DNA from: Streptomyces akebiae
Lineage (GTDB): Bacteria; Actinomycetota; Actinomycetes; Streptomycetales; Streptomycetaceae
Direction of reading: 5' to 3'
NCBI RefSeq assembly: GCF_019599145.1
Contig: NZ_CP080647.1
Coordinates: forward strand, 10,044,001 to 10,108,000
DNA: 64,000 nucleotides
The notes beneath the pieces are model-generated. The model was not told the DNA's origin. It saw nothing but the letters and a program-made list of their open reading frames with translations, and ran no database searches. Both the position numbers and the translations under genes were made by a program. Below, piece after piece: positions 1 to 64,000 of the stretch; position 1 is the first letter of the stretch, and every line of letters begins with the position of its first letter.

Positions 1-357
1 CCGGCCCTGGACGGCAAGACCGTCGCCGAGATGGCGGACCTGCCGCCGACGATGCGGTTCACCACGGCGGACATCGAGTTCATGGTGGAGAACTACGTCG
101 GCCGGCTCACCGACCTCCCGCGCGAGGCGCTGCCGGGCGCCGCCCCGCTGCACGGCCTCCCGCCCGTCCGCGTCCTGATCTCCGAGTACGACGACCTGCG
201 GCCCTCGGCCGAACTGCTGGCACGGCAGTTGACCGCGTCCGAGGTCGACGTCACGACCTACCTGGCCGCGGGCATGCCGCACGGCCACCTCAACCGGACC
301 CCGGCGCTCGCCGAGGTCGACCGGTCGCTCGACTTCTTCGCCGACGCCCTGCGCTGA
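1..357 (+). CDS. alpha/beta hydrolase (esterase), C-terminal part, 5' end outside window
   Basis: The reading frame is open from base 1 to the TGA at 355-357, so this is the last ~118 codons of a longer gene. The sequence PPVRVLISEYDDLRPSAELL followed by a GMPHGHLNR motif is the typical C-terminus of the HSL/alpha-beta-hydrolase-3 esterase family. The Asp of EYDDLRP and the His of MPHGH would be the acid and base of the catalytic triad, and the nucleophile Ser lies upstream of the window. The internal ATG at 31 is not a credible start because the fold continues upstream of it. It ends 82 bp before a convergent rhamnosidase, so a role on acylated plant glycosides is possible but is inference only. 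Confidence 0.8.
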   Translation, partial: PALDGKTVAEMADLPPTMRFTTADIEFMVENYVGRLTDLPREALPGAAPLHGLPPVRVLISEYDDLRPSAELLARQLTASEVDVTTYLAAGMPHGHLNRTPALAEVDRSLDFFADALR

Positions 358-368
358 GGCAGGGAAGA

Positions 369-429
369 GCGGCCCGCCGCGTGTCAGGGAGCAGCGGGCC
401 GCCCGTGTGCGGGCCCGGTCGGACCGGGC
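369..429. terminator. double-hairpin bidirectional terminator
   Basis: Two strong inverted repeats lie between the convergent hydrolase and rhamnosidase genes. The first pairs GCGGCCCGC (369-377) with GCGGGCCGC (394-402). The second is GCCCGGTC/GACCGGGC around a single base (413-429). No T-tract follows, as is usual in Streptomyces. Their position between two converging stop codons supports a shared terminator. Confidence 0.6.
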
Positions 430-439
430 GTGAGGGGGC

Positions 440-3112
440 CTAGGCCGACGGGCTCCCGGGGTGCGCGGCTCCCTGGGGCGACGCGGGACGCAGGGACAAC
501 AGGTGGCTGCCGGAGGCGAGTTCACCGACATCCTCGGCGGGATGCCAGCCCTCGGGAGCGCTGAACCGTCCCGTGGTGCCGGGCGGCAGCACGGCCCGCA
601 CCGTGAGGGTGTCGCCACTGATCGACCAGGCGACGGACGCGGTGCCGTACGGGGTGACGATCGAGGCCTCGGCGGAGGTGAGCGTGGCGCCGGGACGGGG
701 CGCGAACTCCATGGTGCGGTAGCCGGGGGAGACGGGCCGTAGCCCCGCCACGGACCGGTAGAGCCATGCGGCGACGGCGCCGTAGGCGTAGTGGTTGAAC
801 GACAGCATCGTGCCGGCGTTCTCGACGTCGATGGTGCCGTCGGGACGGATCGCGTCCCACCGCTCCCACATGGTCGTGGCGCCACGGGCGACCTGATAGA
901 GCCAGCCCGGACACTCGGGGTTGAGCAGCAGCTCGTACGCCTCGGCCACATGGCCGGTGTCGCCGAGGGCGGGCAGCACGAACGGCGTGCCCAGGAAACC
1001 GGTGGCGATCCGGCCGCCGCCCGCGCGCACCAGGGCGGCCAGGGCCTTGCCGACGTCGGCGCGCTCGCCGGCGGGCGCGATGCCGAAGCAGAGGGCGAGC
1101 GCGCAGCCCGTCTGCGTGGTGCGGGCGTGGTCTCCCCACGTGCGCCAGGCGGCCTCGGCGGTACGCCGGTGCAGGGCCGCGTACCGTTCGACGTCGTCCG
1201 GGCGGTCCAGTACGCGGGCCGCGTCGGCGAGCAGCCGGGCGCTGTGCGCGACGAAGGCGGTGGCGACGTACCCGGAGTCGGTGGTGGCGCGCGCCGGGTC
1301 CTCCGGGGGCGCGGTCGGGTCGAGCCAGTCACCGAGTTGCGCGTTGCCGCTCCACGTCCCGTCGTCGTCCAGGTGGGCGACGGTGAACTCGACCCAGGCG
1401 CGCATCGCCGGGTAGTGGCGCTCCAGCATGCCGGGGCGGCCGTACGCCTCGAAGAGGGCGGTCGGCACGACCGTGGCGGCGTCGCCCCAGCCGGCGGCGG
1501 CTCCCGCGAACGGCAGCTCGGCGGGCGGCAGTTCGCCGAGCGGTACGTCGGGGACCACCATCGGGACCGCGCCGTCCGGCCCCTGCTCGATGCGGAGGTC
1601 GGTCAGCCAGCTGTCGAGGAAGGAGGCGCTGTCGAACGTGGCGCAGGCCGTCGGGGCGAAGGCCATGATGTCGCCGGTCCAGCCGAGCCGCTCGTCCCGC
1701 TGCGGGCAGTCCGTCGGCACGGCGAGGAAGTTGCCGCGCTGGGAGCGTACGACGTTGGCGTACAGGGTGTTCACCCGTTCGTCGGAGCACCGGAACTCGC
1801 CGATGCGCCGCAGATCGCTGGACACGACGTCGACCTCGACCGCGCTGACTCTCACCCCCGGGGAGGCGACGATCTCGGCGTACCGGAAGCCGTGGAAGGT
1901 GAACTCCGGGGCCAGCTCGGCGCTGTCACCGGCCAGGGTGTACTGGTCGGTGGCGCGGGCGCCGCGCAGGATGCTCGTCAGCAGGCGGCCGTCGGCGTCG
2001 AGGACCTCGGCGTGCCGGACGGTGACGGTGCCGCCCCGGGGCCCGTCGACGCGCAGGCGCAGCCAGCCGGTCAGGTTCTCGCCCGCGTCGACGGCGATCG
2101 TGCCGTCGGGCAGGGTCCGCTGCTCGGGCCGCACGACCTGGACGACGCGCACGGGCGGATGGGCCCGTTGTGCCAGCCCCTTCGGCAGGGGCAGGACGGC
2201 GACGGGTTCCCAGCCGGCGTCGACGAAGCCCGGCAGACGCCAGCCGCCGGGTTCGTGGCGCAGGTCGCGTTCGCAGCCGTCGTACAGGTCCGCCGCCAGC
2301 AGGTCGCCGTAACCGCCCTTCCAGTGGCGGTCGGTGGTGATCGTGACCCTGGTCCCGTCGGCCAGGTCCACCTCGAGCTGGGCGAGCAGCGCCGTCGTGT
2401 CGCCGTAGACGTCGCGGTTCTTGTGCCAGGTGAGGTGGCCGCGGACCCAGCCGTCGCCGATCGCGGCCGACAGCGCGTTCGCGCCGGGCCTGAGCAGGCC
2501 GGTGACGTCGTAGGTGGCGTAGAGCAGCCGGTTGGGGTAGCTGGTCCAGCCCGGTTCCAGCAGGTCGTCGGAGACGGTGCGGCCGTTGACGGCGGTGCGG
2601 TGCGCGCCGAGCGAGGTGACGTACAGCCGCGCGGACACCGGCTCCGCCGGGAGGTGGAACTCCCGGCGGAGCAACGGCACCGGGCCGGGGGAGGTACGGC
2701 CCCGGTCATCGGGCAGGTGGACGGGGCGGGCCGCCCAGTCCACGTCGTCGAACAGCGCGGCCTCCACCCGGGCGTGGTCGCTCCACCGCGTCCACCCGAG
2801 GTCGGTGCGGACGCGGACGCGCCAGTAGCGGACCTCGCGACTGGCCAGTGGTTGGGCCGGCCACGGGTGATCGGTCACCGTGTCGGCCCCGACCTCCCCG
2901 CTGGACGTGGTGTCCTCGAAGGACGGGTCGGTCGACACCTCGATCTCGTAGGCGTGTTGGAGGATGCCCGGCCGTTCGCCGGTGAGCGACCAGGACAGGC
3001 GCGGCATGGGGTACGCGGTGGCGACGAGACCGGAGTCGTCCGCCGTGCGCAGGCCCGTCACCGAGGTCGTGGTGTCCGTCGTGTGCGGTGCCGTGGGACC
3101 GGACGTTCTCAT
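440..3112 (-). CDS. alpha-L-rhamnosidase, GH78, cytoplasmic type
   Basis: This 890-aa protein would hydrolyse terminal alpha-L-rhamnose from oligosaccharides or plant rhamnosides. The N-terminal half has the accessory beta-sandwich pattern of GH78 enzymes (PRLSWSLTGERPG, then YLYVTSLGAH-like and ANALSAAIGDGW segments). The (alpha/alpha)6 catalytic domain carries VPTDCPQRDERLGWTGD around residue 470, whose acidic residues include the general acid, and TTMWERWDAI near residue 747, whose Glu is the probable base. No signal peptide is visible, so it should act inside the cell on imported sugar. Its ATG overlaps the stop of the upstream hydrolase gene by ATGA, placing it third in an MFS-hydrolase-rhamnosidase operon. 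Family assignment is firm; the exact substrate is inferred. Confidence 0.95.
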   Translation of the reverse strand: MRTSGPTAPHTTDTTTSVTGLRTADDSGLVATAYPMPRLSWSLTGERPGILQHAYEIEVSTDPSFEDTTSSGEVGADTVTDHPWPAQPLASREVRYWRVRVRTDLGWTRWSDHARVEAALFDDVDWAARPVHLPDDRGRTSPGPVPLLRREFHLPAEPVSARLYVTSLGAHRTAVNGRTVSDDLLEPGWTSYPNRLLYATYDVTGLLRPGANALSAAIGDGWVRGHLTWHKNRDVYGDTTALLAQLEVDLADGTRVTITTDRHWKGGYGDLLAADLYDGCERDLRHEPGGWRLPGFVDAGWEPVAVLPLPKGLAQRAHPPVRVVQVVRPEQRTLPDGTIAVDAGENLTGWLRLRVDGPRGGTVTVRHAEVLDADGRLLTSILRGARATDQYTLAGDSAELAPEFTFHGFRYAEIVASPGVRVSAVEVDVVSSDLRRIGEFRCSDERVNTLYANVVRSQRGNFLAVPTDCPQRDERLGWTGDIMAFAPTACATFDSASFLDSWLTDLRIEQGPDGAVPMVVPDVPLGELPPAELPFAGAAAGWGDAATVVPTALFEAYGRPGMLERHYPAMRAWVEFTVAHLDDDGTWSGNAQLGDWLDPTAPPEDPARATTDSGYVATAFVAHSARLLADAARVLDRPDDVERYAALHRRTAEAAWRTWGDHARTTQTGCALALCFGIAPAGERADVGKALAALVRAGGGRIATGFLGTPFVLPALGDTGHVAEAYELLLNPECPGWLYQVARGATTMWERWDAIRPDGTIDVENAGTMLSFNHYAYGAVAAWLYRSVAGLRPVSPGYRTMEFAPRPGATLTSAEASIVTPYGTASVAWSISGDTLTVRAVLPPGTTGRFSAPEGWHPAEDVGELASGSHLLSLRPASPQGAAHPGSPSA

Positions 3113-3885
3113 GGCTGGAGGTGCCTCCGGAAGAAGCTGAGCGTGGACCCGTGCAGTGCGGTGCGGTGGGGGACGCTTCCCCAGGCGTGGTCCGCGCCTT
3201 CGACGATCTCCAGCTCGGCGTTCCGGCCGTAGTGGTCCAGGTAGCGTCGTGCGTACTCCAGGGGTGCGACGACGTCCTTGTCACCGTGCAGGATGCGGAC
3301 CGGACCGGTGTACGCGCCCGACCGTCCGTAGACGTCGAGGCCCGCGATGTCCTCGACGAGCGCGGCGCTCATCCGGTGGCCGTCGGCGTCGACGTAGCCC
3401 TTCTCGGCGATCTCGGGGGCGAGTTCACGGCCCTTGAGGTAACCGCTGCCGATCTCGAACGGGGCGACCGCGGCCGGGGACCACAGGCACAGCGCGGCGA
3501 TCCGGGGCTCCTCGGCGGCCGTGATCCCGGCGACCACGCCGCCCATGCTCATGCCGACCAGGCCGACACGGTCCGGGTCCACGAAGTCCAGGGTGCGGAC
3601 CGCGCCCAGGACGGCGCGGGTCTCGGCGATCTCGCCCGTGATGGTCACGTCGAAGAAGTCACCGTCGCTCTCGCCGTGGCCCGAGAGGTCGAACCGCACG
3701 GACGCGATGCCCTCGGCCGCCAGCAGCCGTGACATGGCGACGAAGTTCGGCAGTTCGATCCGGTTGGAGGTGAAGCCGTGGACGAACACCACCGTGGGGT
3801 GGCGGGTCTTTGGCGGGCCTTCGGGGATGTGTAGCGTGGAGCGCAGCGTCAGGCCTGCGTGAGGGAAATCGTGGTGGCGGATCAA
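3109..3885 (-). CDS. alpha/beta hydrolase (dienelactone/S9-like)
   Basis: A 258-aa single-domain alpha/beta hydrolase. It shows an FVHGFTSNR oxyanion segment, the nucleophile elbow GLVGMSMGG (Ser near residue 115), an acid candidate in ILHGDKDVV and a His in EGADHAWG, so the triad looks complete. Such enzymes cleave esters or small acyl groups. Between a sugar importer and a rhamnosidase, a deacetylase or esterase acting on acylated rhamnosides is likely but not proven. The start is TTG at 3885, which overlaps the MFS stop (TTGA); the downstream ATGA overlap with the rhamnosidase indicates translational coupling. Confidence 0.9.
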   Translation of the reverse strand: MIRHHDFPHAGLTLRSTLHIPEGPPKTRHPTVVFVHGFTSNRIELPNFVAMSRLLAAEGIASVRFDLSGHGESDGDFFDVTITGEIAETRAVLGAVRTLDFVDPDRVGLVGMSMGGVVAGITAAEEPRIAALCLWSPAAVAPFEIGSGYLKGRELAPEIAEKGYVDADGHRMSAALVEDIAGLDVYGRSGAYTGPVRILHGDKDVVAPLEYARRYLDHYGRNAELEIVEGADHAWGSVPHRTALHGSTLSFFRRHLQP

Positions 3886-5216
3886 GGCACAGCCTTTTCG
3901 GTCGTGTCGGGGGTGGGAGCGCCGCTCGGGTCGGCGGGCTCCACGCGCTGGACGGCGTCGGCGGGCTCCTCGGACCGGGCGGTCCGGGCCAGGCGTGGCA
4001 CCCAGAGCAGACCGATGACCGCGGAGAGCACGGTGACGCCGAGGAGCAGGCCGAAGAACAGCCCGGTGTGGCCCAGCGCGAGTGCGGGTGTGCCCAGGGC
4101 GGCCAGTCCGGCGAGAGCGCGGGTGAAGGCCATGGTCACGCCGGTCGCGGTGGCCCGCAGCAGGGTGGGGAAGAGTTCCTGGGACCAGATTTTGTAGATG
4201 GACTCACCGGCGAAGGCGTTGCCCAGGCCGGAGACGAGCATGACGGCGACCAGGGTGAATTCGCCGGGTCCGAACAGCGCGGGCAGGGCCCAGGCGGTGA
4301 CGATCAGGGCGGTCCCGGCGGCGAACCAGGCGTGCCGGGCGGGCCGGTCGACCACGCGCATGAACACCAGGCCCGCGACGAAACCCACCGGGAGCCCGAG
4401 GAGCGTCAGCTGCGAGTACCGAGCGACCTCCCCCTCGGCCAGAGCGGTCCACAGGAAGGTGCCGAACTGACCGAGGGTGTTCGCCCCGAGGTTCCAGGTG
4501 GCGTAGTAGAGGCCCGTCGCGAGCAGGGCGTACACGGTCGGGGCCCGGAAGAGATCCCGGACACGGCCGAACTCGACGCTCTCCGAGGCGGAGTTGGGGT
4601 GGGCGTCGGCGGCCCGGCGCGCGGCGGCCCACTCGGCCGACTCGCTGAGGGTGAGCCGCAGGAGCAGGACGACGACGGCCACGACCAGCAGATGCGCGAA
4701 GAGGACGCGGCCGCCGAGCATGCCCTGCGCTCCCATGAAGGAGCTGAGCAGCAGGACGGCCACGATGCCGGCGAGCCAGAGCATGCCGGAGAACACCACC
4801 ATGGTGCCCTTCCTGCCCTCGGGCGCCTCCTCGTTGACGAGCGCGAGCGACACGGGGAGGTCCGCGCCGATGGCGAGACCGGTGGCGATCACACCCGCGA
4901 ACAGCAGCGCGGGGCTCGCCGCCGCCAACAGCGGCAGGACACCGGCCGCGTACAGGACGAGCGAGCAGGTGAAGACCGTCCGGCGGCCGAACCGGTCGCC
5001 GAGCCGGCCGCCGAACAGCGCACCGGCGGCGAACGCCAGGGTCTGCAGTCCCAGCAGGGAGCCGATGGTCCCGGGGGCGAGTTGCAGCGGTGCGGCGTAG
5101 TAGCCGCCGATGGCGATCCCCGACGTCACCAGGGCGGCGGAGTCCAGATAGGAGGCCATGCCGGCGAGCGTCGCTGTCTTCCAGGGATTGCTCGTGGGGT
5201 GTGTGGGGCCAGACAT
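3882..5216 (-). CDS. MFS transporter (sugar/metabolite importer type)
   Basis: A 444-aa 12-TM permease. The loop-2 motif GRLGDRFGRRTVF and the acidic DLPVSLALVNEEAPEGRKG segment after TM4 are typical of MFS sugar/metabolite:H+ symporters. A longer frame begins at 5288, but ATG 5216 is chosen because AGAGGA lies about 7 bases upstream and the extra 24 residues are non-conserved-looking, Arg-rich sequence. It is the first gene of the leftward operon with an esterase and a GH78 rhamnosidase, so rhamnose or rhamnosyl-oligosaccharide uptake is the best guess. Two ACTTAAACG repeats about 100-125 bp upstream are probable operator sites. Confidence 0.9.
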   Translation of the reverse strand: MSGPTHPTSNPWKTATLAGMASYLDSAALVTSGIAIGGYYAAPLQLAPGTIGSLLGLQTLAFAAGALFGGRLGDRFGRRTVFTCSLVLYAAGVLPLLAAASPALLFAGVIATGLAIGADLPVSLALVNEEAPEGRKGTMVVFSGMLWLAGIVAVLLLSSFMGAQGMLGGRVLFAHLLVVAVVVLLLRLTLSESAEWAAARRAADAHPNSASESVEFGRVRDLFRAPTVYALLATGLYYATWNLGANTLGQFGTFLWTALAEGEVARYSQLTLLGLPVGFVAGLVFMRVVDRPARHAWFAAGTALIVTAWALPALFGPGEFTLVAVMLVSGLGNAFAGESIYKIWSQELFPTLLRATATGVTMAFTRALAGLAALGTPALALGHTGLFFGLLLGVTVLSAVIGLLWVPRLARTARSEEPADAVQRVEPADPSGAPTPDTTEKAVP

Positions 5217-5317
5217 GGGTCCTCTTCGCTGAGTACCGGAGACTGCGCGTGTGGGGGAGTGCCGCATACGGCTTCGGAAGTGCCGCATGTCGGTACGGGT
5301 GGTGGCTACGGAGTGTT

Positions 5318-5339
5318 ACTTAAACGCGCCACTTAAACG
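5318..5339. promoter_or_regulatory. direct repeat ACTTAAACG x2, putative operator of the MFS-GH78 operon
   Basis: ACTTAAACG occurs at 5318-5326 and again at 5331-5339, a 13-bp period, in the intergenic region between the MFS gene (start 5216) and the divergent LacI-type gene. It is an AT-rich island in very GC-rich DNA. A related site, ACTTAAACCGTTTACA, lies upstream of the PL11 lyase at 33361. A LacI/GalR-type operator is the likely reading; the binding protein is unknown. Confidence 0.5.
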
Positions 5340-5364
5340 TGTAGGTTGACTGAGCGGGTAAGCT

Positions 5365-5382
5365 AGCCCGCGATCGCGGGCT
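5365..5382. repeat. 18-bp perfect palindrome at the truncation edge of the LacI gene
   Basis: AGCCCGCGATCGCGGGCT is a perfect 18-bp palindrome centred on CGATCG. It lies about 20 bp before the first recognisable LacI codons (IAEATRKR from about 5402). It could be a regulator site, an RNA hairpin or a rearrangement scar; the sequence alone cannot decide. Confidence 0.5.
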
Positions 5383-5425
5383 TTGGCAAGGGGCCAGAGA
5401 GATCGCCGAGGCGACCCGTAAGCGG

Positions 5426-6310
5426 GTGTGGGAGGCCGCGGCCCGGCTCGGCTACGCGCCCTCGGCGGCGGCACGCGCGCTGCGTACGGGACGTTCCGAC
5501 ATCGTGCTCGGGGTGCTGCCGGACTGGCCGATCCACCATGTGCTCGGACGGCTCATCCAGCAGCTGACCCACGCCTTCGCCGAACACCAGCTCACCTTCC
5601 TCGTGCACTCCTCGGCGCAACCCGCCCGGCCCCTGCGGGAGGTCTGGAAGGCCCTGACGCCCGCCGCGGTCCTCGCGCTGAACCGGTTCCCCGAGAGCGA
5701 GGCCGAGGCCATGCGCGCGGTCGGCATCGAGGTCGTCATGACGATGCACGGCGCGTCCTCGCAGGACGGCCACGCCCCGCCGGCGGCCCCACTGGTGTCC
5801 GAGGAACCGATCGGCGCGCTCCAGGCCCGCCATCTCGCCGCCTCGCACCGTCGCCTCGGCTACGCCTACCCGGACCTGCCACGCCTCGATGTCCTCGCCC
5901 AGCCGCGGCTGGACGGCGTCCGGCAGGTCTGTGAGGAGCGCGGTCTCCCCGAACCCGTCGTCCGCAGTGTCCCGCTGGAGCTGGACGGTGCCACGGAAGC
6001 CGTGAAGGCCTGGCTGGCCGCCGACCCGCCGGTGACGGGCGTCTGCGCCTTCAACGACGACATCGCCATGGCCGTGCTGCTGGGCGCGCAGGCCCTCGGG
6101 CTGGACGTCCCGGGGGACCTCGCGGTGATCGGCGTCGACGACATCCCCAGCTCCGCCCTCCTGCGACCGTCCCTGACCACGGTCGTCCGCGACACCGACA
6201 CCCTCGCGCGGGGTCTGGCCCGCCGCGTGGTCGACGCGCTCGACGGGAAGGCGACGCTCACCGCGCGGATCGAGGACCCGCTCGGCATCGAGCATCGGGA
6301 CTCGACCTGA
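5426..6310 (+). CDS. LacI/GalR-family regulator, 5'-truncated: helix-turn-helix missing
   Basis: From GTG 5426 the 294-aa product is a full LacI-type periplasmic-binding-fold effector domain: hinge segment SAAARALRTGRSDIVLGVL, then VCAFNDDIAM and PGDLAVIGVDDIP, all classic for the family. Homology starts even earlier (IAEATRKRVWEAAARLGY, from 5402), but the frame is closed by TGA at 5351-5353 with no start codon between. None of the three frames between 5281 and 5402 encodes the expected LADVA..AGVS..TVS helix-turn-helix. The protein as encoded cannot bind DNA in the usual way. It is either a decayed regulator, an assembly or indel artefact, or an effector-only protein. It diverges from the rhamnosidase operon it presumably once controlled. 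Confidence 0.75.
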   Translation: MWEAAARLGYAPSAAARALRTGRSDIVLGVLPDWPIHHVLGRLIQQLTHAFAEHQLTFLVHSSAQPARPLREVWKALTPAAVLALNRFPESEAEAMRAVGIEVVMTMHGASSQDGHAPPAAPLVSEEPIGALQARHLAASHRRLGYAYPDLPRLDVLAQPRLDGVRQVCEERGLPEPVVRSVPLELDGATEAVKAWLAADPPVTGVCAFNDDIAMAVLLGAQALGLDVPGDLAVIGVDDIPSSALLRPSLTTVVRDTDTLARGLARRVVDALDGKATLTARIEDPLGIEHRDST

Positions 6311-6855
6311 GGGGGTGCCTGCGGCGGCGGAGCCCAGGCGCGCCGTGCTCGGAGCCGGTGTCCGCGCAGCTGGATCGTCGGGCTCCGTGAGCAGCTGGAG
6401 GACGCGCTCGCCGAGGGGCTGGACGGTGGACCGGACAGCCGGTTACTGTTCCGCCCGTCACGCGGCGCAACGTGTTCCGGGCCGGGGGCGGGACGAGTGC
6501 GGCACAGGCCGGCACCACGACCGGACGGGGCCGGCACCACGACCGGACGGGGCCGGCACCGCGACCGGAGGGGCCGGCACCGCGACCGGAGGCCGCCGGA
6601 GTGAGGCCGCACGCCCCGTCGGAGAAGGCGCACACGGGCTCTCGCCGTGACCATCCCGTTCCAGTCCTCCGGCCTCAGGGCCCGCCACGCGGAGAGCCGG
6701 GCACCCACGCCGCCTCCCCGGGGCCGCGGCCCGCCGAGCCGTAGCACCGGGGCCCCGGCCCCCCCACGTCGGCCGAACCGCGCTGTCGCCCCGCGGCGGC
6801 ACTCTTCCTCGCCGGAACCGCGGTCACACAGACGATCAACTCCCAGGAGGTTCAG
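6311..6855. other. 545-bp intergenic region without a convincing gene
   Basis: No frame here gives a recognisable protein; the open frames are Arg/Pro/Gly-rich artefacts of GC-rich DNA. The region holds a four-unit tandem repeat (6508-6593) and ends with a strong AGGAGG Shine-Dalgarno just before the esterase ATG at 6856, so the promoter of that gene is probably in its last 200 bp. Confidence 0.6.
6508..6593. repeat. tandem repeat, four ~22-bp units
   Basis: Four consecutive copies of a GCCGGCACCACGACCGGACG-type unit begin at 6508, 6530, 6552 and 6573 (periods 22, 22, 21). Copies 1-2 read CACCACGACC and copies 3-4 CACCGCGACC. There are no unique spacers, so it is a minisatellite and not a CRISPR array. 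Unit number may vary between strains. Confidence 0.8.
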
Positions 6856-7824
6856 ATGACCACACCCCCGCCGCCCTTCGACCCGGAGCTGGCCGCCGCT
6901 CTCGTGGAACTGGGCGATCAGGCGCCGACCAGCGCGACCCCGGACGACATCCCCGCGGCGAGGGAGCGGCTCAACGGCGACGTCCCCCTCCTGACGAACG
7001 ACGAACTGAGCTGTGGCGGACTCTTCGAGGTCCACGAGCGGTCCGTGCCCGGCCCGCCGGGCGCGCCGGACGTCTCGTTGCTCGTCTGCCGGCCCACATC
7101 CGTGCCCGGTCCCCGCCCGATCGTCTACTTCACCCACCCCGGCGGCATGATCGTGGGCACCAACCGGCTGGGACTGCCGCTGGACTGGGCCGAGGAGCTG
7201 GGCCTGGTGGTGGTGTCGGTGGAGTACCGGCTCGCCCCCGAACATCCGTACCCGGCACCGGTCGAGGACTGCTACGCGGGCCTGCTGTGGACGTCGGCCC
7301 ACGCCGAGGAGATCGGTGGCGATCCGGACCGCATCGTGCTGGCGGGAGGCAGCGCCGGCGGTGGACTCGCCGCGGCCCTCGCCCTCCTCGCCCGGGACCG
7401 CGAGGGTCCCCGTGCCATAGGTCAGCTGCTGATGTGCCCGATGCTCGACGACCGCAACGACACCTGGTCCGCCCACCAGATGGCCGGGCTCGGCGTATGG
7501 GACCGAACCGCCAACGAGACAGGCTGGAATGCCCTGTTGGGCGAGGCGCGCGGCACCGACGACGTCCCGCCGTACGCCGCTCCCGCCCGCGCGGTCGACC
7601 TCTCGGATCTCCCTCCGGCCTTCATCGACGTCGGGTCCGCCGAGACCTTCCGGGACGAGGACGTCACCTACGCCTCCCGGATCTGGCAGGCCGGAGGACG
7701 TGCCGAACTGCACGTGTGGCCGGGCGGTTTTCACGGCTTCGACGGCCTCGTGCCGCAGGCCGCGCTCTCGGTCGACGCCCGGGAGGCCCGGCTGCGCTGG
7801 CTTCGGCGGCTCCTCGGGGAGTGA
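6856..7824 (+). CDS. alpha/beta hydrolase fold-3 esterase (HSL family)
   Basis: A 322-aa carboxylesterase of the hormone-sensitive-lipase group. Oxyanion-hole segment FTHPGGMIVG, nucleophile elbow GGSAGGGLAAAL, acid in the FRDEDVTYA region and base in WPGGFHGFD are all visible, so the triad is intact. The HGGG motif is altered to HPGG. The ATG is preceded by AGGAGG at good spacing. It is related in type to the truncated esterase at the window's left end, and both flank the rhamnosidase operon. Esterases of this group hydrolyse short acyl esters; the natural substrate here is unknown. Confidence 0.92.
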   Translation: MTTPPPPFDPELAAALVELGDQAPTSATPDDIPAARERLNGDVPLLTNDELSCGGLFEVHERSVPGPPGAPDVSLLVCRPTSVPGPRPIVYFTHPGGMIVGTNRLGLPLDWAEELGLVVVSVEYRLAPEHPYPAPVEDCYAGLLWTSAHAEEIGGDPDRIVLAGGSAGGGLAAALALLARDREGPRAIGQLLMCPMLDDRNDTWSAHQMAGLGVWDRTANETGWNALLGEARGTDDVPPYAAPARAVDLSDLPPAFIDVGSAETFRDEDVTYASRIWQAGGRAELHVWPGGFHGFDGLVPQAALSVDAREARLRWLRRLLGE

Positions 7825-7950
7825 GTGACGGTCCCCCTCACCCCTGAGCCGTACCGAGCAGCCTGCCGGGGCGTCGGCACCGCTGGTCTTCCCGTCACAG
7901 TTCCCGCCGAGTCTTCCCGCAACGTCTTCTCTCTGCATCGAGCCGACCGG

Positions 7951-8010
7951 CCCGCCGCCGACCTGCCCGCCGCCGACCTGCCCTCCGCCGACCTGCCCGC
8001 CGCCGACCGG
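7951..8010. repeat. tandem repeat, four 15-bp units
   Basis: CCCGCCGCCGACCTG is repeated four times in register (7951, 7966, 7981, 7996) with single-base changes in units 3 and 4. It lies in the 237-bp gap between the esterase and a convergent HTH gene. A short open frame over it (PAADL repeats) has no homology that I recognise, so I treat it as a non-coding minisatellite. Confidence 0.75.
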
Positions 8011-8061
8011 CTCGCGTCGACCGCCCCCCGCCGACCGGTGGGTCGAGCCGCCGGGCCTTGA

Positions 8062-8517
8062 TCAGGAGCGCGGCATGTGAAGTGACGTCCGTGTCTGTTC
8101 GACCTCCACGTCGTCGGTGAAGGTGCCGGCCGCCGTCACGCCGCCGAGGAGCGCGGTGGCGAGTGCCGCGGCCATCGCGAGCGTCCGACGGCGCGGCCGC
8201 AACCGACTGTTCCGAGGCACGGGCGGGGTCTCGGCGGGCGGCCCGCACGCGATGGCCACGCGCGCGTCCAGCCACGCCTCCGCCTCGTCCGCCCGCACTC
8301 CGCAGGCCGCCACGAACGCGGCGACCAACTCCTCGCGGGGCAGGCGGTCCCTGCCGAGCATGGTCGCCGCCGTGGAGTAGGGCAGGGTGTGGCCCGCTTC
8401 CGTCGCGCGGCGTTCCAGTTGGCGGTAGCTGAGGCCCGACCACGCCTTGAGGCGGCGGAGCGCCGCCACGAAGGCGACCGCGTCGGTGTCCGGCGGTGTG
8501 GGCGGTGCTGTGGTCAT
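8062..8517 (-). CDS. membrane-anchored helix-turn-helix protein
   Basis: A 151-aa protein with an N-terminal XRE-like helical domain (FVAALRRLKAWSGLSYRQLE, then a second helix set ending in LPREELVAAFVAACG) and one hydrophobic segment near residues 112-130 (TLAMAAALATALLGGVTAAG) followed by a short polar tail. This architecture, an HTH followed by a single TM helix, is common in Streptomyces proteins of unknown function. ATG 8517 is preferred because AGGGGGA sits about 7 bases upstream; the longer frame to 8916 is Arg/Gly-rich and overlaps the divergent lipoprotein gene. It may be a membrane-tethered regulator; the target is unknown. Confidence 0.75.
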   Translation of the reverse strand: MTTAPPTPPDTDAVAFVAALRRLKAWSGLSYRQLERRATEAGHTLPYSTAATMLGRDRLPREELVAAFVAACGVRADEAEAWLDARVAIACGPPAETPPVPRNSRLRPRRRTLAMAAALATALLGGVTAAGTFTDDVEVEQTRTSLHMPRS

Positions 8518-8639
8518 CGTGGTTCCCCCTGTTCGACCTGGACGTACACGGGCTCGCACAAGCTCGAACACCATCATGGCTTGAGAAGCGGCTGGAGCGA
8601 TGGCCAACCTCGGGACGGATTCCCGATGTTGGAGGTCAC

Positions 8640-9875
8640 ATGGGCAGGACCCCGTCTCACCACCGCCACGGCCACCCGTCTCACCACCGCCACGGCCACC
8701 CGCACCGCCCCCGTCACGGCCGCGGCCACCGCCGTCGTACGGCCGTCGCCACCGCCTTGGCCGCGCTGCTGATGCTCGCCGGGTGCGCCGAAGGGGCCGG
8801 TGCCGACGAGTCGCGGGGGCGCGCCGCGAAGTCCCGGCACCGCGACGGGGAGTCGGTGGCCGACTTCCTCCGCCGCACCCTGCCCGCCGGGCCCGGTGGC
8901 ACCGTGGTGGCCGCACGCGGCGACCGGCTCGTGCACTGCGGCGGGTTCGGAGCGGCGGACCGCGCCGCGGGCACTGCCGCGAGCTGCCGGACCGTGTACG
9001 ACGTCATGTCGATCACCAAGCAGTTCACCGCGACCGCGATCGTGAAACTCGAGGTGCTGGGCCGCCTCCGGGTGAGCGATCCGATCAGCCGGTTCCTCGG
9101 ACGGGAGCAGGCAGTGCCGGAGGACAAGCGCGGCATCACGATCGAGCACCTGCTCACGCACACCTCGGGGCTGGTCGAGGGCCTCGGCGACGACTACGAC
9201 CCGGTGTCGCGGGAGGAGTTGGTGCGCCGGGCCCTCTCGTCGAAGCCGCGGTCCGCCCCGGGCAAGGAGTTCCACTACTCCAACACCGGCTACAGCCTGC
9301 TCGCCGCGATCGTCGAGGAGGCGTCCGGCGAGGCGTACGAACGGTTCCTGGCCCGGCACCTGTTCCGGCCGGCCGGGATGGAACAGACCGGCTATGTGCT
9401 GCCCCGCTGGCCTCGGCACCTGGTCGCGGTGGAGTACGACAGCGAGGGGCGTGCCCAGGGCAGGCCCTTCGACCATCCCTGGGCCGCCGACGGGCCGTAC
9501 TGGAACCTGCGCGGCAACGGCGGCATGCTCTCCACCGCCCACGACATGTTCCGGTGGCACCGTGCGCTCCTGGGGGACGAGATCCTGCCGGCGCCGGCCA
9601 GGGACAAGCTCTTCGCACCTCGCGCGGCGGAGCCGGAATCGGAGAACTCGTACGGATACGGCTGGAGCCTGCGCGACACCCCGGACGGCCGGCTCGCCTG
9701 GCACGACGGCGGCAACGACTGGTCCCTGGGGCTCGTGAGCCGGTCCCTGCGCGACGGCGTCCTCGTGTTCTGGATCAGCAACCACGCCTACCGCGAAGGT
9801 CGGTGGAACCTTGAGGACCAGGCGGAGACACTGACCACGGGCATCGCGGACCGCGTCCGCGCGGAGGGCGCCTGA
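8640..9875 (+). CDS. lipoprotein serine hydrolase (class C beta-lactamase/PBP-like)
   Basis: A 411-aa serine hydrolase of the beta-lactamase/D-alanyl carboxypeptidase family (Pfam Beta-lactamase). The SxxK motif is SITK near residue 124, the YxN motif is YSN near residue 212, and HDGGN near residue 355 takes the place of the KTG triad, as in EstB/AmpC-like esterases and peptidases. ATG 8640 is chosen because GGAGG precedes it by 4 bases. The N-terminus is unusual: a His/Arg-rich stretch with two THHRHGHP-like repeats precedes a hydrophobic segment ending in a LAGC lipobox, so export as a lipoprotein is likely, with an exceptionally long n-region. Function could be esterase or cell-wall peptidase. 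Confidence 0.88.
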   Translation: MGRTPSHHRHGHPSHHRHGHPHRPRHGRGHRRRTAVATALAALLMLAGCAEGAGADESRGRAAKSRHRDGESVADFLRRTLPAGPGGTVVAARGDRLVHCGGFGAADRAAGTAASCRTVYDVMSITKQFTATAIVKLEVLGRLRVSDPISRFLGREQAVPEDKRGITIEHLLTHTSGLVEGLGDDYDPVSREELVRRALSSKPRSAPGKEFHYSNTGYSLLAAIVEEASGEAYERFLARHLFRPAGMEQTGYVLPRWPRHLVAVEYDSEGRAQGRPFDHPWAADGPYWNLRGNGGMLSTAHDMFRWHRALLGDEILPAPARDKLFAPRAAEPESENSYGYGWSLRDTPDGRLAWHDGGNDWSLGLVSRSLRDGVLVFWISNHAYREGRWNLEDQAETLTTGIADRVRAEGA

Positions 9876-9907
9876 CCGGCCGGATCGTCCGCGTCGCGTC
9901 GTGGGGG

Positions 9908-10402
9908 TCAGGGCAGCCGGGGGAGTACGTCCCTGGCGGTGTGGCTGAGGATGCGAAGATCCTCCGCGAACCGCGCGCGGTCCGCCTCCGGGAGCGGGTC
10001 CAGGAAGTACTTCTTGATGTTCTCGACGTGGACCAGGGCGGCCCGCACCGTCGTCTCCTCGCCCAGCGGGGTCAGCCGTACCAGCTTTCCGCGCCGGTCG
10101 GAGGGGGACTCCGCCCGGGTCACCAGCCCCGCCGCCTCCATGCGGTCCACCAGCCGGGTGGCGCCGCCGGTGGTGAGGACCTGCTCCTGGGCTACGGCCC
10201 GCATGGACAGCCCCGGTTCACCCGCCCGCCCGAGGATGAGCAGCACCTCGAACATCAGGTGGCTGATGCCGCACTCGACTTCGAGTGCCCGCCCGAGGAT
10301 GTACTCCAGCCGGTTGGCCGCACCCTGCAGCCGTCCGAACGCGAGGACGAGTTCATGGTCGGCTGCCTCCTTCGCCGTACTGATGCCTGCCTGTTCACTC
10401 AC
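9908..10402 (-). CDS. MarR-family transcriptional regulator
   Basis: A 164-aa winged-helix protein. LGRAGEPGLSMRAVAQEQVL and TTGGATRLVDRMEAAGLVTR form the DNA-binding helices, and the wing SPSDRRGKLVRLT is diagnostic of MarR. GTG 10402 is chosen because GGGAGAGGGG lies about 10 bases upstream; the frame extends to 10537 but the added residues look non-coding. It stands alone between a convergent lipoprotein gene and the LacI gene. An operator-like sequence matching the LacI site upstream of the ABC operon lies about 165 bp upstream (10568-10587). Confidence 0.9.
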   Translation of the reverse strand: MSEQAGISTAKEAADHELVLAFGRLQGAANRLEYILGRALEVECGISHLMFEVLLILGRAGEPGLSMRAVAQEQVLTTGGATRLVDRMEAAGLVTRAESPSDRRGKLVRLTPLGEETTVRAALVHVENIKKYFLDPLPEADRARFAEDLRILSHTARDVLPRLP

Positions 10403-10567
10403 GGCCGCGCCGCCCCTCTCCCGATCCCGCTGCGGATCCCCACAGCCACCGTACCGATCATGCCGGGGTGAGAGGGGCGGAGCAGACCCGGTGCCCCGCC
10501 GGGTCACGGTCGTCGTACGTCCCTGTTCCGCTGTCATCCGTCATCTTCCCGGCTCTCGTCCCAGGGG

Positions 10568-10587
10568 GGTGGGTAACGTTTCTCAAA
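10568..10587. promoter_or_regulatory. LacI-type operator upstream of the MarR gene
   Basis: GGTGGGTAACGTTTCTCAAA matches the reverse complement of the 20-bp operator at 11841-11860 in 17 of 20 positions, including the whole GGGTAACGTTT core. It lies between the lacI stop codon (10610) and the marR start (10402), so it could put marR under control of the neighbouring LacI protein. Confidence 0.55.
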
Positions 10588-10609
10588 ACTCGACATCGGC
10601 GGCGACGGT

Positions 10610-11653
10610 TCACTCGGCGAAGCGGGCCGTGGACCGGCGTGCCACCAGCCTGGGCGAGAGGATCACCTTGGTCGACGGGCGGGCGCGGTCGGCGATCCGC
10701 TCCAGGAGCAGGCGTACGGCGTTGCGGCCCATCTCCTGGCCGCACTGGTCGACGCTGGTGAGCGAGATCGGGCCGTAGGCGGCGAACGTGGTGTTGTCGT
10801 ATCCGGCCACCGAGAGGTCGCCGGGCACGGACAGGCCGGCCTCGGCCACCGCGTCGAGCACGCCCATCGCGGCGATGTCGGCCCCGGCGAAGACGGCCGT
10901 GGGCCTGGCCGGGGCGGGGCGGCCCAGCAACTCCCGCGCCGCCCGGTGGCCGCCCTCCTGGCTGTAGCTGGTGGAGATCACGTCGATGAACTCCTCCAGC
11001 CCGTGCACCCGCATGGCCTGCCGGTATCCGTCCGCGCGCCGGGCGTTGGGCATCTCCGCGAGACGCGTCGGATCGGTCTCGTGGTGCTCGATGTGGGCGA
11101 TCCGGCGATGCCCGAGACCGACGAGATGCCGGACGACCAGGGCCGCGCCCTCGGTGTCGTCGTCGGCCACGGTGTCGTACGCGGGCGAGGAGCCGTGGCG
11201 GCCGACGACGACGGTGGGGACCGCGCCGGCGACATGTTCCAGGTGGGCGCGTGACGAGACCGGGGCGACCAGGACGAGACCGTCCATGCCGCGGTCGATC
11301 ATCGCCTCGGTGACCCGGGCCTCGGCCTTCTCCCCGTTGCAGCCCGGCCCCAGGAACACCTGGTAGTCGGTCTCCTCCAACGAGTCGGTGACGCCGTCGA
11401 GGATCTCGGGGAAGAACGGGTTGCGGATGTCGGGCAGCATCACACCGATCGTGTAGGTCTGCCCCCGCAGGCCGCGGGCCCCCGCGTGCGGCCGGTAGCC
11501 CAACTCCTCGATCGCCCTGCGCACCTTGGTCTGCATCTCGGGGCTGGCCCCGTAGGCGTTGCGCAGCACCTTGGACACCGAGGTGACGGAGACCCGGGCG
11601 TGACGCGCGACGTCGACGATGGTGACCCTGCGCTGCGGTGCTGTCGGCTCCAT
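10610..11653 (-). CDS. LacI-family transcriptional regulator, intact
   Basis: A 347-aa LacI/GalR regulator. The N-terminal HTH VTIVDVARHARVSVTSVSKV (from residue 10) is complete, followed by hinge and effector domain (LRGQTYTIGVMLPDIRNPFF, VPGDLSVAGYDNTTFA). ATG 11653 fits the family start; the longer frame to 11809 is not family-like. It diverges from the ABC sugar importer and two GH78 genes, and a palindromic operator typical of LacI proteins lies at 11841-11860. It is therefore the probable repressor of that operon, relieved by a rhamnose-derived sugar (ligand inferred). Confidence 0.95.
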   Translation of the reverse strand: MEPTAPQRRVTIVDVARHARVSVTSVSKVLRNAYGASPEMQTKVRRAIEELGYRPHAGARGLRGQTYTIGVMLPDIRNPFFPEILDGVTDSLEETDYQVFLGPGCNGEKAEARVTEAMIDRGMDGLVLVAPVSSRAHLEHVAGAVPTVVVGRHGSSPAYDTVADDDTEGAALVVRHLVGLGHRRIAHIEHHETDPTRLAEMPNARRADGYRQAMRVHGLEEFIDVISTSYSQEGGHRAARELLGRPAPARPTAVFAGADIAAMGVLDAVAEAGLSVPGDLSVAGYDNTTFAAYGPISLTSVDQCGQEMGRNAVRLLLERIADRARPSTKVILSPRLVARRSTARFAE

Positions 11654-12010
11654 CCGGTCCTTGCCTCTCGGGAGATCGTCCGGCCGAAGTGTAGGCCGGA
11701 ACGCGCAGGTCGAACGAGGGTCCGGTTCTCGTGGGCCGAGAGTGCCGGGAGGTTCGGGCGGCGCGGGCCGTGTGACGTCGCGGCGATGTGCGCGACATCT
11801 TGACGTCACGCGGGACGCTCCTTAGGGTCTGGCCACACCCTTTGGGAAACGTTACCCAAAGCCGTACCGATTTCCCGTGGCCCGACAGCGGGCCGCTCCT
11901 CCATTCAGCACCGCACACAGCCAGGAGAGCCGGGCGCGTCCCTACGGGGCGCGGATCGGCAGATCGACACGGCACGTGATGTGAATCGTTTCAAGAGAGG
12001 GGGTTCGTCG
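11654..12010. other. 357-bp divergent promoter region (lacI / ABC importer)
   Basis: No gene is seen here. The region carries the 20-bp operator at 11841-11860 and a second operator-like half, GAATCGTTTCAA, at 11983-11994, just before the preferred permease start. Promoters for both divergent transcripts must lie here. Confidence 0.6.
11841..11860. promoter_or_regulatory. near-perfect palindromic LacI-type operator of the ABC/GH78 operon
   Basis: TTTGGGAAACGTTACCCAAA is a 20-bp palindrome with one mismatched pair around the AACGTT core, the standard form of LacI/GalR/CcpA-like operators. It lies 188 bp upstream of the lacI start and about 150 bp upstream of the permease start. The same core, in weaker form (GGAAACGTTC), recurs at 15158-15167 before the first GH78 gene of the operon. 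Confidence 0.75.
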
Positions 12011-12958
12011 GTGGCTCTGGCCCCGCACGAGCGGCTCGTCGACAAGGACAGGCCTCCGGTCGTGGCACCGGATCCGCGGCCCCGGTCCGCACGCACGACC
12101 CCGCCGTGGTGGTTCGCCCTGCCGGCGATGCTGCTGTTCGCCTTCGTCGTCCTGGTGCCGAGCGTCCGCGGCGTGTACTACGCCTTCACCGACTGGGACG
12201 GGCTCGACCCCGACTTCTCCTTCGTCGGCCTGGACAACTTCGCCGACATGCTCGGCGACCCCGATGCCAAGCAGGCCATCTGGCACACACTGCTGATCGC
12301 GGTGGCGATCACGGTCATCCAGAACGCGGTGGGGCTGCTGCTGGCCCTGGGGGTCAACTCCGCCATCAGGTCCCGCAACGTCCTGCGGGTGTTCCTGTTC
12401 GCGCCCGCCGTGATCACCCCGATCGTGACGGCCTACCTCTGGCGGAACCTGCTCGGCCCGGACGGAGCCGTCAACAGCCTGCTCGGCGCGGTGGGGCTGG
12501 GCGGAGCGCGGCAGGACTGGCTCGGCGACCCGGAGCTGGCCCTGTGGTCGGTGGTCGGCGTGACCGTGTGGCAGTACGCGGGCTACTCCATGGTCATCTT
12601 CCTGGCCGGCCTCCAGTCGGTGCCCAAGGAGATCCACGAGGCGGCGTCCATGGACGGGGCGGGCCCGGTGCGCCGCTTCTGGTCGGTGACCAGGCCCCTG
12701 CTCGCCCCGGCCCTCACCATCAACCTGATGCTGTCGATCATCGGCGGGATCAAACTCTTCGACCAGGTCTACGCGTTGACGGGCGGCGGGCCCGGACACG
12801 CGACCGACACCATCTCGACGCTCATCTACAAGGACGCCTTCACCCTGGGCGAGTTCGGCTACAGCATCGCGCTCGCCGTCGTCCTCACGATCATCGTGGC
12901 GGTCGTCTCGGCCGGTCAGTACGCCGCCCTGTCCCGCAACGAGAGGGCCGCGTCATGA
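12011..12958 (+). CDS. ABC sugar importer permease 1 (MalF-type)
   Basis: A 315-aa inner-membrane permease of the CUT1 carbohydrate family with about six TM segments and the EAA loop IHEAASMDGAGPVRRFWSVT, which contacts the ATPase. GTG 12011 is preferred over GTG 11981 because AGAGGGGG lies 7 bases upstream. The stop overlaps the start of permease 2 (ATGA). Together with permease 2 and the binding lipoprotein it forms an importer for an oligosaccharide, probably rhamnose-containing given the two GH78 genes downstream. No ATPase gene is nearby; Streptomyces CUT1 importers commonly share the MsiK ATPase encoded elsewhere. Confidence 0.93.
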   Translation: MALAPHERLVDKDRPPVVAPDPRPRSARTTPPWWFALPAMLLFAFVVLVPSVRGVYYAFTDWDGLDPDFSFVGLDNFADMLGDPDAKQAIWHTLLIAVAITVIQNAVGLLLALGVNSAIRSRNVLRVFLFAPAVITPIVTAYLWRNLLGPDGAVNSLLGAVGLGGARQDWLGDPELALWSVVGVTVWQYAGYSMVIFLAGLQSVPKEIHEAASMDGAGPVRRFWSVTRPLLAPALTINLMLSIIGGIKLFDQVYALTGGGPGHATDTISTLIYKDAFTLGEFGYSIALAVVLTIIVAVVSAGQYAALSRNERAAS

Positions 12959-13776
12959 ACCGCTACGGCCGCCGCACGCTGGCGCTGGAACTGGCGATGA
13001 TCGCCGCCGCCCTGTTCGTCGGCTTCCCGGTGTACGTCCTGGTCAACCTCGCCGTGCGCCCCACGTCGGACACCTCCTCGCCGATCGGTCCGACCACCTC
13101 ACCCACCCTCGACAACTTCACCCAGGCCTGGCAACAGGGAGCGCTGGGCGGGGCGTTGGCCAACAGCCTGCTGGTGACGGTGTGCAGCGTCGTGGTCGTG
13201 CTGGCCGTGTCGTCGCTCGCCGCGTACCCGCTGGCCCGGATCACCGCCCGCTGGTCCCGGGGGACGTATCTGACGATCCTGCTCGGCCTCGCCCTCCCCT
13301 TCCAGCTCGCCTCCCTGCCGCTGTACCAGACCATGCGCGACCTGGGTCTGCTCGGCACCCCCTGGGCACTGGTCCTCTTCTACTCCGGCCTCCAGGTGCC
13401 GTTCACCGTCTTCCTCTACGTCGGCTTCCTGCGCGCCCTGCCCGGCGACTTCGAGGACGCGGCCCTGATCGACGGCTGCACACCCCTGCAGAGCTTCCGG
13501 TACGTGGTCCTGCCGATGCTCAAACCCATCACCGTCACGGCCCTCGTGCTCAACACGGTCGCCGTGTGGAACGACTTCTTCACCCCGTTGCTGTACCTCA
13601 GCGGCAGCGCCCAGCAGACGCTGCCGGTCGCGATCGCGGGCTTCGTCGGCCAGTACGTCACCGACTGGAACCTCATCTTCGCCGCGCTGGTGATCAGCAT
13701 CCTGCCCGTCCTGCTCGTCTACTTCCTGCTGCAGCGCAGCATCATCAACGGCTTCGCGGGAGGGCTGAAGGGATGA
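12955..13776 (+). CDS. ABC sugar importer permease 2 (MalG-type)
   Basis: A 273-aa permease, partner of the preceding gene. ATG 12955 overlaps the upstream stop by four bases, a translationally coupled arrangement. It has six predicted TM segments and the EAA loop FEDAALIDGCTPLQSFRYVV, diagnostic of the MalG half of CUT1 importers. The first TM segment begins near residue 8. It would form the membrane channel with permease 1; energy coupling requires an ATPase not encoded in this window. Confidence 0.94.
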   Translation: MNRYGRRTLALELAMIAAALFVGFPVYVLVNLAVRPTSDTSSPIGPTTSPTLDNFTQAWQQGALGGALANSLLVTVCSVVVVLAVSSLAAYPLARITARWSRGTYLTILLGLALPFQLASLPLYQTMRDLGLLGTPWALVLFYSGLQVPFTVFLYVGFLRALPGDFEDAALIDGCTPLQSFRYVVLPMLKPITVTALVLNTVAVWNDFFTPLLYLSGSAQQTLPVAIAGFVGQYVTDWNLIFAALVISILPVLLVYFLLQRSIINGFAGGLKG

Positions 13777-13831
13777 CCCCGACGCCCGACCGTCCCTCAA
13801 GTCCGGTGGCACCTTCCCCGAGGGGGATCAC

Positions 13832-15103
13832 ATGAAGACACGCACACTCCCGGTCATGATCGCCGCGGTCACGTCCACGGCGGTGCTCGCCGCCTGCAGC
13901 GGCGGCACCGAGGCGAGCTCCGACAGCGGCTCGGGCGGCTCCAGGACGCTGACCGTCGCCTCGGTCGACCAGGGCTCGATCGAGGATGTCGTCAAGGCGT
14001 TCGAGAAGGCCAATCCGGGCGTCAAGGTCCGGTACACCACCAGCGGCGCCGACCAGTACCAGCAGCAGATCCGCACCCAGCTGTCCTCGGGCACCGCACC
14101 CGACGTGATGTCGGTGTGGCCCGGCAACGGCAACCCGGCCGCCACGTACGTGCTCGCCGAGCCCGGCTATCTGCGCGACCTGTCGGACCGGCCGTGGGCC
14201 GCGAAGCTGCCGGACGCGATGAAGTCCGTCGCCCAGTACGAGGGCAAGACGTACACCGCGGTCTTCGGACAGAACGGCATCGGAGCGGTCTACAACGAGC
14301 AGGCCCTGAAGAAGGCCGGGCTCACCGCGCCCGACACCTGGAAGGACCTGCTGGCCTTCTGCAGGGCCGCGAAGGCCAAGGGCACCCCGGCCTTCGCGCT
14401 CGGCAACCAGGACAACTGGGTGACCCAGCTCGTCCAGTACGCCCTGGTCGCCACGACCGTCTACGGCGAGGACCGGGACTTCGACAAGAAGATGCAGGCC
14501 GGCGAGGGCACCTTCGCGAAGTCGCCGTGGACCGCCGCCCTCGACAAGTACCTGACGATGGAGAAGACCGGCTGCTTCCAGAAGAACCCGCTGGGGACCA
14601 ACTACGAGGCCAGCCAGCAGCTCGCCGCCACCGGCAAGACCCTCGGCATCGTGCAGGGCAACTGGGTGATCGCCCTCCTCAAGCAGAAGAACCCGAAGGG
14701 CACGTTCACGCTCAAGGCGCTCCCGGCCACCGACGACCCGTCCAAGACCCTGATACCCGCCGCCGCGGGTGCCGGGTACGCCGTCAACGCGAAGGCGAAG
14801 AACGAGGAACTGGCCCTGCAGTTCGTGGACTTCGTGATGTCGGCCAAGGGCATGAACACCTTCGTCGGGAAGCAGGGCGGACTGCCGTCCCTGCCCGACA
14901 CCGGCTTCGCGGCGGACCCCTCGCTCGCCGAACTCTCGGAGTTCATCACGTCCGACCGCACGGTCCCCTTCATGGACCAGCTCTGGCCCAACCCCAAGGT
15001 CCAGCAGACCATGCTCAGCGGCCTCCAGGGGATCTTCAGCGGACAGTCCACGCCCGAGAAGCTCCTCGACGAGATGGACGCCGACTACAAGTCCGGCAGT
15101 TGA
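13832..15103 (+). CDS. ABC sugar-binding lipoprotein (solute-binding family 1)
   Basis: A 423-aa extracellular sugar-binding protein. The N-terminus MKTRTLPVMIAAVTSTAVL followed by AAC is a lipoprotein signal peptide with an LAAC lipobox, so the mature protein is membrane-anchored outside the cell. The body has the family-1 pattern (FEKANPGVKVRYTTSGADQY, PDVMSVWPGNG, YTAVFGQNGIGAVYNEQAL). It follows the two permease genes by 55 bp, with a GAGGGGGA ribosome site before the ATG. A strong hairpin just after the stop may set its higher expression relative to the downstream GH78 genes. Confidence 0.95.
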   Translation: MKTRTLPVMIAAVTSTAVLAACSGGTEASSDSGSGGSRTLTVASVDQGSIEDVVKAFEKANPGVKVRYTTSGADQYQQQIRTQLSSGTAPDVMSVWPGNGNPAATYVLAEPGYLRDLSDRPWAAKLPDAMKSVAQYEGKTYTAVFGQNGIGAVYNEQALKKAGLTAPDTWKDLLAFCRAAKAKGTPAFALGNQDNWVTQLVQYALVATTVYGEDRDFDKKMQAGEGTFAKSPWTAALDKYLTMEKTGCFQKNPLGTNYEASQQLAATGKTLGIVQGNWVIALLKQKNPKGTFTLKALPATDDPSKTLIPAAAGAGYAVNAKAKNEELALQFVDFVMSAKGMNTFVGKQGGLPSLPDTGFAADPSLAELSEFITSDRTVPFMDQLWPNPKVQQTMLSGLQGIFSGQSTPEKLLDEMDADYKSGS

Positions 15104-15108
15104 CCGAC

Positions 15109-15141
15109 GAGCCGTCGGCCGTCGCCCGCGGCCGACGGCTC
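15109..15141. terminator. hairpin between binding-protein gene and GH78 genes
   Basis: GAGCCGTCGGCCG (15109-15121) pairs perfectly with 15129-15141 over 13 bp with a 7-nt loop, five bases after the binding-protein stop. In-operon hairpins of this kind usually attenuate transcription or protect the upstream mRNA 3' end, giving more binding protein than enzyme. An operator-like core (GGAAACGTTC, 15158-15167) follows it. Confidence 0.65.
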
Positions 15142-15200
15142 TCTCCGCCGACTGAAGGAAACGTTCAAACCGGCATCGAACAATGGATCGGAGGTTCGGT

Positions 15201-18200
15201 ATGCCCGACGTCCCGAGTGAGGCGTTGAGCCGTAGACAGGTGGTCGGCACGATGGCGGTCTCCGCGGCGGGGCTGGCCTCGCCCGTCGTTCCCGCGCTGC
15301 CCTTGGCGACGGCCCGCGCCGACGCGGAGGACGACCGCTGTGGAGCGAGAGTCACCGGGCTCGCGGTCGACGGCCGAGAGGACAGCCCGCTCGGTGTCGA
15401 CGACCCCGCCCCACGGCTGAGCTGGCGGGTGACCGGAGCCCACGCCGGCTGGACCCAGGCCGCGTACCGCGTTCGCGCGGCGCGCTCCGAGAAGGATCTG
15501 GACCGGGGGCGCCTGATCTGGGACAGCGGCAAGGTCCGCTCCTCCGACCAGACCGACATCGCCTGGCACGGACCCGCGCCCGCCTCCCGCGAGCGGGTGG
15601 TGTGGCAGGTGCGGGTCTGGAGCACCGACGGCCACGCGACACGGTGGAGCCGCCCCGGCGCCTGGGAGACGGGCCTCCTCAAGCGCTCCGACTGGGGCGA
15701 GGCCCGGTGGATCGAGTACCCGGGCCGCACCCCCGACCAGCCCCTGCCCCTCTTCGCGCGCGCCTTCCGGGTGAGCCCGAGAGGAGGAAGAGTCGTCCGG
15801 GCGAGGCTGTACCTGTCCGGCATCGGACTGCACGTGGCCCGCCTCAACGACGAACCCGTCACCGACGAGGTGCTCGCCCCCGGCAACTCCAACTACCAGC
15901 TCTCCACCGAATACCGGGCCTACGACGTCACCCGCCTCATCCGCTCCGGGGACAACACCCTCGGCGTCGAACTGGGCCACGGCACCGCCCTCGTGACCCG
16001 GTCCGTCACCAACCCCACCACCGGCCGCACCGCCCCCTACAGCTGGTGGCAGAGCCAGTCCAAGGGCGCCGGCACCCTCGTCGCGCCCGCCGCGCGAGGC
16101 ACCGACACGGTCAGGGTCAGCAGTGTCGCCGACTTCCACGTCGGCGGAACCATCAGCATCGACACCGGCGACGGCGGCGAGCGTCTGGAGGCCCGGACGA
16201 TCACCGCGATCGGCACGGCGGGCGCCGACGGCACCGGCATCACCTTCGAGCCCGGTCTCTCCGCCGCGCACGACAGCGGTGCCACCGTCGTCGGCTCCGG
16301 CAACTCCCTGGCCGGCAGCGACCCGAGCGCGGGCGCCGCCGTCCCACCACGGCTGATCGCCCGCCTGGAACTCACGAAGGCCGACGGCACGGTCGAGACC
16401 GTCGTCAGCGACCGCTCGTGGCGGGCGGCGCTCGGCCCGACCGTCACCGCCAACTGGTACTCCGGCTCCGACTACGACGCCCGCCGCGAACAGCCCGGCT
16501 GGTCCGCGCCCGGCGCGGACCTCGGCGAGTCGGCAGGACGGCGCGACGGCACGGCCATGGGGTGGACCGACGCGGGCATCGCACCGCCGCCCAACCTGAC
16601 CACCGAACTGGTGTGGCGGGTGGCCGAACCCCTCAGGATCGTCGACAGGATCCGTCCGGTCGCTGTCACCCAGGCGCGTTCCGGCGTCTGGGTCTTCGAC
16701 TTCGGACAGAACTTCGCCGGCTGGCCGCTGCTCGACCTCGACGGCCCGCTACCGGCCGGGACCACGGTCAGGATGTACCCCGCCGAGTCGCTGAGGGCCG
16801 ACGGCACCGTCGACCAGACGTCGCTCATGGGCGGCGGTCCCGGCCGCGGCACCGACCTGTTCGCCGCCTACACCACGTACGGCGACGAGCGTGGCGAGCG
16901 CTGGCATCCGCAGTTCCACTACTTCGGCATGCAATGGCTCCAGGTGACCGGTCTGCCGGAGGACCACGTCCCGACCCCGGACACGGTGACGGGGGTTCAG
17001 ATCCACGCGGACGTCCCGGACGCCGGCTCCCTGCGCACCTCCGACGACCGGATCAACCGCGTCCACCGGATGTCCCGTTACTCGATCATGAGCAACGTCA
17101 TGTCCACCTTCACGGACTGCCCCGGCCGGGAGAAGCTCGCCTACCCCGCCGACTACGTCCAGCCCTTCGGAGCCGTGCACCGCACCTTCGGATACGCGGC
17201 CTACCTGCGCACCATGCAACGCCACCTCGTAGAGGGCCAGTCCCGGGCCGGTGACAACATCGGCAACGTGGCGCTGAAGGCCCCCGTGTACGACTGGGGG
17301 TACACGGGCCGTTTCGGCGACGAGATCAACTGGGGCAACGGTATCGTCCTGGTGCCCTGGCTGGCTTACGAGACCTACGGCGACACACAGACGATGCGCC
17401 GCCACTACCCGCGGATGCGGGAGTTCCTCAACTACATCCGGACCAGGAAGGCGGGCACCGGCGCCGACGCCCACCTCGTGGACGCGGCCCTGGCCGACTG
17501 GATCGCCGCCGAGAACACCTCGGGCCGTATCACCGGAACCTGGGGCTACCACCAGGTCGCCGACCGCATGGCCCGGACGGCGGCCCTGATCGGGCGCGAC
17601 GCCGACGCGGCCGAGTACCGCAACCTCGCCGACAACATCAAGGACGCGTTCAACGACGCCTTCTACAACACGGCCCTCGGCCGGTACACCGCCGAGGGCG
17701 ACCGGGGCACCGCCGGAGCCACACAGGCCGCGCAGGCGCTCGCGCTCGACGAGGGCCTCGTACCCGACGGCGAGCGCGGCAGGGTCCTTCAGGCGCTGGT
17801 CGAACTGGTCCACGCGTACCGTCCGTTCGGCGGCGGACCGCACTTCAGCGGTGGCACCATCGGGCTCGCTGCGATCGTCAGGGCCCTGCACGAGGGCGGT
17901 CACGACGACCTCCTGTGGGACGTCCTCCAGGAGGACACCCGCCCGAGCTACGGCCACTTCATGGCGCCCACCACCGCCAACCCCGGGGGCCTGACGACCG
18001 TTCCGGAGGAGTGGGGCATCGGCAACTCCAAGAACCACATGATCCTCCTGCAGATCGAGGAGTGGTTCCACAGCGGTGTCGTCGGCATCCGCCAGGCGCG
18101 CGGCGGCGCCGGATACCGCGAACTCGTCATCGACCCCCGCCCGGTCGGCGACCTCACCCATGCCGAGGGCAGCTATCGCACCCCGTACGGCGTGGTGTCC

Positions 18201-18383
18201 GCCCGCTGGACCCGCGAGAACGGGCGCTTCCGGCTCGACGTGGAACTCCCGCCGAACACCACGGCGGAGATCCGGCTGCCCGCCCCGGGCCACCCCACCC
18301 GGGTCGTAGGTTCAGGCCGGCACACGTTCACCACCCCGCACTGTGACCGGAAGCCGAGAGACCGAGAGGACCCTGAGGCGTGA
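15201..18383 (+). CDS. secreted alpha-L-rhamnosidase, GH78, Tat-type signal
   Basis: A 1060-aa GH78 enzyme. ATG 15201 is chosen because GGAGG lies 6 bases upstream; an in-frame ATG at 15183 is less well placed. The N-terminus has a twin-arginine signal (SRRQVVGTMAVSAAG and a hydrophobic stretch ending in ATARA), so folded export is likely. An extra domain of about 100 residues (near 290-380) interrupts the N-terminal beta-sandwich, a known feature of large GH78 enzymes. The catalytic region carries TDCPGREKLAY near residue 640 rather than the DCPQRDERLGW of the other two GH78 proteins here, and PEEWGIG near 935. The different motif suggests a different rhamnoside specificity. Confidence 0.93.
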   Translation: MPDVPSEALSRRQVVGTMAVSAAGLASPVVPALPLATARADAEDDRCGARVTGLAVDGREDSPLGVDDPAPRLSWRVTGAHAGWTQAAYRVRAARSEKDLDRGRLIWDSGKVRSSDQTDIAWHGPAPASRERVVWQVRVWSTDGHATRWSRPGAWETGLLKRSDWGEARWIEYPGRTPDQPLPLFARAFRVSPRGGRVVRARLYLSGIGLHVARLNDEPVTDEVLAPGNSNYQLSTEYRAYDVTRLIRSGDNTLGVELGHGTALVTRSVTNPTTGRTAPYSWWQSQSKGAGTLVAPAARGTDTVRVSSVADFHVGGTISIDTGDGGERLEARTITAIGTAGADGTGITFEPGLSAAHDSGATVVGSGNSLAGSDPSAGAAVPPRLIARLELTKADGTVETVVSDRSWRAALGPTVTANWYSGSDYDARREQPGWSAPGADLGESAGRRDGTAMGWTDAGIAPPPNLTTELVWRVAEPLRIVDRIRPVAVTQARSGVWVFDFGQNFAGWPLLDLDGPLPAGTTVRMYPAESLRADGTVDQTSLMGGGPGRGTDLFAAYTTYGDERGERWHPQFHYFGMQWLQVTGLPEDHVPTPDTVTGVQIHADVPDAGSLRTSDDRINRVHRMSRYSIMSNVMSTFTDCPGREKLAYPADYVQPFGAVHRTFGYAAYLRTMQRHLVEGQSRAGDNIGNVALKAPVYDWGYTGRFGDEINWGNGIVLVPWLAYETYGDTQTMRRHYPRMREFLNYIRTRKAGTGADAHLVDAALADWIAAENTSGRITGTWGYHQVADRMARTAALIGRDADAAEYRNLADNIKDAFNDAFYNTALGRYTAEGDRGTAGATQAAQALALDEGLVPDGERGRVLQALVELVHAYRPFGGGPHFSGGTIGLAAIVRALHEGGHDDLLWDVLQEDTRPSYGHFMAPTTANPGGLTTVPEEWGIGNSKNHMILLQIEEWFHSGVVGIRQARGGAGYRELVIDPRPVGDLTHAEGSYRTPYGVVSARWTRENGRFRLDVELPPNTTAEIRLPAPGHPTRVVGSGRHTFTTPHCDRKPRDREDPEA

Positions 18384-21300
18384 GCCATGAGGGGAGCAAC
18401 GCGGAAGACGGCGGACCGGCGTTACGTCGCCGCACCCCGCTCGCGGCGACAGCCGGTGCCATGTCGACAGGAGCCAGTGCCATGCCAGAGGAATCGAGCG
18501 CGGCGGTGGAAGCGTCCTCCGCCCGCCCGCCCGAGGGCCCCGTACGGGGCCTGACAGTGGAACACCGCACCGAACCCCTCGGTGTGGACGCCGACCACCC
18601 ACGCTTCGGGTGGCACACGCGGTCCGCCACCCGGGGCTGGCGGCAGGGGTCCTACCAGATCCTCGTCGCCCGTTCCACGGCCCGGCTGACCGCCGGCCGC
18701 GCCGACGTCTGGGACAGCGGACGGGTCCGCTCCGACGACTCCGTCGCAGTCCCCTACGGGGGCGAGCCGCTGCGGCCCTCGACCCGCTACCACTGGTCCG
18801 TCGCCGTCTGGGACGCCGAGGGCCGCCGGGCGGGCACCGCGACCTCCGCGTTCGAGACCGGCCTGATGAGCGGCGACGGTGTGGCCGGATGGGACGGCGC
18901 GCAGTGGATCGGGATGAAGGGGAAAGCCCCCGGCTCGGCCGGCGCGCCCATGCTGCGCAAGGAGGAAGCCCTCAAGGCCGACGGCCCTCGGCGGGTGCGC
19001 GCGGCGCGGCTGTACCTCTCGGCCCTCGGCGTGTACGAGGCCCACGTCAACGGAGAGCCGGTGACCGTCGACCAGGACGGCGCCCCCACCCTCGAACTCC
19101 TGCCACCGGGCTGGACGAACTACGACACACGCGTCGACTACCTGACCTACGACATCACCCACCTCCTGCACCACGCCTCCGAGGTCACGCTCGCGGTCGT
19201 CCTGGGCAACGGCTGGTACAACGGCCGGGTCTCCGAAGGCAGCACCTACCACTCCAAGGACGGCAACGCCCTCGCGGTCAAGGCGAAGCTGCTGATCGAG
19301 TACACCGACGGGACGACGCAGACCGTCGTCACCCGCACGGACGACGGCTGGAGGGCCACCGACACCGGCCCCCACCGGGCCGACGACCTCTACGACGGCC
19401 AGACCTACGACGCCCGCCGGGAACTGACGGGCTGGGCCGCGCCCGGATTCGACGACACCACGTGGTCGGACGTCGAACGCGTCGCCTTCGAGGACAGGTA
19501 CCCCGACGTGCGGCTGCTCGCCTACCCCGCGGAGAGCGCGCGCTTCGTCGACCGCTGGGACCGGCGGCCGATGTCCGTCACCGTCGCCACCGGAGTGACC
19601 GGACAGGACGACAGCCCGGGCGGCCGAGGGCGCGTGGTCGTGGACCCCGCCCGTACGGTGACCGACCCCGCGCAGGCGGCCACGGCCCAGGTCACCCTCT
19701 CCGCCGGCGAGACCGCCGTCTTCGACCTGGGCCAGAACATGGTCGGCGTGGCCCGCTACGGGGTGCGCGGACCGACCGGTGCCCGGGTCGACTTCAGGTT
19801 CGGTGAGATGCTCAACAACGACGGCGTCGGCGCGGACGGCCCCGAGGGCTCGCTCTACCGGGCCAACCTCCGCAGTGCCGAGGCCACCAGCACCTACATC
19901 CTCAAGGGCGACCCCAAGGGCGAGACCCATCAGGACACGCTGACCTTCTACGGCTTCCGCTACGTGTCCGTCACGGCGTCGGAGACCGTCACGATCACCC
20001 GGCTGACGGGCAAGGTCGCCACCTCCGCCCTCCGCGAGACCGGGACCGTCACGACGAACGATCCCGACGTCGACCAGCTCGCGAGCAACATCCGGTGGGG
20101 GCAACGCGGCAACTACCTCTGGGTGCCCACCGACTGCCCGCAGCGCGACGAACGCCTCGGCTGGACCGGTGACACCCAGGTCTTCGCCACCACCGGCCTC
20201 TACAACGCCGACGCCGGTGCCTTCCTCAGCCACTTCCAGGACACCGTCGTCGACTCGCAGCGCATCTACGGGGCGGACAAGGCGCAGTACACCGGTGTCG
20301 CCCCCGGCGGACGTTACAACTTCCCCGGCGGCGGCAGCGGTTGGGCGGCCTGCGGTGTCGTCCTGCCCTGGACCGTGTGGCAGATGACCGGAGACCCGAC
20401 CGTCGTGGAGCGCAACTGGCCTTCGATGACGCGCTACCTGGACTGGATCCGGCAGCAGACCGGCGACACCTACGCCGGACAGGGGTCCCTCACCGGGGAC
20501 TGGCTGGCCCCGCAGAAGACCAGCGCCCAGCTGATGAGCGACGTGTACTACGGCTACTCCGCCCGGTTGATGGCGAGCATGGCCCGTGCGATCGGCAGGG
20601 CGGCCGAGGCCGAGGAGTACGAACGGCTCTTCGGGAACATCAAGCGGGCGTTCATCGCCAAGTACCTGAGCACCGACGGCGGTCGCGTCACCGTGCGGTC
20701 CAGCCTGGGCGAGGCCTCCCCGATCGAACCCGGCTCCGACCCGAACCAGAAGACCGAGGACAACAGCCAGAGTGCGTTGCTGTGGGTCCTCAAGCTCGGC
20801 TTCTACGAGACGGAGGCCCAACGCCGCGCACTCGTCAACCAGCTGGCGGACAACATCCGCAACGACGCCGCCCACAAGGAGGCCAACCCCGACAGCATCC
20901 GGGTCCGGCACGCCGAGAACACCCTGTCCGTCGGCTTCCTCGGCGTCAACGTCCTCGCCCCCGTCCTCACCGACGAGGGCCGCGCGGACCTGGCGTACGA
21001 GCTGCTGCACCAGGACGCGCTGCCGTCCTGGCTGTTCTCGGTGAGGAACGGCGCCACCACGGTCTGGGAGCGCTGGAACTCCTACTCCGCGGAGGCAGGC
21101 TTCGGCCCGGTCGGCATGAACTCCTTCAACCACTACGCCTACGGCGCGATCATGGAGTGGATGTACGGCTACATGGCCGGCATCGCCCCCGATCCGGACG
21201 GCCCCGGCTTCAAGCGCTTCCTCCTGCGGCCCCATCCCGACCCCACCGGGCGCATCACCCGGGTCTCGGCGACGTACGAGTCGCCGTACGGCGAGATCCG

Positions 21301-21529
21301 CAGCGCCTGGGAGGTCGAGGACGAGGGGCGCACCCTGGCGTACGAGGCGGTCGTGCCCGCGAACAGTGAGGCGACCCTGTGTCTCCCGGCCGCCTCGGCG
21401 GACGCCGTCCGCGAGGGGCGCACCCCGCTGGCCCGGGTGGACGGTGTGCGGTTCCTCGGCCACACGGACTCAGTCTCCTCGTACCGGCTGCCGCCGGGCC
21501 GGTACCGGCTCACCACAGACCTGCGCTGA
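18380..21529 (+). CDS. alpha-L-rhamnosidase, GH78, with 5' TTA codon
   Basis: A 1049-aa GH78 enzyme whose GTG overlaps the stop of the preceding GH78 gene (GTGA), with GAGAGGA as ribosome site. Catalytic motifs are TDCPQRDERLGWTGD near residue 585 and TTVWERWNSY near 893, as in the cytoplasmic enzyme at 440-3112. Residue 15 is encoded by TTA (18422-18424), the leucine codon read only by the bldA tRNA in Streptomyces. No clean signal peptide is seen; ALRRRTPLAATAGAMSTGAS is at best a degenerate Tat-like segment. Downstream in-frame ATGs (18461, 18482) would avoid the TTA, so the start matters. Confidence 0.93.
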   Translation: MSHEGSNAEDGGPALRRRTPLAATAGAMSTGASAMPEESSAAVEASSARPPEGPVRGLTVEHRTEPLGVDADHPRFGWHTRSATRGWRQGSYQILVARSTARLTAGRADVWDSGRVRSDDSVAVPYGGEPLRPSTRYHWSVAVWDAEGRRAGTATSAFETGLMSGDGVAGWDGAQWIGMKGKAPGSAGAPMLRKEEALKADGPRRVRAARLYLSALGVYEAHVNGEPVTVDQDGAPTLELLPPGWTNYDTRVDYLTYDITHLLHHASEVTLAVVLGNGWYNGRVSEGSTYHSKDGNALAVKAKLLIEYTDGTTQTVVTRTDDGWRATDTGPHRADDLYDGQTYDARRELTGWAAPGFDDTTWSDVERVAFEDRYPDVRLLAYPAESARFVDRWDRRPMSVTVATGVTGQDDSPGGRGRVVVDPARTVTDPAQAATAQVTLSAGETAVFDLGQNMVGVARYGVRGPTGARVDFRFGEMLNNDGVGADGPEGSLYRANLRSAEATSTYILKGDPKGETHQDTLTFYGFRYVSVTASETVTITRLTGKVATSALRETGTVTTNDPDVDQLASNIRWGQRGNYLWVPTDCPQRDERLGWTGDTQVFATTGLYNADAGAFLSHFQDTVVDSQRIYGADKAQYTGVAPGGRYNFPGGGSGWAACGVVLPWTVWQMTGDPTVVERNWPSMTRYLDWIRQQTGDTYAGQGSLTGDWLAPQKTSAQLMSDVYYGYSARLMASMARAIGRAAEAEEYERLFGNIKRAFIAKYLSTDGGRVTVRSSLGEASPIEPGSDPNQKTEDNSQSALLWVLKLGFYETEAQRRALVNQLADNIRNDAAHKEANPDSIRVRHAENTLSVGFLGVNVLAPVLTDEGRADLAYELLHQDALPSWLFSVRNGATTVWERWNSYSAEAGFGPVGMNSFNHYAYGAIMEWMYGYMAGIAPDPDGPGFKRFLLRPHPDPTGRITRVSATYESPYGEIRSAWEVEDEGRTLAYEAVVPANSEATLCLPAASADAVREGRTPLARVDGVRFLGHTDSVSSYRLPPGRYRLTTDLR

Positions 21530-21542
21530 GGGGCGGAGGTGA

Positions 21543-21579
21543 GGAGGCCCGGCACCACGCTGAACGGTGCCGGGCCTCC
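21543..21579. terminator. strong hairpin terminator of the ABC/GH78 operon
   Basis: GGAGGCCCGGCACC (21543-21556) pairs perfectly with 21566-21579 over 14 bp with a 9-nt loop, starting 14 bases after the last GH78 stop. It is the natural end of the rightward sugar operon and may also serve the leftward gene that ends at 21724. Confidence 0.75.
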
Positions 21580-21723
21580 GCTCAGCGCGCTTCGCCATCC
21601 GGGCGTGGCGGAGGAACGGTCGATGCGGACCACCGTGCGTCGCCCCTTCGACGAGGCGGCACGCGAGGGCATCCGGCTCCTCGTCCACACCATCGAGTCG
21701 CTCGGGGCTCGACTGCCCCGGCC

Positions 21724-22578
21724 TCAGGCGGTCGCCTGCGCGGGCTCGGAGGAGGGCTGCGGCGGGGCGGTCGGCTCCGGTGCGTCGGGGCCGGTGTAGT
21801 ACACGGAGGAGCCCTGCTTGACACGCTGGGCGTTGCTCTTGGCGACGAGTCCTTCGAGGGTGGTGCGCACGACGTTGGTCTGGATCCGGCGGTCCGGGTG
21901 GGCCTGGGTGAGCGCGGCGGCGACCTCGGCCGCGGAGCGGGGTTCGCTCTGTTCGGTGAGGTGGCGGCGGATGAGTTCGACGAGGGTGGGCTGAGCCTTC
22001 TCGGCGGACGCGGACTTGGTGGCCGCCGCCTTGGTGCCGGCCGTCTTGGCGGTCGTGGCCTTGCCGTCTCCGGCCTTGGCGGTCCCAGTCTTGGCGGTCC
22101 CGGTCTTGGTGGCGGTCGTGGCCTTGGTGGCGGTCGTGGCCTTCGTGCCGGTGGACTTCGCACTCGCGGTCTGCGCGCTCGCCGCCTTCGTGGCGGCGGT
22201 CTTCGTCGCAGCGGCCTTCGTGGCGGCGGTCTTCGTGGCGGTCGGCTTCTTCGTCCGCTTGCCGTCCTGCGGGGGCTCGGCCTTCTTCGCCCGGGTGCGC
22301 TTGCCGGCTTCCGGGGCGGGGGCGGCCTTCTGCCGGGGCACGGAGGGGGCCACGACCTCGTCGGCCACGGGCGCGGGCTCCGACGCCACGACGCCGAGAG
22401 CCTGCTGCATGTGCAGCAGCACTGCGTGGTCCTGCCGCAGACCCAGGAGTTGCTCCTGCAGCGCGTCGATCTCCCCGATGAGACGCTCCTGTTCCTTGGC
22501 GTTGCGCTCGAGGTCGGCGGCGACCTGGGCGATGTACTGCGTCTTGAGGTCGGTCGACTCTGATGGCGTCTCGGTCAT
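21724..22578 (-). CDS. histone H1-like protein: coiled coil, AKT-rich repeats, C-terminal winged-helix-like domain
   Basis: A 284-aa protein in three parts. Residues about 8-55 form an amphipathic coiled coil (AADLERNAKEQERLIGEIDA). The middle (about 85-195) is low-complexity Ala/Lys/Thr with repeated TKAATKTAATKA-type units, very basic and resembling histone H1 tails. The C-terminus (about 200-265; TLVELIRRHLTEQSEPRSAA, then VVRTTLEGLVAK) looks like a winged helix. Such proteins in actinomycetes are taken as nucleoid-associated or regulatory; binding to DNA is inferred. ATG 22578 is chosen for the upstream GGGAAGGGAA. The repeat tract is prone to length variation. Confidence 0.85.
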   Translation of the reverse strand: MTETPSESTDLKTQYIAQVAADLERNAKEQERLIGEIDALQEQLLGLRQDHAVLLHMQQALGVVASEPAPVADEVVAPSVPRQKAAPAPEAGKRTRAKKAEPPQDGKRTKKPTATKTAATKAAATKTAATKAASAQTASAKSTGTKATTATKATTATKTGTAKTGTAKAGDGKATTAKTAGTKAAATKSASAEKAQPTLVELIRRHLTEQSEPRSAAEVAAALTQAHPDRRIQTNVVRTTLEGLVAKSNAQRVKQGSSVYYTGPDAPEPTAPPQPSSEPAQATA

Positions 22579-22712
22579 GGCGGTTCCCTTCCCGACAACG
22601 AACATGATGTGTGCGGATGGTACTCACCCATCCGCGATACGGCGGCGGTGGGCGAATCCCGGTTGCCCCGATGCCTCGCCGCCCGCGATCCTGAGGGGAT
22701 GAGGAATTCCGT

Positions 22713-23384
22713 ATGCGGTTGAGGCTGCGCCAGTTCAGGCCCCGGACCGGGCCGTACGAGCATCGTGTCGTCCAGCCCCGGCAGACCCTTCGCCACACCT
22801 CGTTGCGCGCCCCCGACCCCATCGGATTCCTGTTCGGCGACCACGAAGGGCTGAACCGGCTGGCGGGCCTGTTCTCCTTCGCCGCCTACTCCCGCCACAC
22901 GATCGTCCATGTGCCGTTGCGTGACGGCCTTCCACCGGACGAGGGTGTCGGCGAGCGGGTGGACCTGGTGCTGGCGCACCACACGCTCGGCCTGCGCCCC
23001 AGCAAGTGGCCCGACCTGAGGCGCAGGCTGGTCGACGGCACTCCGCTGACCGTCCGCACCGACGAGGCCCGCACCGTACGGGACGCCGCATCCTGGAGCG
23101 AACGCTGGGAACGGGCCGACTTCCGGGACGAGTTGCGGCACGCCACCCACGCCAGGACGTTCTTCCTCTTCGGCAGCCGGGACGTCTTCGCCGAGACCGC
23201 CACGTACTTCGCCCACGCGGCGGGCTGGGGCCCCCACCAGAAGGGCGTGGCCAAGGGCCACTCGGCGCTGATGGCGGCGCTCCCGACACTGGCCCAACCC
23301 CCCGGCGGCGGGCACCCCCTCGAAGTGCTGATCTGCTTCAAGCCGTATCCGCCCTACGCTCGCATCAAGCGACCGGGACACTGA
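22713..23384 (+). CDS. conserved-looking hypothetical protein
   Basis: A 223-aa soluble protein with no family I can name. Coding character is good: Streptomyces codon bias, a plausible GGGGATGAGG ribosome site and balanced composition. Visible segments include PDPIGFLFGDHEGLNRLAGL near the N-terminus, a basic Trp-containing middle (GLRPSKWPDLRRRLVD, WSERWERADFRDEL), FFLFGSRDVFAETATYFAHA and a Pro-rich C-terminus with ICFKPYPPYAR. No signal peptide or TM helix is present. It is divergent from the H1-like gene (134 bp gap) and 91 bp upstream of a GNAT gene; no function can be assigned. Confidence 0.7.
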   Translation: MRLRLRQFRPRTGPYEHRVVQPRQTLRHTSLRAPDPIGFLFGDHEGLNRLAGLFSFAAYSRHTIVHVPLRDGLPPDEGVGERVDLVLAHHTLGLRPSKWPDLRRRLVDGTPLTVRTDEARTVRDAASWSERWERADFRDELRHATHARTFFLFGSRDVFAETATYFAHAAGWGPHQKGVAKGHSALMAALPTLAQPPGGGHPLEVLICFKPYPPYARIKRPGH

Positions 23385-23475
23385 ACGGCGGGACCGCGTC
23401 GGCGGCTTGCCCGCTCCGGGCGCCGCGCCACGTAATCCCGTGGCGCGACGCGGCCCTGCCGCCCAGAATCGCCAG

Positions 23476-24003
23476 ATGCCTGACGTGAAGCTGTCCGACG
23501 GGACCGTCACCGTGTCCCCGCTGCGACCGGACGACGCGGAGGCCCACCTCGCGGGCGAGGACGACGCACTGGTTCGCTGGCTCAGCGGCGGACCGAGCAC
23601 ACCCGAGGGCGTCGAAGCGTACCTGCGGCACTGCCGGGAACAGTGGGAGACGGCCGGCCCGCTGCGCGCTTTCGGTATCCGGGTGGGCGTCGACGAGGAA
23701 CTCGTGGGGACGATCGACCTGCGGGTCTCGGTAGAGGGGCTGGCTCCCGGCCAGGTGAATGTCGCCTACGGCCTCTACCCGTCCGGGAGGGGGCGCGGCC
23801 TGGCCACCCGCGCCGTCCTTCTGGTCTGCGGATATGCCGCCACCATGGGCGGGAAGGAGGCGGTGATCCGGGTGGAGCCGGAGAACACCGCGTCGGCCGC
23901 CGTGGCACGACGGGCCGGATTCACCCCGGGCGGACGGACACGGGGCAGCGACGGCACGTGGCTCGACTGGTACCTACGGGACCTGCGCGGCGCCACCCGG
24001 TGA
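23476..24003 (+). CDS. GNAT-family N-acetyltransferase
   Basis: A 175-aa acetyltransferase (RimJ/RimL-like). It opens with LSDGTVTVSPLRPDDAEAHL, the first strand of the family, and has the acetyl-CoA pyrophosphate-binding loop as SGRGRGLATRA near residue 100, then VEPENTASAAVARRAGF, the usual C-terminal motif B. ATG 23476 fits the family start; the frame extends further up without homology. The acceptor (amine, aminoglycoside or protein N-terminus) cannot be predicted. Confidence 0.9.
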   Translation: MPDVKLSDGTVTVSPLRPDDAEAHLAGEDDALVRWLSGGPSTPEGVEAYLRHCREQWETAGPLRAFGIRVGVDEELVGTIDLRVSVEGLAPGQVNVAYGLYPSGRGRGLATRAVLLVCGYAATMGGKEAVIRVEPENTASAAVARRAGFTPGGRTRGSDGTWLDWYLRDLRGATR

Positions 24004-24020
24004 CGGGCCGCGGCGCACGG

Positions 24021-24872
24021 CTACGCGGGCGCCGCGGCCGGGCCGCTCGCCGGTTTCCGTCCCCAGGCGGTGAGCATGCCGGCCGACAGCGCCGCACACT
24101 CGTCCGCATCCAGGTAGCGGATGGCCGCGTCGACGTCGGTGTCGTCCACCAGGCCGGTGGCGACCATGGCCGCCCGGCTCCGTTCCCATGTGTCCGCCCA
24201 GAAGCGGCTGATGGGGCTGCCCGGCAGCAGCGGCGGCACATGCACCTCGGCGGCGACGGACCCGAGCCCCGCGCCCCGCAGCAGCCGTGGGTACGCCGGC
24301 ACCCAGGAGACGTCCGTGCCGATGGTGGCCCGCAGCCCCTCCCACATCGCCCGCATCGTCATGCTGTACGGAGTGTCGGGCGTCCGGCCGCTCGTCAGGT
24401 CGATCGCGTCGCTGAGCACCAACACACCACCCGGCTCGACGAGTTCGGCCAGCGCCGTGATCAGGCGGTCGCGCTCGGGGAGGTGCATCAGCACGAAGCG
24501 CGCGTGGACGAGTCGGAAGCGTCCGGGGGCGAAGGACGGGGCCGAGATGTCGGCCGCGAGGACGTCGAGCCCGGGTACCGGCGGAGCTTCGAGGAACCGT
24601 ACGTCGCGGTCCACGGCGAGGACGCTCGTGACCCCGGCCTCCTCCAGCAGCCGACGGGAGACGGTGCCCGTGCCGGCGCCCACGTCGAGGCAGCGCCACC
24701 CCGGGCCGGCCCCCAGTTCCCGCAGCCGCGCCAGGGTGATGTCGTCGTAGGCGAGGGCACCGAAGTCGATCCGTGTGCCCTCGCCCGCCTGTTCCGGACG
24801 GAAGACGGCCTCGCCGTAGCGCCCGTCGTGGCGCCCACCGCCGGGCGCGCCGCCGCCCGGGGCGCCCTTCAC
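24021..24872 (-). CDS. SAM-dependent methyltransferase (class I)
   Basis: A 283-aa class I methyltransferase. Motif I is CLDVGAGTGTVSRRLL, motif II includes LAVDRD, and a post-I segment ADISAPSFAPGRFRLVHARF is followed by LMHLPERDRLI and VEPGGVLVLSD (motif III). The fold is of the UbiE/Methyltransf_25 type, usually acting on small molecules. GTG 24872 is preferred: it overlaps the stop of a 29-codon upstream ORF (GTGA), while the upstream in-frame extension to 25070 is Arg/Gly-rich. It converges on the GNAT gene with only 17 bp between stops. Confidence 0.82.
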   Translation of the reverse strand: MKGAPGGGAPGGGRHDGRYGEAVFRPEQAGEGTRIDFGALAYDDITLARLRELGAGPGWRCLDVGAGTGTVSRRLLEEAGVTSVLAVDRDVRFLEAPPVPGLDVLAADISAPSFAPGRFRLVHARFVLMHLPERDRLITALAELVEPGGVLVLSDAIDLTSGRTPDTPYSMTMRAMWEGLRATIGTDVSWVPAYPRLLRGAGLGSVAAEVHVPPLLPGSPISRFWADTWERSRAAMVATGLVDDTDVDAAIRYLDADECAALSAGMLTAWGRKPASGPAAAPA

Positions 24873-24958
24873 CGTGAGGCACCGGGGGCGTCGTCCTCGA
24901 CGGATGCCGGCGCCCGGTCGTCGGGACACCGGCACGGCGAGTCGTCGAACGCGGTCAT
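24869..24958 (-). CDS. possible 29-aa leader ORF coupled to the methyltransferase
   Basis: ATG 24958 is preceded by GAAGAGG at 8-base spacing, a better ribosome site than the methyltransferase's own. The peptide begins MTAFDDSPCRCPDDRAPAS and ends GASR, acidic with a CRC motif, and its TGA overlaps the methyltransferase GTG by GTGA. It may be a translational-coupling leader or a real microprotein; alternatively the true methyltransferase start lies elsewhere and this is chance. Confidence 0.35.
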   Translation of the reverse strand: MTAFDDSPCRCPDDRAPASVEDDAPGASR

Positions 24959-25135
24959 GAGCGAACCTCTTCGCACGAGGGACAGGGTGCCGGGCGGCTC
25001 CCCACGAGGTGGCAGCCCCACTCGATCCTCCCCGGCCTCCACCCCGCCGGCCAGAGGCGCGCCGCGCCATCAGCCGTTCGAACCCGGTCGCGACGTCCGG
25101 GCGACCGCGCGGCGCGATCCGCAGCCCGCCGAGAC

Positions 25136-26284
25136 TCAGTCCCCGAAGTCCGCCGAGACCCGGTCCAGATGTTCGCTGTAGGCCTCGGTCGGCGGATACG
25201 GGGCGGGGCGTGTCATGCCCGCCGACAAGAAGCCCCTGGTACCCGGAACGGACGTCACGTCATTGAGGTACGGCGCCGGAGCCGTGCCCGCCGGGCCCCG
25301 GGCGACGGTCCAGGTGTCGCCGTCCCGGCGCAGATACGTACTGCGGCTCTGGTCCGAGAAGTTCCAGCCCGAGATCCACGCGGCGCGTCCCCGTGCGTCG
25401 CCCGCTATCCCGGTGAGCGACCCGAGGGTGAAGCCGGCTTCCAGCCGGGTCCAGGCCGTGCCGTCCCAGTGGCTCAGCGCGGGGTTGCCGGGGCGGCCGA
25501 TCGGCCCGCCCACACCGGCCTCGGTGCCCACCGCCCATACGTCGTCCGGACCGCTGGCATGCACGTCGGCGAGGCCGAGCCGCAGGCCCGCCACCGGGGG
25601 GAGTGCCGTCCACGCACCGTCCCAGCGGGCCACGAGGCCGGACCAACCGCCGCCGTTCGACCGGTCCCCGCAGACCCATACCTCGCCCGGCCGTCGCACG
25701 ACGACCCGGTAGAGGTTCACGCTCTCGACCGGCAGCGGGTCCAGCCAGCGCCAGCGCCGCCCGTCGCCGTGCAGCAGACGGGCTGCGCCGTCCCGGACGC
25801 CGCAGACCCACACCTGCCGGTCGCGGCCGACCCCCACCGAGGTGAGCCGGACGTCCGGCTCACCCCTGCCGGGGAAGTCCGCCTCGCGCCAGGTGGTTCC
25901 GTCCCAGCGCAGCAGGGGGCTGGCGTCGCCGATGGGATGGCCCACGCCCCACGCCGCGGAGGAGCGGACACCGGCGACATCGACGATCCTCGTGTGTGTG
26001 AGGTGCGACAGATCCGTCTTCGTCCAGACGTCGCCGTTCCACACCATGGCCAGGGCCCGCTGCTGGGTCTGCACGCCCAGGTCCTCCTCGCCCACGGCCC
26101 AGGCCAGTCGCGGCCCGGCGGCGGCGATGCGCCGCAGTTGCGCGGCGGGAACGCTGCCGGGCGCGGGCACGGCCTGCCAGTCCCGCGTACGGGGCGTCGG
26201 CACGTAGGCCCGGGACGCGGACGGGCCGAGCGTCGCCCCCGCGAGGGCGCCGATGGTTCCTGCCACAAATCGCCTACGTCTCAC
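25136..26284 (-). CDS. secreted beta-propeller protein (Tat-like signal)
   Basis: A 382-aa exported protein. The N-terminus RRRRFVAGTIGALAGATLG plus a following small-residue region resembles a Tat or Sec signal peptide. The mature part has about six repeats with a W-D/N-G-x-x-W signature (VWNGDVWTK, RWDGTTWRE, ARWDGAWTA, HWDGTAWTR, RRDGDTWTV) alternating with VWVCG- or VWAVG-type strands, the pattern of a WD/kelch-like propeller. GTG 26284 is chosen because GGAGGGG lies about 9 bases upstream. Propellers of this type bind partners or sugars; no catalytic motif is visible and no function is assigned. Confidence 0.82.
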   Translation of the reverse strand: MRRRRFVAGTIGALAGATLGPSASRAYVPTPRTRDWQAVPAPGSVPAAQLRRIAAAGPRLAWAVGEEDLGVQTQQRALAMVWNGDVWTKTDLSHLTHTRIVDVAGVRSSAAWGVGHPIGDASPLLRWDGTTWREADFPGRGEPDVRLTSVGVGRDRQVWVCGVRDGAARLLHGDGRRWRWLDPLPVESVNLYRVVVRRPGEVWVCGDRSNGGGWSGLVARWDGAWTALPPVAGLRLGLADVHASGPDDVWAVGTEAGVGGPIGRPGNPALSHWDGTAWTRLEAGFTLGSLTGIAGDARGRAAWISGWNFSDQSRSTYLRRDGDTWTVARGPAGTAPAPYLNDVTSVPGTRGFLSAGMTRPAPYPPTEAYSEHLDRVSADFGD

Positions 26285-26534
26285 TGCTGGACCCCTCCAG
26301 GCGGATCGGGCGGTTAGGAGGAACCACCGTGAACCAACGCACCGCAGAGTTCTAGCCACCCATGTGACAAATCGCGCGGGCCCCGCCCGCTGCCCGGCGA
26401 CGGTGCCGCCCGGACCGGCCATACCCGATCGGGTGACCGACCAGGGGCGTGCGTGCCCGGTGGGGGAGGAACAACTGGTACGAGGCACGAGGCGTGGCGT
26501 ACGCAGCGTGCGGACAGGGCGAGTGGGGAGACAG

Positions 26535-28076
26535 ATGCGTGTTCCGATGACGGTGGCCGACTTCCTGGACCGGGCGGAGTCGGGGTTCGCCGACAGCCCC
26601 GGGGTGATCGACGAGCCGAGTCAGCCCGCGGCGCCGGTGGCGCCCTCGACGTACCGACGGCTGGGCGAGCGGGTGCGGGCCTGGCAGGCGGGACTGGACG
26701 CGCTCGGGGTGGGGGAGGGCGAGCGGGTGGCGGTGGTCAGCCACAACTCGGCCCGTCTGCTGGAGCTGCTGTTCGCGGTGCCGATGAGCGGGCGGATCTG
26801 TGTGCCGGTCAACTTCCGCCTGAAGGCGGAGGAGATCGAGTACGTGGTACGCCAGAGCGGCGCCTCGGTGCTGCTGGTCGACCCCGAGGTGCGGGACACG
26901 GTCGCCGACGTCAAGGTGGCGCACCGGTTCACGCTGGGGGAGCAGACGGACACCGAGCTGATGCGGTTCGGGGTGGAGCCGAGGCCCTGGTCCGACCCGG
27001 ACGAGGACGCGACAGCGACGATCAACTACACCTCGGGAACGACCGCGCGCCCCAAGGGGGTTCAGCTCACACACCGCAACATCTGGGTGAACGGGCTGAC
27101 CTTCGGGCTGCACACCCGGGCATGGGAGCGGGACGTGTACCTGCACACGTTGCCGATGTTCCACTGCAACGGGTGGGGGATGCCGTTCGTGATGGCCGGT
27201 CTCGGCGCCAAGCAGGTGGTACTGCGCAAGGTCGACGGCACCGAGATCCTGCGCCGGGTGGACGAACACGGGGTGACGTTGATGTGCGGTGCGCCGGCGG
27301 TGTGGAACGCGGTCCTCGACGCGGCGACCGGCTGGGCAGGACCCGTGCCGGGGCGCGACCGGGTGCGGATCGTGTGCGCGGGAGCGCCGCCGCCGAGCCG
27401 GATGATCCAGCGCGTCGAGGAGGAACTGGGCTGGGAGTTCACCCAGATCTACGGTCTGACGGAGACCTCACCCCTCCTGACGTTCAACCGCGCGCGGCCC
27501 GAGGACGATGCCCTGCGGGGCGAGGAACGGGCGCGGAAGCTGTCGCGGGCCGGCCTTCCGGCACTCGGGGTGAAGCTTCGAGTGGCGGACTCCGGTGAGG
27601 TGATGGCGCGCTCGAACGTGGTCCTCGACGGCTACTGGGAGAAGCCCGAGGAGACCGCCGCCGTGCTGGAGGACGGCTGGTTCCGTACGGGTGACGGCGG
27701 GACGCTCGACCCCGAGGACGGGCATCTGACGATCTCGGACCGGAAGAAGGACGTCATCATCACCGGCGGCGAGAACGTGTCGTCGATCGAGGTGGAGGAC
27801 ACGATCTTCAGCCACCCCGGGGTCGCCGAGGTCGCGGTCATCGGGGTGCCGGACCCCAGGTGGGGCGAGACGATCAAGGCGCTGGTCGTGCGGGCCGATG
27901 GATCGGCCGTGAGCGAGGCCGAGATCATCGCGTACTGCAAGGAGCGGCTCGCCGGGTACAAGGCGCCGACGACTGTGGAGTTCCGAGAGGCCATTCCGCG
28001 GACGGCGACCGGGAAGGTCCAGAAGTTCAAGCTGCGGGAGCCGTACTGGGCCGGGCAGGCCCGGCGGGTCAACTGA
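26535..28076 (+). CDS. acyl-CoA ligase (AMP-dependent synthetase)
   Basis: A 513-aa adenylate-forming acyl-CoA synthetase. The P-loop motif YTSGTTARPKGVQLTHRN (near residues 158-175), the core IYGLTETSPLL, the hinge WFRTGDGGTL and SDRKKDVIITGGENVSSIEV, and the C-terminal Lys motif TATGKVQKFKLRE are all present, so it should be active. The domain pattern matches medium/long-chain fatty-acyl-CoA ligases of the AlkK/FadD type. ATG 26535 has GGGGAG 4 bases upstream. A perfect 17-bp hairpin follows the gene. It appears monocistronic; substrate chain length is unknown. Confidence 0.93.
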   Translation: MRVPMTVADFLDRAESGFADSPGVIDEPSQPAAPVAPSTYRRLGERVRAWQAGLDALGVGEGERVAVVSHNSARLLELLFAVPMSGRICVPVNFRLKAEEIEYVVRQSGASVLLVDPEVRDTVADVKVAHRFTLGEQTDTELMRFGVEPRPWSDPDEDATATINYTSGTTARPKGVQLTHRNIWVNGLTFGLHTRAWERDVYLHTLPMFHCNGWGMPFVMAGLGAKQVVLRKVDGTEILRRVDEHGVTLMCGAPAVWNAVLDAATGWAGPVPGRDRVRIVCAGAPPPSRMIQRVEEELGWEFTQIYGLTETSPLLTFNRARPEDDALRGEERARKLSRAGLPALGVKLRVADSGEVMARSNVVLDGYWEKPEETAAVLEDGWFRTGDGGTLDPEDGHLTISDRKKDVIITGGENVSSIEVEDTIFSHPGVAEVAVIGVPDPRWGETIKALVVRADGSAVSEAEIIAYCKERLAGYKAPTTVEFREAIPRTATGKVQKFKLREPYWAGQARRVN

Positions 28077-28103
28077 CCGGGCGCGGCTGCCGGCGCGGCG
28101 CTG

Positions 28104-28154
28104 CCGTGGGGCGGGGCGGAGCGGACGAAGGCTCGCGTCCGCCCCGCCCCACGG
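28104..28154. terminator. 17-bp perfect stem terminator
   Basis: CCGTGGGGCGGGGCGGA (28104-28120) pairs perfectly with 28138-28154, with a 17-nt loop that can itself form a GCGGACG/CGTCCGC mini-stem. It lies 27 bases after the acyl-CoA ligase stop. It is the most stable hairpin I found in the window. Confidence 0.8.
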
Positions 28155-28215
28155 GTGCGTCAGAGGGACGCCCCGGCGCACTGGACGAGTTGCATGGGCG
28201 TGTCGGTCGGGCCTG

Positions 28216-28413
28216 GCGCGATCACGCCGCACATGGCCGTCGCGCGCCGACCTGGTCACCGGCGACGGCCACTGCCTCACCAGCAACTACCGCGGCGGCC
28301 TCAACCGCGAGCCGTCCTACCCCTCGATCGCCCAGACGCCGGACGGGGCCGTCCACATCGCCTACACCCACCACCGGAAGGTCATCAGCCACATCCGGCT
28401 GTTGCCGTGGTAG
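28216..28413 (+). pseudogene. 3' remnant of an exo-sialidase/BNR-repeat glycosidase
   Basis: Reading in frame to TAG 28411-28413 gives RTWPSRADLVTGDGHCLT..., then GGLNREPSYPSIAQTPDGAV and HIAYTHHRKVISHIRL. This is the well-known C-terminal end of bacterial exo-alpha-sialidase/BNR-repeat proteins (TWP..RDLxTGxGxCLTNN, NRExSYPSI, HIAYTYHR). No start codon or upstream three quarters of the gene is present; a terminator and the end of the acyl-CoA ligase lie directly upstream. It is therefore a degraded remnant, probably left by deletion. The homology statement is from memory of the family, not a search. Confidence 0.7.
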
Positions 28414-28525
28414 CGGACGTCCAAGGGGACATGTCCGTGGGCGAGGCCCCTTCTTCACCTCGCGGCACGATCGTCATGCGACGCGGCACTGCGTTCCGCA
28501 CGGGTCCGCAGGTGCCTGACGGCCG

Positions 28526-28987
28526 CTACGCCAGCCACGTCCCGTCGCGCATGATGACCCGGCCGCGTAGTTCGGGCTCGCCACGCCACGCGCGCGCCGT
28601 GCTCGGGACGACGCGTACGTACACGAAGGAACCCTCTTCCCCGCGTGGATCCCACCCGAACTTGTCGGCGAACGCCTCCGCCGCGCCTTCGGGCACCTCC
28701 TGGTCGGGGAAGCACTCCGCCTCACCCTGGAGGAGCACCACGTCGGCAGTGTCCGGCAACGACAGGCGCACGCGCGGCTCCTCGCGGACGTTCCGTACGG
28801 TCACGGAACCGGCGCCGGTGCACATCCACACCGCTCGCCCGTCCCACAGGAACCACAGGGGCACCTGGTGGGGCCCGTGATCGGGGTGAGCCGTCGCCAC
28901 CCATACGTCACGCTCGCTCACGAGACGCCCCAGAGCGTCGCGCATACGTTCCGCCGTCCTGCGTCGAACGATTGCCGTGGTCTCCAT
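28526..28987 (-). CDS. PPOX-class (pyridoxamine-phosphate-oxidase-like) flavin-binding protein
   Basis: A 153-aa split-barrel protein. RLVSERDVWVATAHPDHGPH then QVPLWFLWDGRAVWMCT and VREEPRVRLSLPD follow the order of the PPOX/F420-dependent oxidoreductase family, which binds FMN, F420 or heme at a dimer interface. Length is typical. It has its own ATG and is surrounded by a sialidase remnant downstream and an MFS gene upstream. The reaction is unknown; many actinobacterial members use cofactor F420. Confidence 0.85.
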   Translation of the reverse strand: METTAIVRRRTAERMRDALGRLVSERDVWVATAHPDHGPHQVPLWFLWDGRAVWMCTGAGSVTVRNVREEPRVRLSLPDTADVVLLQGEAECFPDQEVPEGAAEAFADKFGWDPRGEEGSFVYVRVVPSTARAWRGEPELRGRVIMRDGTWLA

Positions 28988-29129
28988 ACGGCCGACCCTA
29001 GTCAGCAGGCGTGAAGCGCACCTGAGGCGCAGGACCTACTCCCAGCGACCGATGAACCCTCGGCTTCTGGCTACGTCAGCGCACCTTGCCCGACTAGGTC
29101 TACGCCTGCGACGACGTCTACGCCTGCGA

Positions 29130-30353
29130 TTATGACTGCGCCTGCGGCTGCGCCACCCGGTCCGACTCCGGAGCCGTAACCGGACGTCGGAGCAGATACA
29201 CGCCCGCGGCCGACACCAGCGCGGCCATGCACGCGATGAACACGAGCCCGGCGCCTTCCAGGCCCATCGGCTCCGCCAGGAGCCCCACACCGATGACCGG
29301 TACCGAGATGCCCGTGTAGGCCACCACGAACAGTGTCGAGATCACGGCCGCCCGCCGGTCCGCCGCTGTCGCGGCCGCCACGGCGGACAGCGCTCCGCGG
29401 AACGCCAGTCCCTGCGCGGCCCCGCCCACGACGGCGCTCAGCACCACCAGCGCCAGCAGTTCCCAGTGCAGCGCGCCCGCCAGCAGCGCCAGCCCGGTCA
29501 GGAGCCCGGCGCAGCCCAGCGGCAGCGACCGACGCACACCGACCCGTCCGACGGCCAACTGCCCGCCCGTGGAGGCGAAGAAGGCCAGCGCGACGATCAG
29601 CCCGCTCACCGCGTGGTTGTGCACGTCCAGGGACTGGGCGAGGAAGGCCGGGCTGACCGAGGTGAAGACCCCGAACAGGGCGAACCCCACGAAGGAGGCG
29701 GCCGCCGCGGGCCCGAAGACCACCCGCACCGACGGCGGCAGACTGGGCCGCCGTGGTCGTACGGTGGTCAGCGGCCGTCGCTCCCGCACGGTTTCCGGGA
29801 GCCCCAACAGCACGGCCGCCGAGCAGGCCACCAGGGCGAGGTGGAAGGCGAAGGGCAGATACAGCGGCCACCGGGCGTACTGCGCGAGCACTCCGGCGAG
29901 CAGGGGGCCGCAGCCGAGCCCGCCCATGTTCGCGGCGGTCGCCACGAACGTGGCCCGCGAGGCACCGCCGCGCGGTGCCAGCTCCATCACGTACGCCGTG
30001 GCGGCCCCGGTGAACAGGCCGGCCGACAGCCCCGACAACAGTCGCCCCGCGTACAGCCAGCCCAGCGCGGTGGCGCACAGGAAACAGACGGCGCTCGCCG
30101 CCGCGAAACCCAGGCCCCACAACAGCACCGGGCGCCTGCCCACGGCGTCCGAGGCGTTCCCCGCCAGGAGCAGCACACCGATGACCCCGAAGGCGTAGAC
30201 GGCGTAGACCACGGTGACCGTGAGCTCCGAGAAACCGAACTTGTCCTGGTAGAGGCCGTACAGCGGGGTCGGCAGCGTCGTGCCGGCCATGCACACGGCG
30301 AACACCGCCCCACCGAGGGCGCACCGGCGCCAGCGCCCAAGATCACCGTCCAT
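29130..30353 (-). CDS. MFS transporter (efflux-type)
   Basis: A 407-aa permease with 12 predicted TM segments. The loop-2 motif is GNASDAVGRRPVLLWGLG and the start of TM5 carries ANMGGLGCGPLLAG, a variant of the antiporter motif C seen in drug exporters. ATG 30353 is used; the frame extends to 30530 with non-membrane, Gly/Arg-rich sequence. It stops with TAA, unusual here. Just beyond the stop are two 14-bp repeats (GTCTACGCCTGCGA at 29098 and 29116). It diverges from a dehydrogenase gene with 107 bp between starts. The substrate is unknown. Confidence 0.88.
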   Translation of the reverse strand: MDGDLGRWRRCALGGAVFAVCMAGTTLPTPLYGLYQDKFGFSELTVTVVYAVYAFGVIGVLLLAGNASDAVGRRPVLLWGLGFAAASAVCFLCATALGWLYAGRLLSGLSAGLFTGAATAYVMELAPRGGASRATFVATAANMGGLGCGPLLAGVLAQYARWPLYLPFAFHLALVACSAAVLLGLPETVRERRPLTTVRPRRPSLPPSVRVVFGPAAAASFVGFALFGVFTSVSPAFLAQSLDVHNHAVSGLIVALAFFASTGGQLAVGRVGVRRSLPLGCAGLLTGLALLAGALHWELLALVVLSAVVGGAAQGLAFRGALSAVAAATAADRRAAVISTLFVVAYTGISVPVIGVGLLAEPMGLEGAGLVFIACMAALVSAAGVYLLRRPVTAPESDRVAQPQAQS

Positions 30354-30460
30354 ACCGCCGAAGGTAACCCCGGCCACGGCGGCACGCGCCCCGACAGGTG
30401 CCCGCCCCCGCCTCCCCTCCGCACCACAGGCGCCGACCGATGAAACGGCAGACTGTCCGC

Positions 30461-31426
30461 ATGACCCTCCACTGCACCGTGCTGGACGACTATCAGGACG
30501 CCGCCCTGACCCTGGCGGACTGGAGCCCACTCGCCGACCAGGTCGACGTGCGCACGCTCCGCGAGCACATCACCGACCGGGATCGGCTCGTGGCCGAGCT
30601 CGCCGACTGCGAGATCGTCGTCGCCATGCGGGAGCGCACCCCCTTCGACGCCGACCTCCTGCGCCGGCTGCCCCGGCTGCGCCTGCTGATCACCACCGGC
30701 ATGCGCAACGCCTCCATCGACCTGGCGGCGGCGCGGGCCCAGGGCGTGACCGTCTGCGGCACGGCGAGCAGTCCCACCCCGCCCGTCGAACTGACCTGGG
30801 CGCTCCTCCTCGGCCTCGCCCGGCAGGTCAGCGCCGAGAACCGCGCCCTGCGCGAGGGCGGTCCCTGGCAGTCCACCGTGGGCCAGGACCTGCACGGCCG
30901 CACCCTGGGCCTGCTCGGACTAGGCAAGATCGGCAGCCGGGTGGCCCGCGTCGCCACCGCCTTCGGCATGGAGGTCCTGGCCTGGAGCGAGAACCTCACC
31001 GCCGAGCGCGCGGCGGAGGCAGGTGCTCGACTCGCGTCGGACAAGAAGGACCTGCTCGGCCGCAGCGACTTCGTCTCCGTCCACCTCGTGCTGTCCGACC
31101 GCACCCGGGGCCTGCTGGGCGAGCCGGAACTGCGCGCCATGCGCCCGCACGCCCACCTCGTCAACACCTCCCGCGCCGCCATCGTCGACCGGACGGCACT
31201 GCTGCGCGCCCTGCGCGAGGGCTGGATCGCCGGCGCGGGCCTCGACGTCTTCGACAGCGAGCCCCTCCCCGCGGACGACCCCTTCCGCACCCTCCCCAAC
31301 GTCCTCGCCACCCCGCACCTCGGCTATGTCACCGAGCGCAACTACCGCACCTTCTACTCGGAAGCGGTGGAGGACATCACCGCCTTCCTCGCCGGAGCTC
31401 CCGTCCGGCAGTTGGCGGGCGGGTAG
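30461..31426 (+). CDS. D-2-hydroxyacid dehydrogenase (NAD-dependent)
   Basis: A 321-aa D-isomer-specific 2-hydroxyacid dehydrogenase. The Rossmann motif is GLLGLGKIGSRVARVATAFG, followed by LVNTSRAAIVD (substrate Arg region), GLDVFDSEPL (Glu) and TPHLGY (catalytic His). All three catalytic positions are filled, so activity is expected on a small 2-ketoacid. ATG 30461 is preferred over 30440, though neither has a clear Shine-Dalgarno, so the mRNA may be nearly leaderless. It converges on the PL11 lyase gene, 35 bp away. A role in rhamnose breakdown (lactaldehyde/lactate end) is possible but speculative. Confidence 0.9.
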   Translation: MTLHCTVLDDYQDAALTLADWSPLADQVDVRTLREHITDRDRLVAELADCEIVVAMRERTPFDADLLRRLPRLRLLITTGMRNASIDLAAARAQGVTVCGTASSPTPPVELTWALLLGLARQVSAENRALREGGPWQSTVGQDLHGRTLGLLGLGKIGSRVARVATAFGMEVLAWSENLTAERAAEAGARLASDKKDLLGRSDFVSVHLVLSDRTRGLLGEPELRAMRPHAHLVNTSRAAIVDRTALLRALREGWIAGAGLDVFDSEPLPADDPFRTLPNVLATPHLGYVTERNYRTFYSEAVEDITAFLAGAPVRQLAGG

Positions 31427-31461
31427 CCGCCCGCGGCGTCGAGCAGGTCCGCGGGGCGGGA

Positions 31462-33312
31462 CTACGAGAGGGAACCGCCTCCCGCGTAGGCGATGTTCGG
31501 CCGGGGCGGCCGGGTCATGCCGGCGCCGAGGAAGTAGTCGACGTGGTGGGACTGCATATAGCCCTTGAAGGTCATGGCGTTGCGGTAGGCGGGATTGTGG
31601 GCCGGTGTGTAGAGCCGGGTGGCGGAGGGCCGGTCGGTGGTGAAGACGATCAGTTCGTCGTGGGAGGCGTTGGTGTAGACGGCCTCCTCCCGCCAGTCGC
31701 CGAGGATGTCACCGACGAGGGTGGGGCCGCCCTGCGCGGCGGTGACGGCGCCGTGGTTCCAGGTGCTGACCAGTCGGGGCAGGCTGCCGGTCGGTGTCGG
31801 GCGGGCCGGATCCCACTTCTCGATCTTGCCGTCGTTGAGCAGTTCCACGGTGAGGTCGCCGTCCCACCACAGTCCCAGCTGCGGCCACGGACGCAGTGAG
31901 GTGTTCGGTTCGGTGAGCCTGTCCGAGGGCGCGTTGTAGAGGCCGGAGAAGGACCAGACCTCCATGCCGGGGAAGCGCGGGTCCACGTCGCCGGCCATGC
32001 CCCGTCCTACGTCGGCGGGGCCGCCGCCGTGCTTCCAGAGGACGGAGCCGGTGGCGGCGTCGTAGTAGTACTCCAGCAGGCCGCTCGGATTGTCCTGCTG
32101 CACGCCGTAGCCCTCCAGCCCGGGGCGGCCGGGGTCCATGTCGGCGAGGTGGAAGCGGTCGCCGTGGATGATGCCCTGCGGTGCCATCGAGTAGCGCAGG
32201 GAGCCGTCGCCGTCGAGGACGAACCCGATCTCGGCGACCTCGTCCGTGCCGTCCCCGTCGACGTCGACGGCACGGGTGTTGTGCCCGTCGGGGGCGTTCT
32301 GGCCGCCGCGCAGCCACGTCCACTCCTGCCGCAGCGCGCTGCCGGTGAACCGCCAGGCGGCCATCATCAGATTGAAGGCCCCGTCGTCGCGCCGGTTCTT
32401 CATGTACGCCACCAGGCTCGGCGTGGTGCCGTCGAGATACGCGACGCCGAGCCGCGCGCCCATCGGACCGTCGCCGAGGTAGGTGGTCGGCACCGCGGAC
32501 CAGTTGCGGAGCGCTCCGGTCCGGCCGTCGAGGACCGCCATGAACTGACGCGCGTCGTCCGCGTGCGTCCAGGTCGTCCCGTCGCCGAACCTGACGCCGT
32601 CAGCGATCTTCAGGGCGACCTCGGCACGGCCGTCGCTGTCGAAGTCGTACACGGTGACGCCGTCCCAGTGGCCCACGTCGATCGCGGACGACCCCGGTTC
32701 GATGTTGTTCTGGTTCTGGCTGTTCGGCCCCAGGTCGACGTCCCAGAGGAACTGGCCCCGGCCGCTGTACGCCTCCAGCTTCTGCGGGGAGGTCTGCCGG
32801 TCCACCACGTAGTCGTACTCGCCGTCGCCGTCGAGATCGCCGACCCAGACGAACTTCACCGGACCACCGGCGCGCATCGGCACGCGGACCACCGGCTCCG
32901 TGGCGTGATCGGCCGTCAAGGTGAAGGCCGCGCTGGGAGGCTGCTCCTGCCCGCCCACCACCGGAACGACCCGGTAGCTGTTGGAGCGCGTCAGGTCGGC
33001 CGTGGAGTCGACGTAGTTGGTCCCGCCCGTCAGGGCGCTCGCGTTGAGCTTGACGTAGGCACCACCGCCGGTGGAGCGGTAGACGTGGAAGCCGATGCCG
33101 TCCGGGTCGAGCCCCAGCAGCCGCCAGGAGACCAGCACTTGGGCGGGGCCGGAGCGCACGGCCACGACCCCCCGCCCGAGGTTCTCCATCACTCGCGCGG
33201 CCCGCACCGTCGGCGCCTCGTCGGCCGAGGCCGGGGCCGCGCCGGGCGAGGTGAGGCTCGTGGCCCCGACGGCCAGCGCGGCACAGACGGACAGCGAGAA
33301 AGGCATGCGCAT
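31462..33312 (-). CDS. secreted rhamnogalacturonan lyase, PL11
   Basis: A 616-aa exported lyase. The signal peptide is MRMPFSLSVCAALAVGATSL and beyond, ending near APASA. An FnIII-like start (VSWRLLGLDPDGIGFHVYRS) precedes an eight-bladed propeller with Ca-binding loops DLDGDGEYDY, DFDSDGRAE and DVDGDGTDE, and conserved HGDRFHLADMDP and TFKGYMQSHHVDYFLG segments. All of this matches YesW/YesX-type rhamnogalacturonan lyases, which cut the rhamnose-galacturonate backbone of pectin RG-I. ATG 33312 has GGAGG 5 bases upstream. An operator-like sequence lies at 33361-33378. It supplies rhamnosyl fragments that fit the GH78 and transporter genes 10-30 kb away. Confidence 0.93.
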   Translation of the reverse strand: MRMPFSLSVCAALAVGATSLTSPGAAPASADEAPTVRAARVMENLGRGVVAVRSGPAQVLVSWRLLGLDPDGIGFHVYRSTGGGAYVKLNASALTGGTNYVDSTADLTRSNSYRVVPVVGGQEQPPSAAFTLTADHATEPVVRVPMRAGGPVKFVWVGDLDGDGEYDYVVDRQTSPQKLEAYSGRGQFLWDVDLGPNSQNQNNIEPGSSAIDVGHWDGVTVYDFDSDGRAEVALKIADGVRFGDGTTWTHADDARQFMAVLDGRTGALRNWSAVPTTYLGDGPMGARLGVAYLDGTTPSLVAYMKNRRDDGAFNLMMAAWRFTGSALRQEWTWLRGGQNAPDGHNTRAVDVDGDGTDEVAEIGFVLDGDGSLRYSMAPQGIIHGDRFHLADMDPGRPGLEGYGVQQDNPSGLLEYYYDAATGSVLWKHGGGPADVGRGMAGDVDPRFPGMEVWSFSGLYNAPSDRLTEPNTSLRPWPQLGLWWDGDLTVELLNDGKIEKWDPARPTPTGSLPRLVSTWNHGAVTAAQGGPTLVGDILGDWREEAVYTNASHDELIVFTTDRPSATRLYTPAHNPAYRNAMTFKGYMQSHHVDYFLGAGMTRPPRPNIAYAGGGSLS

Positions 33313-33360
33313 GACAACCTCCGTCGGGCAGGAAACCGTGAACCGATGGAACCGGGTGGG

Positions 33361-33378
33361 ACTTAAACCGTTTACACG
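33361..33378. promoter_or_regulatory. operator-like palindrome upstream of PL11
   Basis: ACTTAAACCGTTTACACG contains TAAAC-C-GTTTA, a perfect inverted repeat around one base (33364-33374), and shares ACTTAAAC with the two repeats upstream of the MFS/GH78 operon (5318, 5331). It lies 49 bp upstream of the PL11 ATG, a position fitting a LacI-type repressor. Confidence 0.55.
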
Positions 33379-33565
33379 TCTGTGATGGAAGCACCGCCGG
33401 ACACGAGCGTCAAGGTTCACGAGACGTCAACGTCCATGGAGTTCAAGGGCATTGACGCGTCGGTCCACCCCTCCGGCACCGCCTGGAAACGCTTTCAGAA
33501 TGTATGCCGGGGCCGGTCGGTGAAATCCCGTTGCCGGAAGCGATCTCCGTCACTACGGTCGGCGC

Positions 33566-34255
33566 ATGGCGGACGACGAACCCACACGCGCGGCACGGCT
33601 GCTGGACGCCCAGGCGAAGGCCGTACGGCTCTTCGCCGAGATGGAGGAGCGCGGTCTCGTCGCCCCCGGCGAGGGGGAGCGCGCGGTCAGCGACCGGGTC
33701 CGGGACCTGGCGAACGAACTGTTCGGCACCACCCGCCACTGGCACAAGAGGATCGTGCGCTCCGGCCCCAACACGCTGAAGCCCTACCGGGAGAATCCGC
33801 CGGACCGGGTGATCACCGCGGACGACATCGTGTTCGCCGACTTCGGCCCGATCTTCGAGGAGTACGAGGCCGACTTCGGCCGGACCTTCGTCCTCGGCGA
33901 CGACCCGGCCAAGCACCGGCTCCGCGACGACCTGCCACGCGTCTTCGCGGCGGGCCGAAGGTTCTTCGAGGCCGACCCGGACATCACCGGAGCACGGCTG
34001 TACGCCGAGGTGGAGAGGCTGGCCGAGGAGGCGGGGTGGGAGCTGGGCGGCTGGCACGCCGGCCACCTGGTCGGCGAGTTCCCGCACGAGTGGATCGAGG
34101 GCGCGGACGTGGAGTCCTACATCACCCCCGCCAACACCACGCCGCTGCGCCGCACCGACAAGGCCGGGCGCCGCTGCCACTGGATCCTGGAGATCCATCT
34201 CATCGACACCGAGCGTGAGTTCGGCGGTTTTCACGAAGAACTTCTCACCCTCTGA
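33566..34255 (+). CDS. M24-family (pita-bread fold) metallopeptidase-like protein
   Basis: A 229-aa protein with the creatinase/aminopeptidase P core. FADFGPIFEEYEADFGRTF provides the two metal-binding Asp residues, GWHAGHLVGEFPHE a His, and WILEIHLID a Glu, in the family order. It lacks the usual N-terminal creatinase domain and is short even for a catalytic domain, so the activity (Xaa-Pro peptidase or a non-peptidase hydrolase) is uncertain. ATG 33566 follows a 250-bp gap shared with the divergent PL11 gene. Confidence 0.8.
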   Translation: MADDEPTRAARLLDAQAKAVRLFAEMEERGLVAPGEGERAVSDRVRDLANELFGTTRHWHKRIVRSGPNTLKPYRENPPDRVITADDIVFADFGPIFEEYEADFGRTFVLGDDPAKHRLRDDLPRVFAAGRRFFEADPDITGARLYAEVERLAEEAGWELGGWHAGHLVGEFPHEWIEGADVESYITPANTTPLRRTDKAGRRCHWILEIHLIDTEREFGGFHEELLTL

Positions 34256-34332
34256 CCAGGGTCGCGCATCCTCTCGCGAACCTCGGTGGAAGACCGGGGC
34301 AACCATCCGTCTCCCTCGTGGGTCACATCCTG

Positions 34333-34352
34333 TGAGAGCAAAGACGCTCTCA
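34333..34352 (+). promoter_or_regulatory. 5'-leader hairpin of the SapA-like gene
   Basis: TGAGAGC and GCTCTCA (34333-34339 and 34346-34352) form a perfect 7-bp stem with loop AAAGAC. It ends 9 bases before the AGGGGG ribosome site of the SapA-like gene. It may stabilise the leader or bind a regulator, since it is also an inverted repeat in DNA. Confidence 0.45.
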
Positions 34353-34370
34353 TGGCTACAAGGGGGAAAT

Positions 34371-34820
34371 ATGAGAAAAGCACGTAATGTCGTGACGATG
34401 GGGGCCTTAGCCGCACTCGCGGTGGGCGCCTCGACCGCCTTCGCCACGACGGCCTCCGCCGCACCCAACGTCACCCCGCAGGGCGTCTGCGGCAGCGCCT
34501 ACAAGACCGTGAACTCGGCGCCCGTGGGCTCGTTGGGCACCGTCTACCTGACCTACAACTCCTCGAACGGCGAGAACTGCGTCGCGACCATCCGCAAGAA
34601 CCCGGGCACGCTCAAGCCCATGTCCACGTGGGTCTACGTCCCCGCGACGGACGAGTACGCGGGCGACTCCGACAGCTACTCCTCCTACGCGGGGCCGGCC
34701 TACGTCTACGGCAAGGGCTACTGCGTGAGCTGGGGCGGCAGCATCGACAACGTGTACGTGTCGGTGGAGAACTCCAACTGCGGTTCGCTGAAGGAACACC
34801 GGGTCACCGAGATCCGCTGA
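34371..34820 (+). CDS. sapA: SapA-like secreted spore-associated protein, TTA-containing
   Basis: A 149-aa secreted protein. The signal peptide (MRKARNVVTMGALAALAVGA, ending near ASAAP) is followed by GVCGSAYKTVNS, VYLTYNSSNGENCVATIRKN, SYSSYAGPAYVYGKGYCVSW and GGSIDN. These segments recall spore-associated protein A of Streptomyces coelicolor, a small Cys-containing spore-surface protein. ATG 34371 has AGGGGG 6 bases upstream. Codon 13 is TTA (34407-34409), so translation should depend on the bldA leucyl-tRNA, consistent with expression during sporulation. The symbol is by family resemblance; other SapA paralogues may exist in the genome. Confidence 0.8.
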   Translation: MRKARNVVTMGALAALAVGASTAFATTASAAPNVTPQGVCGSAYKTVNSAPVGSLGTVYLTYNSSNGENCVATIRKNPGTLKPMSTWVYVPATDEYAGDSDSYSSYAGPAYVYGKGYCVSWGGSIDNVYVSVENSNCGSLKEHRVTEIR

Positions 34821-34837
34821 TCCGGCCCGTCACCCGG

Positions 34838-34892
34838 CCGTGAGTTCCCGCACCGCCTCCTCGTGAGACGTACCTGGCGCGGGAACTCACGG
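34838..34892. terminator. terminator after the SapA-like gene
   Basis: CCGTGAGTTCCCGC (34838-34851) pairs perfectly with 34879-34892 over 14 bp, with a 27-nt loop, starting 18 bases after the SapA-like stop codon. It lies just before the promoter region of the next gene. Confidence 0.6.
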
Positions 34893-34899
34893 CACCGTG

Positions 34900-34913
34900 T
34901 TGAACACGTTCAA
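34900..34913. promoter_or_regulatory. TTGAAC-N2-GTTCAA inverted repeat upstream of the epimerase gene
   Basis: TTGAACACGTTCAA has 6-bp perfect arms around AC and lies 40 bp upstream of the epimerase ATG, followed by an A-run (CAAAAAAGCG). This is a common form of TetR-type operator in Streptomyces; no TetR gene is adjacent, so the regulator is unknown. Confidence 0.5.
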
Positions 34914-34953
34914 AAAAGCGCTACCCTGAGGTCGAGCCGACCGAGGGGGTTCG

Positions 34954-35922
34954 ATGAAGGTGGTGCTGCCCGGGGGAACCGGACAGGTCGGTGCGATTCT
35001 CGACCGTGCGCTGACAGCGGCCGGCCACGAGGTCACGGTGGTGACGCGGCGGCCCACACGCGCGCACGACATCGGCTGGGACGGGACCACGCTCGGGCGC
35101 TGGGCCACCGCGATCGACGGCTGCGACGTCGTGATCAACCTGGCCGGACGCAGCGTCTCCTGCCGCTACACCGCCGAGAACCTGCGCGCCATGATGGACT
35201 CCCGGGTGGATTCCACGCGGGTCGTCGGCGAGGCGATCGCCGCCGCCGCGCGGCCACCGCGCGTCTGGCTCCAGATGAGCACGGCGACGGTCTACGCCCA
35301 CCGCTTCGACGCGCCCCACGACGAGACGACCGGGGTCATCGGCGGCTCGGAGACCGGTGTGCCGGACTACTGGGCGTACAGCGTCGAGATCGCGAAGAAC
35401 TGGGAGCGGGCGCAGGCCGAGGCGCCCACCCCCGACACCCGCAAGGTGGCCCTGCGCTCGGCGATGGTCATGAGCCCGGACCGGGGCGGCGTGTTCGACG
35501 TGCTGTCCCGGATGGTGCGCCTCGGGCTCGGCGGCCCGGTCGCCGGCGGCGCGCAGTACGTCTCCTGGATCCAGGACGAGGACTTCGCGCGGGCCGTGGA
35601 GTTCCTGATCGCCCGGGACGACCTCGACGGGCCGGTGAACCTCGCCTCCCCCGACCCCCTCCCGCACCGCGCGTTCATGCGCACACTGCGCACGGCCTGG
35701 AACGTCCCGGTGGGACTGCCGGCGACCCGCTGGATGGCCGAGCTGGGGGCGTTCGCCCTGCGCTCGGACACGGAACTGCTGTTCAAGAGCCGCCGCGTGG
35801 TGCCCGGCCGGTTGCGCGCCGCCGGATTCTCCTTCGCGCACCCCGACTGGGAGAGCGCCGCGACATCCCTCGTACAGCGGGCCCGGCCGGCGCGGTCCGC
35901 CGTGCCCCGTGGAAAGTCATGA
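34954..35922 (+). CDS. NAD(P)-dependent epimerase, TIGR01777/DUF1731 family
   Basis: A 322-aa short-chain dehydrogenase-like protein. The glycine-rich motif is VVLPGGTGQVGAILDRAL (GGTGxxG), then INLAGRSVSCRYTAENLRAM, with VWLQMSTATVYAHRF and YWAYSVEIAKNWE (the Tyr/Lys positions are altered in this family). The C-terminal GFSFAHPDWESA is the DUF1731 end. ATG 34954 has GAGGGGG 5 bases upstream. Members are annotated as SulA-like cell-division inhibitors or epimerases without proven function. A TetR-type inverted repeat lies upstream. The 3' end overlaps a convergent gene by 6 bp. Confidence 0.88.
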   Translation: MKVVLPGGTGQVGAILDRALTAAGHEVTVVTRRPTRAHDIGWDGTTLGRWATAIDGCDVVINLAGRSVSCRYTAENLRAMMDSRVDSTRVVGEAIAAAARPPRVWLQMSTATVYAHRFDAPHDETTGVIGGSETGVPDYWAYSVEIAKNWERAQAEAPTPDTRKVALRSAMVMSPDRGGVFDVLSRMVRLGLGGPVAGGAQYVSWIQDEDFARAVEFLIARDDLDGPVNLASPDPLPHRAFMRTLRTAWNVPVGLPATRWMAELGAFALRSDTELLFKSRRVVPGRLRAAGFSFAHPDWESAATSLVQRARPARSAVPRGKS

Positions 35923-36483
35923 CGGGCTCGTGGGCCGCTGGTTCCGCTCCCTGTGCCCGCTGACCAGGCGACCGCGATCCGGAAGCGGATCGCCTCGCAT
36001 GAAGGCGGACAGCACCCCGATGGCCTCCAGGGTCCCGCCGAGACAGAGGCTGACGTGCGTGCGGTGCTCCCCGTCCGTCATCATCCGCGCCTCGTCCCGT
36101 CCGATCATCAGGGTCTGCGTGATCAGCCCTGCGGCGTCCGCGACGCGGGACTGGACCTCGGCCGCGTTCGGCATCAGCATGACCGCCAGTTCGGCGTCGT
36201 CGATGAGGGTCCGCGCGATGCCGCGCCAGGGCTGCCGCTCCCCGGGCACGGGCCTCAGCTCGCAGTCCTTCAAGTGCCGGCGAAGGGCGTACAGCTCGGA
36301 CAGGGCCTTCTCGCCCGCGGCCCTGCCGCGCTCCTCCAGCAGACCGGCCCGAGCCGCCTCCTGCTGCTGCCGCAGCACCGTCGCCTGATGCCGTTGCTGG
36401 AGCCAGCCGCCCACCAGAGCCCCGCCGGCGCCCACCACGGCACCGCCGAAACCGATCAGCCCCACCCACATCTCCGTCTGCAC
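35917..36483 (-). CDS. small membrane-anchored hypothetical protein
   Basis: A 188-aa protein starting with one TM helix (WVGLIGFGGAVVGAGGALVG, Gly-zipper-like) followed by a coiled-coil region (QQRHQATVLRQQQEAARAGL) and a mostly helical cytoplasmic domain. GTG 36483 has GAGGGAGGG just upstream. Proteins of this shape are frequent in Streptomyces and uncharacterised. Convergent with the epimerase gene. Confidence 0.75.
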   Translation of the reverse strand: MQTEMWVGLIGFGGAVVGAGGALVGGWLQQRHQATVLRQQQEAARAGLLEERGRAAGEKALSELYALRRHLKDCELRPVPGERQPWRGIARTLIDDAELAVMLMPNAAEVQSRVADAAGLITQTLMIGRDEARMMTDGEHRTHVSLCLGGTLEAIGVLSAFMRGDPLPDRGRLVSGHRERNQRPTSPS

Positions 36484-36640
36484 GGCCCTCCCTCGCCCCG
36501 TCTTCCCACGCGATCAGCATGCCGACCGCCTGCGTCCGTGGGGCCGATCCCGTCAACTCCCCGCCGGTTCGGCCCTGATGAGGCTCGCGCCGCCGAATAT
36601 CGCGTGCGCCGGCACGGGCGGGCGTAGCAGACTCCCAGGC

Positions 36641-37258
36641 ATGGTGGACATGCGCATGTTCCGGGACGAGGTCACCCGCCGGGCGGGCGGAGACTCCGGC
36701 GGGTCGGCGAGGGACCTGGCGGAACTGCTCGGGGTGCGCACGGTCGTCCTGCTGGAGGGGCTGAGCGACCTCGCGGCCGTCGAGGCACTGGCCGAGAGAC
36801 GGGGCCGTGACCTGGCCGCCGAGGGGGTGTGCGTCCTGTCGATGGGCGGCGCGATGAGCGTCGGCCGCTACACCGCGCTGCTCGGACCGTCCGGCCTCGG
36901 CCTGCGTCTCGTCGGTCTGTGCGACGAGCGCGAGAAGCCGTTCTTCGACCGGAGCCTCGCCCCGTCCTCGACCCCGCGCCACGCCGTCTTCGTCTGCTCG
37001 GCTGACCTGGAGGACGAGCTCATCCGTGCGCTGGGCACTGGGCGCGTCGAGCAGATCGTCCACGACGCGGACGAGTCACGCCCCTGGCAGACCTTCCTGC
37101 AGCAGCCCGCCCAGCACGGCCGCCCCCGCGACCAGCAGCTTCGGCGCTTCATGAGCACCAGGAAGGGTCGCAAGATCCGCTACGGTCGCCTCCTGGTCGA
37201 AGCCCTCGCCCCGGAACAGGTGCCCGCACCCCTGGACGACCTCTTCGCCGGCCTGTGA
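36641..37258 (+). CDS. stand-alone OLD-type TOPRIM protein
   Basis: A 205-aa protein with the TOPRIM signature: VVLLEGLSDLAAVEAL (catalytic Glu region near residues 32-46), VLSMGGAMSVGRY and GLCDERE (the acidic DxE-like position). Its C-terminal half (WQTFLQQPAQHGRPRDQQLR, RKGRKIRYGRLLVEAL) fits OLD/ATP-dependent endonuclease TOPRIM domains. Full OLD nucleases have an N-terminal ABC ATPase; here none is fused or adjacent. ATG 36641 is the likely start. Nuclease or nucleotidyl-transfer activity is inferred only from the domain. Confidence 0.78.
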   Translation: MVDMRMFRDEVTRRAGGDSGGSARDLAELLGVRTVVLLEGLSDLAAVEALAERRGRDLAAEGVCVLSMGGAMSVGRYTALLGPSGLGLRLVGLCDEREKPFFDRSLAPSSTPRHAVFVCSADLEDELIRALGTGRVEQIVHDADESRPWQTFLQQPAQHGRPRDQQLRRFMSTRKGRKIRYGRLLVEALAPEQVPAPLDDLFAGL

Positions 37259-37367
37259 GACCGGGGCGGAGTGGACCGGTCCGCGACCGCCCGCGCGCCC
37301 CGGACCTGCTGTGACTTCCCCCACCTGCCCTTGCCGGAGCACGCGGCGCTTACCTACGTTCGGTCGC

Positions 37368-37682
37368 ATGTCCTCCCATGACCGCGCCCTTCCCGGCGGA
37401 CCGGACGAGCCCGAGGCGGCGAGCGATCCCGCCGCGGGCAGCCGCGACGCCTCCCCGACGGTCGATCTGGACATCGACCTGACCTCGCACGAGATGCTCC
37501 GGCGCGCTCATGTCCTGGACGCCCTAGGCGACGACTGGGACCCCGTCGCGGCCCTGCGCGACGAGCAGGCGGCGTACCGCCTGCTGTACTCCGGCCTCGA
37601 CGCGGAGCAGCGGCGGGTCTACGACGAACTGGTCGCGGCCGGTGTGCTGCCGGGCGGAGGCGGCGGTCATGCTGCCGCTTGA
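37368..37682 (+). CDS. DUF6400-like small acidic protein
   Basis: A 104-aa acidic protein. A disordered Pro/Ala/Asp-rich start is followed by a compact helical region (DLDIDLTSHEMLRRAHVLDA, LGDDWDPVAALRDEQAAY, SGLDAEQRRVYDEL) that I associate with the Streptomyces DUF6400 family. The 3' end overlaps the next gene by 14 bp in another frame, so the two are probably co-translated. Function unknown. Confidence 0.72.
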   Translation: MSSHDRALPGGPDEPEAASDPAAGSRDASPTVDLDIDLTSHEMLRRAHVLDALGDDWDPVAALRDEQAAYRLLYSGLDAEQRRVYDELVAAGVLPGGGGGHAAA

Positions 37683-37926
37683 CCCGCAGGCCGACATCGG
37701 GCGCCGCGCCTGGGTGGCCTGCCCCAACTGCGCCGACCAGCAGGGATGCGCCACCTGCGGGCAGGGCCGTACCTGCTCCGAGCACTGGCGCTATCTGCTC
37801 TCCAACGTCGGCAGCCTGCTGCACCTGCAGTGCCCGTCGTGCACCCACATCTGGGCCCACGAGACCCACTTCGGCGCCACGCGCACCCCCTGGGAGCGCA
37901 TCATCAGCGGCCTTCGACGGCGGTGA
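37669..37926 (+). CDS. small zinc-ribbon protein
   Basis: An 85-aa protein with CPNCADQQGCATCGQGRTC in the first half and CPSCTHIWAHETH in the second, i.e. several CxxC pairs plus His residues, strongly suggesting Zn (or Fe-S) binding. ATG 37669 lies inside the end of the preceding DUF6400-like gene, with GGAGG 8 bases upstream, so the pair forms a coupled two-gene unit. A hairpin follows immediately. The role is unknown; no target domain is fused. Confidence 0.75.
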   Translation: MLPLDPQADIGRRAWVACPNCADQQGCATCGQGRTCSEHWRYLLSNVGSLLHLQCPSCTHIWAHETHFGATRTPWERIISGLRRR

Positions 37927-37930
37927 CCGG

Positions 37931-37954
37931 TCCCCGCCGCTGAGCCGGCGGGGA
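37931..37954. terminator. hairpin after the zinc-ribbon gene
   Basis: TCCCCGCCG (37931-37939) pairs perfectly with CGGCGGGGA (37946-37954), with loop CTGAGC, five bases after the zinc-ribbon stop. It separates this small operon from the hydrogenase locus. Confidence 0.6.
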
Positions 37955-38099
37955 GAGCCGGCCCGGTGAGGCCGGACGGCGGATGCGCGCCCGCTTTCGG
38001 ATGACCTCACCGTCTGTCGCCGGGGACGGCGGGCGGCCGTGGCCGAGGATCTCGGTCGGCGGTCATCCCTGCCTGCCGTTCGTCCGCCCGGAGGCAGCC

Positions 38100-39959
38100 G
38101 TGCACATCCTGCTCCTAGCCAGCGCGTTCAACAGCCTCACCCAGCGCACACACGCCGAGCTGCGCGACCGGGGCCACACCGTGGCGGTCGAGCTGGCCCT
38201 GCCGGGCAGCCCCTTGCCGGAGGCCGTACGACGCCACGCGCCGGAGCTCATCGTGTCGCCGATGCTCAGGACGGCGATCCCCGAGGAGGTGTGGTCGGCG
38301 TACACCTGTCTCATCGTCCACCCCGGGCCCGTGGGCGACCGGGGACCGTCCTCCCTGGACTGGGCGATCCACGAGGGCGCCGACCGGTGGGGCGTCACCG
38401 TCCTCCAGGCCGACGCGGAGATGGACGCCGGTGACGTCTGGGCCTCCGTGCCGTGCCGGGTTCCCCCGGTGTCCAAGAGCGAGCTGTACCGGGGCGAGAT
38501 CGCCGACGCGGCGATCGAGGCCGTGCTGCTCGCGGTGGAGCGCTTCGCCGACGGCACCTACGTACCGCTGAAGCAGGACGGGGCGGGCACCTCCGATGCG
38601 GAGGCCGATGCGGAGGCCGATGCGGACGTCCATGCCCATGCCGGTGCGGACGTCGATGCCGATGTCGACCCACCCCCGTGCCTCCGCACGCGTCCCTACC
38701 TCGACCAGAGCGTCCGGCGCATCGACTGGGCCGAGGACGCGACCGAGGACGTCCTGCGCAAGCTGAGGGCGGCGGACTCGCAGCCCGGGGTGCTGGACGT
38801 GCTGCTCGGCGGCGAGTGGTATCTGCACGGAGGTCATGCCGAGGGCGTGCTGCGCGGGCGGCCGGGGGAACTGCTGGCCACCCGCGCCGGGGCGATCTGC
38901 CGGGCCACCAGGGACGGCGCCGTGTGGATCCCCGAACTGCGGCCCCGGCGGCTGCCCGGACAGCCGCCCACCTTCAAGCTGCCCGCCGTACGGGCCCTGG
39001 GCGACCGGCTGCCACCGCTGCCCGAGCACGTCCTGCCCCGCCTGCCAGAGAACCCGCACCGCACCTGGTCGGACATCCGCTACCGGGAGGACGGGAGCGT
39101 CGGGCACCTCGCGTTCTCCTTCCCCGGCGGCGCCATGAGCACGGAGCAGTGCCGCCGCCTTCTGGACGCCTACCGGGAGGCGTGCGCACGGCCCACGACG
39201 GTCCTGGTGCTGGGCGGTGAGCGGGACTTCTTCTCCAACGGGATCCACCTCAACGTCATCGAGGCCGCCGACGACCCCGCCGCCGAGTCCTGGGCGAACA
39301 TCAACGCCATCGACGACCTGGTCGAGGCGGTCCTGACGACGACCGACCGGCTGGTGGTCTCGGCGGTGGCGGGCAACGCCGCCGCGGGCGGCGTGATGCT
39401 CGCCCTGGCGGCCGACGAGATGTGGTGCCGCTCGGGCGCCGTACTGAACCCGCACTACCGGCTGATGGGCCTGTACGGCTCGGAGTACTGGACGCACACC
39501 CTGCCGCGCAGAGTGGGGCCCGCGACGGCGGAACGGCTCATGGCCGAGGCGCTGCCGGTGAGCTCGGCGAGCGCGCTGCGCCTCGGGCTCGTCGACCGGG
39601 TCGTGGACCGCTGCCCCGACGCCTTCGCGGGGGAGGTCGACGGCCTGGCCGCGCGGCTGGCCGCCCTTCCGGCGACGGCGGCACGGATCTCCGCCAAGAA
39701 GGCGGAGCTGGACCGGCTGGAGAGCACGACCCCGCTGGCCGGCTTCCGTGAGCGGGAGCTGACCCGGATGCGCCGGACCTTCGACGACCCGGACGCCGCG
39801 TACCACACGCTGCGCCGTTCCTTCGTCCGCAAGGAACGGCCCTCGCACACCCCGCCGCACCTCGGTCCGGCCCGGGTTGCGCGAACCGCTCCGATGCCCT
39901 CCGGCGCCGTCGTCACCGGAACGGCCCCTGCTGGCGTCCCGTCCCGGTCGAACGGCTGA
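38100..39959 (+). CDS. hypX: hydrogenase maturation protein HypX (HoxX)
   Basis: A 619-aa two-domain protein. The N-terminal part (residues 1 to ~165) is formyltransferase-like (HILLLASAFNSLTQRTHAEL, LIVHPGPVGDRGPSSLDWAI); the C-terminal part (from ~335) is an enoyl-CoA-hydratase/crotonase fold (LVLGGERDFFSNGIHLNVIE, SAVAGNAAAGGVMLALAADE). HypX converts the formyl group of 10-formyl-tetrahydrofolate, via formyl-CoA, into the CO ligand of the NiFe site under aerobic conditions. GTG 38100 is chosen because GGAGG lies 5 bases upstream; the frame to 37983 is not family-like. A linker at ~164-197 is an unusual Asp/Ala/His repeat (DAEADAEADAD). It is 63 bp upstream of the small subunit gene. Confidence 0.93.
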   Translation: MHILLLASAFNSLTQRTHAELRDRGHTVAVELALPGSPLPEAVRRHAPELIVSPMLRTAIPEEVWSAYTCLIVHPGPVGDRGPSSLDWAIHEGADRWGVTVLQADAEMDAGDVWASVPCRVPPVSKSELYRGEIADAAIEAVLLAVERFADGTYVPLKQDGAGTSDAEADAEADADVHAHAGADVDADVDPPPCLRTRPYLDQSVRRIDWAEDATEDVLRKLRAADSQPGVLDVLLGGEWYLHGGHAEGVLRGRPGELLATRAGAICRATRDGAVWIPELRPRRLPGQPPTFKLPAVRALGDRLPPLPEHVLPRLPENPHRTWSDIRYREDGSVGHLAFSFPGGAMSTEQCRRLLDAYREACARPTTVLVLGGERDFFSNGIHLNVIEAADDPAAESWANINAIDDLVEAVLTTTDRLVVSAVAGNAAAGGVMLALAADEMWCRSGAVLNPHYRLMGLYGSEYWTHTLPRRVGPATAERLMAEALPVSSASALRLGLVDRVVDRCPDAFAGEVDGLAARLAALPATAARISAKKAELDRLESTTPLAGFRERELTRMRRTFDDPDAAYHTLRRSFVRKERPSHTPPHLGPARVARTAPMPSGAVVTGTAPAGVPSRSNG

Positions 39960-40022
39960 TACGAAGAAGAGCGACGGTCGAAATACAGGCTTTCATCCCT
40001 TACCTCCCCAGGAGGCGGTCCC

Positions 40023-41111
<1,089 letters not shown>

Positions 41112-41221
41112 CCGGCGGAAGCGGCCGGAGCGGCCGAGACAGCCGCGAGTAGTCCGCCCCCGCTTCGCGCACCCCCACCCCAACCTCCCGCGCAAAGACG
41201 CAACGAAGGGCACGCACACAG

Positions 41222-43006
41222 ATGGCACCGAAGACGAAGACGGCCGGCGACGGCAGCGGCCTGGTGGAGATGGCCTGGGACCCGATCACCCGGATCGTGG
41301 GCTCCCTGGGCATCCACACGAAGATCGACTTCAAGCAGAAGCGGGTCGCCGAGTGCTACAGCACGTCGTCGGTCTTCCGCGGCTACAGCGTCTTCATGCG
41401 CGGCAAGGACCCCCGCGACGCCCACTTCATCACCAGCCGCATCTGCGGCATCTGCGGCGACAACCACGCCACCTGCTCGGTGTACGCGCAGAACATGGCG
41501 TACGGCGTGAAGCCTCCGCACCTCGGCGAGTGGATCATCAACCTCGGTGAGTCGGCGGAGTACATGTTCGACCACAACATCTTCCAGGAGAACCTGGTCG
41601 GGGTCGACTACTGCGAAAAGATGGTCAAGGAGACCAACCCCGGCGTCCTCGAACTCGCCGAACGCACCGAGGCCCCGCACGCCGCCGAGCACGGCTACCG
41701 CACCATCGCCGACATCATGCGCTCGCTCAACCCCCTGGAGGGCGAGTTCTACCGCGAGGCCCTCCAGGTCAGCCGCTACACGCGCGAGATGTTCTGCCTG
41801 ATGGAGGGCCGCCATGTGCACCCTTCCACGCTCTACCCCGGCGGGGTGGGCACCATCGCCTCCGTCCAGCTCTTCACGGACTACATGAGCCGCCTGATGC
41901 GGTACGTCGAGTTCATGAAGCGCGTCGTGCCCCTGCACGACGACCTGTTCGACTTCTTCTACGAGGCCCTGCCCGGCTACGAGGAAGTCGGCCGCCGCCG
42001 CGTCATGCTCGGCTGCTGGGGCGCGCTCAACGACCCCGAGTACTGCGACTTCACCTACGCCAACATGACCGACTGGGGACGGAAGATGTTCGTCACCCCC
42101 GGCGTCATCGTCGACGGCAAACTCGTCACCAACGACCTCACCGAGATCAATCTCGGCATCCGCATCCTGCTGGGCAGCTCCTACTACGAGGACTGGCAGG
42201 GCCAGGAGCAGTTCGTCACCCACGACCCGCTCGGCAACCCGGTGGACCCGCGCCACCCGTGGAACCAGCACACCATCCCGGCCCCGCAGAAGCGGAACTT
42301 CGACGACAAGTACAGCTGGGTCATGTCCCCGCGCTGGTTCGACGGCAAGGACCACCTCGCCCTGGACACCGGCGGCGGCCCCATCGCCCGCCTGTGGTCC
42401 ACCGCCCTGTCCGGGCTCGTCGACATCGGCTACATCAAGGCCACCGGCCACAGCGTGGTCATCAACCTGCCGCGCACCATGACCAAGCCGGAGACCACCT
42501 TCGAGTGGCAGATCCCCAAGTGGTCCAACGCGCTGGAACGCAACCGGGCCCGCACCTACTTCCAGGCCTACGCCGCCGCCGTCGCCCTGCACTGCGCGGA
42601 GAAGGGCCTCGCGGAGGTCCGCGCCGGACGCACCCAGACCTGGGAGAAGTTCGAGGTCCCGGACGAGGGCATCGGCGTCGGCTTCACCGAAGCGGTCCGT
42701 GGTGTCCTCTCCCACCACATGGTGATCCGCGACGGCAAGATCGCCAACTACCACCCGTACCCGCCGACCCCCTGGAACGCCAGCACCAGGGACACCTTCG
42801 GCACACCCGGCCCGTACGAGGACGCCGTGCAGAACACGCCCATCTTCGAGGAGAACACCCCGGAGAACTTCAAGGGCATCGACATCATGCGCGCCGTCCG
42901 CAGCTTCGACCCCTGTCTGCCGTGCGGCGTCCACATGTACGTCGGCGACGGCAGAACCGTGAAGTCCATGCACGTGCCCACCGGCCTGAGCGGACTGGGC
43001 GGATGA
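41222..43006 (+). CDS. hhyL: [NiFe] hydrogenase large subunit, group 1h
   Basis: A 594-aa catalytic subunit. Ni ligands are in motif L1 RICGICGDNHATCS (Cys75, Cys78) and motif L2 DPCLPCGVHM (Cys565, Cys568), both of group 1h form. Twenty-three residues follow His571; in this family such a C-terminal extension is removed by the maturation protease after Ni insertion, and the matching protease gene is at 46338. The stop overlaps the next start (ATGA). A 110-bp spacer with its own ribosome site separates it from hhyS. Confidence 0.97.
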   Translation: MAPKTKTAGDGSGLVEMAWDPITRIVGSLGIHTKIDFKQKRVAECYSTSSVFRGYSVFMRGKDPRDAHFITSRICGICGDNHATCSVYAQNMAYGVKPPHLGEWIINLGESAEYMFDHNIFQENLVGVDYCEKMVKETNPGVLELAERTEAPHAAEHGYRTIADIMRSLNPLEGEFYREALQVSRYTREMFCLMEGRHVHPSTLYPGGVGTIASVQLFTDYMSRLMRYVEFMKRVVPLHDDLFDFFYEALPGYEEVGRRRVMLGCWGALNDPEYCDFTYANMTDWGRKMFVTPGVIVDGKLVTNDLTEINLGIRILLGSSYYEDWQGQEQFVTHDPLGNPVDPRHPWNQHTIPAPQKRNFDDKYSWVMSPRWFDGKDHLALDTGGGPIARLWSTALSGLVDIGYIKATGHSVVINLPRTMTKPETTFEWQIPKWSNALERNRARTYFQAYAAAVALHCAEKGLAEVRAGRTQTWEKFEVPDEGIGVGFTEAVRGVLSHHMVIRDGKIANYHPYPPTPWNASTRDTFGTPGPYEDAVQNTPIFEENTPENFKGIDIMRAVRSFDPCLPCGVHMYVGDGRTVKSMHVPTGLSGLGG

Positions 43007-43539
43007 GCGCGCCGACGGCCACGGTGCCGCTGAACGCGGAACAGACCGGACGCAGGGTCGAGGAGGTGCTCGACCGGCTGGCGACGAGCGGCGACCCGGC
43101 CGCCACCGCCGCTGCCGAGGAACTCGTCCGTTCCCTCATGGACTTCTACGGTGCGGGGCTCGCCCGCGTCCTCCACCTGTTGTCCTCCGCGCCCGGCGAT
43201 CCGTCGGCGCGGCTGCTCGGCGACGAACTCGTCGCGAGCCTCCTCGTCCTGCACGATCTGCACCCCGAGGACCGCGACACCCGTATCGTCCGCGCCCTCG
43301 ACACCGTCCGGGAGCACGCCCTGGACGTCATGGATTTCGACGAGCCGAGCGGCACGTTGAGGGTGCGCGCCCGGGCGTCCGGCGGCTGCGGTCGCGGCTC
43401 CGGCGACGAGGACGCCCGGCAGGCGGCCGCAGCGGCACTCGCCTGCTTCGCGCCCGAGGTCAGGGCCGTCCGCGTGGAGACCGCCCCCGTGGAACCCCCG
43501 TTGCTCCAGATCGGCTCCGCGCCGACGGGGGCCCGATGA
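43003..43539 (+). CDS. NifU-like accessory protein of the hydrogenase locus
   Basis: A 178-aa protein. The N-terminal helical part (RRVEEVLDRLATSGDPAATA) and a C-terminal part ending LACFAPEVRAVRVETAP resemble the NifU C-terminal domain that carries a transient Fe-S cluster. The canonical CxxC is not intact: only GGCGRG is found, with a second Cys 30 residues later. It overlaps both neighbours by ATGA, so it is firmly part of the operon. It probably helps Fe-S assembly or acts as a docking protein for the small subunit; direct cluster scaffolding is doubtful without the second Cys. Confidence 0.85.
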   Translation: MSAPTATVPLNAEQTGRRVEEVLDRLATSGDPAATAAAEELVRSLMDFYGAGLARVLHLLSSAPGDPSARLLGDELVASLLVLHDLHPEDRDTRIVRALDTVREHALDVMDFDEPSGTLRVRARASGGCGRGSGDEDARQAAAAALACFAPEVRAVRVETAPVEPPLLQIGSAPTGAR

Positions 43540-44186
43540 CGACCGCGCCCACACGGACCACCGGGCCCGGTGCGGGCCTGCGGCGGTTCCTCACCGAGCG
43601 TCCGCCGCGGCAGGAGCGGTGCGAACTGTGCGCGGTGGCGGTGCCCGAGGACCACCGCCACCTGGTCGACACCGAGAAGCGCGCCCTCGTCTGCGCCTGC
43701 GGCGCCTGCGCGCTGCTGATGGAACAGCCGGGCGCCGCCGCGGGCCGCTTCCGCGCGGTCCCTGCCCGCTATCTGACGGACCCCGCACAGCACCTGGACG
43801 ACAGCGCCTGGGAGGCGTTGCAGATCCCGGTCGGCGTCGCCTTCCTCTTCCGCAACGCGGCGCTGGACCGGCTGGTCGCCCTCTACCCGAGCCCGGCCGG
43901 AGCCACCGAGAGCGAACTCGAACCGGCGACCTGGGCGCAGGTCCTCGACGGCAACCGCCTCGCCGCACTCCTCGAACCCGACGTGGAGGCGCTGCTGCTG
44001 CGCCGCGCCGAAGGCCGCTGCGAGTGCCACCTCGTCCCGATCGACATCTGCTACGAACTCGTCGGCCGCATGCGCCTGCTGTGGCAGGGCTTCGACGGCG
44101 GAGCCGAGGCCCGCGCCGCCCTGGACGCGTTCTTCGCGGACGTCGCACGACGCGCCCGGCCCGTGGAGGAGGCGGTGCGCCCATGA
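43536..44186 (+). CDS. DUF5947-like Cys-rich hydrogenase accessory protein
   Basis: A 216-aa soluble protein. A metal site is evident near residues 29-66: RCELCAVAVPEDH, then ALVCACGACALL, i.e. CxxC followed by CxCxxC; a further CEC is near residue 167. This suggests Zn or an Fe-S cluster. The rest is helical with GVAFLFRNAALDRLVALYPS and a C-terminal helix. It overlaps both neighbours by four bases and occurs in order with the hydrogenase genes, so a role in small-subunit maturation or electron transfer is inferred. I recognise the domain only as a family of unknown function. Confidence 0.82.
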   Translation: MTTAPTRTTGPGAGLRRFLTERPPRQERCELCAVAVPEDHRHLVDTEKRALVCACGACALLMEQPGAAAGRFRAVPARYLTDPAQHLDDSAWEALQIPVGVAFLFRNAALDRLVALYPSPAGATESELEPATWAQVLDGNRLAALLEPDVEALLLRRAEGRCECHLVPIDICYELVGRMRLLWQGFDGGAEARAALDAFFADVARRARPVEEAVRP

Positions 44187-44875
44187 CGGAGTTCTCCTTC
44201 GCCTGCACCGGCGTCCGCGCCGACCGGTACGCCGCCGGACCCACGCTCGTCTTCCGGCTGCGCGTCACCGCCGCCGACAACGCGCACGTGCACGCGGTGG
44301 CGCTGCGCTGCCAGATCCGCATCGAACCGGCCCGCCGGGCGTACGAGCCGGCCGAGGCCGACGGGCTCACCGACCTCTTCGGCGAGCGCACACGCTGGGG
44401 CAGCACCCTCCAACCGGTGCAGTTCGCCCAGGTCGCCCTGATGGTTCCCAGCTTCACGGGGGAGACCGACGTCGACCTCGTCGTGCCCTGCACCTACGAC
44501 ATGGACATCGCCGCCACGCGCTATCTCACCGCCCTCACCGACGGCGAGGTCCCCCTGCTGATGCTGTTCTCCGGTACGGCCTTCACCGGCACGGGCGGTT
44601 TCCGGGTCGAGCCCGTCCCGTGGGACCGCGAGGCGGCCTTCCGTATGCCGGTCGCCACCTGGCGGGAGATGATCGAGCAGCACTTCCCCGGCTGCGGCTG
44701 GATCCGGCTGCCCCGCGACACCATGGACGCCCTCCTCGCCTACCGCTCCCGGCACGCGCTGTCCTCCTGGGAGGCGACCCTCAAGGCCCTGCTCGACGAG
44801 AGCCGCGCCACGGACGCTCCCGCGAGAGATCCGTTCCGCGCCCTCACCGGCACCACCGGAAGGACCGACACGTGA
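44183..44875 (+). CDS. DUF6084-like hydrogenase-locus protein
   Basis: A 230-aa protein of unknown function. It starts with a beta-rich domain (LVFRLRVTAADNAHVHAVAL, RCQIRIEPARRAYEP) and has LTDLFGERTRWGSTLQPVQF, VPCTYDMDIAATRYL and MIEQHFPGCGWIRLPRDTMD as its most distinctive segments. There is no signal peptide or TM helix. It overlaps both neighbours by four bases within the hydrogenase operon. It is likely a dedicated partner of the group 1h enzyme; no catalytic motif is visible. Confidence 0.8.
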   Translation: MTEFSFACTGVRADRYAAGPTLVFRLRVTAADNAHVHAVALRCQIRIEPARRAYEPAEADGLTDLFGERTRWGSTLQPVQFAQVALMVPSFTGETDVDLVVPCTYDMDIAATRYLTALTDGEVPLLMLFSGTAFTGTGGFRVEPVPWDREAAFRMPVATWREMIEQHFPGCGWIRLPRDTMDALLAYRSRHALSSWEATLKALLDESRATDAPARDPFRALTGTTGRTDT

Positions 44876-46341
44876 CCCTGACCGCGTTCGCCGCCGAGAC
44901 CGAGGAGCGGTTCGCCCTCGCCCGGCAGGTGGCCGACGCCGTCCTCTTCGAGGGCTATGTGCTCTACCCCTACCGTGCCTCCGCGGCCAAGAACCGGCTG
45001 CGCTGGCAGTTCGGGGTCCTCGTACCGCCCGCCTGGGGCGCCGAGTGCGAGGAGCACGACTTCCAGCACACCGAATGCCTGATGGAGCCGAAGGCCGACG
45101 CGACCCTCTCGGTCGAGGTGCGCTTCCTGCACGCCCGGCGGCGCACGGTGCAGCGGGCCCGCCCGGACGGAGGCTTCGACACGGTTTCCGAACTCGACCT
45201 CGACGACCGGGTGCTGGTGCCCTGGGACGAGGGCGTCGAGGAACGCGTCGAGGTGATCGCGCCGGTGGACGAACTCCTCGGCGACGGCGTCGTCCACCCC
45301 TTCCACCGCCCGGCGCGGGAGGACACCGCACCGGTCCTGGACGCGGCGGGCCGCACCGTCGGCCGGCTGCTCCGGCGCCGCGAGGAGATCAACGGGACGG
45401 TGCGGCTGTCCGCCCGCGAACTCGACGGCCCCTACCGGGCGTTGCGCCTGACCGCCGTCGTCGAGAACACCAGCGGCTGGACACCGCCCGAGGGACGCGG
45501 CGCCGACCGGGACGCGGCGCTGCCGCACTCCCTGGTGGCCACCCACCTGCTCATGGCCCTCAGCGCCGGATCGTTCCTGTCGATGACCGATCCCCCCGAG
45601 TGGGCCAAGGGCGCGGTCGCCGCCTGCCGCAATCTGCACACCTGGCCCGTACTAGCCGGGGAACCCGGCCGTGCCGACCTCGTGCTGTCCTCGCCCATCA
45701 TCCTGGAGGACCATCCGGCCATCGCACCGGAGAGCCCCGGCGCGCTCTACGACGCCACCGAGATCGACGAGATCCTCGCGCTGCGCACCGCGGCCCTCAC
45801 CGACGAGGAGAAGCGCGAGGCCCGGGGCACCGACGAACGGGCCGCCGCCGTCATCGAGTTGGCCGACTCGATGCCCGCCGAGGTCCTGGAGCGGCTGCAC
45901 GGCGCGGTACGGAGCCTGCGCGAGGTGACCGGCCCCGGCCCCACCGCCCCGGGCCCCGACCTCACGGACCCGGGCCCCGGCCTCACCGCCCTGGGCGGCT
46001 TCCCCGACGAGTACGGGGTCCAGCGGCCGGACACCCCCTGGTGGGACCCCGCGAGCGACGCGGGCTTCGACCCGACGCGGGACCGGGTGGTCGTCGACGG
46101 CCGGTCGGTGGGCAAGGGCAGCCGCGTCGAACTGCACCCGGGGCTGCGCCACACCGACGCGCAGGACATCTTCCTGCGGGGCCGCACCGCCGAGGTCGAG
46201 GCGGTGCTGCACGACGTCGACGGCGGGGTCCACCTGGCCGTCACGGTCGAGGGTGACCCGGGCGCCGACATCCGCCGCGAGCAGGGACGCTTCCTGTACT
46301 TCCAGCCCGACGAGGTCACCCCGCTGGAGGACGACGCATGA
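44872..46341 (+). CDS. 489-aa hydrogenase-locus protein of unknown function
   Basis: A GTG start overlaps the previous stop by GTGA. Recognisable landmarks are an N-terminal VLFEGYVLYPYRASAAKNRL, then LRWQFGVLVPPAWGAECEEH and HDFQHTECLMEP (His and Cys rich), a central HSLVATHLLMALSAGSFLSM and a conserved-looking C-terminus TPWWDPASDAGFDPTRDRVV. A Pro/Gly/Asp-rich linker with GPTAPGPDLTDPGPG separates the last ~100 residues. No TM helix is seen. It is conserved in position with the other two unknown genes, so it may be a maturation or assembly factor; function unassigned. Confidence 0.8.
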   Translation: MTLTAFAAETEERFALARQVADAVLFEGYVLYPYRASAAKNRLRWQFGVLVPPAWGAECEEHDFQHTECLMEPKADATLSVEVRFLHARRRTVQRARPDGGFDTVSELDLDDRVLVPWDEGVEERVEVIAPVDELLGDGVVHPFHRPAREDTAPVLDAAGRTVGRLLRRREEINGTVRLSARELDGPYRALRLTAVVENTSGWTPPEGRGADRDAALPHSLVATHLLMALSAGSFLSMTDPPEWAKGAVAACRNLHTWPVLAGEPGRADLVLSSPIILEDHPAIAPESPGALYDATEIDEILALRTAALTDEEKREARGTDERAAAVIELADSMPAEVLERLHGAVRSLREVTGPGPTAPGPDLTDPGPGLTALGGFPDEYGVQRPDTPWWDPASDAGFDPTRDRVVVDGRSVGKGSRVELHPGLRHTDAQDIFLRGRTAEVEAVLHDVDGGVHLAVTVEGDPGADIRREQGRFLYFQPDEVTPLEDDA

Positions 46342-46895
46342 ACCCCTCCGCGCGGTCGGACCCCAGAACCCTGGTCGCCGGCATCGGCAACATCTTCCTC
46401 GGCGACGACGGCTTCGGTGTGGAGACCGCGCGCCGCCTCGCCGAGCGCGACCTGCCCGACCACATCGAGGTCGTGGACATCGGCGTGCGCGGGGTGCACC
46501 TCGCCTACCAACTCCTGGACGGCTACGACACCCTCGTCCTCGTCGACGCCACGGCACGCGGCGGAGCCCCCGGGACGGTGTACGTCATCGAGCACGACGA
46601 CGCGGACCCGAACCCGCCGACGGGCGCCCCCGCCCTCGACGGCCACCGGATGACCCCCGACACCGTCCTGGCGCTGCTGCGCACCCTCTGCGCGGGGACC
46701 GGCGGCGAGCCGCCACGCCGCGTCCTGGTCGTCGGATGCGAACCGGCCTCGGTGGACGAGCGCATCGGACTCAGCACGCCGGTGTCCGCCGCCGTGCCGG
46801 AGGCCGTCCGGCTGATCGAAGAGCTGCTGCGGAACGGCGAGCCGTCCGTGGCGCAGGCCTCAGCGGCTGAGGCTTCGACAGGAGGTCCGACATGA
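46338..46895 (+). CDS. hydrogenase maturation endopeptidase (HupD/HybD-type)
   Basis: A 185-aa peptidase of family M52. TLVAGIGNIFLGDDGFGVET contains the Asp that senses bound Ni, with VVDIGVRGVHLAYQLLDGYD and GHRMTPDTVL (His) supplying the other positions. It would cut the C-terminal 23 residues of the large subunit after Ni insertion. It overlaps neighbours at both ends by four bases. The C-terminal ~20 residues are Ala/Ser/Glu-rich and poorly constrained. Confidence 0.93.
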   Translation: MNPSARSDPRTLVAGIGNIFLGDDGFGVETARRLAERDLPDHIEVVDIGVRGVHLAYQLLDGYDTLVLVDATARGGAPGTVYVIEHDDADPNPPTGAPALDGHRMTPDTVLALLRTLCAGTGGEPPRRVLVVGCEPASVDERIGLSTPVSAAVPEAVRLIEELLRNGEPSVAQASAAEASTGGPT

Positions 46896-47035
46896 GGTCC
46901 GACATGAGGTTCGACATGAGGAGAGACGGGATGAAGAAGATCGTCATCGGAGGAGCGGCCGTGGCCGCCCTGGTAGCCGTCGCCGCCGAGGTCCTGCCGG
47001 ACATCAGGCGCTACCTGCGCATCCGACGGATGTGA
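46892..47035 (+). CDS. 47-aa membrane microprotein in the hydrogenase operon
   Basis: A short ORF, ATG 46892 to TGA 47035, with AGGAGG 6 bases upstream and an ATGA overlap with the protease gene, so expression is very likely. It begins with three MR(S/F/R)D-type repeats (a 12-nt DNA repeat, GACATGAGGTCC-like), then MKKIVIGGAAVAALVAVAAE forms one TM helix, and it ends basic (LPDIRRYLRIRRM). In-frame ATGs at 46904, 46916 and 46931 are alternative starts, the last giving a 34-aa form. It resembles the very small DUF6893-type proteins of actinomycete hydrogenase loci (from memory). A membrane anchor or small regulatory subunit is plausible. Confidence 0.75.
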   Translation: MRSDMRFDMRRDGMKKIVIGGAAVAALVAVAAEVLPDIRRYLRIRRM

Positions 47036-47180
47036 GGGAGGGCTCTCGGCGGGCATGCCGTGCGGTTGCGTCGAACGGCGTACCCGCCGGGCCGTGACGG
47101 CGCGCCGGGCCGAAGGACCCGCACGCGCACGCCTGTAATGAACCCCGGCACGAGGCGGGCGGCGGAAGGACCACAGACCC

Positions 47181-47579
47181 ATGCACGAGATGTCCGTCGC
47201 GCTGGCCGTCGTCGACCAGGTCGCAGAGGCCGCCGACCGGGCCGGAGACGTCACCGCGGTGCGTTCGGTCCGGCTCCAGGTGGGCGAACTGGCCGGTGTC
47301 GTACCCGATTCGCTCGCCTTCTGCTTCGAACTGGCCTGCTCCGGAACCCTGTTGGAAGGTGCCGAACTGGTCACCGAAGCGGTGCCGGGGCGCGCCCGCT
47401 GCACTTCCTGCGCACACGAGTGGGCCGTCGGCATGCCGCCCCGGCTCACCTGCCCCGCGTGCGGCGGCACGCGAACCGATCTGCTGGCGGGCCGGGAGCT
47501 GCAGATCGTCGACGTGCGCTGGGAGGACGGCGGCCCCGCGCATCCGTCCACCCGCGAACCGATCTCCGAGGAGAGCTGA
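47181..47579 (+). CDS. hypA: nickel metallochaperone HypA
   Basis: A 132-aa HypA. MHEMSVALAVVDQV has the N-terminal Met-His that binds Ni. The zinc site is C74-TS-C77 and C91-PA-C94 (CTSCAHEWAVG, LTCPACGG). It delivers Ni to the large subunit together with HypB. A 145-bp spacer precedes it, the largest break in this part of the operon, so a secondary promoter is possible. The C-terminal extension after VDVRW is short and acidic. Confidence 0.96.
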   Translation: MHEMSVALAVVDQVAEAADRAGDVTAVRSVRLQVGELAGVVPDSLAFCFELACSGTLLEGAELVTEAVPGRARCTSCAHEWAVGMPPRLTCPACGGTRTDLLAGRELQIVDVRWEDGGPAHPSTREPISEES

Positions 47580-47582
47580 ACC

Positions 47583-48380
47583 ATGTGCCGTGTCGCCGAC
47601 CTGCGCCAGGCCGTGCTCGCGAAGAACGACGAGAGCGCCCACGAACTGCGCGCCGCCCTCACGGCCCGGGGCACCGCGGTCGTCAATCTGCTGTCCAGCC
47701 CGGGCAGCGGCAAGACCGCGCTGCTGGAGCAGGAACTGCTGCGGGCACGCGAGCGGTCCGTTCCCGTGGCGGCACTGAGCGCCGATCTCGCCACCGAGAA
47801 CGACGCGATCCGCCTGGCGCGTTCGGGCGTCCCGGTCAAGCAGGTGCTCACCGACGGACTGTGCCACCTGGAGGCGGGCATGCTCGCCGGGCACCTGGAC
47901 GGCTGGCTGCCCGACGACGTCCGGCTGCTGTTCGTGGAGAACGTCGGCAACCTCGTCTGCCCCGCCTCCTACGACCTGGGGGAGACGCTGCGGGTCGCCC
48001 TCGCCTCCGTGACGGAGGGCGAGGACAAGCCGCTCAAGTACCCCACGGCCTTCGGTCTGGCCCAGCTGGTCGTGGTCACCAAGACGGACCTGGCGGAGGC
48101 CGTCGAGTTCGACGAGTTCGCGTTCCGCAAGAACCTGGAACAGGTCAACCCCGGCGTCGAGGTGATCCTGACCTCGGCACGCCGGGGGTGGGGGGTGGGC
48201 GCGCTGCTCGACCGGGCACTGGCCGCCGCGGACGGCGCGCCCGTCCACGTGCCGGTCATGGCCCGGCAGCCCCAGCACCACGGCCACCACCACGGCCACG
48301 GCCCCACCCACGGTCACACTCATGCCGCCACCCCCGCGCACCCGGAGGCCGCCGAAGCCATGGCCCACCCCCAGTCGTGA
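47583..48380 (+). CDS. hypB: hydrogenase nickel incorporation GTPase HypB, C-terminal His tail
   Basis: A 265-aa G3E GTPase. P-loop LLSSPGSGKTALLEQELL (near residues 36-53), SADLATENDA, VENVGNLVCPASYDLGE and VVTKTDLAE (NKxD equivalent) are present. GTP hydrolysis drives Ni transfer from HypA to the enzyme. Many HypB proteins store Ni on an N-terminal His-rich stretch; here it is at the C-terminus (HHGHHHGHGPTHGHTH, ~232-247) and the N-terminus is short. ATG is 3 bases after hypA, and the stop overlaps hypF (GTGA). Confidence 0.96.
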   Translation: MCRVADLRQAVLAKNDESAHELRAALTARGTAVVNLLSSPGSGKTALLEQELLRARERSVPVAALSADLATENDAIRLARSGVPVKQVLTDGLCHLEAGMLAGHLDGWLPDDVRLLFVENVGNLVCPASYDLGETLRVALASVTEGEDKPLKYPTAFGLAQLVVVTKTDLAEAVEFDEFAFRKNLEQVNPGVEVILTSARRGWGVGALLDRALAAADGAPVHVPVMARQPQHHGHHHGHGPTHGHTHAATPAHPEAAEAMAHPQS

Positions 48381-50767
48381 GCGCTCCGCAGGCCCCGGCC
48401 GCCGTCACCGAGGACACCCGGCTGCGCCGCCGCGTCACCGTCCGGGGAGTCGTCCAGGGCGTGGGCTTCCGGCCCTACCTGTACGGCCTCGCCACCGAAC
48501 TCGCCCTGGCCGGACACGTGACCAACACTCCGGAGGGCGTGGTCGTGGAGGTGGAGGGCACTGCCTCCGCCGTGGCCCGGTTCTGCGACCGGATCGCCGC
48601 GCAGGCACCCCCGCTGGCCCGCGTAGACTCGGTCGACCACCGGGAGTTGCCGCCCGTCGGCGGCACCACGTTCACCATCCTCGCCTCCCACTCCGGCGGC
48701 CCGGCCCGCACCCTGGTCTCCCCGGACTCCGCCACCTGCGTCGACTGCCTCGCCGAACTGGCCGACCCGACGGACCGTCGATACCGCCACCCGTTCGTCA
48801 ACTGCACCCACTGCGGCCCGCGGTTCACGATCGTCACGGGTGTGCCGTACGACCGGGCCCACACCACCATGGCCCGCTTCGCGATGTGCGTCGACTGCGC
48901 CCGCGAGTACGGGGACCCGGCCGACCGGCGCTTCCACGCGCAGCCGGTCGCCTGCCCGGCCTGCGGGCCCCGGCTGCGGCTGCTCCTCGCCCGGAAGGGC
49001 GGAGCGCGGAGCGCCGACGGGGCGGACCCGGTCGTCGAGGCGCGCGCACTGCTGGCGCGGGGCGCGATCCTCGCCGTGAAGGGCCTGGGCGGCTATCACC
49101 TGGCCTGCGACGCCACCGACCAGGCGGCCGTCGAACTGCTGCGACGCCGCAAGGCGCGCGGGGACAAGCCGTTCGCCGTCATGGCCGGGGCGACGGACGA
49201 CGTCCGGCACCTCGTGCGGGTGAGCCCCGAGGAGCAGGAACTGCTCGAAAGCCGGGCCAGGCCGGTCGTCCTGATGAGACGGCGACCACGCCCGTCGTAC
49301 GCCACCGGGGAGCTGCGGCCCGCCGAGGCCGTCGCGCCCGGCAGCCCCGATCTCGGCGTGATGCTGCCGTACACGCCCCTGCACCGTCTGCTGCTCGGCC
49401 TGCCCGGTGACGCGGACGGGCCTCGGCTGCTCGTGATGACCAGCGGCAACGTGTCCGGGGAACCGATCGTCACGGACGACACCGAGGCACTGGAGCGGCT
49501 CGCGCACCTGGCCGACGGATGGCTCACCCACGACCGGCCGATCCACGTCCCGTGCGACGACTCCGTGGTCCGGGTCTGCGACGGTGAGCCCCTGGTGCTC
49601 CGCCGCTCCCGTGGCTACGCGCCGCTGCCGCTCACTCTCCCGCTGCCCGTGCGGCCGGCCCTCGCCGTCGGTGGCGACCTGAAGAACACCTTCTGCCTGG
49701 GATCGGGCCGCCATGCCTGGCTGTCGGCGCACATCGGCGACATGGACGATCTCGGTACGCAGCGGGCCTTCGCGCACGCGACGGCACATCTGGAGGCGCT
49801 CACGGGGGTGCGGCCCGAGACCCTGGTGTCCGACCGTCACCCCGGCTACCGCTCCGCGCGGTGGGCCGACCGCGACGCGGCACGGCGGCCCGTCGTGAGG
49901 GTCCAGCACCATCACGCGCACATCGCCGCCGCGATGGCCGAGCACGGGCTCGACGGCACCCGGCCGGTCATCGGCGTCGCCTTCGACGGCACGGGCCACG
50001 GCGACGACGGCGCCGTGTGGGGCGGGGAGTTCCTGCTCGCCGACTACGACCGCTTCACCCGGTTCGGCCACCTCGCCTACGTGCCGCTGCCCGGCGGCGA
50101 CGCGGCCGTACGGCGGCCGTACCGCATGGCGTTGGCCCACCTGAGGGCGGCCCGGATCGACTGGGCCGCCGACCTCCCCTGCACCACCGCCTGCCCGCCC
50201 GACGAACTGCGCCTGCTGGAAAAGCAGTTGGAGCGCTCTCTGAACTGCGTCCCCACCTCCAGCATGGGCCGCCTCTTCGACGCCGTGTCCTCCCTCGCCG
50301 GGATCTGCCACCGGGCCGGTTACGAGGCGCAGGCCGCCGTCGAGTGGGAGGCCGCCGCCCTGCTCGCACCGGCCGGGGACACCTCGGCGTACGCCTTCGC
50401 CCTCCACGACCCGCAGGACGGCGGGGGCGGCGCCGTACGGGCCGATCCGGCACCCGTGCTCGGGGCGATCGTCGACGACCTGCGCGCGGGCGTCGAACCT
50501 GCCCTGCTCGCGGCACGCTTCCACCGGTGCGTGGCCGCTCTGGTGCACGGCATGTGCCTGCGGGCGAGGGAGCGGCACCGGCTGGACACGGTCGTCCTCA
50601 CGGGAGGCGTGTTCGCCAACACGCTGCTCTCGTCGGCCTGCGCCTCCGCCCTGCGCGGGGACGGCTTCACGGTCCTGCGGCACCACCTGGTGCCGCCGGG
50701 CGACGGCGGTCTGGCGCTGGGCCAGCTGATGGTGGCCGCCCGCACCGCTTCCACTCCCACCGACTGA
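48377..50767 (+). CDS. hypF: carbamoyltransferase HypF
   Basis: A 796-aa enzyme that starts cyanide-ligand synthesis by carbamoylating HypE's C-terminal Cys. Domains in order: acylphosphatase (RVTVRGVVQGVGFRPYLYGL), two zinc fingers (CVDCLAEL and NCTHCGPRF; CVDCAREYG and ACPACGPR-like VACPACGPRL), YrdC-like (GAILAVKGLGGYHLACDA), and a Kae1-like C-terminal half with the metal-binding VQHHHAHIAAAMAEH. Length is typical. GTG 48377 overlaps the hypB stop; a frame running up to 47060 is a shadow of hypA/hypB. Confidence 0.97.
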   Translation: MSAPQAPAAVTEDTRLRRRVTVRGVVQGVGFRPYLYGLATELALAGHVTNTPEGVVVEVEGTASAVARFCDRIAAQAPPLARVDSVDHRELPPVGGTTFTILASHSGGPARTLVSPDSATCVDCLAELADPTDRRYRHPFVNCTHCGPRFTIVTGVPYDRAHTTMARFAMCVDCAREYGDPADRRFHAQPVACPACGPRLRLLLARKGGARSADGADPVVEARALLARGAILAVKGLGGYHLACDATDQAAVELLRRRKARGDKPFAVMAGATDDVRHLVRVSPEEQELLESRARPVVLMRRRPRPSYATGELRPAEAVAPGSPDLGVMLPYTPLHRLLLGLPGDADGPRLLVMTSGNVSGEPIVTDDTEALERLAHLADGWLTHDRPIHVPCDDSVVRVCDGEPLVLRRSRGYAPLPLTLPLPVRPALAVGGDLKNTFCLGSGRHAWLSAHIGDMDDLGTQRAFAHATAHLEALTGVRPETLVSDRHPGYRSARWADRDAARRPVVRVQHHHAHIAAAMAEHGLDGTRPVIGVAFDGTGHGDDGAVWGGEFLLADYDRFTRFGHLAYVPLPGGDAAVRRPYRMALAHLRAARIDWAADLPCTTACPPDELRLLEKQLERSLNCVPTSSMGRLFDAVSSLAGICHRAGYEAQAAVEWEAAALLAPAGDTSAYAFALHDPQDGGGGAVRADPAPVLGAIVDDLRAGVEPALLAARFHRCVAALVHGMCLRARERHRLDTVVLTGGVFANTLLSSACASALRGDGFTVLRHHLVPPGDGGLALGQLMVAARTASTPTD

Positions 50768-50798
50768 CGCACGCGCGACCCACAGCGAGGAGAGGCTC

Positions 50799-51149
50799 AT
50801 GTGCCTGGCGGTACCCGGCAGAGTGCTGGACATCGAGGAACGGGACGGCACCCGGATGGCCACCGTCGACTTCGGCGGAGTCGTCAAGGAGGTGTGCCTG
50901 GAGTATCTGCCCGACCTGCGCGTCGGCGAGTACGCCATCGTCCACGTCGGGTTCGCCCTGCAACGGCTCGACGAGGAGTCGGCCCGGCAGACCCTCGAAC
51001 TCTTCGCCGAACTCGGCATGTTGCAGGAGGAGTTCGGCGACGCCTGGGAGATGGCGGCGGCTGAGGCGGGCGTGGAACCGGTGACGGAGGCGCCGGCGGA
51101 CGAGACGCCGGTGGCAGAGGTGTTGGCGGAAGAGGTGCGCAACCGGTGA
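50799..51149 (+). CDS. hypC: HypC/HupF-type chaperone
   Basis: A 116-aa Hyp[21 protein letters not shown] has the essential Cys2, followed by [16 protein letters not shown] and [20 protein letters not shown], all family hallmarks. It carries Fe(CN)2CO with HypD and hands it to the large subunit. A longer than usual acidic C-terminus ([16 protein letters not shown]) follows the conserved ~85 residues. The stop overlaps the hypD start (GTGA). Confidence 0.96.
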
Positions 51150-52273
51150 AGTACATCGACGAGTTCCAGGACCCCGAGCTGGCACGACGGCTCCTCGACG
51201 ACATCCGTGCCACGGTGACCAGGCCGTGGGCCCTGATGGAGGTGTGCGGAGGGCAGACGCACAGCATCATCCGGCACGGTATCGATCAACTCCTGCCCGA
51301 CGAGGTCGAGTTGATCCACGGGCCCGGCTGTCCCGTGTGCGTGACCCCGCTGGAGGTCATCGACAAGGCGCTGGAGATCGCCTCACGACCGGAGGTGATC
51401 TTCTGTTCCTTCGGCGACATGCTCCGGGTGCCGGGCACCGGCCGGGACCTGTTCCAGGTCCGGGGGGAGGGCGGCGACGTACGGGTCGTGTACTCGCCGC
51501 TCGACGCGCTGCGGATCGCCCAGCGGAACCCGGACCGCGAGGTGGTCTTCTTCGGCATCGGCTTCGAGACCACCGCGCCGCCCAACGCCATGACGGTCCA
51601 CCAGGCCCGGAAGCTGGGTATCGGGAACTTCAGCATGCTGGTCTCCCACGTCCGTGTACCGCCCGCCATCGAGGCGATCATGTCCTCGCCGAGCTGCCGG
51701 GTGCAGGGCTTCCTCGCGGCCGGGCACGTCTGCAGCGTGATGGGCGTGGGGGAGTACCCGGAACTCGCGGAGCGCTTCCGCGTCCCCATCGTCGTGACGG
51801 GCTTCGAGCCGCTGGACATCCTCGAAGGCGTACGCCGGGCCGTCCGCCAGCTGGAGCGCGGCGAGCACACCGTCGACAACGCCTACGCCCGAGCCGTCCG
51901 CCCGGAGGGCAACCCGGCCGCCCGGGCGATGCTGGAGGACGTCTTCGAGGTCACCGACCGGGCCTGGCGCGGGATCGGGGTGATCCCCGACAGCGGTTGG
52001 CGGCTGTCGTCGAAGTACCGCGACCACGACGCCGAGCACCGCTTCGCGGTCGGTGGGATCCGGACGGTCGAGCCCGCCGAGTGCCGCAGCGGAGAGGTCC
52101 TGCAGGGGCTGCTCAAGCCGCACGAGTGCGAGGCCTTCGGCACTCTGTGCACACCGCGTACGCCCCTGGGAGCCACGATGGTCTCCAGCGAGGGAGCCTG
52201 CGCCGCGTACTACCTCTACCGGCGGCTGGACCTGCCCGCCGCCAAGGCCCGGGAGGCGAGCCCCGTTGTCTGA
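51146..52273 (+). CDS. hypD: HypD, [4Fe-4S] scaffold for Fe(CN)2CO assembly
   Basis: A 375-aa HypD. Conserved motifs: [28 protein letters not shown] (redox Cys), [10 protein letters not shown] and the C-terminal cluster ligands in [32 protein letters not shown] and [10 protein letters not shown]. It assembles the Fe(CN)2CO unit with HypC and HypE. The GTG start overlaps hypC. The 3' end overlaps the TTG start region of hypE by 8 bp. Confidence 0.97.
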
Positions 52274-53348
52274 CACCACCGATCTCCCCGCCCCCACCAC
52301 CCTGGACATCGAGGCGTGGACGTGCCCGGCCCCCGTACGGGACAGGCCCCGTGTCGTCATGGGCCACGGCGGCGGGGGAGCCCTGTCCGCCGAACTCGTC
52401 CAGCAGATCTTCGCACCGGCCTACGGCGGCGATGTGCTCGCCCAGATGGGTGACGCGGCCGTTCTCGCGCTGGGCGGGGCCCGGCTGGCGTTCTCCACCG
52501 ACTCCTACGTGGTGCGGCCGCTGTTCTTCCCCGGCGGCAGCATCGGCGACCTCGCGGTGAACGGCACCGTCAACGACCTCGCCATGCGCGGCGCCCGCGC
52601 CGCCTACCTCTCCTGCGGATTCATCCTGGAGGAGGGCGTCGAGCTGGACACGGTCACCCGGGTCGCCCAGGCGCTGGGCGCGGCCGCGCGCACGGCCGGG
52701 GTGGAGGTGGCCACCGGCGACACCAAGGTGGTGGAGGCCGGCCACGGCGACGGGGTGTTCGTGAACACGGCCGGCATCGGTCTGGTCCCGGCCGGCGTCG
52801 ATCTGCGGCCCCAGCGGGTCGTCCCCGGCGACGTCGTGATCGTCAGCGGCGCGATCGGCGTCCACGGGGTGGCGATCATGAGCGTGCGGGAAGGGCTGGA
52901 GTTCGGCGTCGAGATCAAGAGCGACTGCGCCGCCCTCGGCGGTCTGGTCGACGCCATGCTCGCCGTCACCCCGGATCTGCACGTCCTGCGCGATCCCACC
53001 CGTGGGGGCCTGGCGGCGGCACTCAACGAGATCGCGGCGGCCTCGGGCACCGGCGTCGTCGTCCGGGAACGCGCCGTCCCGGTGCCGTCGGCCGTGGCCA
53101 ATGCCTGCGCCATTCTCGGTCTGGACCCCATGTACATCGCCAACGAGGGCAAGCTCGTGGCCTTCGTCCCGCGCCAGCATGCCGACGCCGTGCTGGAGGC
53201 GATGCGCGCCCACCCCCTGGGCGCCGACTCCGTGATCATCGGCGAGGCGGTCGAGGACCATCCCGGCATGGTCGTGGCCAGGACCGGGCTCGGCGGCACG
53301 CGGGTGGTCGATCTGCCGATGGGTGAGCAACTGCCGAGAATCTGCTGA
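52266..53348 (+). CDS. hypE: HypE, cyanide-forming carbamoyl dehydratase
   Basis: A 360-aa PurM-like ATPase. [60 protein letters not shown] and the C-terminal LPRIC with its terminal Cys, the residue carbamoylated by HypF and dehydrated to thiocyanate, are intact. The likely start is TTG 52266 ([10 protein letters not shown]) with GGGAGG 8 bases upstream; no ATG or GTG fits better. It is the last gene of the hydrogenase operon and its stop lies inside a hairpin. Confidence 0.95.
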
Positions 53349-53373
53349 CGCGGTCCGAAACCGGCCGCGTCAG
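53345..53373. terminator. terminator of the hydrogenase/hyp operon
   Basis: CTGACGCGG (53345-53353) pairs perfectly with CCGCGTCAG (53365-53373), with an 11-nt loop. The stem contains the hypE TGA, so the hairpin forms right at the end of the last gene. Confidence 0.65.
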
Positions 53374-53457
53374 CTCCGACCCGGGCCGACGGGGGCCGAC
53401 GCGGTTCCGCGGGTCCTGTCGGCCCGCGGTTCTCCGCGGCTTCCACTCGTCCCGGGG

Positions 53458-53838
53458 CTACGTTCCGGGGCTCTGCGGGTCCTGCGGGTCCACGCCGGTC
53501 TTGGCAGCGGCGTCCTTGGTGCCGCTGGGGCGCTGGGAGCGGCCCTTGCGCCCGGTGTCGCGGCGGCCCTTCTCGTCGACGTCGCCGTACTCCTCGCCGC
53601 GCGCCCCGTGACTCTTCACCGTGTCACCCGGGACGGATTTCGTCTCCTCCGCGGACTTCTTCCGTCCCCGGCCCGCCGGCTCGGCGTGCTCGGCCGTATG
53701 GAAGGAGCGTGAAGCGCTCGGGTTGTCCTGCTGACGGGTCTCGTCCACATCGGGCGACCAGCCGTGGTGCTCGGTGCCCCGGTGACGGCTCGGGCCCTTG
53801 CCGTGCGGCGGCTCGGACGAACGTGGTTTCTTCGACAT
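53458..53838 (-). CDS. small hydrophilic hypothetical protein
   Basis: A 126-aa, highly charged, probably disordered protein (MSKKPRSSEPPHGKGPSRHR at the start; GRKKSAEETKSVPGDTVKSH in the middle; Arg, Gly, Lys and Asp rich throughout). ATG 53838 is used; coding likelihood rests on codon bias and its placement. No domain, signal or TM helix is visible. It ends about 85 bp from the convergent hyp terminator. Function unknown. Confidence 0.65.
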   Translation of the reverse strand: MSKKPRSSEPPHGKGPSRHRGTEHHGWSPDVDETRQQDNPSASRSFHTAEHAEPAGRGRKKSAEETKSVPGDTVKSHGARGEEYGDVDEKGRRDTGRKGRSQRPSGTKDAAAKTGVDPQDPQSPGT

Positions 53839-53943
53839 GGTCCGACCTGTCTGCTCGTGGGCAATGGGGACGGCGCGCATGTGTCGCCGCAATGGGTAAA
53901 TTATCCCTCTCTGTCCTGGTTCGAGCACGTCAGGACTTCTCGG

Positions 53944-54645
53944 TCAGGGGGTGAAGACCTCGTCGAGCCGGTCGATCGCCCCGTTGTCGCCGAGGTGGTA
54001 GGTGAAGACGAGGCCGGAGTTGGGGTGGGCCTCCAGCCAGTCCAGGAACTCCTGGACGCCGATGGGCTGATTCGTCGTGCTTTCCACGATGGGTGTGGTC
54101 ACGGTGATGGCCGCGGCCTGGTCCATCGGGATGTACGTCTCCTTGCCGACGGTCTCGAACGGGGCGCCGTCCGAGTCGGGGGTGCCGCACCCCCAGTTGC
54201 CGTGCTTGACGATCAGGCTCAGGGATCCGCCTTCGGGGGTGTGGCGGTAGACCGCGATCTCGTCGGGGGAGATGGGCATCTTGTGGTCGCAGTCGGCACC
54301 GGCGTCATCGCTGCCGGAGCCGGTGCCGGTGCCGGCGTCCGAGTCCGTGGAGCCCGTCGCCTTGGAGGAGGCGTCCGAGTCGGCTCCGGACTTCTCGGTG
54401 TCGTCGTCCGGGGTCGCGGACGCCTTCGGGGCGGGGGTCCCGGTCGTACCCGCGCTCTCCTTGCCTTCCCCGTCGTGGGTGCCGCTCGTGGCCGTCGCGC
54501 TGGCCTTCGTGTCCCCGTCGGCGGCCTCTCCGCCGCCGTCCCCCGAGCAGCCGCTGAGACCCAGCGCTCCGGCGGCGCAGACGCCCAGCACGAGCGCTCG
54601 GACGGTACCGGGTCTGCGGCGGGTCCTCCTCGGCGTCACGTTCAT
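53944..54645 (-). CDS. lipoprotein with long Ser/Thr/Asp linker
   Basis: A 233-aa putative lipoprotein. The signal is basic (TPRRTRRRPGTVRALVLGVC) then LGLSGC, a lipobox. Residues ~35-115 are a low-complexity Asp/Ser/Thr/Gly spacer (SSKATGSTDSDAGTGTGSGS) typical of surface-exposed stalks. A folded C-terminal domain follows (DEIAVYRHTPEGGSLSLIVK, VTTPIVESTTNQPIGVQEFL, SGLVFTYHLGDNGAIDRLDE) with two Cys. No family is recognised. It lies between a small charged protein and an RTX-like protein, all leftward. Confidence 0.8.
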   Translation of the reverse strand: MNVTPRRTRRRPGTVRALVLGVCAAGALGLSGCSGDGGGEAADGDTKASATATSGTHDGEGKESAGTTGTPAPKASATPDDDTEKSGADSDASSKATGSTDSDAGTGTGSGSDDAGADCDHKMPISPDEIAVYRHTPEGGSLSLIVKHGNWGCGTPDSDGAPFETVGKETYIPMDQAAAITVTTPIVESTTNQPIGVQEFLDWLEAHPNSGLVFTYHLGDNGAIDRLDEVFTP

Positions 54646-54908
54646 GGTTCGCCCCCTCCTGCTTGTTCACGATCTCCGTGAGCCCCGTCGGCTCGCGAGA
54701 AAGGGACGATTTTCGGCCGTCGGCCGTTGCGCGTCCTGGCCGAATTCTGCACGCGGGCTTCCGTGGTGACACCGGCGGGGCGCCGGCCACCCTGTCGCGC
54801 TCACCGCACGCGGAGGACAGAGGTGTCGGCGTCATCGCGTCCACCGCCGGCCGGAACGGTCGCGGGGCCGGGCCGCGGCTCTGCGCGGTCCGGCCCCGCC
54901 GCGTCACC

Positions 54909-55799
54909 TCACGCCTCGCAGGCGCTCTTGGTGTCGCTCGTGTCGGCCGTGCAGGTGTCGGTGTTGGTGCCCCCGTTGAGGGAGTCGTTGCCGAACACGC
55001 CGTCCACGGCGTCGAGGGTGTCGTTCCCCGCCCCTCCGCTGTGGCTGTCGCCGCCGGCGCCACCGACGAGGGTGTCGTTGCCCGTGCCGCCCACCAGGAG
55101 GTCGTTGCCTCCGAAGCCGGACAGGATGTCGCCCGCCGTGCCACCGGTGAGCGTGTCGCCGAACGGGCTGCCGTAGACGATCTCGACGTCCGTGAGGACG
55201 TTGTCGCCCTCGCCGCCGATGCCGTCGTCGGCGGCGTTGTCGATGTCGACGACCACCCCGGAGCCGCTCTCCAGATAGCTGGCGATGTCGCTGGCGCCGC
55301 CTCCGCCGCTGAGCCGGTCCGCGCCCGTGCCGCCGATGAGGAGGTCGAAGGTGACGCCGCCGTTCAGGGTGTCGTTCCCCGTGCCGCCATTGAGGATGTT
55401 GCTGCCCGGGCTGGGGCCGCCGTTGATGACGTCGTTGCCGGACTCGCCCTTCAGGTCACCGCGGACGTTGCCGGTCTTGGTGATGATGTCGTTGCCGTCA
55501 CCGGCGTTGACCACGACCGTGTCGGTGTTGAGGCTCACCGGACAGGCCACCGATCCGTTGACCTGGAGGGTGCATCCGACACCGGCGGTCAGGGTGTCGG
55601 AGGTGTCCTGGATGACGACGTTGCTCCCGGACAGGCCGACCGTGATGTTGTTGGCGCGCCCCGCCGCCGCGTTGACGACCACGTTGGTCCCGCTCTTGAA
55701 CACACCCGTGGCCGCGCTCGCGGGCCCTCCGGTCAATGTCACCGCGGAGGCGGCCGTCGCCGCGACCACCAGGACCCGGAGTAACGCTTCTCTTCCCAT
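54909..55799 (-). CDS. secreted RTX-type calcium-binding protein, TTA-containing
   Basis: A 296-aa exported protein. The signal peptide (LLRVLVVAATAASAVTLTGG, cut near ASAA) is followed by a beta-rich region and then glycine-rich nonapeptide repeats GGxGxDxLx (GGTGNDTLNGG, GGTGADRLSGG, GFGGNDLLVGG, GGTGNDTLVGG, GGAGNDTLDAV), which fold as a Ca-binding parallel beta-roll. ATG 55799 has GAGAGGA upstream; the frame stays open to 56438 but that part is non-coding in character. Codon 6 is TTA (55784-55782), suggesting bldA-dependent translation. A C-terminal CTADTSDTKSAC may form a disulfide. Role: probably a surface or extracellular structural protein; no enzyme domain. Confidence 0.87.
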   Translation of the reverse strand: MGREALLRVLVVAATAASAVTLTGGPASAATGVFKSGTNVVVNAAAGRANNITVGLSGSNVVIQDTSDTLTAGVGCTLQVNGSVACPVSLNTDTVVVNAGDGNDIITKTGNVRGDLKGESGNDVINGGPSPGSNILNGGTGNDTLNGGVTFDLLIGGTGADRLSGGGGASDIASYLESGSGVVVDIDNAADDGIGGEGDNVLTDVEIVYGSPFGDTLTGGTAGDILSGFGGNDLLVGGTGNDTLVGGAGGDSHSGGAGNDTLDAVDGVFGNDSLNGGTNTDTCTADTSDTKSACEA

Positions 55800-56579
55800 G
55801 GACTTCCTCTCGATCGCGTCCGTCGACCGGCCCGGCGCACCGCCGGTGCCCCGGGCCGCCCCCACGGTCTCCGGCGGGCCCTGAGTGGCGCATGGGGGAA
55901 GGGCCCCCATATACCGGCCGACTCCGTCGAGCAGGCCCTGCGCCGGTACGAGCAGCGCCTTGCCCGATGCGTGGCGACCTGCGGCCCCCCGGGTCGTACC
56001 CCCGAGAGCCGGGGACCGGCGCCGCCTACGACCCGCACCCTCGGGAAGCCGCCGCACGCGGGGACTCCTACGGGCGCGGCCTCGACCGACCGCGGGTACA
56101 GGCGCGTCGACAGGGCGCTCGGCGACGAAGCGGCGGCCCTCGCTCGGTGGCGCAGCGCCCTGCCGCCCTGGACGGCACGGGGGCGCCCCTCCTCGCGGAC
56201 CTGCACGGCTCGACGTCGACGACGGGTCTGAGCAGGTAACGCCGTGACTCTCCGGGAAGGAGCGGACAGCGGGTCGGAAAGCGGCCGAAAGCGCTCCGTC
56301 GAGGTGCTTTCGGGGCACTGCGGGCGGCGGCGTGGAACCGTTCCGAGTGCCCCGGGTCCGGCCGTGTATTCCGCTCGGGGCGGTATCTTTTCGGGGCGGT
56401 CGGGAACTTCGCGACCGGCTTTGGTTGTCGGACGACAACTGCGTTAACCTTCACCGGATTTTCTCATCCGGCCGATTCGTGAACTGCGGAAACTCGGCCG
56501 GTGAGCGGGCCTTTCACGGTCCGGCGCGGGTTCCGAGTCCTCGGCGCGAGGGCTCTAGGGGAGCGGAACGAGGGTGCGC
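55800..56579. other. 780-bp intergenic region, divergent promoters
   Basis: Open frames here on both strands lack protein-like composition and any family I recognise. The right third is notably AT-richer (around 56340-56470) and holds an inverted repeat at 56424-56439, so it probably contains the promoter of the multi-HAMP kinase. Confidence 0.55.
56424..56439. promoter_or_regulatory. GTTGTCG-N2-CGACAAC inverted repeat upstream of the kinase gene
   Basis: Perfect 7-bp arms around GA (GTTGTCGGACGACAAC), in an AT-richer stretch 141 bp upstream of the kinase ATG and followed by GCGTTAACC. The size and symmetry fit a dimeric regulator site; the protein is unknown. Confidence 0.5.
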
Positions 56580-59500
56580 ATGAGCGGCAAGACGACCGAG
56601 ACGGTCGAACGGGCCCCGGGAGAGCAGGAGCTACGGCAGCTCCTGGCCGGACTGACCGCCGTACGGGACGGCGATTTCGGTACCCGGCTGCCGTCCGACG
56701 GCGAAGGGCTGCTCGGCGACATCGCCACCGTCTTCAACGGCATGGTGGACCAACTGTCCGTGTTCACCTCGGAAGTCACCCGGGTGGCCCGCGAGGTGGG
56801 CACCGAGGGAACGCTCGGCGGTCAGGCCGAGGTGCCGGGCGTCTCGGGCACCTGGGCCGACCTCACCGACTCGGTCAACGCCATGGCGGGCAATCTGACC
56901 ACCCAGGTGCGCGACATCGCCCAGGTGGCGACGGCCGTCGCCAGGGGTGACCTGTCGCAGAAGATCGACGTCCCGGCGCGCGGCGAGATCCTGCAGCTGA
57001 AGGAGACCGTCAACACGATGGTCGACCAGCTCTCCGCGTTCGCGGACGAGGTCACGCGCGTCGCGCGCGAGGTCGGCAGCGAGGGGCGGCTCGGCGGACA
57101 GGCGCAGGTGCCCGGCGTCGGCGGCGTCTGGCGCGACCTGACCGATTCGGTCAACTTCATGGCCGGCAACCTCACCTCCCAGGTCCGCAACATCGCCCAG
57201 GTCACCACGGCGGTGGCGCAGGGCGACCTGTCGCAGAAGATCACCGTGGACGCGCGGGGTGAGATCCTGGAGTTGAAGAACACCATCAACACGATGGTGG
57301 ATCAGTTGTCCGGTTTCGCCGACGAGGTCACGCGCGTCGCCCGCGAGGTGGGCACCGAGGGACGGCTCGGCGGACAGGCCGACGTCCAGGGCGTCAAGGG
57401 CACCTGGCGCGACCTCACGGACTCCGTGAACTTCATGGCGGGCAACCTCACCGCCCAGGTCCGCAACGTGGCGCAGGTGGCCACGGCGGTGGCGCAGGGC
57501 GACCTGTCGCAGAAGATCACCGTGGACGCGCGGGGTGAGATCCTGGAGTTGAAGAACACCATCAACACGATGGTGGATCAGTTGTCCGGTTTCGCCGACG
57601 AGGTCACGCGCGTCGCCCGCGAGGTGGGCACCGAGGGCAATCTGGGCGGACAGGCGATCGTCCGGGGCGCCTCGGGCACCTGGAAGGACCTGACCGACAA
57701 CGTCAACGTCATGGCGTCCAACCTGACCGGCCAGGTCCGCTCGATCGCGCAGGTCGCCACGGCCGTCGCGCGCGGCGACCTGTCCCAGAAGATCACCGTC
57801 GAGGCCAAGGGCGAGGTCGCCGCCCTCGCCGACGTCATCAACACCATGGTCGACACCCTGTCCGCGTTCGCCGACGAGGTCACCCGTGTCGCCCGCGAGG
57901 TCGGCACCGAGGGACGCCTCGGGGGCCAGGCGCACGTCCCCAACGTCGCGGGCACCTGGAAGGACCTGACCGACAACGTCAACTCGATGGCGAACAACCT
58001 CACCGGTCAGGTCCGCAACATCGCCCTGGTGACGACGGCGGTGGCGGGCGGCGACCTGTCGAAGAAGATCGACGTCGACGCCCGCGGCGAGATCCTGGAG
58101 CTGAAGACCACCATCAACACGATGGTCGACCAGCTGTCGTCGTTCGCCGCCGAGGTCACCCGCGTCGCCCGCGAGGTCGGCAGTGAGGGGCGGCTCGGTG
58201 GGCAGGCCGAGGTGGAGGGCGTCGAGGGCACCTGGAAGCGGCTCACCGAGAACGTCAACGAACTGGCCGGGAACCTCACCCGGCAGGTCCGCGCCATCGC
58301 CGAGGTCACCAGCGCCGTCGCCGAGGGCGACCTGACCCGCTCCATCACCGTCGAGGCGTCCGGCGAGGTCGCCGACCTCAAGGACAACATCAACTCCATG
58401 GTGGAGTCCCTGCGCGAGACCACCCGGGCCAACCAGGAGCAGGACTGGCTGAAGACCAACCTCGCCCGGATCTCCGGCCTGATGCAGGGCCACCGCGACC
58501 TGCCCGTCGTCGCCGAGCTCATCATGGACGAGCTCGCACCGCTGGCCTCGGCCCAGTACGGCGCCTTCTACCTCGCCGAGGACACCGAACGCGGCCCGGA
58601 ACTGCGGCTGGTGGGCTCCTACGGCTACCCCGACGACACCGACCGGCCGGAGCGCATCCCCGTGGGCCGCTCGCTGGTCGGGCAGGCCGCGCGCAACCGC
58701 CGTCCCATCAGCGTCGAGGAAGTCCCGCCGGGCTATGTGACGATCTCCTCCGGGCTCGGACAGGCCGTGCCCAGCGCCCTGGTCGTGCTGCCCATCGTGG
58801 TCGAGGACCAGGTCCTCGGCGTCATCGAACTGGGCTCCGTCACCCCCTTCACCCAGATCCACCAGGACTTCCTCGCCCAGCTGATGCCGACCATCGGCGT
58901 CAACCTCAACACCATCGTGGCCAACGCCCGCACCGACGAACTGCTCGGGGAGTCCCAGCGGCTCACCGCCGAACTCCAGGCACGGTCCGAGGAGTTGCAG
59001 GTCCAGCAGGAGGAACTGCAGCGCTCCAACGCCGAACTGGAGGAGAAGGCCTCCCTGCTGGCCTCGCAGAACAGCGACATCGAGGCCAAGAACCTGGAGA
59101 TCGAACAGGCTCGGCAGGAGCTGGAGACGCGCGCACAGCAGCTGGCTCTGGCGTCCAAGTACAAGTCGGAGTTCCTGGCGAACATGAGCCACGAACTGCG
59201 CACGCCGCTCAACAGCCTGCTGATCCTGGCCCAGTTGCTGGCCCAGAACCCCTCGCGCAACCTCACGCCCAAGCAGGTCGAGTACGCGGGCATCATCCAC
59301 TCGGCGGGCTCGGACCTGCTGCAGCTGATCAACGACATCCTCGACCTGTCGAAGGTCGAGGCGGGCAAGATGGACGTCGCCCCCGAGCGAGTACCGCTGC
59401 GCAAGCTCCTCGAGTACGTCGAGGCCACGTTCCGCCCGATGACGTCGCAGAAGAGCCTGGACTTCACGGTGGCCACCGCACCGGGGACGCCCGCCGACCT

Positions 59501-60848
59501 GCTCACCGACGACTCCCGGCTGCGGCAGATCCTGCGCAACCTGCTGTCGAACGCGGTGAAGTTCACCGAGGAGGGCGGCGTCACCCTGCGCATCGAGCCC
59601 GCCGTGGACCGCGAGGTCCCCGTGGGCGTCCTGCGTGGCGGTCCCGTCGTGGCGTTCCGGGTCAAGGACACCGGCATCGGCATTCCCCAGCAGCAGTTGG
59701 AGACGATCTTCGGGGCGTTCCAGCAGGCGGACGGCACCACCAGCCGCAAGTACGGCGGCACGGGCCTCGGCCTGTCGATCACCCGGGAGATCGCCCATCT
59801 GCTCGGCGGCGCCGTCACGGTCGACAGCACACCCGGTCAGGGCAGCACCTTCACCCTCTACCTGCCCGTGGCGCGCGACGACTTCGAGGAACTGCTCGAC
59901 GGCGACGGCCGACCGACGGAGCACCCGCACCCCACCGGCCGTGAACTCCCCTCGGCGTCCCGGCCGGACACCGCTTCCCCCACGGTGCCCGAGCAGCGCC
60001 GGCGCCGCCTGCTGGTCGTCGAGGACCGCCCGCGAGGACTGCTGACCCTCGTCGCCGAACGCGCGGTCGCGGACCTCGCGTCCGACGGCGACCACCTCGG
60101 CGCGATCGACATCATCACGGCGGTCGGAGCACAGGAAGCCGCGACCACACTGGCCTCCGAGCCCTGCCACTGCGTCGTCCTCGAAATGGCCGTACCCGAC
60201 GACGAGGGCGCGCGTCTGCTGGAAGCCATGGAGGGCGACTCGGCGCTCGCCAGCGTGCCCGTCCTCGTGCACACCGGCCATCGGGTGGACCTGGCGCACG
60301 AACAGGCCCTGCGCGTCCGTGCGGACGGCCGCCCGCTGGACTTCCTCTCCAGCCTGGACGAACTGCGCGAACGCATCACCCTGCACCTGTCCGCCGAGGA
60401 GCCGGGGGACGTGCTGTCCCTGGTGCGCGCCGAGGAGACCCAGCGCCCGGCCGCCCAGGTCGTCGACGGCGCCTTCCAAGGCCGCAAGGTCCTCGTGGTC
60501 GACGACGACGCCCGCAACCTCTTCGCACTCAGCGGAATGCTGGAACTCCACGGCTTCCACGTCCTGCACGCCGACAACGGCCGCCGGGGCATCGAGATGC
60601 TGCTCGCCCACCCGGACGTCTCCCTGGTCCTGATGGACGTGATGATGCCCGAGATGGACGGCTACACCGCCACCGCGGAGATCCGTGCGATGCCCCAGTA
60701 CGCCGACCTGCCCATCATCGCTGTCACCGCGAAGGCCATGCCCGGCGACCAGGAGAAGAGCCTGGCGTCGGGCGCGAACGACTACGTCACCAAGCCGGTC
60801 GACACGGGTGACCTCATCGGCCGCGTCCGACGCTGGCTGACCGTATGA
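56580..60848 (+). CDS. multi-HAMP hybrid histidine kinase (Nik1/group III-like)
   Basis: A 1422-aa soluble sensor kinase. Residues ~15-620 are a ladder of HAMP units: seven GD(L/F)xxxI-type units alternate with six [10 protein letters not shown](T/S)EG-type units in a 92-residue period, as in fungal Nik1 osmosensors. A GAF domain (~640-785), a long coiled coil (~785-865), HisKA with [10 protein letters not shown] (His871), HATPase_c ([26 protein letters not shown]) and two receiver domains follow. The first receiver is degenerate (LEMAVPD with Glu1202 at the phosphoacceptor position); the second is intact ([12 protein letters not shown], Asp1353; K in TKPVD). No TM helix is present, so it should sense a cytoplasmic cue. 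ATG 56580 is preferred over GTG 56574. It is followed 76 bp later by a PP2C phosphatase. Confidence 0.93.
57205..57637 (+). repeat. identical 157-bp direct repeat within the HAMP ladder (276-bp offset)
   Basis: Bases 57205-57361 are repeated without a mismatch at 57481-57637, exactly 276 bp (92 codons) apart. Other HAMP repeats of the gene are similar but diverged. Perfect identity at synonymous sites points to a recent duplication or gene conversion, and makes loss or gain of a 92-residue HAMP pair by recombination possible. Confidence 0.9.
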
Positions 60849-60924
60849 CGAGGCGTCACACCGCCGCGCGCACCAGCCCATCGCGTGGCGTCCCGGGACG
60901 CCCGAGCCGAGGAACAGGTCAATC

Positions 60925-63396
60925 GTGAGCAACCCCCACCAGCCGGCCGAGCCGCGGCATGCCGACGCCGCGCCGGGCGGGCCGTCGGGCGACGACGTGC
61001 CCGCGGCCGACGTGAACGCCGCGGACACGCAGGGGCAGTCCTCGCCCGTCGGCAGGCTCGCCGCGACCGTGGAGCGGTTGCGCCGCGAGGTGCAGGCGGC
61101 CCAGGCGGAGGCGGACGGCCGTGCCGTGATCGAACTGGCCAAGGGCATCCTCGTCGAGCGACTCGGGTGTGGGCCGGCCCAAGCGGCCCTGCAACTAGCC
61201 GAACTGACCGAGCAAGCGGGCCTGACACCCCTGGAGTTCGCCGTCGAGGTCATCAACCAGGCCGCGCGCGACCGGCTCTCCGAGATGACGACCGCCCTCC
61301 TCGCGACCCCCGCCGGCCGGGACGACACCGACGACCCGCCGGGCAGCGGCTCCTTCGCCGTACGGCTGCGGACAGCGGAGAGCGCCGCCCTGGCCGCCCA
61401 CGACGCCCAGGCCGTCGCCGACTCCCTCCTGGAACACGCCCTCACCCCGCTCGGCGCCGAAGCCGTGGCCATCTGGGCGCTGGGCGCCGACGGTTCCCTC
61501 ACCCTCGCCGGCAGCGCCGGTTTCTCGGTCGGCGAGGCGGCACGCTGGCGGTACGTCCCGCCGGGCGTCGTCACCGTCGCCCGCCGCGGACTCGACGACC
61601 GAGCCGGTCAGTGGATCGGCTGCCTGTCGCAGACCGGTCTGCCCTCCATCGGCCGGCACCACCATCCCGACGGCGGCCGGGTCGCCGTACCCGCGGGCAC
61701 CGGCGGCCGTATCCACGGAGTGCTGGAGATCGTCTGGCCCACGCCGCTGGAGGCCCAGCCCCCGCAGATCGTCCGCCAGGTCGAAGCCCTGGCCGAGCTG
61801 TGCGCGCACACGCTCGGGACCTTCGCCCCGCCCCACGGCGACGGCGACGCGCGCCCCGGGATCCTGCCGGCCGTCGCCGAACTGATGGACCTCGCCGACG
61901 GACTCCACGACCCCGCGCTGGTGCTCGTCCCCCACCTGGACGCCACCGGGGAACTGGTCGACTTCCGCATCCACCACGTCAACAGCCGCTTCCTCGACCC
62001 GGCCGGCCGGCCCCGGGGCGTCGTCAACGGAGCCCTGCTCCTGGAGACGTATCCCATGGCCGCCGGCGAGAGCGAACTGTTCGAGCAGATCGAACGCGTC
62101 TACGCCACCGGCGAGCCGTTCCGCGCCCGGCGCATGCGGCTCACCTCCCTCGTGGAGGACGTGCCGCTGGCGGCGGTCGCCGACATCAACATCACCCGGC
62201 ACGGCGGCAGCGTCCTGCTCATCTGGCGCATAGAGGACGAGACCGCACGGCTGGCGAGCCTGCTGCAGCACGCCCAACGCCTCGGCCGCATCGGCGGGTT
62301 CGAGGAGAACCTCGTCACGGGCGAGATCACCTGGAACGGCCAGCTCTACAGCCTCTACGGCAAGCCCTCCGTCAGCGGCCCCGTCCCGCTGGAGGACCTG
62401 CCCGCCCACGCCCACCCCGACGACGCCGTCGCCATCGGCCGGTTCCTGCGTACCCTGCTGCACCACCGTCGCTCCGCGTCCGCGGCGTTCCGGCTCCAGC
62501 GGCCCGACGGGGTCACCCGGCACATCCGCGTGGTGGCCGAGCCGGTCCTCGACTCCGACGGCCGACTCTTCGTCGTCCGGGGCGCCTACCAGGACATCTC
62601 CGCCCACCACTGGACGGAGGTCGCCCTCGCCGCCACGCGCGACCAGCTCGCCCACTCCGAGCAGCAGGCGAGCGAACGCGACCGGCTCACCCTTCAGCTC
62701 CAGCACGCGATCATGCCCCCGGCCCAGGCCCCCCTGGAGGCCCCGGGACTACGCGTGGCCGTCCGCTACCGGCCCGCCGAGACCCAGCACCTGGTGGGCG
62801 GCGACTGGTACGACGCGGTCGTGCTGCCCTCCGGGCTGGTGCTGCTGTGTGTGGGAGACGTGGCCGGGCACGGCATAGAGGCGGCCACCAGCATGGTCGT
62901 CCTGCGCAACGCCCTGCGCGGTCTCGCCGTGACCGGCGCCGGACCGGGCCAGTTGCTGGCCTGGCTCAACATGGTGGCCCACCACCTGACCGGATCCGTC
63001 ACCGCCACGGCCGTCTGCGGGCTCTACGACCCCCACCGCCACACCCTGCGCTGGGCCAGAGCGGGCCATCTGCCACCCGTCCTGGTCCGCGCCGCCGAGG
63101 CTTCGCCGCTCCCGCTGATCAAGGGCCTGCTGCTCGGCGCCCTGCCCGAGGCGACGTACGAGGAACACGAACTCCAACTGGCCGTCGACGACACTCTCCT
63201 GATGTACACCGACGGTCTGATCGAACGCCGTGACCGCTCCGTGGAGGAATCCCTGGCCCAACTGCTCACCGCCGCCCGCACCGTGCCCCCCACCCTCGAC
63301 CAGCAGCTGGACCGCCTCCTCACCTACAGCAAATCCGACACGGACGACGACACCTGTCTCGTGGGCGTCCGGGTCGCGCAGGTCCTGGCGGACTGA
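60925..63396 (+). CDS. ANTAR-GAF-PAS-PP2C (SpoIIE-type) phosphatase
   Basis: An 823-aa regulator. Near residues 60-115 is an ANTAR RNA-binding domain (RAVIELAKGILVERLGCGPA, AALQLAEL), followed by a GAF-like domain (~145-290), a PAS-like region (~315-440), a PAS_3 domain (RLGRIGGFEENLVTGEITWN, ~450-560) and a SpoIIE/RsbU phosphatase (YRPAETQHLVGGDWYDAVVL, LCVGDVAGHGIEAATSMVVL, LMYTDGLIERRD). It would dephosphorylate an anti-anti-sigma factor. ANTAR fused in front of a PP2C phosphatase is uncommon and links RNA binding with partner-switching. GTG 60925 has GAGGAACAGG upstream. An RsbW-type kinase gene follows 109 bp later. Confidence 0.9.
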   Translation: MSNPHQPAEPRHADAAPGGPSGDDVPAADVNAADTQGQSSPVGRLAATVERLRREVQAAQAEADGRAVIELAKGILVERLGCGPAQAALQLAELTEQAGLTPLEFAVEVINQAARDRLSEMTTALLATPAGRDDTDDPPGSGSFAVRLRTAESAALAAHDAQAVADSLLEHALTPLGAEAVAIWALGADGSLTLAGSAGFSVGEAARWRYVPPGVVTVARRGLDDRAGQWIGCLSQTGLPSIGRHHHPDGGRVAVPAGTGGRIHGVLEIVWPTPLEAQPPQIVRQVEALAELCAHTLGTFAPPHGDGDARPGILPAVAELMDLADGLHDPALVLVPHLDATGELVDFRIHHVNSRFLDPAGRPRGVVNGALLLETYPMAAGESELFEQIERVYATGEPFRARRMRLTSLVEDVPLAAVADINITRHGGSVLLIWRIEDETARLASLLQHAQRLGRIGGFEENLVTGEITWNGQLYSLYGKPSVSGPVPLEDLPAHAHPDDAVAIGRFLRTLLHHRRSASAAFRLQRPDGVTRHIRVVAEPVLDSDGRLFVVRGAYQDISAHHWTEVALAATRDQLAHSEQQASERDRLTLQLQHAIMPPAQAPLEAPGLRVAVRYRPAETQHLVGGDWYDAVVLPSGLVLLCVGDVAGHGIEAATSMVVLRNALRGLAVTGAGPGQLLAWLNMVAHHLTGSVTATAVCGLYDPHRHTLRWARAGHLPPVLVRAAEASPLPLIKGLLLGALPEATYEEHELQLAVDDTLLMYTDGLIERRDRSVEESLAQLLTAARTVPPTLDQQLDRLLTYSKSDTDDDTCLVGVRVAQVLAD

Positions 63397-63505
63397 TCAG
63401 CGCCGTGCGACATGACCGCCGAACGGGCGAGGGAACGTCTGCGGACGCGGTTGACGGGCACACGGTGTGTACGAGTCGGCGTCGGACGGAAGAACGGGGA
63501 AGTCG

Positions 63506-64000
63506 GTGACGAGCAAGAGGACGGACACCGGAGCCACGGACACCGAGCAGACGGGCAAGAAGGCGACGGGCAAGAAAGCGACGGGCACGGAGGCGACGGG
63601 CACGGAGGCGACAGGGACGAAAGCGACGGGCATCAAGGCGAAGGGCTGGGCGCACTCGTTTCCCGTGTCGGGGGGCGTGCACGCCGGGCGGCGGTGGACA
63701 CGCAGGCAGTTGGAGTCCTTTCCGTGGACCGCGGACGAGCCCGAGACGGTGGACGCCGTCGTCCTGGCCGTGTCCGAACTGCTCACCAACGCGCACATCC
63801 ACGCGCACAGCGACGCGCATCTGATCCTCACCTGGGACGGTGACTGCCTGCACGTGAGCGTGCACGACGAGGACCCGACCCTGCCGCGCCAACGCAGCCC
63901 CCAGGCGGGGGAGACCTCCGGCCGCGGCGTGGGAATCGTACGGATGCTCGCCGACACGTTGGACATGAGGTGCCAGCGGCACGGCAAGACGGTGTCGGCG
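63506..64000 (+). CDS. RsbW-type ATP-binding protein, 3' end outside window
   Basis: The frame runs from GTG 63506 (GGGGAAG upstream) to the window edge, 165 codons. The N-terminus is a tandem low-complexity stretch of KATG/EATG units from a 15-bp DNA repeat (GCGACGGGCACGGAG-like, 63557-63640). The HATPase_c_2 fold then begins: VLAVSELLTNAHIHA (N box) and RGVGIVRMLAD (G box). Such proteins are anti-sigma-factor kinases or related ATPases in Streptomyces. It follows the ANTAR-PP2C phosphatase, suggesting a partner-switch pair. Confidence 0.85.
   Translation, partial: MTSKRTDTGATDTEQTGKKATGKKATGTEATGTEATGTKATGIKAKGWAHSFPVSGGVHAGRRWTRRQLESFPWTADEPETVDAVVLAVSELLTNAHIHAHSDAHLILTWDGDCLHVSVHDEDPTLPRQRSPQAGETSGRGVGIVRMLADTLDMRCQRHGKTVSA

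Follow-up and report, generated by a model that had tools for sequence, protein, structure and literature searches.

The four genes between hhyL and the maturation protease gene in Streptomyces akebiae are an accessory set of group 1h [NiFe]-hydrogenases

Layout of the locus and its four proteins

The window, that is, the whole stretch of 64,000 nucleotides from S. akebiae analysed here, contains a hydrogenase locus with four genes between hhyL and the gene of a maturation protease. The features are the following, all on the same strand.

37983..39959, + strand: protein with formyltransferase and crotonase domains, which we take to be hypX; upstream of the cassette and outside it
40023..41111, + strand: hhyS, group 1h small subunit, 362 aa, with C36-x-G-D39
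41222..43006, + strand: hhyL, group 1h large subunit, 594 aa
43003..43539, + strand: gene 1, short form of hhyE, 178 aa; N-terminal helical part and degenerate NifU-like domain
43381..43404, + strand: degenerate NifU cysteine motif in hhyE, GGCGRGSG aligned to GSCxGCPSS of full-length HhyE
43536..44186, + strand: gene 2, DUF5947 protein, 216 aa, counterpart of PHG067 (PF19372, E 2.4e-75)
43620..43709, + strand: metal-site candidate of the DUF5947 protein, CxxC-x7-HxH-x10-CxCxxC, invariant in the loci compared
44183..44875, + strand: gene 3, DUF6084 protein, 230 aa (PF19562, E 3.4e-98)
44872..46341, + strand: gene 4, two-domain protein of 489 aa, GTG start, counterpart of PHG069; no Pfam or NCBIfam family
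44950..45708, + strand: DrmA-chassis-like domain of the 489-aa protein, residues 27-279
46078..46338, + strand: C-terminal SH3-like barrel of the 489-aa protein, residues 403-489
46338..46895, + strand: hydrogenase maturation protease of the HycI/HyaD type (PF01750, E 1.3e-15; TIGR00072, E 2.2e-36)

The original prediction had described four genes joined by 4-bp overlaps from hhyL to the protease gene, and the ORF coordinates bear this out at all five junctions (ATGA or GTGA in each case). As read from the translations, hypA, B, F, C and D come after the protease gene. A gap of exactly −4 is found between hhyL and gene 1 in 75 of 102 loci, and at the next four junctions, in order, in 81/102, 90/101, 86/101 and 64/101, where the start codons were chosen by script and ca 80 of the loci come from closely related Streptomyces, Kitasatospora and Actinacidiphila. 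The arrangement is not a matter of chance, because homologues of all four genes stand in the same order on plasmid pHG1 of C. necator.

By sequence, none of the four proteins has a convincing relative in the PDB. The DUF5947 protein scores 252.5 bits against PF19372 (curated cut-off 25). The CxxC...CxCxxC pattern noticed at the outset is confirmed as C29xxC32 and C53xC55xxC58, and H40xH42, which had escaped the earlier description, lies between them. The motif CxxC-x7-HxH-x10-CxCxxC is found in 26/26 divergent rows. With a widened spacer and the entire reading frame scanned, the five cysteines and two histidines are present in 174/174 loci (105/105 and 69/69); a narrower pattern missed five of the 69 fresh proteins, four with longer spacers and one with a trimmed start. 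They are also present in six of seven short stretches that were counted separately (see below), the seventh, L103, being cut by the contig end before the motif. Judged by conservation, this is the only constant metal-site candidate of the set.

The DUF6084 protein (327.8 bits against PF19562, curated cut-off 25) was expected to be beta-rich, and its model, with a pLDDT of 77.9, is indeed a predicted immunoglobulin-like beta sandwich followed by C-terminal helices. The fold match is generic. One lineage lacks the protein.

For the 489-aa protein, the anticipated content of histidine and cysteine is found (14 and 3 residues, respectively). However, the metal site considered, C59-H62-H66-C69, is not conserved and was rejected, C59 being present in only 33/80 close and 2/22 divergent relatives. 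The conserved residues are instead H225 (80/80 close; 22/22 divergent), C252 (80/80; 20/22) and H343 (80/80; 21/22). Residues 27-279 resemble residues 148-424 of DrmA (7s9v) in the predicted structure and weakly in sequence, with a low TM-score of 0.23; DrmA is absent from the results of profile searches of PDB sequences. The region would correspond to the N-terminal chassis domain of DrmA of the DISARM system. No RecA helicase modules were recognised by the Pfam search and no DrmB gene was seen here. In this analysis, the chassis-type domain is found almost only in group 1h loci. At E 1e-50 no DrmA was detected in 121 genomes of the family to which the window belongs, and none was detected in the controls either, so that this result carries no information. 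No structural relatives are reported for the DrmA regions outside the RecA modules in the excerpts of PMC9142583 considered here. The DrmA-like domain is a first structural clue to the 489-aa protein, the largest of the four. In some lineages the SH3-like barrel is a separate ORF.

Association with group 1h hydrogenases

The closest PDB relative of HhyS is HofK (5aa5, E 3.1e-163), with the runner-up at 1.7e-41, and HhyL is 78.6% identical to the large subunit of C. necator H16 over 97% of the query. The proximal-cluster motif of HhyS reads CDGD, that is, of the CxGD type, in which the aspartate presumably replaces a cysteine of the proximal cluster, a meaning that we take from the literature on the actinobacterial-type (AH) enzymes. 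The CxGD motif is kept in 102/102 HhyS of the discovery set and in 38/39 of the fresh set, the exception being a fragment of 121 aa.

Among 296 Actinomycetota genomes, DUF5947 occurs in 26, of which 25 also carry a group-1h-like HhyL; in the remaining one the contig stops within DUF5947. On plasmids the two are found in the identical 12 records out of 72,556, representing nine organisms. Fifteen genomes have a distant [NiFe] large subunit (36-46% identity), and among these DUF5947 occurs only in the two that have group 1h as well. A Fisher test applied to the genome counts takes no account of how closely the genomes are related. The four-gene set thus marks group 1h hydrogenases, and the four genes of the window are the Streptomyces form of a fixed accessory set of these (Hhy/AH) enzymes. 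The co-occurrence, in 25/26 genomes and 12/12 plasmid records, supports the proposed shared role with the hydrogenase.

The cassette had also been put forward as the best candidate for an undescribed system, and this does not stand. In C. necator H16, the stretch of pHG1 from hofG to the protease gene PHG070 (AH, hofKG) holds PHG066-PHG069, which match the four families of the window gene for gene and in order. The first of them encodes, as in the window, a short HhyE without CxxC, and genes 2-4 share 40-46% protein identity with their counterparts, whereas the hyp genes are arranged differently. This enzyme is said to be characterised in PMC10657181, of which, as of the other papers named here, excerpts were used. 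Furthermore, gene 1, directly after hhyL, is a homologue of HhyE of M. smegmatis (MSMEG_2718), the deletion of which has been published (PMC6883350). The same paper relates MSMEG_2717 to PHG067, and gene 2 probably corresponds to MSMEG_2717. The excerpts of PMC4377017 and PMC12319191 list the four ORFs as being of unknown function, and that of PMC13332983 mentions four hypothetical proteins. In alphaproteobacterial methanotrophs, four CDS of unknown function lie beside hhyL, as in the window; the one nearest hhyL is NifU-like, with the NifU domain unrecognised in one strain, and the set is proteobacterial, with the families of the other three left unnamed in that excerpt (PMC12319191).

Repeated loss of the HhyE cysteine sites

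It is useful to consider HhyE separately, since its cysteines bear on most of the proposals below. A homologue is encoded directly 3' of hhyL in the window and in the loci compared. The HhyE of the window matches no Pfam family, but eight of nine tested relatives match PF01106, with E-values down to 2.3e-24, and these align with it. The incomplete cysteine motif that was originally described is borne out: there are only two cysteines, Cys129 and Cys148, and no CxxC, with GGCGRGSG at residues 127-134. The protein of M. smegmatis has the NifU CxxC and in addition a C-terminal domain with two CxxC (PMC6883350); the HhyE of the window has neither, its sequence stopping where the NifU-like part does. 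The excerpt of that paper mentions truncated HhyE proteins that lack the C-terminal domain, but not a loss of the NifU CxxC.

In total, 176 HhyE were compared, of which 37 have both cysteine sites, 136 have neither and three have the NifU CxxC alone. The discovery set, ca 80 loci of which are close relatives of one another, contributes 102 proteins (14 with both, 87 with neither, one with the NifU CxxC only) and the fresh set 69 (20 with both, 49 with neither). The other five come from seven short stretches of six genomes that were counted separately (L083, L085, L088, L102, L103, L105 and L107): both sites are present in L088, L105 and L107, the NifU CxxC is kept without the C-terminal domain in L083 and L102 (5' end cut), as it is in L157, and L085 and L103 contain no HhyE. 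L141 was excluded because its HhyE runs into DUF6084 at the contig end, and the remaining loci from L081 to L137 are duplicates of genomes counted elsewhere.

A strict joint loss of the two sites had been predicted beforehand. This is true in the fresh set but fails over all rows; outside the fresh set the CxxC alone is seen in 3/107 rows and the C-terminal domain alone in 0/107. The C-terminal domain was apparently discarded first. That the coupling is not strict leaves the odds given below unchanged, because the argument rests on the cysteine loss itself. The change between long and short HhyE is forced at least four times on the tree of HhyS and HhyL and six times on that of HhyL, and we infer that its direction is loss, not gain, of the cysteine sites. 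In three genomes just 128-140 aa of HhyE are retained, chiefly the helical part. On average, however, the helical part is conserved no more strongly than the NifU-like part (mean top-residue frequency 0.54 and 0.57, respectively), a point against the platform reading given below.

Two further possibilities were examined and dropped. Genes 1 and 2 are not a split full-length HhyE, since genomes with full-length HhyE carry a separate DUF5947 too, and a profile comparison of the C-terminal HhyE domain with DUF5947 gave a probability of only 9%. Nor could HypX be tied to the short form: of 57 loci on the tree, 17 have short HhyE and HypX, 23 short HhyE without HypX, 17 long HhyE without HypX and none long HhyE with HypX, but this comes down to three independent pairs with a median p of 0.5.

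What the set may do

The uptake of atmospheric H2 by soil is attributed to group 1h enzymes, whose assembly and electron acceptor are both at issue. Our preferred reading, with a probability of about 0.5, is that the four genes together provide a platform for the assembly and docking of HhyS-HhyL. HhyE would act as a protein partner, minimally through its N-terminal helical part, and not by way of bound clusters, and its NifU-like and Rieske-fold cysteine sites would be ancestral extras that were dropped in this lineage. The 489-aa protein and the beta-sandwich DUF6084 protein would be structural partners, and the DUF5947 protein, which presumably binds metal through its conserved residues, would supply the sole obligatory metal site with five cysteines and two histidines. 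Both the assembly role and a direct contact of the accessory proteins with HhySL are what we infer. In M. smegmatis, HhyE is needed for Hhy activity; zymograms of the strains without it lack this activity, and the dye NBT fails to compensate (PMC6883350). These observations fit assembly better than a pure relay. Against this reading, the authors themselves favoured electron transfer for HhyE and cited co-migration with HhyL/HhyS.

The original prediction gave as the most likely shared role the building of the 3Cys-1Asp cluster or a link to the respiratory chain. HhyE, together with DUF5947, could in principle build or insert this proximal cluster of HhyS as a NifU-type scaffold would. The full-length protein has a NifU domain with CxxC and adjoins hhyL in the loci read. 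The CxxC is, however, gone in the window, in C. necator, in Methylocystis and in further lineages, with the aspartate site of HhyS unchanged, and Cys129 and Cys148, not being in a CxxC, leave the HhyE of the window without a cysteine pair for a transient cluster. That the homologous NifU-like HucE goes with group 2a enzymes (PMC6883350) may also tell against the scaffold. Since the HhyE cysteines have been lost repeatedly and the CxGD of HhyS has been kept, these cysteines are unlikely to build the cluster, and we consider such a scaffold improbable overall and largely refuted in the lineages with short HhyE. The repeated loss likewise makes it unlikely that the HhyE cysteines carry electrons in all lineages, and the loss of cluster-binding parts, as read from the sequences, suggests a structural role and not one in carrying electrons. 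Where HhyE is full-length, however, all or nearly all of the CxxC are retained, so the clusters probably matter in those lineages. Both the Fe-S relay and the NifU-type scaffold thereby become testable in laboratory strains. Less probable still are Hyp-type helpers that serve the large subunit, for instance by inserting nickel or acting as chaperones ahead of protease cleavage: the cassette does abut the protease gene and then hypA, B, F, C and D, yet it is specific to group 1h, and every [NiFe] large subunit needs maturation.

A tentative alternative, which deserves to be taken more seriously, is that the cassette relays the electrons of HhyS to the quinone pool or to bcc-aa3, with DUF5947 (PHG067) as the redox component and HhyE docking. 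The constancy of the CxxC..HxH..CxCxxC motif over all 174 loci is in line with this, and the annotated stretches contain no entry for a cytochrome b gene (PLSDB gene tables, which are incomplete). Respiratory genes also lie close to the hydrogenase in two cases: cytochrome b and cytochrome oxidase subunit I genes adjoin it in S. cattleyicolor, and nuo genes are found downstream of the locus on a plasmid of M. intracellulare. Each of these is, however, a single locus, the DUF5947 ligands could equally hold a structural zinc, sequence comparison found no relative of DUF5947 in the PDB, and the failure of NBT to compensate the hhyE deletion (PMC6883350) speaks against a relay. If electrons did leave by this route, lineages with long HhyE would add extra Fe-S relays.

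Finally, returning to the platform, a bolder and rather doubtful version of it can be formulated, in which the accessory proteins and HhySL would form a stable supercomplex of a new type, with a hitherto undescribed 5-Cys/2-His centre in DUF5947 as universal electron exit of atmospheric-H2 hydrogenases, HhyE as a scaffold that repeatedly shed its NifU and Rieske-fold clusters, and the 489-aa protein reusing a chassis domain otherwise known from the DISARM helicase DrmA. With the repeated loss of the HhyE cysteines, the focus moves to DUF5947, in which the seven putative ligands are unvarying in every complete copy examined.

Layout of the cassette and its known counterparts

The 64-kb window has a GC content of 71.7%, in a host genome of 10.5 Mb; among the protein relatives listed for this genome, the nearest are from Streptomyces. 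One strand carries hypX, hhyS and hhyL (small and large subunits of a group 1h [NiFe]-hydrogenase), four accessory genes, the maturation protease, and then hypA, B, F, C and D, the names of the last five being assigned by reading the ORF translations. The four accessory genes lie at 43003-46341, just where the original prediction had them, and the junctions are five 4-bp overlaps:

43003-46341, same strand as hhyS and hhyL, four genes:
gene 1, short form of HhyE (178 aa), no match to any Pfam or NCBIfam family
gene 2, 216 aa, Pfam family DUF5947
gene 3, 230 aa, Pfam family DUF6084
gene 4, 489 aa, no match to any Pfam or NCBIfam family

The HhyS of the window carries a CDGD motif, and its nearest PDB entry is HofK (5aa5), the small subunit of the actinobacterial-type hydrogenase of C. 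necator. Upstream of hypX, a gene at 36578-37255 encodes an OLD-like TOPRIM domain. A 1424-aa hybrid histidine kinase with six HAMP stretches, a GAF and a receiver domain (56574-60845) is adjoined by a SpoIIE/ANTAR/PAS protein (60925-63393).

The cassette is a known, fixed set, and both it and its first gene are already in print. On C. necator H16 pHG1 the order is small subunit, large subunit, NifU family protein, DUF5947, DUF6084, hypothetical protein and protease, and a passage of PMC4377017 names these genes hofK, hofG, PHG066-069 (four ORFs of unknown function) and PHG070. Four unknowns of the same kind also appear in passages of PMC12319191 and PMC13332983. In M. smegmatis, Hhy activity requires HhyE, zymograms included, according to PMC6883350, which leaves undecided whether HhyE is an electron carrier or an assembly aid. 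Among the matches listed, no open-licence paper was found that treats the biochemistry of genes 2-4 or a hydrogenase protein resembling DrmA; a paper on aurodox mentions DUF6084 once.

Cysteine sites of HhyE, HhyS and DUF5947

Full-length HhyE (279-316 aa, one of 403) begins with a helical part, continues with a NifU domain whose motif is GSCxGCPSS or close to it, and ends in a C-terminal domain that bears two CxxC. The latter has CxxC pairs where Rieske proteins have Cys/His pairs, and in five full-length members it scored above the Pfam Rieske cut-off in three, below it in one and without a match in one. PMC6883350 describes a NifU domain in group 2a HucE as well, along with a cluster motif in the C-terminal region. 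The HhyE of the window stops after the NifU-like part, with GGCGRGSG at the CxxC position in an alignment of relatives; the C. necator protein has GRLQGKHAS there, and that of Methylocystis likewise lacks the CxxC.

The discovery set comprises 102 HhyE: both cysteine sites are present in 14 and absent from 87, and one (locus L157) has the NifU CxxC only. Five additional rows gave three with both and two with the NifU CxxC only (L083, and L102, cut at its 5' end). That the two sites would occur jointly was predicted in writing before a fresh set was sampled from the same class. DUF5947 is present there in 76/394 genomes, and the 68 new ones among these supplied 69 loci. Both sites occur in 20 of the loci, including L250 with a single C-terminal CxxC, and neither site in 49. 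The totals for all 176 are 37 with both, 136 with neither, three with the NifU CxxC only and none with the C-terminal domain only, so that this domain seems to be the first to disappear. In quick trees with SH-aLRT support only, the long/short state changes at least five times for HhyS+HhyL (42 rows; four changes forced by well-supported branches) and six times for HhyL (70 rows; all forced). We infer that these changes are losses and not gains.

The shortest HhyE (L265, L267 and L268, 128-140 aa) barely extend beyond the helical part. That part is no better conserved (mean 0.54) than the NifU-like part (0.57), and of the residues invariant in 25/25 aligned rows, four (L53, D74, H84 and P88) fall in the helical part and its end and three (R94, A145 and P151) past it. 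In a tree of 57 loci, hypX (window 37983-39959) occurs with short HhyE only (17 short with, 23 short without, 17 long without, none long with), yet the independent pairs are just three.

The CxGD motif of HhyS, in which Asp replaces a proximal-cluster Cys, is kept in 102/102 rows and in 38/39 fresh ones; the one row without it is a 121-aa fragment. Since it is kept whatever the state of HhyE, the aspartate site is indifferent to the HhyE cysteines. Moreover, a passage of PMC10657181 describes the C. necator enzyme as characterised, and its own HhyE lacks the CxxC. A NifU-type scaffold or an HhyE-borne electron relay is therefore unlikely as a universal role.

Judged by conservation, DUF5947 is the sole constant metal-site candidate of the cassette. 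Residues C29, C32, H40, H42, C53, C55 and C58 are kept in 26/26 divergent rows, and the motif, with a pattern widened after the first count, is present in 105/105 and 69/69 loci, as well as in 6/7 additional stretches; a contig end truncates the other one. It would provide either an exit for electrons or a metal site with a structural function.

Linkage to the group 1h hydrogenase

Of 296 Actinomycetota genomes, 26 have DUF5947 and 29 encode a group-1h-like HhyL, counted from 65% identity upwards and with fragments; 25 have both. The sole DUF5947-only genome (G189) has a contig end inside that gene, and the four HhyL-only genomes are three HhyL fragments and G042, the contig of which stops 1.5 kb further on; among genomes with full-length HhyL, DUF5947 is present in 23/24. 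Fifteen genomes have [NiFe] large subunits that are more distant (36-46% identity), and DUF5947 occurs only in the two of them that also have group 1h.

DUF6084 was found in 27/296 and the 489-aa family in 29/296 genomes, one match being weak (G121, E 1.7e-5). In G216 and G290, DUF6084 and the 489-aa gene lie close to a contig start, with neither DUF5947 nor group-1h-like HhyL found; L237 and L242 have HhyE, DUF5947 and DUF6084, with no 489-aa gene within the 10.5 kb examined. Of 72,556 plasmid records, 12 from nine organisms match HhyL (E up to 1e-50). Exactly these 12 are also matched by DUF5947 and by the 489-aa protein (E up to 1e-3), and 10 of the 12 records by DUF6084.

Some loci are irregular. 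L235:4005-5522 is degenerate, with HhyS as a 121-aa fragment, no HhyL detected in the stretch, and HhyE and DUF5947 still open. At the G042 contig end (L141), a single frame runs from HhyE into DUF6084 across a low-complexity stretch, DUF5947 being missing; either the genes are fused or the assembly is wrong there. In L151, L152 and L154 the C-terminal SH3-like barrel of the 489-aa protein has a short ORF of its own, which abuts or overlaps the gene for a protein of 335-349 aa. The group 1h small subunit is mislabelled 'hydrogenase expression protein HypE' in L158, L159, L160 and L162.

Possible role of the cassette

The most likely role of the cassette is that of an assembly and docking platform for HhyS-HhyL, to which we give a probability of about 0.5. 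The tight co-translation, the linkage to one hydrogenase class and the dispensable HhyE clusters point in this direction, as do the chassis-like 489-aa protein, the residues 27-279 of which resemble the N-terminal domain of DrmA in predicted structure, the predicted beta sandwich of DUF6084 and the invariant candidate metal site of DUF5947. That the cassette would instead serve electron exit is a less likely alternative, for which DUF5947 could supply the redox site; NBT fails to compensate for the hhyE deletion (PMC6883350), which fits better with assembly than with a pure relay. Cluster building, suggested by the NifU domain, is improbable next to a CxGD site that is constant whatever the HhyE cysteines, and ordinary large-subunit maturation, for a set bound to one hydrogenase class, is the least probable.

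Two plasmid loci have respiratory genes nearby. In S. cattleyicolor pSCAT (L161:5868-17015), hhyS and the 489-aa-family gene are separated by a gene with a hemerythrin domain, and fasciclin, cytochrome oxidase subunit I and cytochrome b genes follow past DUF5947; a physical link of the hydrogenase to the respiratory chain is possible there. In an M. intracellulare plasmid (L159:15862-19731), a nuo run encoding complex I subunits A to F, the last one cut, lies downstream of the group 1h cluster.
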